33,215 nucleotides of DNA from Chloroflexota bacterium. GTDB lineage: Bacteria > Chloroflexota > Anaerolineae > Anaerolineales > UBA11579. The notes under the pieces are model-generated. The model had not been told where the DNA came from. It saw only the letters and a program-made list of their open reading frames with translations, and made no database searches. Below are positions 1 to 33,215 of this stretch, one piece after another (the first letter of the stretch is position 1; the number at the start of each line of letters is the position of its first letter). The stretch spans positions 1 to 33,215 of the forward strand of contig JAMCZK010000030.1 in NCBI GenBank assembly GCA_023485685.1, in the 5' to 3' direction. The position numbers and the translations under genes were made by a program.

Positions 1-405
1 TACATCCAGCGCCATCCCGGACCGCACCACAGCATCTGCGAATGGTTGCTCGATAAGAAGATTCACCTCTGGGGGGTGGACATGATTTCCACTGACCATC
101 CGATGAACCTGCCCATTGGCCGCTTCCTGGGCAAAGGCGGCCTGGAGCACTGGGCTAAGGTGCGTGCCATCGTCGAAAAGAAGTTCGGCGGCTCCAAGAA
201 AGTCGATGAATTGTTCCCCCCCGAAGCCTACCAGCTCACCCACAATGCTTTGTTCCCACACGACTGCGTGCATGTGGAGAATATGGGTGGCGAGATCGGC
301 AACCCAGCCCTTCACAACAGGCGCATCACGCTAGGCGCCCTGCCGTGGAACTTCAAAGGCGGCGAAGCCGCCTTCTGCCGCGCGGTGGCGTTTACTGAAG
401 ACTAG
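1..405 (+). CDS. Cyclase family protein, C-terminal part (5' end outside window)
   Basis: The reading frame is open from the first base and stops at 403-405, so this is the C-terminal portion of a longer gene. An internal TTG at 46 could be read as a start, but the codons before it continue the protein (ending in a GPHHSICEWLL stretch), so it is not the real start. The residues resemble the C-terminal half of metal-dependent cyclase-family hydrolases, the group that includes kynurenine formamidase and isatin hydrolase, which open amide or lactam bonds. The N-terminal metal-binding HxGTHxD motif would lie outside the window. The next gene starts 3 nt downstream, so the two are probably co-transcribed. 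With a molybdenum hydroxylase and a DUF2877 protein following, a role in ring-opening of an N-heterocycle or ureide is plausible. The substrate is unknown. Confidence 0.72.
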   Translation, partial: YIQRHPGPHHSICEWLLDKKIHLWGVDMISTDHPMNLPIGRFLGKGGLEHWAKVRAIVEKKFGGSKKVDELFPPEAYQLTHNALFPHDCVHVENMGGEIGNPALHNRRITLGALPWNFKGGEAAFCRAVAFTED

Positions 406-408
406 ATA

Positions 409-2766
409 ATGGCTACGCGCTATTTCGGCGAACGTATCAAACGCAACGAGGACCCGCGCCTACTCACCGGCCGCGCCCTCTTTGTCGATGATGTCAATTT
501 GCCTGGAATGGTGCACATCGCTTTTGTTCGCAGCCCTTACGCGCACGCGCGCATCAAATCCATAGACGTTTCCGCTGCCAAAGAATTGCCCGGCGTCATC
601 GCCATCTACACTGCAGAGGGACTGGGCAGCTATTGGCGCACTGGAATCTTGAATGTGGGCTTGCCGCCAATAAAGAACGCGATATTTCACGAAAGACTCC
701 ACCCCATCCTAGCCAAGGACAAAGTGCGCCACGTTGGTGAGCCCGTAGGTTGTATTGTTGCCGAAAGTCGCTACATTGCCGAAGATGCCGCTAATCGCGT
801 TGCTGTGGATTACGAATCCCTCGCCGTTCACATTGACCCACGCAAAGCGCTGGAGCCTAAGGCTGCACTGATCCATGAGGACCTTAAAGACAACCTGGCG
901 GCTCACGTGGTCCAACAAAAGGGGAACTATGAGAAGGCCAAAACCCAGGCGGATCTCGTCATCAAGCGTGAGTTCTTCTACGACCGCGGCACCGCCGCAG
1001 CTATGGAGAACCGCGGCATCGTGACCTCGTGGGACGACAAGGCCGGCAAGCTCACCATGTGGGATACCACCCAAGCGCCTGTCATTATCCGTAACGGCAT
1101 CGCTAGCATGTTAGGACTGTCTGAGCACCAGGTGCGTGTGGTGGCGCCATTCATCGGCGGCGGCTTTGGCCCCAAGATCCTGATGTTTTATCCGGAAGAA
1201 ATGCTGCTGCCTTGGATCTCGATGCAGCTCAATCGTCCCGTCAAATGGATTGAGGACCGCTCCGAGAATTTCTACTCGACAACACAGGAGCGCGGGCAGT
1301 TCCATGAATCCGAAATCGCGCTAAAGAAGGACGGCACCATCCTCGGAGTGAAGGATGTTTTTTGGCACGATAACGGCGCTTATGATCCTTATGGGCTCAC
1401 CGTGCCGATCAATACGCAGTGCACACTGCTCAGCATGTACCACATCCCCAGCTATTTCAGCGAATTTACCGCGGTATTCACCAACAAACCCATCGTGACC
1501 CCCTATCGCGGTGCGGGACGCCAGCACGGCATCTATGTCATGGAACGACTGATGGACGCGGCCGCCAAAGAACTCGGAATGGACAAGGTCGAACTACGTC
1601 GAAAAAATCTTATCCCGCCGGACCAGTTCCCCTACAAACAGGGCATCATCTACCAGGATTTCTCTGAGCTCACTTACGATAGCGGCAACTACCAACCGCT
1701 CGTCGATAAGGCGCTCAAGATGATCGACTACGATAAGTTCTATGGGGAAATGAAACCCGGGGCTGAAAAAGAAGGCAAAAAACTCGGCTTGGGCTTTGTA
1801 TGCTACGTGGAGGGAACAGGCATTGGCCCATATGAAGGTGCACGCATCCAAGTGCAGGCCAATGGCCGAGTCAGCGTAGCCACCGGTATCGGCACCCAAG
1901 GCCAAGGCCATTACACAAGTTACGCGCAGGTGGTCGCTGAGCAACTCGGGATGCCCGTTGATCAGATCGATATTGTCACTGGCGACACGGACCAATTCCA
2001 TTGGGGTGTGGGCACGTTCGCCAGCCGCGGTGCGGTGGTGGCCGGCAATGCGATCCATGCTGCGGCGAAACGCGTGCGTGAGAAGATCCTTGCCAGGGCC
2101 GTCGAAGAATTCGAAGGCGAAATCACAGCGGACAAACTTGAACTTGTAGATGGCAAGGTGCAGATCCTCGGTGCGCCCGAGACGGCCATCCCGCTTGGCG
2201 AACTGGCGCTGAAAGCGAATCCGATGAGAGGCGCCGTCAAACCCGGCACCGAACCGGGTCTCGAGGCAACAGATTACTTCGGCCCAGAGATGGGCGCCAC
2301 CGCCAGCGGCGTGCACGCCATGATCATTGAGATCGACCCCGAAACGATGATGCTGGAGATCAAAAAATACGTCACCGTGCACGATTGCGGCAATGTAATC
2401 AATCCTCTCATTCTTGATGGCCAGATCCATGGAGGTGTTGCACAAGGCATCGGCAATGCCTTTTATGAGCAGCTTATTTTCGATGAAATGGGACAGATCT
2501 TGAATGCCTCGCTTATGGACTATCTGCTACCCGGAGCCAACGACGTGCCGCGCATTGAAGTCGGGCACCAAGTCACCACGTCTCCGCTAAACCCCATGGG
2601 GGTGAAAGGGGCCGGTGAGGCGGGCGCTATCCCAGTGGGTCCGCTTTTTTCCCAGGCAATCGAAGATGCCTTGGGAATTGAAGGATTCGAATTGACAGAG
2701 ATACCACTCAGTCCCAGCCGCCTTTGGGAACTCGTAAGCAGCCACAAAAACCATAAAAAGCGGTAG
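409..2766 (+). CDS. Xanthine dehydrogenase family protein, molybdopterin-binding (large) subunit
   Basis: This 785-residue protein is the catalytic molybdenum subunit of a xanthine dehydrogenase / CO dehydrogenase-type hydroxylase. The N-terminal a/b hammerhead domain (about residues 5-125) begins with RIKRNEDPRLLTGRALFVDD, which is typical of CoxL-like subunits. The molybdopterin-binding domains follow, with GGGFG near residue 250, PYRGAGR at 365-371 and the GAGEAGA segment holding the expected catalytic Glu at about 737. PYRGAGR, rather than the AYRCSFR of true aerobic CO dehydrogenase (form I), points to a general hydroxylase (form II-like) acting on a purine or other N-heterocycle. The length is normal for the family. 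The FAD and 2Fe-2S subunits are not downstream and may be upstream of the window. It sits 3 nt after the cyclase gene. Family assignment is firm; substrate is not. Confidence 0.9.
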   Translation: MATRYFGERIKRNEDPRLLTGRALFVDDVNLPGMVHIAFVRSPYAHARIKSIDVSAAKELPGVIAIYTAEGLGSYWRTGILNVGLPPIKNAIFHERLHPILAKDKVRHVGEPVGCIVAESRYIAEDAANRVAVDYESLAVHIDPRKALEPKAALIHEDLKDNLAAHVVQQKGNYEKAKTQADLVIKREFFYDRGTAAAMENRGIVTSWDDKAGKLTMWDTTQAPVIIRNGIASMLGLSEHQVRVVAPFIGGGFGPKILMFYPEEMLLPWISMQLNRPVKWIEDRSENFYSTTQERGQFHESEIALKKDGTILGVKDVFWHDNGAYDPYGLTVPINTQCTLLSMYHIPSYFSEFTAVFTNKPIVTPYRGAGRQHGIYVMERLMDAAAKELGMDKVELRRKNLIPPDQFPYKQGIIYQDFSELTYDSGNYQPLVDKALKMIDYDKFYGEMKPGAEKEGKKLGLGFVCYVEGTGIGPYEGARIQVQANGRVSVATGIGTQGQGHYTSYAQVVAEQLGMPVDQIDIVTGDTDQFHWGVGTFASRGAVVAGNAIHAAAKRVREKILARAVEEFEGEITADKLELVDGKVQILGAPETAIPLGELALKANPMRGAVKPGTEPGLEATDYFGPEMGATASGVHAMIIEIDPETMMLEIKKYVTVHDCGNVINPLILDGQIHGGVAQGIGNAFYEQLIFDEMGQILNASLMDYLLPGANDVPRIEVGHQVTTSPLNPMGVKGAGEAGAIPVGPLFSQAIEDALGIEGFELTEIPLSPSRLWELVSSHKNHKKR

Positions 2767-2775
2767 CCTTGTCAG

Positions 2776-3663
2776 ATGGCTAGCCCGGCTCATCGCGTAC
2801 ACGTGGCTCGCATGGCTCCGCGCGCCAGGAACTGGCTGGAGCAAACCCAGCAAGCTTACGTTCTTTACGCTTTTGAGCGAGTAGTCAATCTCGTTAATCA
2901 GGAGGGGGACGTTTTATCGCTAGTCAGCCACCAAATCGGAGCCGGTCCATTCTCCTTAGTGCTTGAATCAGGTATTTTCCCTGGCGGCATTCAACTTGGT
3001 GCAAGCTTGCTCGTTTTTGAAAACGGATTCTGGCTGGACGATTGGCTGATCGATGCGGAGGAAGCTGAAAGTTGGAATCCCATTCCCAATTGGCAGGCGG
3101 TTGTTAAGCAAAAGGAAAAGAAACGATGGGCAGCACGAATAATCAGAGAGCAACTTACCCAACATGCAGAGGCAGACAGTCTTGCTTGCTTGGTGCTGGA
3201 CCCTGTTGCCAATTCTCCATTGCCTGCACGGATCCTACAAGCTGCTGAGCAAAATATCCCACTTCTTTTTTCAAGCTTTCGCCAAAACAACTTGGCCTTG
3301 GTTTCCAAGGCTGCTAAGAGTCTGGCCGGGATGGGGCCAGGGCTTACTCCGGCAGGTGATGATCTGCTCCTCGGCGCCTTGCACGGCATTTGGGCGACGC
3401 GACCCCTGAATGAAGCACAGGAGTTGGGCGGGGCAATTTCTCGATCAGCTGCGCCGCGCACCCATGCACTCTCGGCAGCCTGGCTGGAAGCCGGCGCGGC
3501 TGGAGAAGCCGCCGAGCCCTGGCACGCGCTTATCGATGCGATATCCGACCAGGATGAGGCAACTCTTAAGGATGCTGTCATGCGCATTTTGCCGACTGGG
3601 CACACCTCCGGTTCAGACGCGTTGGGTGGTTTCCTTGGTGTGATTGAAGGGAAACCTGTTTAA
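2776..3663 (+). CDS. DUF2877 domain protein (AllH / YlbF-like, possible oxamate carbamoyltransferase subunit)
   Basis: This 295-residue protein carries the DUF2877 hallmark segment GMGPGLTPAGDDLLLG near residues 185-200 and a C-terminal SGSDALGGFLGV stretch. In E. coli the DUF2877 protein YlbF (AllH) is, as I recall, one of three subunits (AllF, AllG, AllH) of an oxamate carbamoyltransferase in anaerobic allantoin breakdown, where it helps make carbamoyl phosphate. The ATG at 2776 lies 9 nt after the hydroxylase stop, so it probably belongs to the same operon. The hydroxylase plus cyclase context fits purine or ureide catabolism. AllF (FdrA-like) and AllG partners are not visible here. The first 14 residues are basic and could be extra; a later start is possible. 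Family call is good; biochemical role is inferred. Confidence 0.75.
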   Translation: MASPAHRVHVARMAPRARNWLEQTQQAYVLYAFERVVNLVNQEGDVLSLVSHQIGAGPFSLVLESGIFPGGIQLGASLLVFENGFWLDDWLIDAEEAESWNPIPNWQAVVKQKEKKRWAARIIREQLTQHAEADSLACLVLDPVANSPLPARILQAAEQNIPLLFSSFRQNNLALVSKAAKSLAGMGPGLTPAGDDLLLGALHGIWATRPLNEAQELGGAISRSAAPRTHALSAAWLEAGAAGEAAEPWHALIDAISDQDEATLKDAVMRILPTGHTSGSDALGGFLGVIEGKPV

Positions 3664-3668
3664 AACAC

Positions 3669-3696
3669 TTGACACTTCAGATGTTTTCCATAGAAT
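3669..3696 (+). promoter_or_regulatory. Predicted sigma-70-type promoter upstream of the pyr genes
   Basis: A perfect -35 hexamer TTGACA (3669-3674) is separated by 16 nt from TAGAAT (3691-3696), one mismatch from the -10 consensus. It begins 5 nt after the stop of the DUF2877 gene and would start transcription near 3703, about 85 nt before pyrC. It would make the pyr genes independent of the upstream catabolic operon. Confidence 0.6.
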
Positions 3697-3739
3697 TATT
3701 CAGAGATGTTTGAACTCCAGCCTCCATCGTCAAACTATC

Positions 3740-3774
3740 AGCGCCCAAGAGTCACTCTCTTGGGCGCTTTTTTT
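3740..3774 (+). terminator. Intrinsic terminator in the pyrC leader, candidate pyr attenuator
   Basis: A perfect 12-bp inverted repeat (AGCGCCCAAGAG at 3740-3751, complement at 3757-3768) with a 5-nt loop is followed by a run of seven T (3768-3774). This is a textbook rho-independent terminator. It lies 14 nt upstream of the pyrC ATG and downstream of the promoter at 3669-3696, so transcripts from that promoter must read through it to reach pyrC. A smaller stem (GTTTGA 3708-3713 with TCAAAC 3730-3735) precedes it. A 30-codon reading frame, ATG 3706 to stop 3796-3798, runs through the hairpin and past the pyrC start, as the pyrBI leader peptide does in E. coli. It could also simply end the upstream operon. 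Confidence 0.75.
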
Positions 3775-3787
3775 ATGCCTGGTGACT

Positions 3788-4849
3788 ATGCTGACTAAGT
3801 TGCCGGGCCTGATCGACGTCCACGTTCACCTGCGTGAACCTGGGGCGACGCATAAAGAGGATTGGGATTCCGGTACCGCAGCCGCCCTGGCAGGGGGTTT
3901 TACTACAGTGCTGGCTATGCCCAACACAAACGCGGCAATCGTGGATGGGCAAACTTTAGGGTTGTCCTTGGGGGCTGCAGAGTTGAAAGCTCGATGTGAC
4001 TATGCGCAATATCTTGGTGGTTCTTCAACCAATCCTAAGACTGCCCTGGAGCTATCGAACAAAGTGGCGGGGTTGAAACTTTATTTGGACCAGACTTACG
4101 GAGATCTTAAATTGGATGACATGGCAGACTGGCTTCCTCATTTCGCTAACTGGCCAAAGCGTGCACCTTTAGCGGTGCATGCCGAAGGCAAAACGTTGGC
4201 AGCCGCTATCCTGCTTGCAGCCATTTACGACCGGCCCGTGCATCTCTGCCATGTTTCGCGACGAGAAGAGATCCTGCTCATTCGCACCGCCAAGGAAAAA
4301 GGACTGCGTGTGACCTGCGAGGTTTGCCCTCATCACCTCTTCCTCTCTGAAGACGACATCCTAGCCATCGGTCGCGGCCGCTCCGAAGTGCGTCCTCGGT
4401 TGGCCACCAAGGCCGACCAAGACGCGCTCTGGGCAAATCTGGGCGTGGTGGATTGTTTTGCTACGGATCATGCCCCGCATACCTTGGCAGAAAAAGATGG
4501 CAACAATCCTCTGCCCGGTTTCCCGGGTCTGGAGACTATTTTGCCGCTGCTGCTTACTGCGGTGGACGAAGGCCGCCTGACACTGACAGACGTTGTTACC
4601 CGTTTGCACGATAATCCGCAGCGCATCTTCGCGCTACCTAAGCAGCCTACTAATTACATCGAAGTTGATCTGGATAGCTCTTATGAAATCCACGCCAAAG
4701 ACCAATACACCCGCTGTGGCTGGACGCCTTTCGAAGGCTGGAAAGTCAAAGGGCGCGTCGTTAGGGTAGTTTTGCGAGGAAAAACCGCCTACGAAGACGG
4801 CCGCGTACTAGCCCCTCCAGGTTGCGGAAAAAACATTCGGAACTTGTAA
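3788..4849 (+). CDS. pyrC: Dihydroorotase, CAD-like
   Basis: Dihydroorotase closes carbamoyl-aspartate to dihydroorotate in pyrimidine synthesis. The protein has 353 residues from the ATG at 3788; a GTG two codons upstream (3782) is an alternative. A frame opening at 3644 exists, but its first 48 codons lie across the leader and terminator and are not family-like. Metal and active-site residues are in place: H12 and H14 ([10 protein letters not shown]), K97 (GLKLYL, the expected carboxylated Lys), H131 (HAEG), C154-H155 (CHV), E178 (CEVCPHH) and D227 (ATDHAPH). These, with segments such as [22 protein letters not shown] and [11 protein letters not shown], closely resemble the dihydroorotase domain of animal CAD as I remember it, more than B. 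subtilis PyrC. pyrB follows 11 nt downstream with a strong ribosome-binding site. Confidence 0.95.
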
Positions 4850-4860
4850 AGGAGAAAGGA

Positions 4861-5874
4861 ATGAACACTTCAACAACCAGAAAACTCAATGGAAGCAATC
4901 ACCTGCCTCTTGGCGACCAGCGCAATGCCCCTTTTTATGGCAAGGACATTTTGTCGGTAAAACAATTCATTCGCGACGATCTGACCTATATCTACGAAGT
5001 CGCGCACGAAATGCGCGAGATGGTGGCGCGCATTGGCACGTTCGATCTGCTGAAAGGCAAGATCTTGGCGAACCTGTTTTACGAACCCTCGACGCGCACT
5101 TCCTCATCCTTCACTGCAGCTATGGAGCGTCTGGGTGGCTCAGTGATCCCCATCAATGAGGTGCGCTACTCCTCGGTCTCCAAAGGGGAATCCCTACCCG
5201 ACACTGTTCGTACGCTCGAATGCTATGCTGATGTTATCGTTCTCCGCCATCCTGAAGTGGGCGCCTCAGCTCTGGCCGCCAAATACGCACGCAAGCCAAT
5301 CATCAACGCCGGCGACGGCGTAGGCGAACATCCTACTCAAGCGTTGCTCGATTTGTTCACCATCCTCGAGGAGATTGGCGATGCAGAAGGCCTGACAGTA
5401 ACCATGCTGGGTGATCTGAAGAATGGCCGAACAGTGCATTCCCTCTCGCGCTTACTTTCTCTATTCCATGCGAAACTGAATTTCGTCTCACCTGCCGTCC
5501 TGGAAATGCCGGCGGAGATCGTCTCTGAACTAGCCGATAAAGGCATCCACCAGCATGCCTACACCGATCTGGACCCGGTGATCGCCGACACAGACCCAGT
5601 GATCGCAGACACAGACGTACTCTATGTCACGCGCGTTCAGAAGGAACGTTTCGCCAGTGAAGCCGAATATGATGAAGTGAAGAACCTGTACGTGATTACG
5701 CCCGAAACACTGAAACAAGCTAAAAAGAAAATGATCGTCATGCATCCGTTGCCCCGTGTGGGCGAGATCTCTCTGGAAGTAGACGAGGATCCGCGAGCGG
5801 CTTACTTCCGCCAAATGGAGTATGGCTTGTACACTCGCATGGCCTTGCTGGCGATGGTGCTGGGGAAGGCCTAG
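4861..5874 (+). CDS. pyrB: Aspartate carbamoyltransferase catalytic chain, CAD-like
   Basis: ATCase joins carbamoyl phosphate and aspartate. The 337-residue product starts at the ATG at 4861, preceded by a strong AAAGGAGAAAGGA ribosome-binding site; the frame opens earlier but inside pyrC. Carbamoyl-phosphate and aspartate motifs are present: [12 protein letters not shown] (S77-T80), HPTQALLD, and HPLPRVGEI near the C-terminus. Segments such as [30 protein letters not shown] and DPRAAYFRQ resemble the ATCase domain of eukaryotic CAD. No pyrI regulatory chain gene is nearby. An in-frame tandem duplication inserts a second DPVIADT copy (5572-5592 and 5593-5613) just before the conserved DTDVLY strand. 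It probably lengthens a surface loop, but whether the enzyme tolerates it is unknown. The pyrF-pyrE gene overlaps the stop by 1 nt. Confidence 0.95.
5572..5613 (+). repeat. 21-bp in-frame tandem duplication within pyrB
   Basis: Two adjacent 21-bp units (5572-5592 and 5593-5613) each encode DPVIADT. They differ at two positions, both synonymous. Related ATCases, as I remember them, have only one such segment before DTDVLY. Confidence 0.85.
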
Positions 5875-7292
5875 TGGCCAAGTCGTTTTTCGAATTCCTG
5901 GAACAACGCTGCCGCCAGGTAGATTCGCTGCTCTGCGTGGGCTTGGATCCACATACCCACGATCTGCCCCAACCAAGCGCAGATGCGGCTCGAGACTTCT
6001 GCCTGCGGCTGATCGAGGCTACAAATTCCATCGCGGCTACAAATTCCATCGCCGCGGCCTTCAAGCCCAATAGCGCATTTTTCGAGGTTTACGGCCCAGA
6101 AGGTGTACAGGCACTCAAAGATGTTATTGCGGCGATTCCCGACGGCATTCCGATAATCCTCGACGCCAAGCGTGGTGATATTGGTTCAACAGCCCAGGCA
6201 TACGCCCAGGCGGCCTTCCAGACGCTTGGCGCACACGCTATGACAGTTAATCCATATCTGGGTCAAGATTCGGTTGCTCCCTTCCTTGTAACGCCTGCTA
6301 GAGCCGTTTTTCTGCTTTGCAAAACATCGAATCCGAGCGCGGGTGATCTACAGGATTTGATAGTGGCCGGGCAGCCCTTATATGCACATGTGGCCCGGTT
6401 GGCCCAATCTTGGAATCGCAACAACAATATCGGCCTTGTAGTTGGCGCCACCTACCCAGGGATTTTAGCCAGGTTGCGGGAAACGGTTCCTGAGATGTGG
6501 TTTTTAGCACCTGGCATTGGAACCCAGGGTGGCGACCTGGAAGCTGCACTGAATGCGGGGTTGCGCGATGACGGGCTCGGGATGATGGTGCCTGTATCCC
6601 GTGGCATCAGCCGCGCTGCGGGCCCGGCCAAAGCAGCCCAAGATTTCCGCGATGCAACAAATTCAGCGCGGGAAAAGAAACAAGAAAGGCGACACAAACC
6701 GTTTCGCCATGCTCAGCTCGCCGACGATCTGCTAAGACTAGGCTGTGTGAAGTTTGGGGAATTTAAGCTCAAGTCCGGGCAGGTTTCCCCGATTTATCTC
6801 GATCTGCGCCGCCTTGTTGGCGACCCGCAAGTCCTCGCAAGCGCCGCCGCGGCTTATCAGGGAATATTGAACAACCTCGATTTCGACCGAATCGCTGGCC
6901 TTCCTTACGCCGCCATTCCAATTGCTGCTGCCATTTCTCTGCAGTCTGGCAAACCCATGGTCTATCCACGAAAGGAAACAAAAGAATACGGTACTAAATC
7001 GTTGGTAGAAGGACCTTACGAGCCTGGCGAGACTGTGGTGGTTATCGATGATCTAATCACCACTGGCGGAAGTAAATTGGAGGGGACTGAGAAACTGAAA
7101 GCAGTGGGACTCAGAGTGCGGGATGTCGTGGTCCTTATCGATAGGCAATCGCAACCTTCGAAAGAATTGGCAGAACTAGGTGTTAAGTTACACGCCGTAT
7201 TTCGTATTGCGGAATTGCTAGAGCACTGGCGCTCATCGGGGGCAATCACCTCTGACCAATATTCTCGATCTATTGCTTTCCTGCAAAGCTAA
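5874..7292 (+). CDS. pyrFE: Bifunctional orotidine 5'-phosphate decarboxylase / orotate phosphoribosyltransferase (PyrF-PyrE fusion)
   Basis: This 472-residue fusion carries the last two steps to UMP. Residues 1-265 are an OMP decarboxylase of the longer (mycobacterial/UMPS-unlike) type: CVGLDPH, FKPN with K64, the catalytic DAKRGD cluster (D97, K99, D102), APGIGTQGGD and a phosphate-binding VPVSRGI segment. Residues about 280-472 are an orotate phosphoribosyltransferase: FGEFKLKSGQVSPIYLDLR, RKETKEYGTK, and the PRPP loop VVVIDDLITTGGSK near 386-398. Domain order (decarboxylase first) is opposite to animal UMPS. The start is GTG at 5874, sharing 1 nt with the pyrB stop; pyrD starts on the last base of this stop. 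An 18-bp tandem duplication (6018-6053) repeats ATNSIA at residues 49-60, just before the FKPN strand. Confidence 0.95.
   Translation: MAKSFFEFLEQRCRQVDSLLCVGLDPHTHDLPQPSADAARDFCLRLIEATNSIAATNSIAAAFKPNSAFFEVYGPEGVQALKDVIAAIPDGIPIILDAKRGDIGSTAQAYAQAAFQTLGAHAMTVNPYLGQDSVAPFLVTPARAVFLLCKTSNPSAGDLQDLIVAGQPLYAHVARLAQSWNRNNNIGLVVGATYPGILARLRETVPEMWFLAPGIGTQGGDLEAALNAGLRDDGLGMMVPVSRGISRAAGPAKAAQDFRDATNSAREKKQERRHKPFRHAQLADDLLRLGCVKFGEFKLKSGQVSPIYLDLRRLVGDPQVLASAAAAYQGILNNLDFDRIAGLPYAAIPIAAAISLQSGKPMVYPRKETKEYGTKSLVEGPYEPGETVVVIDDLITTGGSKLEGTEKLKAVGLRVRDVVVLIDRQSQPSKELAELGVKLHAVFRIAELLEHWRSSGAITSDQYSRSIAFLQS
6018..6053 (+). repeat. 18-bp in-frame tandem duplication within pyrF domain
   Basis: Two adjacent copies of GCTACAAATTCCATCGCG (the second ends in C) encode ATNSIA-ATNSIA. 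Units are 6018-6035 and 6036-6053, differing only at the last base, so the duplication looks recent. Confidence 0.85.
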
Positions 7293-8292
7293 TGTATTCG
7301 CGCTTGCGCCCTTGGCTCTTCCGACTGGATCCTGAGCGCGCCCACGCTGCTACTCTGCGGCTTTTGCAACTGGTCGGCGCTCTACCTCCGTTGGCTGCTT
7401 TTGTTAGCAGGCTTTACAAGATGCCACCGCAAAATGCAGTCAATTTATTTGGGCTACCCTTCTCAAATCATCTCGGGCTGGCCGCGGGCTACGACAAAGA
7501 TGGATTGGCCTGGCGCGGGCTTGCCTGCCTTGGTTTCGGCCACATCGAGATTGGCACGGTGACCCCGCAGCCGCAGCGCGGCAACCCGAAGCCACGGTTG
7601 TTCCGCTTAGTTGAAGATGAGGCGCTAATCAATCGCATGGGTTTTCCCGGGCGCGGCGCGGAATTCGTTGCCAGGCGACTCCAAGGGCCGCGGATAGAAG
7701 GGCCTGTCATTGGAGTCAATCTTGGAATTAATAAAGATACCCCGCTCGAGGAAGCGGCTAAGGATTACCAAGCTCTAATCACCCGATTCAATCCTCTAGC
7801 TGATTATTTAGTCATCAACGTGAGTTCCCCTAACACCCCGGGTTTACGGCAATTGCAAGGTGCTGGTGCGCTTAATGGTTTGTTGAAATCATTAGCGCCC
7901 TATAGACAGAAACCTTTGCTTATCAAACTCTCCCCAGATTTGAGCGAAGAACAATTAGATCAGGCTCTCGACATTATCGTCAATAATAAGATTGACGGAG
8001 TTATTGCTGCGAACACTACCGTAGACAGGCCGCGATTACTTTCGCATCACGCTTCGGAATCCGGCGGCCTCAGCGGAGCTCCCCTATCCGCCCTGTCGCG
8101 TAAGATGATCGGGCGCATCTACACGCAGGCACAGGGCATGCTGCCCATCGTGGCCGCCGGCGGCATCATGAGCCGTCTGGACGCGGAAGCGGCCATGAAT
8201 GCCGGGGCGAGGGGGCGAGTCTGGTGCAGATTTATACAGGTTTAATTTTTCGCGGACCCAAACTAATCAAAGAGATACTGGAGACAGACTAG
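7292..8292 (+). CDS. pyrD: Dihydroorotate dehydrogenase (quinone), class 2, frameshifted at C-terminus
   Basis: Class 2 dihydroorotate dehydrogenase oxidises dihydroorotate with quinone at the membrane. The N-terminal amphipathic extension (MYSRLRPWLFRLDPERAHAATLRLL, given in two parts elsewhere) marks class 2. Also present are GLAAGYDKDG, the GxINKDT region and NVSSPNTPGL with the catalytic Ser. The frame starting at 7292 stops at 8243-8245 after an abnormal ending. At 8204-8219 the octamer GGGGCGAG occurs twice in tandem. Removing one copy restores GASLVQIYTGLIFRGP and a stop at 8290-8292, 9 nt before the next gene, giving about 330 residues. The lost segment includes the conserved SLVQ-YTG stretch near the FMN phosphate, so the product as read is probably impaired. 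A sequencing or assembly error is possible. Confidence 0.88.
8204..8219 (+). repeat. 8-bp tandem duplication causing the pyrD frameshift
   Basis: The octamer GGGGCGAG is repeated perfectly (8204-8211, 8212-8219). Because 8 is not a multiple of 3, it shifts the frame. The downstream +2 frame continues the conserved pyrD C-terminus. Confidence 0.9.
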
Positions 8293-8301
8293 AATTCGGC
8301 A

Positions 8302-9153
8302 ATGATCCTTGTAACCGGCGCTGCTGGGAAGACTGGCCTAGCGGTTACGAAAGCTTTATGGCAGAAAGGTATCCCCACCCGCGCCCTTGTACGACGCGCC
8401 GAGCAGGAACCCTTGGTTCGGCATGCTGGAGCCAAGCAGGTAATTATTGGTGATGCCCTAGACGAAGCTGTGTCGGCAAAAGCGCTAACCAGCATCGAAG
8501 CAGTTTATCTGATCTGCCCAAACGTGCATCCAAAAGAACTCGAAATCGGTCAAAAAATCATCGCCTTGTCCAAGACAGCCAAGGTTAAACGCATCGTTTA
8601 TCACTCGGTGCTATTCCCACAAATTGAAGCCATGCCTCATCACTGGCAAAAACTGCGCGTCGAAGAGGCGCTCCTCCAGAGCGGATTAAATTTCACAATC
8701 CTTCAGCCCGCCAGCTACATGCAGAACATCCTGCCCTACTGGGAGGCAATCACCCAACGAGGGGAATATTTCATTCCGTATTCTGTCGATTCCGTGTTCA
8801 GTCCAGTGGATTTGAAAGACGTCGCCAAGGTCGCTAGCCAAATATTGGAAGATTGGAAGCACGACGGAGCTATCTATCCCCTGGCTGGTTCGCAGTGGCT
8901 GAACTCCAGACAAATGGCCGAACTAATGGGAAAAGCGCTGGGTCGAGAGGTGCGCGCCAGCAGTCAACCACTGGCAGACTGGATTGCTACGGCACAGGTT
9001 GGTCAGATGCCACCCTACGCCTTAGATGCCTTAACCAGAATGTTCGTCTACTACGATAAACACGGATTCTCGGGATCTAGCTTAGTCCTCGAAAACTTGC
9101 TGAGCCGCCCAGCTACAACCTTCTCACAATTCCTCAATCGCCTGCCCAAATAA
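8302..9153 (+). CDS. NmrA-like NAD(P)-binding protein (atypical short-chain dehydrogenase)
   Basis: This 283-residue protein opens with a Rossmann nucleotide-binding motif, MILVTGAAGKTG, followed by ALVRRAEQ, where the Arg residues suggest NADP preference. The body has the NmrA/atypical SDR pattern: YHSVLFPQ, LNFTILQPASYMQN, and a substrate-domain C-terminus. It lacks the YxxxK pair of classical SDRs. Relatives include NmrA-type redox sensors and NAD(P)H-dependent azoreductase/quinone reductase-like proteins, so a catalytic or sensing role cannot be separated. It follows the restored pyrD stop by 9 nt and is probably the last gene of the pyr transcript. A strong hairpin begins at its stop codon. 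Confidence 0.8.
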   Translation: MILVTGAAGKTGLAVTKALWQKGIPTRALVRRAEQEPLVRHAGAKQVIIGDALDEAVSAKALTSIEAVYLICPNVHPKELEIGQKIIALSKTAKVKRIVYHSVLFPQIEAMPHHWQKLRVEEALLQSGLNFTILQPASYMQNILPYWEAITQRGEYFIPYSVDSVFSPVDLKDVAKVASQILEDWKHDGAIYPLAGSQWLNSRQMAELMGKALGREVRASSQPLADWIATAQVGQMPPYALDALTRMFVYYDKHGFSGSSLVLENLLSRPATTFSQFLNRLPK

Positions 9154-9187
9154 CAAAGAGGAGCAGTTGCCTGCTCCTCTTTGTTAT
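9150..9187. terminator. Bidirectional hairpin terminator between convergent genes
   Basis: A perfect 16-bp inverted repeat (ATAACAAAGAGGAGCA at 9150-9165 with its complement at 9172-9187) has a 6-nt spacer; a further G-C pair can close the loop. It lies exactly between the NmrA-like gene and the convergent uracil permease, and the TAA stop of the former is inside the stem. No long T-run follows on the plus strand beyond the T-rich arm itself. Confidence 0.75.
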
Positions 9188-9199
9188 CAGATTGGTTTT

Positions 9200-10616
9200 C
9201 TAAGCTCCACCACGGGCCCGGCGAGCGCGGGCCACCGCAGGTCGGGCGGCGCGTGAAGGCGCTTTCTTTCCTTCTGGATCGAAAACGAGGAAGATGGCAT
9301 TTACCAGAATACCCAGCACAGCGGCAGTCGCAATGGCGGGTAATCCACTGGGAAACACGCTCTGAAAGATAGGGATGGGCAGGAACCCGCCGGGGAAACC
9401 AATGTTCCCCCCAATGCCGACGATCATCACTACCGCGCCGACGGCTAGGTTACGTGGGACAAACATGTTAACCTTGTTTTCCTGCATCAGGGCGATGCCT
9501 TGCATACCGATCACGCCAAAGAGGTAAATAGCCAGCCCACCGGTTACAGCAAACGGAACGGTTTGCACCAAGGCGGCCAATTTACCTACAAACCCCAGCA
9601 GTATGGCGATAGCTCCGGCAGCCATGAGTGCCGGGCCTGAGTAATTGCGAGTGATAGCCATCAGGGAATTATTTTCCCCATAGTTGGTACCCGCAGTTGC
9701 GCCAAGCAATCCGTTGATAAAATCGCCAATGCCATCCAGAATCAGATTAAACCCAATGTGCTTGTCGAGTTCGTAGCGTTTTTGCTTGCGCTCTTCCGCA
9801 AAACGATCAACATACAGACTTATCTGGTATAGATGGGCGGTTGATTCCGGGATGGTGGCGATTGCCATAATCGCGATGCTGAAAACAGCTGTCCCCACTA
9901 ATGGACCAGAAAAAGTTGGAAATGTTATGTGAGGTGGGACTAGCCAGGCAGCTTGGCTTAACGAAGCGAAATTAATCAATTCGGGAGCCAATACCATGGA
10001 AATCAAGTAGCCCGCAACGCCACCCAAAAGCACCGGGATCATGCCAAAAAATCCCCGGTTTTGTATATAAACAGAAAATAAGATGGTGAGTATCAAGGTA
10101 GACATGGAGATTGCCCAGTTTTCAGAGGCCCAATTGAGGGCGGCGGCAGCCAGACCAAAACCGATAATCGCGGCCACAGAACCAGTAACTACCGGGGGGC
10201 AGGACTCGGTCGACAGCACCCTTACCAACCGCGCGGATCACAAATCCCACCAGCATATTTAAAATGCCTGTAACGACGATGCCCGCCTGCATAGTGCTGA
10301 TGATTTCGTCTGATACAGGACCCAGGCTCGGATCACCGCCCATGGTGCCAACAATAGCTAAATAGGCAGCGATATAGCTAAAGCTAGAGCCATAAAACAA
10401 GGGAATGAATTTGCCGATGCCCCGCTTCGAAAGCGTCAAAGCGACGATAGTGGAAATGCCCGAGGCTAACAGAACTGTACCCACGTGGAAACCCGTTATC
10501 AGCGCGACCAACACGGTCGCCGGGAACATGGTAAGTACGTGTTGAAACCCTAATAAAATGAGTTGAACCGGAGGGGGAGTGTCGTTGGGAAGGTAACCTG
10601 AAACCTTAGATGCCAT
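9200..10616 (-). pseudogene. uraA: Uracil permease (NCS2 / UraA family), frameshifted
   Basis: Two minus-strand frames together form one NCS2 nucleobase transporter. The N-terminal part (10616 to about 10200) has QHVLTMFPATVLVALITGF and YGSSFSYIAAY. The C-terminal part (about 10200 to 9200) has NYGENNSLMAITRNYS, which matches the substrate-site GEN-MAITR motif of uracil permeases, and many hydrophobic helices. The break is at a run of six G on the plus strand (10194-10199; CCCCCC in sense). With five C the frame reads DRVLPPVVTGSVAAIIGFG as expected. The start is ATG at 10616 with a GAGGAG ribosome-binding site. A uracil importer beside the pyr genes makes sense as salvage. The indel may be real, phase-variable or a homopolymer error; the product as read would be truncated. 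Confidence 0.85.
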
Positions 10617-10758
10617 GTTTGAATTCTCCTCTTCAAATAGTGGTTTTTGGCGACTTCTTAAGCGAAATGCCCCGGCAGTTCCTTCAAGAGAGATACAGGT
10701 TTCCGTTTAGAACACGATTTGGCGTTCAAAGATGCGGAGGATAATAGAATATTTGAAC

Positions 10759-10764
10759 TATAAT
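10759..10764 (+). promoter_or_regulatory. Possible -10 element for the CoA-transferase gene
   Basis: A consensus TATAAT lies 28 nt upstream of the chosen start at 10792, placing transcription start near 10771. No convincing -35 is visible 16-18 nt upstream. Its position supports the start at 10792 over the earlier in-frame ATG at 10732. Confidence 0.35.
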
Positions 10765-10791
10765 CTTTTCGGCAATTCACTTCGAGGAGAA

Positions 10792-11994
10792 ATGGTCAAA
10801 GAATCTAACGGATTACTGGACGGCGTCCGTGTCCTTGATCTGACCCGTGTCTTGGCTGGCCCTTATTGCACCATGGTGCTTGGGGATCTAGGCGCAGACG
10901 TCATCAAGGTCGAGGAGCCGGGCAGAGGAGATGACACTCGCCAGTGGGGACCCCCATTCATCAAAAATGGGCTTTCAGCTTATTTCATCTCAACTAACCG
11001 AAACAAACGCAGCCTTACCCTAGACATAAAAAGCCCACAAGGGATGGCCATACTTCGAGATCTAGTAAAGCAATCCGATGTTTTGGTCGAAAATTTTAAA
11101 GTGGACACCCTGGCAAGGTTGGGACTAAGTTACGAGGAACTGACCAATCTTCGACCTGATTTGATCTACTGCACGATAACAGGCTACGGCTATACGGGTC
11201 CATCGAAAGATAAGCCTGGATACGATTTCATAGCGCAAGCACAGGGCGGCTTAATGAGCATTACAGGCCCCGTTGACGGAGAACCCACCCGCGTGGGCAT
11301 AGCAATTGTTGATATCCAGGCTGGCCTAAATGCGTGCAATGCAATTCTCGCCTCGCTTTTCGCACGCGAACGCCAAAAAACCGGGCAGCGCATTGATATT
11401 TCGCTCCTCGACACTCAAGTGGCGATGCTTTCTTATGCGGCCAGCAATTATTTAGTTTCTGGTAAGCTGCCAAAACGTTATGGGAACGCCCACCCGAATA
11501 TAGTTCCTTACCAATCATTCAAGGCGAAAGATGGATACTTTGCTTTTGCAGCGGGAAATGATCTGCAATGGGCGCGATTCTGCAAGGAAATAGGTCGAGA
11601 GGAGTGGGTCATAGAACAGCGCTTTTCGACTAACCCCGACCGCGTAGCCCATCGTCTGCAGCTAATCGAGATATTATCCGATCTGTTTAGCACAAAAACA
11701 GTTTCTGAATGGCTGGAAATTTGCGAACGGGCTGCTATACCCGCAGCGCCGATAAATAGCATTGAGCAGGTGTTCCAGGATCCGCAGGTTTTGGCACGAG
11801 GCCTGGTGACCAAATCGCTGATCGATGGGGAAGCTATCTTAATGCTTGCGTCGCCCCTAAAGATCCCGAGTCATCCAGTTTCTCTCCGTTATCCTCCCCC
11901 CAGGCTTGGGGAGCATAACCGCGAGATCCTTTCTGACCCACTGGGCTACTCCCCTGAGAAGATAGATGAATTGGAAAAGCAAAATATTATCTAA
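10792..11994 (+). CDS. CaiB/BaiF family (class III) CoA-transferase
   Basis: This 400-residue protein transfers CoA between an acyl-CoA and a carboxylic acid. The opening LLDGVRVLDLTRVLAGPYCTMVLGDLGADVIKVE, shown here as a family pattern, and the later NRNKRSLTLDIK are class III signatures. D174 (in VDIQAGLNA) is at the position of the catalytic Asp of formyl-CoA transferase. The ATG at 10792 follows GAGGAG closely, and the family-like sequence starts a few codons later. The frame extends to an ATG at 10732, but those 20 residues are not family-like. The gene is divergent from the uracil permease, and no partner acyl-CoA enzyme is adjacent, so the substrate is unknown. Confidence 0.88.
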   Translation: MVKESNGLLDGVRVLDLTRVLAGPYCTMVLGDLGADVIKVEEPGRGDDTRQWGPPFIKNGLSAYFISTNRNKRSLTLDIKSPQGMAILRDLVKQSDVLVENFKVDTLARLGLSYEELTNLRPDLIYCTITGYGYTGPSKDKPGYDFIAQAQGGLMSITGPVDGEPTRVGIAIVDIQAGLNACNAILASLFARERQKTGQRIDISLLDTQVAMLSYAASNYLVSGKLPKRYGNAHPNIVPYQSFKAKDGYFAFAAGNDLQWARFCKEIGREEWVIEQRFSTNPDRVAHRLQLIEILSDLFSTKTVSEWLEICERAAIPAAPINSIEQVFQDPQVLARGLVTKSLIDGEAILMLASPLKIPSHPVSLRYPPPRLGEHNREILSDPLGYSPEKIDELEKQNII

Positions 11995-12027
11995 GTAACT
12001 TAGTGGCTATGCGCATTGATATGATAT

Positions 12028-13230
12028 ATGGGTAACGTTGCCGGATTTCGCAAAATAGTCCATCTCGACCTCGATGCTTTCTTCTGCGCCGTCGAAGAAC
12101 TCCACGATGCTACGTTAAGACACAAACCGTTCGCTGTTGGCGGCTCCCCGGAGCACCGTGGCGTTGTTGCCTCCTGCTCCTATGCCGCACGCAAATTTGG
12201 CATCCGTTCCGCCATGGCGATGGCGCGCGCTGTACGCCTTTGCCCTGAATTGATTATCGTCCATCATCACTTCAGAAATTATATGGCGCTCTCCGACCAA
12301 GTGATTGACATCATGAATAACTACTCACCAATCGTCCAACCTATCTCAATCGATGAAGCCTTTATTGACCTTAGCCACCAAGTTGAAGACGGCTTGTATT
12401 ATGCAAAAAAACTGCAAATTGAAATCAAAACCCAGCTGGGATTGCCAGCATCTCTCGGCGTTGCATCAAACAAACTTGTGGCGAAAGTAGCCACAAACAT
12501 TGGGAAAGCAGCCAGCCACACCGACGATTACCCAAACGCCATCCAAGTCGTGCCCCCCGGCGAAGAAGCCGCCTTCCTGGCTCCCCTGCCAGTGGATGCC
12601 CTATGGGGAGTGGGCCCCAAAACAGCCGAAAAATTAGCAGAACTGGGCATGCACACCATCGGCGATGTAGCCGCGTACCCAGAGCGGGAATTGGAACGCC
12701 GCTTCGGCCAGATCGGTGGCGACTTGCACCGCCGCGCCCAGGGCATCGACAATAGCCCGGTTCATGTTTCGCACGAGACGAAATCCGTCAGCCATGAAGA
12801 AACGTTTTCTCAGGATACAAATAATGAACGACAGCTTCGGGAGGTTATCCGGAGCCATTCGCAATCCATTAGTCGGCGACTGCGAAAATTAAACCTCTAC
12901 GGCAGTACAGTGAAGCTGAAGTTGCGCTGGCCCGATTTCACCACAATCACTCGCCAAAACTCTCTCACCGAACCTACCGACGACGCCCGCCAGATCGAAA
13001 AAATGGCCGTAGAAATTTTCAAGAAGCATTGGAAAATTGGCCGCAAAGTGCGTCTTTTGGGCGTTGGCGTCAGTGCCCTTGGCCCTCCCGGCCACCAACT
13101 TATTCTTTGGGATTGGAATCCCCGGGATGCCGAAAAACAGGAAAGATTGCAGTCGGCAATCCAGGCTTTGCGGGCTCGGTATGGCGAAGCTTCCGTCGGC
13201 AAAGCCAGCGCACTGAAAGTGTCGCGGTGA
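12028..13230 (+). CDS. dinB: DNA polymerase IV (Y-family translesion polymerase)
   Basis: The 400-residue protein is a Y-family polymerase for bypass of damaged templates. It has the catalytic D14 in HLDLDAFF and D109-E110 in SIDEAFIDLS. The SYAARKFGIRSAM finger motif is also present, as is a helix-hairpin-helix segment (LWGVGPKTAEKLAELG) and a little-finger domain. Near the C-terminus, QLILWD at about 357-362 resembles the sliding-clamp-binding peptide (QLxLF/W). I see no good ribosome-binding site before the ATG; a TATGAT lies at 12020-12025, so translation may be leaderless or the true signal is cryptic. No LexA-type box was recognised upstream. The next gene starts at a GTG overlapping this stop (GTGA), indicating translational coupling. 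Confidence 0.93.
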   Translation: MGNVAGFRKIVHLDLDAFFCAVEELHDATLRHKPFAVGGSPEHRGVVASCSYAARKFGIRSAMAMARAVRLCPELIIVHHHFRNYMALSDQVIDIMNNYSPIVQPISIDEAFIDLSHQVEDGLYYAKKLQIEIKTQLGLPASLGVASNKLVAKVATNIGKAASHTDDYPNAIQVVPPGEEAAFLAPLPVDALWGVGPKTAEKLAELGMHTIGDVAAYPERELERRFGQIGGDLHRRAQGIDNSPVHVSHETKSVSHEETFSQDTNNERQLREVIRSHSQSISRRLRKLNLYGSTVKLKLRWPDFTTITRQNSLTEPTDDARQIEKMAVEIFKKHWKIGRKVRLLGVGVSALGPPGHQLILWDWNPRDAEKQERLQSAIQALRARYGEASVGKASALKVSR

Positions 13231-13937
13231 GCAGCCAGCACACCATCGGCACGCTACGGGAGCAACAACTGCATGCGAGTCTTAAACAATGGCTTGCGCA
13301 GCCTGGGGATGCCTTCGAACAGAAAGTGGATGGATACCACATCGACATTCTGCGCGGCAACTTACTGATCGAGATCCAGACAGCAAATTTTTCAATGATC
13401 AGGAAAAAGCTCACCAAATTGCTTGAAAATCACTCGGTTCTCTTAGTCCATCCTATTCCAGAGACCAAGTGGATTGTGCGGACCACCAAGCGCAAAAAAC
13501 AACTGACCCGGCGCAGATCCCCAAAGCGGGGCCGCATTGAGCATATTTTCGATGAGTTGCTATACATTCCTGAGATCGCCAAACACCCAAACTTTCAATT
13601 GCAAGTTTTGCTGACCCAACAGGAGGAGATCTGGCGAGACGATGGCCGCGGCTCCTGGCGCAGAAGGCACTGGAGCGTCACGGACAGTCGCCTGCTGGAG
13701 GTCGTTGGCGAGGCTGAATTTTCTGGAGTGAACGACTACTTAGCGCTCATACCTAAAAGCCTCAGCGCCCCGTTCACGCATCGCCAACTCGCCGAAGCTC
13801 TTGGCGCTCATATCCGGCTAAGCATGCGAATGAGTTACTGTTTACGTAAAATGGGCCTTTTAGAAGTTGCTGGCAAAGAAGGTCGTTCCTTGCTGCTGGC
13901 TCCAGGAATAAGCGCTGATACAATCAGCGCGGCATGA
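13227..13937 (+). CDS. Uncharacterised protein, predicted PD-(D/E)XK-like nuclease with winged-helix-like C-terminus
   Basis: I do not recognise a named family. The 236-residue protein starts at GTG 13227, overlapping the dinB stop as GTGA; the frame is open further upstream but inside dinB. An N-terminal segment reads VDGYHIDILRGNLLIEIQTANF, with D40, E49 and Q51 spaced like a restriction-endonuclease-fold active site (D-x8-E-x-Q; BglII, as I recall, also uses E-x-Q). Residues about 85-105 are strongly basic (TTKRKKQLTRRRSPKRGR), suggesting nucleic-acid contact. The C-terminal 65 residues (FTHRQLAEALGAHIRLSMRMSYCLRKMGLLEV) look like a winged helix. Coupling to dinB suggests DNA repair or damage processing. 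pgi starts within its stop (ATGA). Nuclease activity is an inference. Confidence 0.65.
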   Translation: MSSQHTIGTLREQQLHASLKQWLAQPGDAFEQKVDGYHIDILRGNLLIEIQTANFSMIRKKLTKLLENHSVLLVHPIPETKWIVRTTKRKKQLTRRRSPKRGRIEHIFDELLYIPEIAKHPNFQLQVLLTQQEEIWRDDGRGSWRRRHWSVTDSRLLEVVGEAEFSGVNDYLALIPKSLSAPFTHRQLAEALGAHIRLSMRMSYCLRKMGLLEVAGKEGRSLLLAPGISADTISAA

Positions 13938-15553
13938 AGGACAAGTTCAAAGTTGATGGTTTAAAGTTTCAGCTTGGGGAATATGAAAAGTCCCTGGGAG
14001 CAGCAATCAAAAAGGCTGAGGCTGACCACTTAGTAAAACGTATTTGGGCGCGGGACTATACAGTATGGAAACCTGATCCTTCGGAAATCAGCAACCGTTT
14101 AGGTTGGCTGGACACAGCAGAACGTATGCGCGCGGAAGTCCCCTTGATCTTGGATTTCGTCGAATCGACCAAATCCGACAACATAGATCGGGTCCTGCTG
14201 CTGGGCATGGGTGGCTCCAGTCTGGCGCCCGAGTTGTTCAGCAAGATGTTTGGCGCCAAGAATGGCTTGGCATTAAGCGTGCTGGATTCTACTGACCCGG
14301 AAGCTGTGCTAGAAAAAGAGAAAGAGCACGACTCGAACAGAACGCTTTACATCGTTTCCAGCAAGTCAGGCGGCACCGTCGAGACCGCTTCGTTCTTCAA
14401 GTATTTCTACAATCAGGCACAAGGAAAGCTCGGCACGGCAAAGGTTGGCAGGCATTTCGTCGCCATCACCGATCCGGGCAGCGGCCTCGCCAAAACCGGC
14501 GAACAGTTTGAATTTCGTCACGTTTTTCTTGCTGATCCGAATATCGGCGGCCGGTATTCGGCGCTATCTCATTTTGGATTGGTGCCGGCCGCGCTGGTCG
14601 GCGTCGATCTAGAGCGGCTACTCTCCAGCGCGGAGGAAATGGCGGATCGTTGCAAAGAAAAATTCGTGGCCGATAACCCCGGCGCGATGCTGGGTGTTGT
14701 TTTGGGTACTCTGGCTGCAATGGGTCGTGACAAGGCCACATTGGTGCTGTCTGAAGCCAAAGCCAGTTTTGGCGATTGGGTCGAGCAGTTGCTTGCTGAA
14801 AGTACAGGCAAGGAAGGCAAGGGGATCCTGCCAGTCGCGCGCGAACCGGAGCTTAATGACTACGGGAACGATCGCATTTTCATATCCTTGGAAGATCTTG
14901 GTAAATCGCCGGAAATCGATCTCGATTGGAAGGAGGGCTACGATTTAGGCGCGCAGTTCTTCCTCTGGGAGTTTGCCACCGCGGTGGCCGGCTACGTACT
15001 AGGCATCAATCCTTTCGATCAACCCAATGTGGAATCGGCCAAACTACAAGCCGGGGGGTTGATAAACGATTACAGGAAATCCGGAAAACTGCCAAAGGGC
15101 GAGACGGAAGTCTTGAGCTGGTCTGCACTGGAGTTGTTTCTAGGGAAAGCAAAGGATGGCGATTACATTGCTCTGCAAGTCTACGGACCAAGAAGCTCCA
15201 AATTATCAAATGCACTTCAGCAATTGAGAGCGATATTGAGCCAGCGAACCAAATTAGCCACTACGGTTGGATACGGTCCCGGCTTTCTACATTCCAGCGG
15301 GCAACTCCATAAGGGAGATAGGGGAAATGGTTTGTTTCTCCAGCTCATTCATTCCGCGCCAGACAACGATTTACCTATCCCGACCGTGGCAGGCCAGGCC
15401 GCCAGCGACCTCACCTTCGGCGTGCTGAAAGTCGCTCAGGCTTTGGGTGACGCTCAGGCTTTGCGAAAATCCGGGCGGCGGGTGCTAAGCTTTGAAATCG
15501 AGGACGATGTGACAACCGCGATCGATGCGTTAGTTTTTGAGGTGTCAAACTAA
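13934..15553 (+). CDS. pgi: Glucose-6-phosphate isomerase
   Basis: Pgi interconverts glucose-6-phosphate and fructose-6-phosphate. The 539-residue sequence has two SIS-type sugar-phosphate isomerase regions: LLLGMGGSSLAPE near residues 90-102 and SSKSGGTVET near 141-150, followed by DPNIGGRYSALSHFGLVPAAL, a family signature. The long C-terminal part with PNVESAKLQAG and GYGPGFLHSSGQLHKG resembles the isomerase half of the transaldolase/glucose-6-phosphate isomerase bifunctional proteins. Here it stands alone, without a transaldolase domain. ATG 13934 overlaps the upstream stop by 4 nt (ATGA) and rpiA follows 1 nt after the stop, so it is in a sugar-phosphate pair inside the dinB transcription unit. 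Confidence 0.9.
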   Translation: MKDKFKVDGLKFQLGEYEKSLGAAIKKAEADHLVKRIWARDYTVWKPDPSEISNRLGWLDTAERMRAEVPLILDFVESTKSDNIDRVLLLGMGGSSLAPELFSKMFGAKNGLALSVLDSTDPEAVLEKEKEHDSNRTLYIVSSKSGGTVETASFFKYFYNQAQGKLGTAKVGRHFVAITDPGSGLAKTGEQFEFRHVFLADPNIGGRYSALSHFGLVPAALVGVDLERLLSSAEEMADRCKEKFVADNPGAMLGVVLGTLAAMGRDKATLVLSEAKASFGDWVEQLLAESTGKEGKGILPVAREPELNDYGNDRIFISLEDLGKSPEIDLDWKEGYDLGAQFFLWEFATAVAGYVLGINPFDQPNVESAKLQAGGLINDYRKSGKLPKGETEVLSWSALELFLGKAKDGDYIALQVYGPRSSKLSNALQQLRAILSQRTKLATTVGYGPGFLHSSGQLHKGDRGNGLFLQLIHSAPDNDLPIPTVAGQAASDLTFGVLKVAQALGDAQALRKSGRRVLSFEIEDDVTTAIDALVFEVSN

Positions 15554-15554
15554 T

Positions 15555-16253
15555 ATGGCCGCTAACGACGTCTACAAGAAACAAGCCGCTGAAGCAGCGG
15601 TTGAGCTGATACAATCGGATATGGTGTTGGGGCTTGGCCATGGTAGTACAGTCCAGTTTGCACTCGAAACTTTAGCCAACAAGCTGCAAAGCGGAAACTT
15701 AAAGCACATCGTCGCCATTCCTTGTTCGAAGCATACCGAGGCCGAAATGCGCCGGCTTGGAATTCCCCTTGGTGACCTGAACGCGCACGCCAGCATCGAC
15801 TTGACCATCGACGGTGCTGACGAGGTTGATCCCCAGTACAACTTAATTAAAGGTGGCGGTGGTGCATTGTTGCGTGAGAAAATCGTTGCGCAGTCAAGCC
15901 AGCGCAACGTCATCATTGTCGATGAAGGGAAGCTTTCCTCAACCCTCGGGACCAAACATACGCTGCCTCTCGAAGTGATCGCCTTCGGCTGGGAGCGGCA
16001 ACGTGACTTTGTGGCAAAACTCGGCGGGAAGTCAACCCTGCGCGTAGATGCAGGCGGGAATCCCGTGCTCACTGATCAGGGAAATTATTTACTGGATTGC
16101 GAGATGGGACCGATTGCAGACCCCGCCGCGCTGGCACAAGCTTTAGAGGCTCGCAGCGGCATCCTAGAACACGGATTATTCCTTGGCCTGGCCAACGATG
16201 TGATTGTGGCCGGCGCTTCAGGCTTGCGCCATCTAAAAGCAAAACCTAAATAG
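15555..16253 (+). CDS. rpiA: Ribose-5-phosphate isomerase A
   Basis: RpiA interconverts ribose-5-phosphate and ribulose-5-phosphate. The 232-residue product has the DGADEVD motif (D86, D89) and KGGGGALLREK, where E108 is the expected catalytic base. The phosphate-binding loop reads GLGHGST, with His29 where GLGTGST is usual. The ATG at 15555 is preceded by GAGGTG about 11 nt upstream; an earlier in-frame start at 15537 lies in pgi. It is adjacent to pgi, which fits pentose-phosphate metabolism and PRPP supply to the pyrimidine genes upstream. Its 3' end overlaps the convergent dehydrogenase gene by 8 nt, with no room for a separate terminator. Confidence 0.95.
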   Translation: MAANDVYKKQAAEAAVELIQSDMVLGLGHGSTVQFALETLANKLQSGNLKHIVAIPCSKHTEAEMRRLGIPLGDLNAHASIDLTIDGADEVDPQYNLIKGGGGALLREKIVAQSSQRNVIIVDEGKLSSTLGTKHTLPLEVIAFGWERQRDFVAKLGGKSTLRVDAGGNPVLTDQGNYLLDCEMGPIADPAALAQALEARSGILEHGLFLGLANDVIVAGASGLRHLKAKPK

Positions 16254-19206
16254 CCAAGCGCTCCGCGATCAGCGAGACAGGATGCAAAGCGGTGCGTCCG
16301 GTGCCGCTGGCAATTTGCGCCCGGCAGGAAACTCCGGAAGCGACGACGTGATGGTCAGGCGCCGCTGCGCGGATCGCTGGAAACAGCGCCAGCTCCCCGA
16401 TTTGCATCGAGAGTTCATAGTGCTCGACCTCGTAACCAAACGAGCCAGCCATGCCGCAACAGCCAGAATTCACGATTTCGACTTCGTAGCCCAGCGCGGT
16501 TAGCAGTGCCGCAGTCGCCTGCTGACCCGTAGGCAGCCCGTCGTCGGCCGGCGGCTGCGTTTTCTGGTAACAGTGGCCATGCAGAAGGACGCGTTCGGCA
16601 ACAACGTTCCCGTAGAAAGCTCCGCGTAGTTTTTCCAAAGGAGTCACGCCAAAGTCCGGACTCAGCAGCAAGAATTCGTCGAGCATATAAGAACGCTGGG
16701 CAAGAGTGCGGACACCGGGCACAGTGGGCAGGAAGTCCAGGTATTCATCCCGCAGCGTGTAAATCTCCGATGGTTCGATGCCGACTACTGGCATGCGCCC
16801 TGCTGGATCCAGTCGTCTAACGGCACGCAGCAGGCGCCGAGCATGTTTTCGAGCCTGCGATAAAAATCCCTTCGAAATCCATGTACGCCCTGCGCCAACT
16901 ATTGGGACAAGAAGAGGCTTGTATCCCGCAGTTGTCAAAACCTTAAATGCAGCCTGTACTAGTTCGGGATAGAAATGCTCGGTAAATGGGTCACTCAGGA
17001 AAAGAACATTGGCATGAGGCCCAAAGTTCGGAACATTTTTTCGTCTCCACTTGAATGGTGGCAGCGCACGTTTAGCAGACAGACCAGCCAGGCTTTCGCC
17101 CAGGGACTTGCCCGGTTGGCTTTGCAGCATCCAATTGACCAAAGGTGCGACGGGCTGAGCCATCTTCCCCAGGGCATTTATGTATCCAAACAAATAATCG
17201 CGCAGTGGGTGGCGATGGCCGCGATAGTAGTTGTGCAGGAAATCGTATTTCAACTTGGCCATGTCCACGCCGGACGGACATTCGGCCTTACAGCCCTTGC
17301 ATTCCAGACAGAGATCGAGCGCGGCTTGCGCGGCACTTTCTGCATCGACGTTGTCGGGCAAGCCGGTGGAGATCATGGCGCGCAACAAGTTAGCCCGGCC
17401 GCGGGTGCTGTGCATTTCTTCGCGGGTAGCCTGGAATGACGGACACATAACTCCACCATCTTTGCGACAGACCCCGGCTCCATTGCACATCTCGATCGCA
17501 CCACCCACCCCTGCCTGGCCGCTGAAATCTAGAATCGCTAACCAGGGATCCGCCCGGTATTGGGGGCCGTAGCGCAGATTGATATGCATGGGCTGCGGCT
17601 CAAGCACCTTGCCGGGGTTGAGCAAGCCTTTAGGATCCGCAGTGAGCTTGAGGCCGCGGAATGCCTGGACGATCTCAGGCTCGAAAGTTTGATCGATCCA
17701 TTCGCCGTGCGAAAGCCCGTCGCCGTGTTCGCCACTCATAGCGCCGCCCAATTTCTTGGCCACCGCCATCACCGACTGAGTAATGCCACGCATTTGCTCG
17801 ACGCCGCGCAGGTTTTTTAGATTGATAAGCGGGCGTACGTGCAAGCAGCCAGCGGAGGCGTGAGCGTAGAAATCTCCAACGGTGCCGTTTTCGGCGAGGA
17901 TCGCCTGGAACGAGCGCACAAATTCGCCAAGCTTTTCAACGGGCACAGCTACATCCTCAATGAAGGGCAACGGCTTGGAGTCCCCGGCACGCGACATCAG
18001 CAGACCTAAACCCACCTTGCGTACTCCCCAGACTTGCTCTTGTTCGGCAGGGGTTATCGCCCTTACGGTGTCTGGTCCCAACTGATCTAACTGAGATTCT
18101 GCTTCGGCTTGCGTCTTACCAACGAACTCGATGATCATTATCGCTTCGGGGTCGCCTTTGACAAATGACAGACGGCGCGCGTAGGCCGGCACCGAGCGCG
18201 CTAACCGTATCATGGCTTGAGGGATCAGCTCGATTGCGGATGGTTGTAAGCTCAGTAATGTGGGAGCCGCATCGCAAGCTTCCGCAATACTAGGATAAGA
18301 GAGAACGCCCAACACGGTGAATGCAGGTTTGGACACCAGGCGCACCTGGATGCGTTTGAAGACTACGAGCGTTCCTTCAGAGCCCACGAGGGCTGGCGTC
18401 AGGTTTATTGAATCGGTGTCAATCGGCGGATAAAGGTCTCCGGCTCCAGCACGCGACCACATTGGCGGGCGACTTGCGGACCAGGGCAGCAAATAATTGA
18501 GGCCATACCCCGATGCTTTTCGCCAGGTACGAGGCCATGTCTTCTTGATTACCTCAGCGCGCTGCTCCCTAATTTGCAGCGCCTCTCGGTACAGGCTGCC
18601 CTCCAGGGTTTCTGCCTCCGCGCGACTCAGTGCTGCCTGCATCTTTACGCTTTCCAATCGCGCCTGGCTGCCATCGGACAACAATACATCTGCGGCGAGG
18701 ACATTATCCGATGTCATGCCGTAGCTAATGGAATGCGCGCCTGTGGAGTTGTTGCCCAGCATTCCGCCAAAAGTAGCGCGGTCTGAGGACGCAGGGTCGG
18801 GGCCGTACATCAAATTTTGCGATGCAGTAAGGCCATTGAACGCGTTCAGCACCAGGCCGGGCTGCACCCAAGCCGTTCGCTCTTCATTGAGGATGTAGCT
18901 GTGATTGAATTCAAGCAAATGACTTAGATAGCGCGAAAAATCAATAATGATGGCCGGTCCAATCGTCTGGCCCGCCAGACTGGTGCCGGAACCGCGCGGC
19001 AAGATGGGCACGTTATAAGCATTCGCCAGCGAAACAATACCGACCAAGTCATCTTCATGGCGCGGAAATGCCACACCCAGCGGCTCAATTTGGTAAATCG
19101 ACGCATCAGTGCTATAGAGCTTGCGAGAGGCCGCGTCCAGGCGCAATTCCCCCAGGCCTTGCCTGTTCAGATCGGCAGCGAACTGCGCCAGCAGTTCGGA
19201 CGCCAT
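16246..19206 (-). CDS. FAD-binding and 4Fe-4S oxidoreductase (YdiJ / D-2-hydroxyglutarate dehydrogenase-like)
   Basis: This 986-residue protein fuses a FAD-linked hydroxyacid dehydrogenase to an iron-sulfur electron-transfer half. Residues about 40-270 form the FAD PCMH domain (PILPRGSGTSLAGQ, MLGNNSTGAHSI). Residues about 290-530 form the FAD-oxidase C-terminal domain, ending in SGEHGDGLSHGEW. Two ferredoxin-like Cys clusters follow: CNGAGVCRKDGGVMCPSF near 570 and CLECKGCKAECP near 635. Two CCG-type regions lie in the last 250 residues, including HCYQKTQ and NSGCCGMAGSFGYE near 917. The layout matches E. coli YdiJ (about 1018 residues), which oxidises D-2-hydroxyglutarate; D-lactate is an alternative substrate. 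Its ATG overlaps the hflX stop by 1 nt (TGATG). Confidence 0.9.
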   Translation of the reverse strand: MASELLAQFAADLNRQGLGELRLDAASRKLYSTDASIYQIEPLGVAFPRHEDDLVGIVSLANAYNVPILPRGSGTSLAGQTIGPAIIIDFSRYLSHLLEFNHSYILNEERTAWVQPGLVLNAFNGLTASQNLMYGPDPASSDRATFGGMLGNNSTGAHSISYGMTSDNVLAADVLLSDGSQARLESVKMQAALSRAEAETLEGSLYREALQIREQRAEVIKKTWPRTWRKASGYGLNYLLPWSASRPPMWSRAGAGDLYPPIDTDSINLTPALVGSEGTLVVFKRIQVRLVSKPAFTVLGVLSYPSIAEACDAAPTLLSLQPSAIELIPQAMIRLARSVPAYARRLSFVKGDPEAIMIIEFVGKTQAEAESQLDQLGPDTVRAITPAEQEQVWGVRKVGLGLLMSRAGDSKPLPFIEDVAVPVEKLGEFVRSFQAILAENGTVGDFYAHASAGCLHVRPLINLKNLRGVEQMRGITQSVMAVAKKLGGAMSGEHGDGLSHGEWIDQTFEPEIVQAFRGLKLTADPKGLLNPGKVLEPQPMHINLRYGPQYRADPWLAILDFSGQAGVGGAIEMCNGAGVCRKDGGVMCPSFQATREEMHSTRGRANLLRAMISTGLPDNVDAESAAQAALDLCLECKGCKAECPSGVDMAKLKYDFLHNYYRGHRHPLRDYLFGYINALGKMAQPVAPLVNWMLQSQPGKSLGESLAGLSAKRALPPFKWRRKNVPNFGPHANVLFLSDPFTEHFYPELVQAAFKVLTTAGYKPLLVPIVGAGRTWISKGFLSQARKHARRLLRAVRRLDPAGRMPVVGIEPSEIYTLRDEYLDFLPTVPGVRTLAQRSYMLDEFLLLSPDFGVTPLEKLRGAFYGNVVAERVLLHGHCYQKTQPPADDGLPTGQQATAALLTALGYEVEIVNSGCCGMAGSFGYEVEHYELSMQIGELALFPAIRAAAPDHHVVASGVSCRAQIASGTGRTALHPVSLIAERLAI

Positions 19207-20552
19207 CAGTCAGCCTCAGCCGTCACGCTACGAGAGTTCTTCAGGTAAGGGCTGTAGCGTGCGAGCAGGCGCCCAGGTACCCGCCCTTGGATCTCTACGC
19301 CTTTGCGCGTATGCTCGACCCGATCCACCTGCCCTTGTTCGTGGAAAAGCGCAATCAAGGCGCCCTGCTCGTATGGCAAAAGCACGTCGAGTGGAGACAG
19401 AGTTTCGTAAAGTTTGCGGCCCACGGCTGCAAGCAAAGCTTCTAATCCTTGGCCGCGTAAGGCAGAAATTGCTACCGCGTTTTCAAAGTCTTCCAATACC
19501 CTTTGGGCGGCTTCCGGATCATCGAGGCGGTCAATTTTATTGAGCACCGTCAACACCGGCACGTGCTCTGCCTCTATTTCTTCTAAAGTCTCGAGAACTG
19601 CTTCCGCTTGTTCATGAACATTGGGATGGGTGATATCCACGATATGCAATAACAGGTCGGCCTCTTTGATTTCTTCTAGTGTGGCCTGAAAAGCTTCGAC
19701 TAATGTCGTAGGCAATTTCTGAATGAAACCCACTGTATCAGTAAACAATGCCTCGCGGCCACCGGGTAGTTCAACTTTGCGCGTAGTCGGATCGAGGGTG
19801 GCAAATAATTTATTGGCTACATATACCTGGGAATCCGTTAGCGCATTGAGCAACGTAGACTTGCCGGCATTGGTGTAGCCGACCAGCGCGACCACCGGCA
19901 CCCGGGCGCGTTTGCGCTGGGCGCGATAACGGCCGCGATGGGCTCGCACTTTCTCCAATTCTTTCTTAAGTTGAGAAATGCGTTGACTGATCTCACGCCG
20001 ATCCGATTCCAGTTGTGTCTCACCAGGGCCACGTAGGCCCACACCGCCCACACCGCCTGCACGACCACCACCTCCGCCGGCCTGGCGAGCCAGGTGCGTC
20101 CAGGCGCGCGTTAGTCGAGGCAGTCTATATTCGTATTGCGCCAATTCCACCTGCAGCGCTCCCTCGTGGGTGTTGGCATGCTGGGCGAAGATATCGAGGA
20201 TGAGCGCGGTGCGGTCCAGAACCCTGCGGCTCTCACCGAAGACTTCTTCCAGTTCGCGTTGATGGCGCGGGTTCAGTTCGTCATCAAAGAGGATGACTGA
20301 TGCGTCCAGTTCTTCTGCCAGCGCCTTCACTTCTTCGACCTTCCCTTTGCCAATCAACGTCTTTGGGTTAACCGAAGCTATCTGCTGTGATGTTTGGCCG
20401 ACAACGTATAAGCCGGCGGTGCGGGCTAAAAGGGTAAGCTCATCTAATGAATCATCCAGAGCAAGCAGCGAGCGCTCGCCCGCTATCTTTAGGCCAACCA
20501 ACAGCGTTCGATCTGACGAATCTTTGGCGCTGTGTAATTTTTGTTTGGACAT
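19206..20552 (-). CDS. hflX: GTPase HflX
   Basis: HflX is a ribosome-associated GTPase that splits stalled or heat-damaged ribosomes. The 448-residue protein has an N-terminal HflX domain (NPKTLIGKGKVEEV, ILDIFAQHANTHEGALQVELAQ), the linker LRGPGETQLESDRR, then a G domain. The G domain shows G1 GYTNAGKST near 225, switch TLDPTTRK, G3 DTVGF and G4 NKID near 336. The glycine-rich linker before LRGPG contains a perfect 9-bp tandem repeat (20037-20054, coding GGVGGV), longer than in E. coli. The gene begins 3 nt after the aminotransferase stop and overlaps the dehydrogenase start by 1 nt, so all belong to one minus-strand transcript. Confidence 0.95.
   Translation of the reverse strand: MSKQKLHSAKDSSDRTLLVGLKIAGERSLLALDDSLDELTLLARTAGLYVVGQTSQQIASVNPKTLIGKGKVEEVKALAEELDASVILFDDELNPRHQRELEEVFGESRRVLDRTALILDIFAQHANTHEGALQVELAQYEYRLPRLTRAWTHLARQAGGGGGRAGGVGGVGLRGPGETQLESDRREISQRISQLKKELEKVRAHRGRYRAQRKRARVPVVALVGYTNAGKSTLLNALTDSQVYVANKLFATLDPTTRKVELPGGREALFTDTVGFIQKLPTTLVEAFQATLEEIKEADLLLHIVDITHPNVHEQAEAVLETLEEIEAEHVPVLTVLNKIDRLDDPEAAQRVLEDFENAVAISALRGQGLEALLAAVGRKLYETLSPLDVLLPYEQGALIALFHEQGQVDRVEHTRKGVEIQGRVPGRLLARYSPYLKNSRSVTAEAD
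20037..20054 (-). repeat. 9-bp tandem repeat in hflX glycine-rich linker
   Basis: GCCCACACC occurs twice in a row on the plus strand (20037-20045 and 20046-20054). In sense it codes GGVGGV in the linker before LRGPGE. It is in frame and may simply be normal linker length variation. Confidence 0.6.
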
Positions 20553-20555
20553 CTA

Positions 20556-21755
20556 CTAGATCAGGCCTCGTTTATGCATCCAGTCCGAAATCCTTTCCGC
20601 CCCCTCGCGCAGTCGCTTAACATCGCCAACAAGCGAGATACGGAAATAACCTTCTCCGTGTCTACCGAACACAACGCCAGGAGTTGTGCTCACTGAAGTT
20701 TCTTCCAGCATCTTGGCGCAGAAATCCATGGAGCCTTCGCGGCCCGGGACCGGGGCCCAAACATACAGCGCAGCCTGGGGTGGAGCAACCCACAACCCGG
20801 CGGCATGAAGTACGTCGATGACTGCATCGCGCCTCTCCTGGTATACGCGATTGCGTTCGTTCAGCCAGCTTTGATCGCCGAGCATAGCTGCCTCAGCGGC
20901 GGCCATCAGAGGAGCGAAAATAGCGGAATCTTGTTGGCTCTTATAGGTCTCGATGAATTTCACTACTTGGGGATTCCCGACTACCATCCCCACGCGCCAG
21001 CCGGCCATGTTATAGGTCTTAGACATTGAATTGAACTCGATGGCCACTTCTTTTGCGCCCCGGACCTGCATGAGGCTGGGGGCCCTATAACCATCGAAAC
21101 CGACATCACAATAAGGGTTGTCATGAGCTAGTAACAAGCCATGTTCTCGGGCAAACGCCACGGCGCGTTCAAAAAAGGCCAGGTCAGCAATCGCTCCGGT
21201 TGGATTATTCGGATAGTTCAACCATAGGATCTTAGCTTTTTCCAACGCTGAGGAAGGGATGGCGTTGAAATCCGGCAAAAAGGCGTTTTCTGCCAGTAGC
21301 GGCATCAAATGCACCGCGCCACCAGCGATCTGAGCGCCCACAGCATACACTGCGTAGCTAGGATCAGGCACCAAGGCTAGATCACCCGGGTTGAGCAAGA
21401 CCTGGCTTAAGACAAATAAACCTTCTTTGGAGCCAATCAGGTCAATTGCTTCGGTCTTTGGGTCGAGTTCCACACCAAACCGCTTTTGATAATAAGCTGC
21501 AATTGCTTTTCGGAATCCCAGGGTCTGGCCTAGGGTGTAGCCATGCGTATCGGACCGGCTGGCGGATTCGAACAGGGATTCCAGGATGAAGCCAGGGGGA
21601 GGTAAATCCGGGCTGCCGATATCCATCCGCACCACGTCGGCGCCCTTCGCTTTCATGGCGGCGATGCGTTTTCCTAAATCGGCGAAAAAGTAAGGTTTGA
21701 TGTGTGCGATGCGTTCGGCTGGTTTGAACATCGCCTTAGTGTAAGTCTGGATCAT
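20556..21755 (-). CDS. PLP-dependent class I/II aminotransferase (LL-diaminopimelate aminotransferase-like)
   Basis: A fold-type I aminotransferase of about 399 residues. Visible features are DIGSPDLPPP, HGYTLGQTLGFRKAIAAYY, NYPNNPTG, the AHDNPYCDVGFDGY region and EFNSMSKTYNMAGWRVG, whose Lys is the expected PLP Schiff-base residue. The overall pattern is that of LL-diaminopimelate or alanine/aspartate aminotransferases. The PDPSYAVY and NNPTG segments favour the former, but substrate cannot be fixed from sequence. The frame is open to a TTG at 21773. I chose ATG 21755; ATG 21731 (MFKPAERI) is also credible, as homologues begin near there. It lies between the M28 peptidase and hflX with gaps of 3-21 nt. 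Confidence 0.85.
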   Translation of the reverse strand: MIQTYTKAMFKPAERIAHIKPYFFADLGKRIAAMKAKGADVVRMDIGSPDLPPPGFILESLFESASRSDTHGYTLGQTLGFRKAIAAYYQKRFGVELDPKTEAIDLIGSKEGLFVLSQVLLNPGDLALVPDPSYAVYAVGAQIAGGAVHLMPLLAENAFLPDFNAIPSSALEKAKILWLNYPNNPTGAIADLAFFERAVAFAREHGLLLAHDNPYCDVGFDGYRAPSLMQVRGAKEVAIEFNSMSKTYNMAGWRVGMVVGNPQVVKFIETYKSQQDSAIFAPLMAAAEAAMLGDQSWLNERNRVYQERRDAVIDVLHAAGLWVAPPQAALYVWAPVPGREGSMDFCAKMLEETSVSTTPGVVFGRHGEGYFRISLVGDVKRLREGAERISDWMHKRGLI

Positions 21756-21776
21756 TCTTTTGCCAACTGACAATCG

Positions 21777-22661
21777 TCACTGTGAAATGACCCATGCAAG
21801 TAAGGTCTCGCCAACAACTTGCAGGCTTTCCGCAGACACTTTGTCTAGGGTGTCCGCGCGCGTGTGCCAATAAGGATAATCGAAATCGATAATATCGACT
21901 GCGGGAATCCCTAGTTCCAAAAAAGGTGTGTGGTCATCTAGCATGCTATGCTTCACGTCATCGATAAATATATCGCTGTGGCCAAGCTCAGCTGCCTGCT
22001 GCCAGATCTGCTGGCGCAGGTTTTCGTCGGAGTTGGCCTCCAAATAAATCTGCAAATCCATGTCTCCAATCATGTCTACGATTACTACGCCATCTGGATA
22101 GTTGTTCAAGGATTCCACAAATGCGCGTGATCCCAGTATCCAATCCCAGCCCTCGATACGGCCGTTGTCCTCCGCGTCGAAAAAAACTAACCAGATTTGC
22201 TTATCGAGATTTCGCGGCAGTACTCGCGCCAACTCCAGCAACACCGCCACACCCGAAGCCCCATCATTGGCGCCGGAAACTGGTTCATCCCGACCCCTCG
22301 GATCCGGATCCTGATCCGCCAGCATCCGGGAATCGTAGTGCGCCCCGAGGATGAGCCATGGCTGTCCGTCTCCCCGCTTGGCAATGATATTCTGGATAGG
22401 CTTCCCCAGTCTTTCAGTTTCTTGAATGTCGACTTGCCAGCCTGTCGACCGTAAAGATTGCGCCACCCATGTAACGGCTTGTTCGTGGGCAACAGAGCCG
22501 GGTATACGGGGGCCTAACGTCACTTGATATTCGACATCCTCCAAAGCACGGTATCCATCAAAGCGCTGAGAAACATGAGGTTGGAACCCAAAAACAACAA
22601 GCAGGCTCAACGCAAGGATAACGAAAGAAGCAAGAACCACATTTCGGGTTTTTGATGACAT
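21777..22661 (-). CDS. M28 family peptidase, possibly glutaminyl-peptide cyclotransferase-like
   Basis: This 294-residue protein has an N-terminal hydrophobic segment (residues 8-27) acting as signal anchor, so the catalytic domain is probably outside the membrane. Zinc-peptidase M28 residues are visible: H108 in GAHYDS, D133 in GANDGASG, E164-D165 in FFDAEDNG, D196/D200 in VDMIGD and H266 in YWHT. The pairs DDHTPFLELGIPAVDII and W265-H266 strongly resemble glutaminyl cyclases (DDHxPFL and WHT), which make N-terminal pyroglutamate and share the M28 fold, usually with one zinc. Both peptidase and cyclase remain possible; I favour cyclase-like. TrmFO ends 12 nt upstream, so it is within the same transcript. 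Confidence 0.82.
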   Translation of the reverse strand: MSSKTRNVVLASFVILALSLLVVFGFQPHVSQRFDGYRALEDVEYQVTLGPRIPGSVAHEQAVTWVAQSLRSTGWQVDIQETERLGKPIQNIIAKRGDGQPWLILGAHYDSRMLADQDPDPRGRDEPVSGANDGASGVAVLLELARVLPRNLDKQIWLVFFDAEDNGRIEGWDWILGSRAFVESLNNYPDGVVIVDMIGDMDLQIYLEANSDENLRQQIWQQAAELGHSDIFIDDVKHSMLDDHTPFLELGIPAVDIIDFDYPYWHTRADTLDKVSAESLQVVGETLLAWVISQ

Positions 22662-22673
22662 TGGCTGACCGAT

Positions 22674-24095
22674 TTAATGTCCAGCCCCAGTTATTTGCAG
22701 GGGCACACGGGCTCGAGTAGAAAGGGAGAACGGCCCTAATCTTTCCAAGAATTCCTCTAATTCCCGCAACGAGCGTTCAGCGAAGGCCCCGGCTCGCTGG
22801 CGGCGCCCGGCTCTCCCCATCCTTGGCAACTTCGGCAGGATGCCGAAGTTTGCCTTCATTGGTTGAAATTCCTCAGCTTTAGCATGGGCAATGTAGTGGC
22901 AGAGCGCCCCGAGCATCGTTGTGGGAGGAAGGGTTAATGGCATTTGTCCGTAATGCAAGCGGGCGGCGTTAAGGCCTGCTAACAGCCCAGTTGCTATGTT
23001 CCCCACATAGCCTTCAACACCGGTGATCTGCCCGGTGAAAAACAAATCAGAACGGTTGCGAAACTGAAGTGTGCTTGAAAGTAAGGCAGGAGAATTGATA
23101 AAAGTATTACGATGCATTTGACCGAATCGCTCGAAATGCGCGTTCCCTAATCCCGGGATCATTCTGAAGACGCGTTTTTGTTCGGCGAACTTGAGGTTAG
23201 TTTGAAAGCCGACCAGATTATATAGAGTGCCGACAAGATTATCCTGGCGAAGTTGTACCACGGCATAGGCGTGCTCCCCGGTGCGCGGGTCATTGAGTCC
23301 AACAGGCCTCAGCGGGCCAAAAGCTAGGGCGCGCGGCCCGCGTTCTGCAATGATTTCGATAGGCAGGCAGCCTTCGAAGAATTTGTCCATCCCGGCGCGC
23401 ACACCCTCCTTAACCTCCGTTTCGAATTCACGCAATTCAATGCGTTCAGCCGTCAGCAGCGCCGCAAGAAACGCTTCGTATTCTTCTTTGGTGAAAGGGC
23501 AGTTAATGTAATCGCCCTTCTCGTCCATTCCGCGGCCGTATCGCGAACCATGGTAGGCGATCTGCATATCGATCGAATCCAAGTTGACGATTGGAGATAT
23601 TGCATCATAGAAGTAAAGGTGATCTTCACCGCTCAGCTTGGCAATAGCACGCGACAACTTCAATGAAGTTAAGGGGCCCGATGCAAGGATGCAGAGCCCA
23701 TCGGGGATTTCAGGCATCTCTTCACGGATTAGCAGAATGTTGGGGTGGCCCTCTATTCGCCTGCTAACCTCTGAACTAAACCTTTCCCTATCCACCGCCA
23801 AGGCTCCGCCGGCGGGAACAGCGGTTTCTTCAGCCACTTGGATGAGCAAGGAGCCCAAGCGCCGCAATTCATTCTTCAGTAAACCCGAAGCCCTGTCTGC
23901 CAGGTTCGATCCCAGGGAATTTGAACAGATCAGTTCGGCTAAGGATCCGCTAACGTGAGCACCAGTGTGCATTTTCGGGCGCATCTCGTAAAGAGTGACG
24001 CGCAACCCGCGCTCTGCCGCCTGCCAGGCAGCCTCAGATCCGGCTAATCCGCCGCCCACAACAATCAAATCGTGTTTTTTAGGCAACGGAGCCAT
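22674..24095 (-). CDS. trmFO: Methylenetetrahydrofolate-tRNA-(uracil-5-)-methyltransferase TrmFO
   Basis: TrmFO makes 5-methyluridine at position 54 of the tRNA T-loop, using methylene-THF and FAD. The 473-residue product has the N-terminal dinucleotide-binding motif [14 protein letters not shown] and the family segments [12 protein letters not shown] and [11 protein letters not shown]. It also has [11 protein letters not shown], with the Cys used in catalysis, [14 protein letters not shown] and [15 protein letters not shown]. The chosen ATG at 24095 ([16 protein letters not shown]) puts the FAD motif near the N-terminus; the frame extends to a TTG at 24164 that would overlap the divergent rpoN promoter. 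It heads the minus-strand run of genes down to 16246. Confidence 0.95.
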
Positions 24096-24122
24096 TCTAT
24101 CAAAACTGGAGTGGCATAGAAC

Positions 24123-24151
24123 TTGCATCGGTAGAGCTATCTCCCTATAAT
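24123..24151 (+). promoter_or_regulatory. Predicted sigma-70-type promoter for rpoN
   Basis: TTGCAT (24123-24128) and TATAAT (24146-24151) are 17 nt apart. The start of transcription would fall near 24158, only about 9 nt before the rpoN ATG and inside the AGGAG at 24156-24160. The transcript would thus be almost leaderless unless it starts slightly upstream. Confidence 0.5.
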
Positions 24152-24166
24152 GCACAGGAGCCAACT

Positions 24167-25582
24167 ATGGCATTGCCCTCCCAGATACTCTACCAATCCT
24201 CAACTCAGCGGCCGCAAACCACGGCGCATTTAGCCCAGACGATGAGCCTGCTTGGCCTTAATTCCCAAGAGTTGAGCCAGAAGATTGAGGCTGCGCTAGC
24301 CTCCAACCCAGCATTAGATTTGCTCGAAGGGCGGCATTGCCCCACGTGTGGACGCCACCTACGCGCCGAAGCCTATTGTCCAGCCTGCGTCGGGGCGAAA
24401 AGCATGGCAGCCAATGGCAATGATCCCGTAGTTTTCATAGCGCCGCCGGAAGGTAACTACAGCTACGAAGGCCGCAGCAGAGAAGATCTGCCAGAAGATT
24501 TCAATAGCGCCGAGCCGGAAACCCTGGCCAGCTATGTACTGGGGCAGATCGCCGCGGAACTGGAACCGCTTGAACAGGAAATCGCTGCCCACATCCTCAC
24601 AAGTCTGGATGGAGATGGCCTGCTGACCGTTCCATTAACCGAGGTTGCCCGCTATCACCATGTAGCCCTCGGCCAGGTGGAGGCGGTTGCTGACCGCATC
24701 CATCACGCCGATCCTGTAGGCGTGGGCTCCAGTACCACTGCCGAAGCGTTGATGGCGCAACTAGAATCATTTGGAAATCAGGCGCCCAACCCGGAATTAT
24801 GTGCGCGCACAATCCGTGAGGGCATGGGATTGCTCAGCAAACATCAATATGCAGAGCTCGGACATCTATTGGGTGTGAGCAAAACGAAAGCACAGCAAAT
24901 CGGCGAATTCATCACTGCCAACCTAAGCCCGTTCCCGGCCCGGGCGCATTGGGGCAGCCTGGGAACCCAGAATGCCGATGCACCCACAACCTACACGAGG
25001 CCAGACATTATCGTGAATCGCCAGGAGGACGGCCGGCTCATTGTAGAAGTGATGTGGCCTTTGCGTGGACTATTGCGCATAAACCCCCTGTTTCAACAGG
25101 CGTTGCGCGAAGCGCCCGAAGACAAGGCTGAACAATGGAAAATCGATTTGGAGCAGGCCAGCCTGCTCATCAAATGCCTGGCGCAACGCAATCACACCAT
25201 CGTGCGACTTATGCAAATGCTGGCCGTGTTACAAAAACATTTCATCGTGAGTGGTGACGCCCACTTGAAACCCGTTACCCGTGCCGCGATTGCCGATGAG
25301 CTGGGAGTACATGAATCGACCGTGTCGCGCGCGGTCTCCGGGAAATCAGTACAGCTTCCCTCTGGCAAGATTATCCCGCTTGCGCAGTTCTTCGACCGCA
25401 GTCTGCACATTCGCACCGCATTAAAGAAAATCATCAAGGACGAACCGAAACCGCTGAGCGACACCAAACTGGCGCGATTGTTGGCCAAGCAGGGTTACCG
25501 CGTTGCTCGTCGGACTGTGGCAAAATACCGCACCATGGAAGGCATCCTGCCTGCTCATATGAGGAAAGTGCACGCCATCTAA
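24167..25582 (+). CDS. rpoN: RNA polymerase sigma-54 factor with inserted zinc-ribbon-like motif
   Basis: RpoN directs core polymerase to -24/-12 promoters and needs an AAA+ activator. In the 471-residue protein, Region I (about 18-55: AHLAQTMSLLGLNSQEL, ALASNPALDLLE) is followed by a four-cysteine motif, C58-x2-C61-x9-C71-x2-C74, that looks like a zinc ribbon. Region II is otherwise short and acidic. Core-binding and HTH regions follow, with HESTVSRAVSGKSVQLPSG. Near the end is the RpoN box ARRTVAKYR, the -24 recognition helix. The final residues are normal. The gene is divergent from trmFO, with AGGAG before the ATG. A kinase and sigma-54 activator start immediately after it, so sigma factor and activator are probably co-expressed. 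Confidence 0.95.
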   Translation: MALPSQILYQSSTQRPQTTAHLAQTMSLLGLNSQELSQKIEAALASNPALDLLEGRHCPTCGRHLRAEAYCPACVGAKSMAANGNDPVVFIAPPEGNYSYEGRSREDLPEDFNSAEPETLASYVLGQIAAELEPLEQEIAAHILTSLDGDGLLTVPLTEVARYHHVALGQVEAVADRIHHADPVGVGSSTTAEALMAQLESFGNQAPNPELCARTIREGMGLLSKHQYAELGHLLGVSKTKAQQIGEFITANLSPFPARAHWGSLGTQNADAPTTYTRPDIIVNRQEDGRLIVEVMWPLRGLLRINPLFQQALREAPEDKAEQWKIDLEQASLLIKCLAQRNHTIVRLMQMLAVLQKHFIVSGDAHLKPVTRAAIADELGVHESTVSRAVSGKSVQLPSGKIIPLAQFFDRSLHIRTALKKIIKDEPKPLSDTKLARLLAKQGYRVARRTVAKYRTMEGILPAHMRKVHAI

Positions 25583-25583
25583 T

Positions 25584-27554
25584 ATGACATTATCCGGCAT
25601 CGGCGAACTGCCGCTCTTCAAGCGGCGCAGCTCTGGCGCAGAAGAACTCGAAGCCCTGCTGGATTTACTTCCCCACCCAACCATAATAGCTGACGGCCGC
25701 AGCGGCCGGGTGTTGTTTGCAAACGCGCAAGCCACTCAACTCACTGCTTATACGCGCCGCGAATTCACCGAACTCGAAGTTAGTACGCTGCTTCCTGAGT
25801 TCCCTATTAGCCAGCTAGAAAAAAATGGTAATAATCAATCAGACCAAAAACTGGTAACACGCAGTAGTCGTACCCTGCAGGTCAAATTGAAGACCGAATC
25901 CCTGGGCGGACAAGACCATTGGGTAGCCCTCACCCTACAACCCTCAACCAATCAACATCTGAATCCCGAGATTGTGGATCAACAGCGCTGGGAAGCCACA
26001 CATATGCTTTCACTGGCTGCACAACAAGAAGACCTGGCGTCCAGTCATCGACAGATCCTGCAAGCAGGCAGGCTGCTTACCGGGGCAGCTCACCTTGCAC
26101 TTTACCTTCCTTCCGGAATTGGTAAATTTTCACTGGAATCTGTAACGGGTAGCGGTTTTGAATTCCCTGCTGAATTGCCCGAGACCGATCTTGGCCATCT
26201 GCGTACGCCAAAAGTCTGGCAGCCGGGAAAACCGATTGAATCCACGCTCCACAAATTGGCCAATGCCAACAAATTGAATTACCTGGCGACCACTCCGTTG
26301 GATATCACGAATCCAAATTCGGGGTTGCTTGCAGTCGCTGACGTAGATAACCAAGCGTCGAAGGAATTGGTTACCTTAATCCAGATCCTGGCTGCCACAG
26401 CCGTCACGGCTGGTTTGAAAGCCCAATTGGCCGACGCGCTACGAACTGTAGGAAGTTCGCTTAGAGAATCAGAAGAAGTGCGCGCAGCGCTTCAGGATGG
26501 TGTTCAAGACGGGCTGTTATTCACCGATGACCTGCTCCGGGTGCTGGATCTGAATCCGGCTGCTGAAGCAATGCTTGGCTACACATCTGCTGAAGTACGT
26601 GGGCGTCCAGCGAACGACGTTCTGATTAGCACCCAGTCACTTTTGCCGGCCCTCGAACAGGCACTAATGGATAACAAAGCTACAGACGTCGGCAAGCGCA
26701 AGATCCACCGCCGTGACGGGAGCGAATTTCTGGCTTCCCTACGCATCATTCCAATTAGCGTTGACGGGAAGATAAACAAGCTTGCTATTCTATTCACAGA
26801 CCTGAGCGAACACGAGGCGTTCCACCTCCAAAATCAGCAACTACAACAGCGCGCCGCTATTGGGGAGATTACCGCAATTTTTGCCCATGAAGTGCGCAAC
26901 CCCATCAACAGCATCAGCACCGGTCTGCAATTAATGCAGCTCAACCTCCCCGAGCAAGACCCACTGCAAGAACAGATCAAGAAGCTGCAGGAGGATGTCG
27001 ACCGCCTGGAACACCGCATGAAATCGGTGGACACGTTTTCCCGTAACCTCGAACCCCACCCCGAGCCGCTTGACCTCGGCGAATTTTGTCGCGGCCAGCT
27101 TGACCGTTGGCGGCCGCGCATGAGTCGCAAACACATCAAAGACCATATCCAGGTAGCAGCCCCTACCCCACAAATCTTAGGCGACCGGCGTGCGTTAGAT
27201 CAAGTGTTTACCAATCTAATCACCAATGCCATTCAGGCCATGGAAGACCAGGAAGGTGGCATTCTGGCTATCAAGGTACGTCCCAACCCGAACGATCCCG
27301 CTATGGTCGATGTGCACATTTCAGACTCCGGACCAGGGATCCCGGAGGATGTCCGCAAACGTATTTTCGAGCCCTTTTTCACCACTAAGGGTCATGAGGG
27401 CACTGGCCTGGGGCTAGCCATTACGCGACGTATCGTCATGGCGCATAAAGGAAAAATCGAGTGCGAAAGCTTCCCCGGCGGTACACTGTTTAAAATCCAA
27501 TTGCCGGTTGCGCCTGCCGCAACCGCGGAAGGGAACCCCGCGCAATGGGACTGA
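25584..27554 (+). CDS. PAS-domain sensor histidine kinase (NtrB-like), cytoplasmic
   Basis: This 656-residue kinase has no transmembrane segment, so it should sense a cytoplasmic signal. Order: PAS near 25-90 (LLPHPTIIADGRSGRVLFANAQATQL), a GAF-like region near 130-285, and a second PAS near 305-415 (DGLLFTDDLLRVLDLNPAAEAMLGY). Next come the HisKA H-box FAHEVRNPINSI with His435, then HATPase with NLITNAIQAM (N box), DSGPGIP (G1), FEPFFTTK (F) and GTGLGLAI (G2). The HEVRNP box and glycine boxes are of the NtrB/AtoS type that pairs with sigma-54 activators. It begins 1 nt after the rpoN stop and overlaps the response regulator by 10 nt, marking it as the cognate kinase. The ligand is unknown. 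Confidence 0.92.
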   Translation: MTLSGIGELPLFKRRSSGAEELEALLDLLPHPTIIADGRSGRVLFANAQATQLTAYTRREFTELEVSTLLPEFPISQLEKNGNNQSDQKLVTRSSRTLQVKLKTESLGGQDHWVALTLQPSTNQHLNPEIVDQQRWEATHMLSLAAQQEDLASSHRQILQAGRLLTGAAHLALYLPSGIGKFSLESVTGSGFEFPAELPETDLGHLRTPKVWQPGKPIESTLHKLANANKLNYLATTPLDITNPNSGLLAVADVDNQASKELVTLIQILAATAVTAGLKAQLADALRTVGSSLRESEEVRAALQDGVQDGLLFTDDLLRVLDLNPAAEAMLGYTSAEVRGRPANDVLISTQSLLPALEQALMDNKATDVGKRKIHRRDGSEFLASLRIIPISVDGKINKLAILFTDLSEHEAFHLQNQQLQQRAAIGEITAIFAHEVRNPINSISTGLQLMQLNLPEQDPLQEQIKKLQEDVDRLEHRMKSVDTFSRNLEPHPEPLDLGEFCRGQLDRWRPRMSRKHIKDHIQVAAPTPQILGDRRALDQVFTNLITNAIQAMEDQEGGILAIKVRPNPNDPAMVDVHISDSGPGIPEDVRKRIFEPFFTTKGHEGTGLGLAITRRIVMAHKGKIECESFPGGTLFKIQLPVAPAATAEGNPAQWD

Positions 27555-28729
27555 GCGTTTTGGTTGTAGATGATGAAAAAAACGCGCGCCAAAACATCGC
27601 CGCGTTTTTGAAGAAAAAAGATTACGAAGTCCTGGAAGCAGAAACAATCAAAGCGGCGAAAAAAGCCATGGGCGAAGGCAGCGCCGATGTTGTATTGCTG
27701 GACGTCGAGCTTCCTGATGGCTTAGGCACATCTCTTCTAGAGGAAAGCGCAACCAATCCTGCTCGGCCACCTATCATCATGATTACTGCCCATGGGGACA
27801 TAGACATGGCTGTTGAGGCCATGAAAAACGGCGCCCATGATTTTTTGCAGAAACCCATCAAATTTGAGCGATTGGAGCAGTCCATTCAGCGAGCCAGTGA
27901 AACTGTTGCAATGCGACGTGAACTAAACCACCTGCGCCAGGCGCAACAGCAGCGTGATTTCATTCTGGGGGAAAGCGAGGCAATGAAATCCTTGCTAGCG
28001 CAAGCGGAACGCGCCGCTCAAACCTCAGTATCGGTTTTGATCACAGGAGAGACAGGCACCGGCAAGGAAGTGCTGGCGAGAGCAATCCATCGCATGGGGA
28101 CGCGCAAAGAGAAACCGTTTATCGATATCAACTGCGCAGCTGTGCCATCCATGACCATTGAATCCGAACTCTTCGGGCACGAAGCGGGGGCGTTTACCAG
28201 CGCAGATAAACGAAAACCGGGATTGATGGAGATCGCCAACGACGGCATCCTCTTCCTCGACGAAATATCCTCCATGCCGCCGGATATGCAAAGTAAATTA
28301 CTACGGGCACTCGAAGAGCGCAGTTTCCGCCGCATGGGCGGCACGAATTTGATCAAGGTCGATGTGCAAATCCTGGCAGCTTCTAATCGCGATTTGCCAG
28401 CCCTGATCAAGAGTGGCGGGTTTCGCGATGATCTGTATTACCGGCTTCGAGTTGTTTCGCTTGACATGCCGCCCCTGCGCGACCGCAAAGCAGATATCCC
28501 GGAATTGGTCGGCTTCTTTATACAACAGAACAATCCGCGCATGGGTCTCAATATTCGCGACGTGACGCCAAAAGCAATGGACATATTGAAAGCTCACGAT
28601 TGGCCCGGGAATATACGAGAGTTGCGCAATGTAATTGAACGTGCGATGCTTTTTTGCGATGAAGCCGCCATTGATGCGGCTCATCTTCCCGCAGAATTAA
28701 TCCCACCCAAAAAATCCAAGGGCAAGTGA
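27545..28729 (+). CDS. Sigma-54-dependent response regulator lacking a DNA-binding domain (NtrC-like)
   Basis: A 394-residue AAA+ activator. The receiver domain (1-120) has the D9-D10 acidic pair, the phosphoacceptor D53 (LLDVELPDG), T81 and K103. The central AAA+ domain (about 140-370) has Walker A GETGTGKE (168-175), the sigma-54 contact loop, Walker B GILFLDEI, sensor I AASNRDL, Arg fingers in FRDDLYYRLR and sensor II WPGNIRELRN. Two features are odd. The contact loop reads GAFTSA (215-220), with Ser for the second Gly of GAFTGA. The protein also stops about 20 residues after the AAA+ domain, in a basic tail PPKKSKGK, where a Fis-type helix-turn-helix is normally found. No remnant of one is visible downstream. 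Confidence 0.93.
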   Translation: MGLSVLVVDDEKNARQNIAAFLKKKDYEVLEAETIKAAKKAMGEGSADVVLLDVELPDGLGTSLLEESATNPARPPIIMITAHGDIDMAVEAMKNGAHDFLQKPIKFERLEQSIQRASETVAMRRELNHLRQAQQQRDFILGESEAMKSLLAQAERAAQTSVSVLITGETGTGKEVLARAIHRMGTRKEKPFIDINCAAVPSMTIESELFGHEAGAFTSADKRKPGLMEIANDGILFLDEISSMPPDMQSKLLRALEERSFRRMGGTNLIKVDVQILAASNRDLPALIKSGGFRDDLYYRLRVVSLDMPPLRDRKADIPELVGFFIQQNNPRMGLNIRDVTPKAMDILKAHDWPGNIRELRNVIERAMLFCDEAAIDAAHLPAELIPPKKSKGK

Positions 28730-28825
28730 AATCGCGTCCAGCGGTTAGTTCACCCACTGATTATCGAATGCTTGTTTTTACTACATCATCATCCAGTCCT
28801 GGGGAACACACACGCTGAGCGCGCG

Positions 28826-31138
28826 ATGGATAGTATCCGCCTTCCGAAATTCCTTAATCCCCCTCGATTTGCCAACGAAACCACCTCTCGGCAGGCAGCT
28901 ATTCTCAATGTCTGCTTATGGGTTGGCCTTTTCTTAGTTGTCGTCTACACATTTATAACCCTATTGCTTCCCCCTTCCCGATATTTAAATATTACCGTCG
29001 AGCTTAGCCTGATTGCGCTACATTTGATCAGTCTCGCGCTCATGCATCGGGGCTACCCTTGGCTGGCCGCTTCGCTATATACGGCGTGCTTGTGGCTGCT
29101 GATTGCCTCCGTCACCTTGTCTTTTGGCGATATCACCGGCACGGGAGCAACCAGCCTATACACGGTGATCCTGATTGGTGGCATTCTGCTGGGCATCGCC
29201 GGCGCCTTCAGCCTGGCTGCGCTTAGCATGACAGTGGTTGCAGCCACGACATTTTTTTCCCAAAACACTCCTCCAACAATCGATGATTGGATCCCCGCCC
29301 TGACTGTGGCTATCAATTTTGGGTTGGTGGCTGTGGCAGCCTGGCTTGGCCAGCGAAACATCATCAAATCCCTGACCAGCGCCGAGAGCAGTCAGACCCT
29401 GCTGAGCAACCGCAGCGCCCAGTTGCAGGCGGCCGCTGAAATCGGCACCGCCACGGCGACCAGTAAAGACCTGAGTTCACTGCTCCAGACGATCACACAG
29501 GTTATTGCAGAACGATTTGGCTTCTATCACGTAGCGATCCTGACCCCGGACCTTAATGCTGAAGAGCCGGGGTACATTGTCATCAGCGAAGGCGGACGAA
29601 AAGCGGGCAAGCGAACGCTGGTTAGTGCAAAACCATCAGATGGCAGGAGCATTATTGCGCACGCTGCCCGAACAAAAAAACCATATTTAGCTCGTGACGT
29701 AAAAACGGACGCACTCTACTTGCACAACCCGCAATTTGACGAAACCCGTTCCGAAATTGCCGTCCCCATTATTGCCGGTGGTTCCTTGCTTGGGGTTCTC
29801 GACGTTCTAAGCAATCAAGAAAATCCATTGACTACCGATGAAATGAACGCGCTCCAGGTCCTTGCCAATCAAATAGGTTCAGCCGTCCATAGCCACGGGT
29901 TGCTCGAAGATACCCAGCGGCACTTGGAAGAACTGATTGCCCTCAACGCGATCGCCACTGCGGGCACAGAGGCACTAAGCGAAGACGAATTCATAACCAG
30001 GGCTACCGAGGTGGTAGGCAAGTCGCTTTTTCCTACCAACTTCGGGGTACTTCTGCTGGATGAAAAAAAAGGGCTACTGCAACACCATGCCTCCTACACC
30101 GAAAAGCGCGCCAAGGTGTCGCCTCCAATCCCATTGGGCGAAGGCATCACGGGCCTGGTAGCCCTCAGCGGCCAGGCCGCACGCGTGGCCGATGTTTCTT
30201 CTGAACCTAAATACATCTCCGTGGATCCCCGCGTCCGTTCGGAACTCTGCGTTCCACTTAAGATCGGGGAACGCGTCCTGGGTGTGCTCGACGCGGAAAG
30301 TTACGAAGTCGACTCTTTCAGTAAAACTGACGAGCACTTGTTACAAACACTGGCGGGGCAAATTTCCACTTCTCTGGAGCGCATCCGGCTACTTTCCGAA
30401 GCCCAACAGAGAGCGGATGAATTGGCAAATACATTAAAACAACAGAAAGAATTGGCCCGATTGAGGGACGAATTCATCCAGAATGTGTCGCATGAATTTC
30501 GTACTCCCCTCTCCATTGTCAACGGCTACATCGAAATTCTCGACAGCGGCGAGTTTGGCCCATTGCCTGAACCTTATAAGCAGCCTGTCGACATCATCGC
30601 CAAGCGCGTCCGTTCGCTCACTAAGCTGGTCGAAGATCTCACTTCCTTGCTCGATATGGCTGCTCACAGAGGCGACTTCACCATCCTGCGGCTATCGGAC
30701 GTGATCAATCCTATGTACGCCGATTTCCGGACCCGAGCCCTGGCAGAGCGTATCGAACTCAATCTGGATATTGGTTCCTCTCTGCCCTCCGTGCACGGTG
30801 AGGAAACTTTACTTCGAAAAGCTGTGGAAAACCTTGTCGACAACGCCATCAAGTTCACCCCACCTGAAGGTAAAGTAGATATTCGTCTAAAGTCCGAAAA
30901 TAGTTCTGTAATGGTTGAAGTAAGTGATAGCGGTCTCAGCATCCCCGCCGAGGAGCAGCAACGTATCTTCGATCGCTTCTATCAAATCGAGGCCGGCTCC
31001 ACCAGGCGCTATGGTGGCACCGGCCTCGGACTCGCTTTAGTCAAGGAAATCGTCGAACTACACGGCGGCGAAATCCACGTCCGCAGCAATGTGGGTGAAG
31101 GGAGCACTTTCCAAATCAAACTCCCAGCCATCAAATAA
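28826..31138 (+). CDS. Membrane GAF-domain sensor histidine kinase
   Basis: From ATG 28826 the product has 770 residues; a TTG upstream at 28772 is less likely. The N-terminal 190 residues hold about six hydrophobic helices (for example VGLFLVVVYTFITLLL and TVILIGGILLGIAGAF), a membrane sensor module. Two GAF domains follow: about 205-360, with AVPIIAGGSLLGVLDV, and about 375-530, with CVPLKIGERVLGVLDAES. The HisKA box VSHEFRTPLSIV has His556. The HATPase has NLVDNAIKFTPP (N box), FDRFYQIE (F) and GGTGLGLALVK (G2). The G1 box reads D701-S-G-L-S705, where DxGxG is usual. It lies 96 nt after the sigma-54 activator with no regulator of its own following, so it may be an orphan kinase or feed the neighbouring regulator. 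Confidence 0.9.
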   Translation: MDSIRLPKFLNPPRFANETTSRQAAILNVCLWVGLFLVVVYTFITLLLPPSRYLNITVELSLIALHLISLALMHRGYPWLAASLYTACLWLLIASVTLSFGDITGTGATSLYTVILIGGILLGIAGAFSLAALSMTVVAATTFFSQNTPPTIDDWIPALTVAINFGLVAVAAWLGQRNIIKSLTSAESSQTLLSNRSAQLQAAAEIGTATATSKDLSSLLQTITQVIAERFGFYHVAILTPDLNAEEPGYIVISEGGRKAGKRTLVSAKPSDGRSIIAHAARTKKPYLARDVKTDALYLHNPQFDETRSEIAVPIIAGGSLLGVLDVLSNQENPLTTDEMNALQVLANQIGSAVHSHGLLEDTQRHLEELIALNAIATAGTEALSEDEFITRATEVVGKSLFPTNFGVLLLDEKKGLLQHHASYTEKRAKVSPPIPLGEGITGLVALSGQAARVADVSSEPKYISVDPRVRSELCVPLKIGERVLGVLDAESYEVDSFSKTDEHLLQTLAGQISTSLERIRLLSEAQQRADELANTLKQQKELARLRDEFIQNVSHEFRTPLSIVNGYIEILDSGEFGPLPEPYKQPVDIIAKRVRSLTKLVEDLTSLLDMAAHRGDFTILRLSDVINPMYADFRTRALAERIELNLDIGSSLPSVHGEETLLRKAVENLVDNAIKFTPPEGKVDIRLKSENSSVMVEVSDSGLSIPAEEQQRIFDRFYQIEAGSTRRYGGTGLGLALVKEIVELHGGEIHVRSNVGEGSTFQIKLPAIK

Positions 31139-31159
31139 AACAGACTAGTAAATTTCGCC

Positions 31160-33215
31160 TTAATAGAATCTGGGGAACTTCTTCGGATTTACCTCAGTCA
31201 TCATCTCGTAAATGGTGTAAATAATCTGCTCCGCGTTTGGCTTCGACCAATAATTGCCATCGGTCCCATAAGCAGGCCGGTGCGCTTGCCCGGTCAAAGT
31301 GCGCGGCGCTGAATCCAGCCACTGGTACCCGCCCTGCTTCTCTAGCACTTCTTGCATCATGAACGCCGTGGAACCTCCTGGTACGTCTTCGTCCAGAAAG
31401 AGAACGCGGTTCGTCTTCTTCAAGGATTCCACGATGCGACTGTACAAATCAAAGGGCATCAGCGACTGAACATCGATTAACTCCACCTCAACACCTAACC
31501 CCGCCAGCACATCGGCCGCTTCGACAGCAATTCGGCACAACGGGCCGTAGGTCACAACGGTTATATCTTTCCCTTGCCGTAAGATTTCGGGCACACCAAC
31601 TGGCACTGTGAACTCGCCGATGTTATCGGGCAACCGCTCCTTCAACCGGTAACCGTTCAGTACCTCGACTACTAGTGCCGGCTCGTCTGCCGCCAGCAGC
31701 GTATTGTAGAAACCAACAGCCTGCAGCATATTGCGCGGTACCAGTACCAGCATTCCCCTCAAAAGATGCAGCGCTCCCGCCATCAGGCTGCCCGAGTGCC
31801 AGATACCTTCCAGGCGATGGCCGCGGGTGCGTACAATGATAGGCGCCTTCTGTCCGCCCTTCGTGCGCCAACGCAGCGTTGCCACATCATCGGAAAGGAT
31901 TTGCAACGCGTAGAGCAAATAGTCAAGATACTGGATTTCCGCAATCGGCCTAAGCCCACGTAGTGCAAGCCCGATCGCTTGGCCCATGATGGTAACTTCG
32001 CGGATCCCAGTGTCGGATACTCTCAAAGCACCGAATTTTTCCTGCAGTCCTGCAAACCCCTGATTCACATCGCCCAGGTAACCCAGATCTTCTCCAAAGG
32101 CGACAACCCTCGGGTCCCGCTTAAAAATGGCCTCGAACCCTTTATTGACAATTTCAAAACCATTGATCGTGAGTGACTTCTCGGGAAACTCTGCCTTTAC
32201 TTCAGGGACTCGTTCTGCGGTATGTGAGTACAAGTCGGAGCTATAGCGGTCTCTGGCAGCTTCATCTAGCTCGCGCTTCCACTGGACCAGCATAGGTTTG
32301 CCGGGCAAAGGTTCATCTTTCAGCAGTACCATTGCCTTGCGATAAGCCACCATGATGTCCTGTCGCAAAGGATTCTGGTAAGCCATCATCTCCTCGATCA
32401 TGGCGTTCAGAGCATCAGCGTGCTTTGAAGTCCCAGCCACCTCCACTAACAAATCACCAAAAGCCTCAATATCCTTGCGAATAGGCGCCTTGTATGCCTC
32501 CCAAGCCTTGGCGCGAATTGTCTCGATTTCGGTGCGATTTTCTTTCTCCATGGCATCTAATTCCGCGTCAGTGGCGAGTCCCTGTGCCCGTATCCATTCA
32601 CGGAATTTTCGCAGGCAATCGAATTCTTCTTCCCACGCCAGTCGCTTAGGCGGCTTGTAGCGCTCGTGGCTTCCAGAGGTGGAATGGCCTTGCGGCTGAG
32701 TAAGCTCATTGACATGAATGATGACCGGCACGTGCTCCTTGCGTGCTAGGCTGGCTGCCTTCGTATAGGTTTCAATCAATGCCGGGTAGTCCCAGCCGGC
32801 GACGGTGTAAATATCGTAACCACTTCCGCCATTTCTTTTCCGCCGAAACCCGCTCAGCAATTCTGAAAGATCTCCAGTCAATTGGTATTGGTTCGGCACT
32901 GAGATGCCATATTCATCATCCCAGATCGAAAGCACCATAGGCACTTGCAGCACTCCGACCGCATTCACCGTCTCCCAGAACATGCCTTCGGCGCAACTGG
33001 CATTGCCGATGGTGCCAAAAGCCACCTCGTTTCCGTTGTGGGAAAATTGGGCGAAATCTTTCAGTTCTTCCAGTTCGCGGTACAACTTGGACGCGTAGGC
33101 AAGGCCCACCAGCCTCGGCATCTGTGAAGCCGTTGGCGAAATGTCCGAGGCAGAATTGTAAGTATCGGCTATCGCCTTCCAGCTCCCATCGTCTTTGAGG
33201 CTGCGGGTTGCGAAG
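31160..33215 (-). CDS. 2-oxoacid dehydrogenase E1, fused alpha and beta subunits (5' end outside window)
   Basis: Thiamine-diphosphate enzyme of the pyruvate / branched-chain 2-oxoacid dehydrogenase complexes. The frame stays open past the last base, so the N-terminus is missing; an internal ATG at 33121 is not the start, since family-like residues (DISPTASQMPRLVGLAYA) run across it. The first half is E1 alpha: the ThDP segment AFGTIGNASCAEGMFWETVN and HSTSGSHERYK. A linker of about 100 residues rich in Glu and Lys joins it to E1 beta: GEDLGYLGDVNQGF, DTGIREVTIMGQAIGLAL, HSGSLMAGALHLLRGML and the C-terminal DEDVPGGSTAFMMQEV. The gene converges on the kinase gene with a 21-nt gap. Substrate (pyruvate or branched-chain acid) is unclear; no E2 or E3 gene is in view. 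Confidence 0.92.
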   Translation of the reverse strand, partial: FATRSLKDDGSWKAIADTYNSASDISPTASQMPRLVGLAYASKLYRELEELKDFAQFSHNGNEVAFGTIGNASCAEGMFWETVNAVGVLQVPMVLSIWDDEYGISVPNQYQLTGDLSELLSGFRRKRNGGSGYDIYTVAGWDYPALIETYTKAASLARKEHVPVIIHVNELTQPQGHSTSGSHERYKPPKRLAWEEEFDCLRKFREWIRAQGLATDAELDAMEKENRTEIETIRAKAWEAYKAPIRKDIEAFGDLLVEVAGTSKHADALNAMIEEMMAYQNPLRQDIMVAYRKAMVLLKDEPLPGKPMLVQWKRELDEAARDRYSSDLYSHTAERVPEVKAEFPEKSLTINGFEIVNKGFEAIFKRDPRVVAFGEDLGYLGDVNQGFAGLQEKFGALRVSDTGIREVTIMGQAIGLALRGLRPIAEIQYLDYLLYALQILSDDVATLRWRTKGGQKAPIIVRTRGHRLEGIWHSGSLMAGALHLLRGMLVLVPRNMLQAVGFYNTLLAADEPALVVEVLNGYRLKERLPDNIGEFTVPVGVPEILRQGKDITVVTYGPLCRIAVEAADVLAGLGVEVELIDVQSLMPFDLYSRIVESLKKTNRVLFLDEDVPGGSTAFMMQEVLEKQGGYQWLDSAPRTLTGQAHRPAYGTDGNYWSKPNAEQIIYTIYEMMTEVNPKKFPRFY

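Follow-up and report, generated by a model that had tools for sequence, protein, structure and literature searches.

In Chlamydia, rpoN is unlinked to ctcB-ctcC, and CtcC is to our knowledge the sole sigma-54 activator of these bacteria; in Helicobacter, the activator FlgR serves flagellar genes. CtcC has no DNA-binding domain, is nearest to AtoC, and governs a regulon that includes membrane proteins (PMC7482065). Both CtcC and FlgR were named by Francke 2011, in which type Ic, at about 4%, also covers activators that lack a signal domain, and the same article notes sigma-54 in some Chloroflexi (PMC3162934). A sigma-54 promoter in front of rpoN, and with it autoregulation, is known from Geobacter, Dokdonia and others, as described in a 2025 survey of sigma-54 regulons whose main text contains neither 'chloroflex' nor 'anaerolin' (PMC12316311). 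Among the open-access papers listed on rpoN, sigma-54 and FtsZ in Chloroflexi and on rpoN autoregulation through overlapping promoters (including PMC9871819), likewise none was recognisable as a description of the system reported here.

Here, we describe a sigma-54 unit from an Anaerolineales bacterium, encoded on a 33,215-nucleotide contig (hereafter the window, meaning the whole stretch of DNA that was analysed). The best explanation of the evidence as a whole, and one we hold to be quite probable, is that this unit is a self-contained, positive-feedback sigma-54 switch with an activator that is blind to DNA and a conserved FtsZ2 output. Activators without a helix-turn-helix (HTH) are already known, while the self-regulated unit and its link to FtsZ2 appear to be new.

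Like the AtoS-AtoC-like pair CtcB-CtcC of Chlamydia, the Anaerolineales cassette has an activator devoid of a DNA-binding domain, but it differs in that rpoN lies within the unit and a sigma-54 site stands in front of it. The outputs differ as well, being type III secretion and membrane genes in Chlamydia and, by prediction, ftsZ2 and wall genes in Anaerolineales. With FlgR and type Ic the activator shares a receiver and an AAA+ domain and the lack of an HTH, whereas its predicted output of ftsZ2 and wall genes and the order-wide occurrence of the HTH-less trait set it apart from FlgR. As in the autoregulated rpoN genes of Geobacter and Dokdonia, a predicted sigma-54 promoter precedes rpoN; in contrast to them, the kinase and activator share the Anaerolineales unit, and a housekeeping promoter possibly overlaps the sigma-54 site.

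The cassette and its regulator

The window is contig 26 of a 1.71-Mb assembly that is 76% complete, with Anaerolineales and other Chloroflexi MAGs as its closest named relatives. On its forward strand, rpoN (24167-25582, +) encodes a 471-aa sigma-54 factor in which Pfam recognises the AID, the core-binding domain (CBD) and the DNA-binding domain (DBD); all three are present together with the RpoN box (ARRTVAKYR), and the protein scores 258 bits against TIGR02395, for which the cut-off is 277. A 1-nt gap separates rpoN from the gene for a 656-aa, AtoS-like PAS histidine kinase (25584-27554, +) with PAS, HisKA and HATPase_c domains and the motif HEVRNP with the phospho-acceptor His435. The kinase frame overlaps by 10 nt that of a 394-aa response regulator (27545-28729, +), which carries Response_reg with an invariant Asp53, Sigma54_activat (227 bits) and AAA_lid_14. 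Our ORF reading and Pfam searches reproduced the coordinates and head-to-tail packing of the three genes given by an earlier sequence-only reading. The best NCBIfam models for the kinase and regulator are AtoS and AtoC, at scores far under their cut-offs. The kinase is predicted to be soluble, and as its hydropathy profile reveals no transmembrane segment (best 19-residue mean 1.67), it probably senses something cytoplasmic.

RpoN also contains a CxxC-x9-CxxC motif (24338-24388, +; Cys58, 61, 71 and 74), a putative zinc ribbon positioned between region I and the core-binding domain. The motif is kept in 25 of 25 aligned RpoN proteins, and it was rejected as an order-specific trait since it is also found in 28 of the 30 RpoN read outside the order.

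We compared 61 genomes from 15 families, comprising the window assembly, its genus (11 genomes), its family and its order; these genomes are phylogenetically related and the counts that follow are therefore not independent. The RpoN DNA-binding domain exceeded its cut-off in 51 of them (one match in 49, two in 2, none in the other 10), and from these 51 we read 52 cassettes, including that of the window. All 49 cassettes with the three genes on the contig have rpoN, kinase and regulator on one strand and in this order, the remaining three being cut by contig ends, and the median gaps are 0 and -1 nt. Cassettes are present in 13 of the 15 sampled families, and the identical gene order in 49 of 49 excludes a chance arrangement. 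The earlier proposal that the genes form a self-contained switch gains support from the conserved cassette, and the sigma-54 site upstream of rpoN, described below, strengthens it further.

The sequence-only reading had also claimed that the regulator lacks a C-terminal HTH. Pfam indeed finds no HTH family in the window regulator, and its frame ends 34 aa past the WPGNIREL motif. This is not a local frameshift, since tails after WPGNxRE/QL are only 26-51 aa long in 43 of the 49 cassette regulators, the window's included. Two further regulators, those of G016 and G044, differ in the motif but are about as short at the end; no tail figure applies to G027, G029 and G038, which are cut by a contig end, or to G030, which enters a masked stretch. 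A Pfam scan of the other 45 of the 49 on-contig regulators matched the Sigma54_activat AAA+ domain and receiver families in all 45. HTH_8 is absent among the first 25 of the 35 families found, so at most 2 of the 45 regulators could match it. The loop that is canonically GAFTGA reads GAFTSA in the window (28187-28204, +), a variant ruled out as a lineage trait because 34 of the 45 regulators read have GAFTGA (27) or GAYTGA (7); the others have GAFTSA (7), GAFTDA (3) or GAFTTA (1), and four more are unread.

The loss looks local to the order, because activators examined elsewhere in Chloroflexota keep tails of HTH length; it may have occurred in parallel to that in chlamydial CtcC and need not reflect common descent. 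Among 50 of 89 listed activator places read outside the order, tails measure 90-133 aa in 49, short PspF-like ones included (the remaining one runs off its contig), and HTH_8 matched 24 of 30 scanned activators. Within the order, no close relative was seen to retain the HTH in this regulator. HTH_8 matches do occur in 20 of the 61 genomes; in 7 of these (8 places) they fall inside a PF00158 match or no more than 500 bases away from one, but never at a cassette regulator.

A single rpoN and a single activator were found in the window assembly, with no sign of a second sigma-54 system in the organism. PF00158 has one real match there (229 bits); a second, of 34 bits in an 830-aa frame, covers only profile positions 23-134 and was rejected as an activator. 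Other full-length activators in the genome, which the sequence-only reading had singled out as evidence against its proposal, were not found in this 76% complete assembly, and HTH_8 gave no match. Activator matches above 60 bits occur in 52 of the 61 genomes, and exactly one in 45 of 61, although in G028, G032 and G041 that single match is a different, long protein. All 11 genus genomes, including the ten besides the window assembly, have exactly one.

A regulator of this build might nevertheless reach chosen promoters through a partner protein or through contacts between the AAA+ ring and DNA, with -24/-12 promoters responding unequally. Some members of the order do encode a further protein with this AAA+ domain, in several cases together with an HTH, and mixed rings are conceivable. 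We consider such recruitment improbable, as in all 11 genus genomes the lone activator above 60 bits is accompanied by no HTH_8 match at E 0.001; the cassette neighbours looked for were TrmFO and a second kinase.

Predicted sigma-54 sites and the ftsZ2 operon

A predicted sigma-54 -24/-12 promoter, TGGCATAGAACTTGCA (24112-24127, +), lies 39 bases before the rpoN start codon, placing the predicted transcription start of the cassette near 24138. Searching from 400 bases before to 250 after the called rpoN start with the strict pattern TGG[CT][AG][CT]N5TTGC[AT], we found it at 45 of the 52 cassettes. Five more (G027, G040, G049, G053 and G060) deviate from the pattern at a single core base, the perfect site of G026 sits inside an over-long frame, and G030 is untestable with only 58 bases of contig upstream, so that a -24/-12 site precedes rpoN in 51 of 51 testable cassettes. 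Some of the sites fall inside a frame because rpoN starts are often called too early. In a partly overlapping set of named loci (L003-L031), 25 have an rpoN start; 19 of these carry the strict site, and in the other six a single core base differs (L021, L024, L025, L026, L031 and, with a weak score of 9.1, L030).

The blocks of the site are conserved by construction of the search pattern, and its flanks carry only 0.01-0.31 bits per position across 72 sites, except for 0.81 bits two bases past the site. Control scores on reversed upstream DNA peaked at 10.6, with 95% below 4.1, although the scores favour the tested promoters, whose sites had also served to train the matrix. Given the position of the sigma-54 site before rpoN, the cassette is predicted to activate itself and the unit to be under its own control.

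Beyond the cassette, genome-wide counting of -24/-12 sites was dropped as evidence: the motif exceeds its reversed control in rpoN-less genomes too (1.73 versus 0.33 per Mb, compared with 2.83 versus 0.45 in genomes with rpoN), which makes counting weak evidence. We instead read the genes downstream of sites in the genus. The 11 genus genomes contain 76 copies of TGGCAYN5TTGCA, and downstream genes were read at 60 sites in 10 genomes (59 of 65 non-rpoN sites plus one TTGCT site; G008 was left out). These sites lie before a gene for a 446-aa protein followed by FtsZ in 9 of the 10 genomes (all but G000), before an LCP glycopolymer transferase gene in 9 of 10 (G006 among them; the Pfam match is that of the copy in G000), and before members of a 406-aa protein family in 7 of 10. 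In the window assembly, such sites stand upstream of three genes: rpoN, the LCP gene (L168) and the 406-aa gene (L172). Across the order, the 406-aa family is present in 47 of 51 genomes with rpoN versus 1 of 10 without, and a site lies near the match in only 8 of its 30 best loci. Among other candidates, a recurring TGGCATCAAxxTTGCA site was ruled out, as it lies inside a reading frame common to the genomes, and sites before a flavin reductase gene and before a receiver/Y1-transposase-like gene upstream of polA are weak and overlap other frames.

The best conserved target predicted outside the unit is the operon of the 446-aa protein and FtsZ2. Order-wide, the 446-aa gene occurs in 50 of the 61 genomes, and in all 50 its contig also carries an FtsZ match over the TIGR00065 cut-off. 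It is found in 46 of 51 genomes with rpoN versus 4 of 10 without (related rows), and, among the 45 genomes that are at least 90% complete, in 38 of 39 versus 1 of 6. Five genomes without rpoN (G033, G046 and G058, 98-99% complete; G028 and G041, 94 and 90%) also lack the 446-aa gene and have one FtsZ match. The operon was not found in the window assembly, at 76% completeness, but is present in all 10 of its sister genomes, from which ftsZ2 is carried over as a predicted target.

These patterns could also arise indirectly, if rpoN and ftsZ2 were co-inherited with life style, the sites were under unrelated control, and the cassette were a conserved gene unit. The rows are related, 4 of the 10 rpoN-less genomes keep the 446-aa gene, and two of these four keep the site as well (G021 at 18.7 and G023 at 16.6; G018 reaches 10.5 and G052 has none). 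Against this, a site scoring at least 16 stands at the start of the 446-aa gene in 40 of 45 testable genomes with rpoN even though the flanks have diverged (no such site is present in G032, G037, G039, G045 and G057), and ftsZ2 itself has a second site of its own in 16 of the 45 rpoN-bearing genomes where it was located. Moreover, in five genomes from four families (G031, G036, G039, G045 and G049) no more than 20 kb separate the operon from cassette genes. We therefore regard an indirect link as unlikely and favour sigma-54 control of the operon. At three loci (L024, L025 and L028) the 446-aa gene follows about 8 kb behind the regulator, in L025 after TPR and C25-peptidase-like genes.

A structural model of the 446-aa protein (the L025 member, from three sequences) was too poor to inform on function, with a mean pLDDT of 51.6; the 50 PDB matches listed for it, mostly TIM-barrel-type enzymes and none with a TM above 0.50, do not point to a function. 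Searched by sequence against the PDB, neither the 446-aa nor the 406-aa protein had a match under E 0.2.

The FtsZ proteins themselves fall into two groups. The aspartate of the T7-loop motif NxDFxD is required for GTP hydrolysis by FtsZ. At least two FtsZ matches (TIGR00065) are present in most of the 61 genomes, and the sequences we read cover FtsZ1 from 20 of the 61 and FtsZ2 from 48 of its 50 loci. A tree of 47 FtsZ2 and 20 FtsZ1 sequences (unrooted, with long branches flagged) splits the two at 100/100. Of 44 readable FtsZ2 proteins, only those of G044, G047 and G059 retain the T7-loop aspartate, the other 41 having His or Asn there; all 20 FtsZ1 proteins read have it. FtsZ2 thus differs from canonical FtsZ in its place in the tree and in this residue, but in the five ends shown a PAF(L/M)RKR-like peptide is mostly retained.

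A housekeeping-like box at the cassette promoter

Downstream of the sigma-54 site, TATAAT (24146-24151, +) resembles the -10 box of a housekeeping sigma factor and lies 17 bp after TTGCAT (24123-24128); we propose it as part of a basal promoter. Counting from the T of TGG, 34 of 50 rpoN promoters have a box with at most one mismatch to TATAAT at 28-45 bases, and 27 of 50 have it at 33 or 34 bases, that is, 16-17 bp after TTGCA read as a -35 element. In 500 shuffles of the downstream bases, the wider range gave a mean of 3.0 (maximum 8) and the two exact positions a mean of 0.36 (maximum 3). Of the 27 cases, 20 belong to family f1 and the rest to five other families. At the 446-aa gene, none of the promoters that could be read (42 of 43 rows; G043 was left out) has a TATAAT-like box, a comparison weakened because many of these sites lie so near the gene that the -10 region is coding. 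The box suggests a composite promoter, in which a basal housekeeping promoter overlaps the sigma-54 promoter, and RpoN-polymerase waiting there could also repress the basal promoter.

That the conserved site is a housekeeping-sigma promoter with TTGCA as its -35, or some other binding site, and not a sigma-54 promoter would fit the spacing of the box in those 27 promoters and the excess of the pattern in rpoN-less genomes, but is very unlikely, as TGGCAY at -24 and TTGCA are kept without a box in 16 of 50 rpoN promoters and in the 42 readable 446-aa promoters, and TGGCAY fits the known sigma-54 consensus (PMC12316311).

A predicted switch for cell architecture

Gene content and order, domain loss, conserved promoter sites and co-occurrence are read directly from the DNA, and from them we infer every dynamic step of the self-contained sigma-54 switch. 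The overlapping housekeeping-sigma promoter would provide basal amounts of RpoN, kinase and activator, with RpoN-polymerase held closed at a few -24/-12 promoters. A cytoplasmic signal would lead the kinase to phosphorylate Asp53 of the regulator, which would then assemble into an AAA+ ring. As this regulator has no HTH and is the only activator, the ring may act from solution on all RpoN holoenzymes simultaneously. The cassette's own promoter would be among the targets, and the response would thereby be amplified. In most cassette-bearing genomes of the order, the conserved output would be the operon of the 446-aa protein and FtsZ2, joined in the genus by the gene for the LCP-type cell-wall glycopolymer transferase and the 406-aa family. 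With these outputs, the switch would alter division or the building of the envelope.

A bolder extension, which we put forward tentatively and think somewhat less likely to hold than to fail, is that sigma-54 in Anaerolineales acts as a dedicated cell-architecture switch. The DNA-blind activator would simultaneously induce a GTPase-impaired FtsZ2 and the 446-aa protein as its partner; by co-assembly with FtsZ1, FtsZ2 would change or halt division, and the composite promoter would render the response bistable.

With one sigma factor, one kinase, one activator and few promoters, the unit would be a small and complete sigma-54 circuit, and as such a testbed for global, all-or-none control without DNA binding. 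For a poorly cultured group, it also points to a predicted, order-wide role of sigma-54 in cell division, exerted through an altered second FtsZ.

A cysteine cluster in RpoN and a divergent neighbour

The RpoN of the window carries a CxxC...CxxC cluster (24338-24388), placed after region I and ahead of the core-binding domain, that is present in all 52 cassettes of the order and in 28 of the 30 RpoN proteins read from other Chloroflexota (L365-L394). Three solved sigma-54 chains, when aligned, contain no such cluster at the corresponding place. The predicted structure of RpoN has a pLDDT of about 75-85 here, and the cluster may possibly be a zinc ribbon. In the stretch upstream of rpoN (22674-24164), trmFO adjoins it in divergent orientation, and the sigma-54 site therefore lies between both genes. 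Of the 29 named loci searched, 12 have this divergent pair as well, several of the remaining loci ending too early.

Genes and sites around the cassette and elsewhere

The next gene after the cassette in the window encodes a histidine kinase that has two GAF domains and, at its N-terminus, hydrophobic segments (28772-31138); no partner regulator lies beside it, and a relative occupies the same place in only part of the genomes. In seven named loci (L015 and L024-L029) an extra -24/-12-like site follows the regulator gene by about 160 bases or less, and in L025 this site precedes a 124-aa, membrane-protein-like frame. Also downstream of the cassette, adjoining the 446-aa gene that is its best conserved predicted outside target, are genes for TPR/Peptidase_C25-like proteins with an FTEACYGA motif (L025:16738-19494, with a Pfam match; L024:16894-19593; L028:14743-17277). 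At another locus and its relatives, a single gene joins a receiver domain to a transposase domain of the Y1 (IS200-like) type (L169:3468-4871). This fusion gene stands immediately 5' of a DNA polymerase I-like gene, named from the start of its sequence, and a -24/-12-like site is located in the frame preceding the fusion gene.

Long HTH-bearing proteins and a family with no RpoN match over the cut-off

Four genomes (G028, G041, G032 and G057) encode long proteins of 668-737 aa with an HTH and a Sigma54_activat match (L280, L281, L282 and L283, respectively), in which we searched for a GAFTGA-like loop and found none. These proteins probably do not act on sigma-54, because rpoN is absent from two of the four genomes, G028 and G041.

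In family f11 of the order, all 11 listed genomes had no RpoN match over the cut-off and no activator match. This is a natural loss, and the family could serve as a control group.
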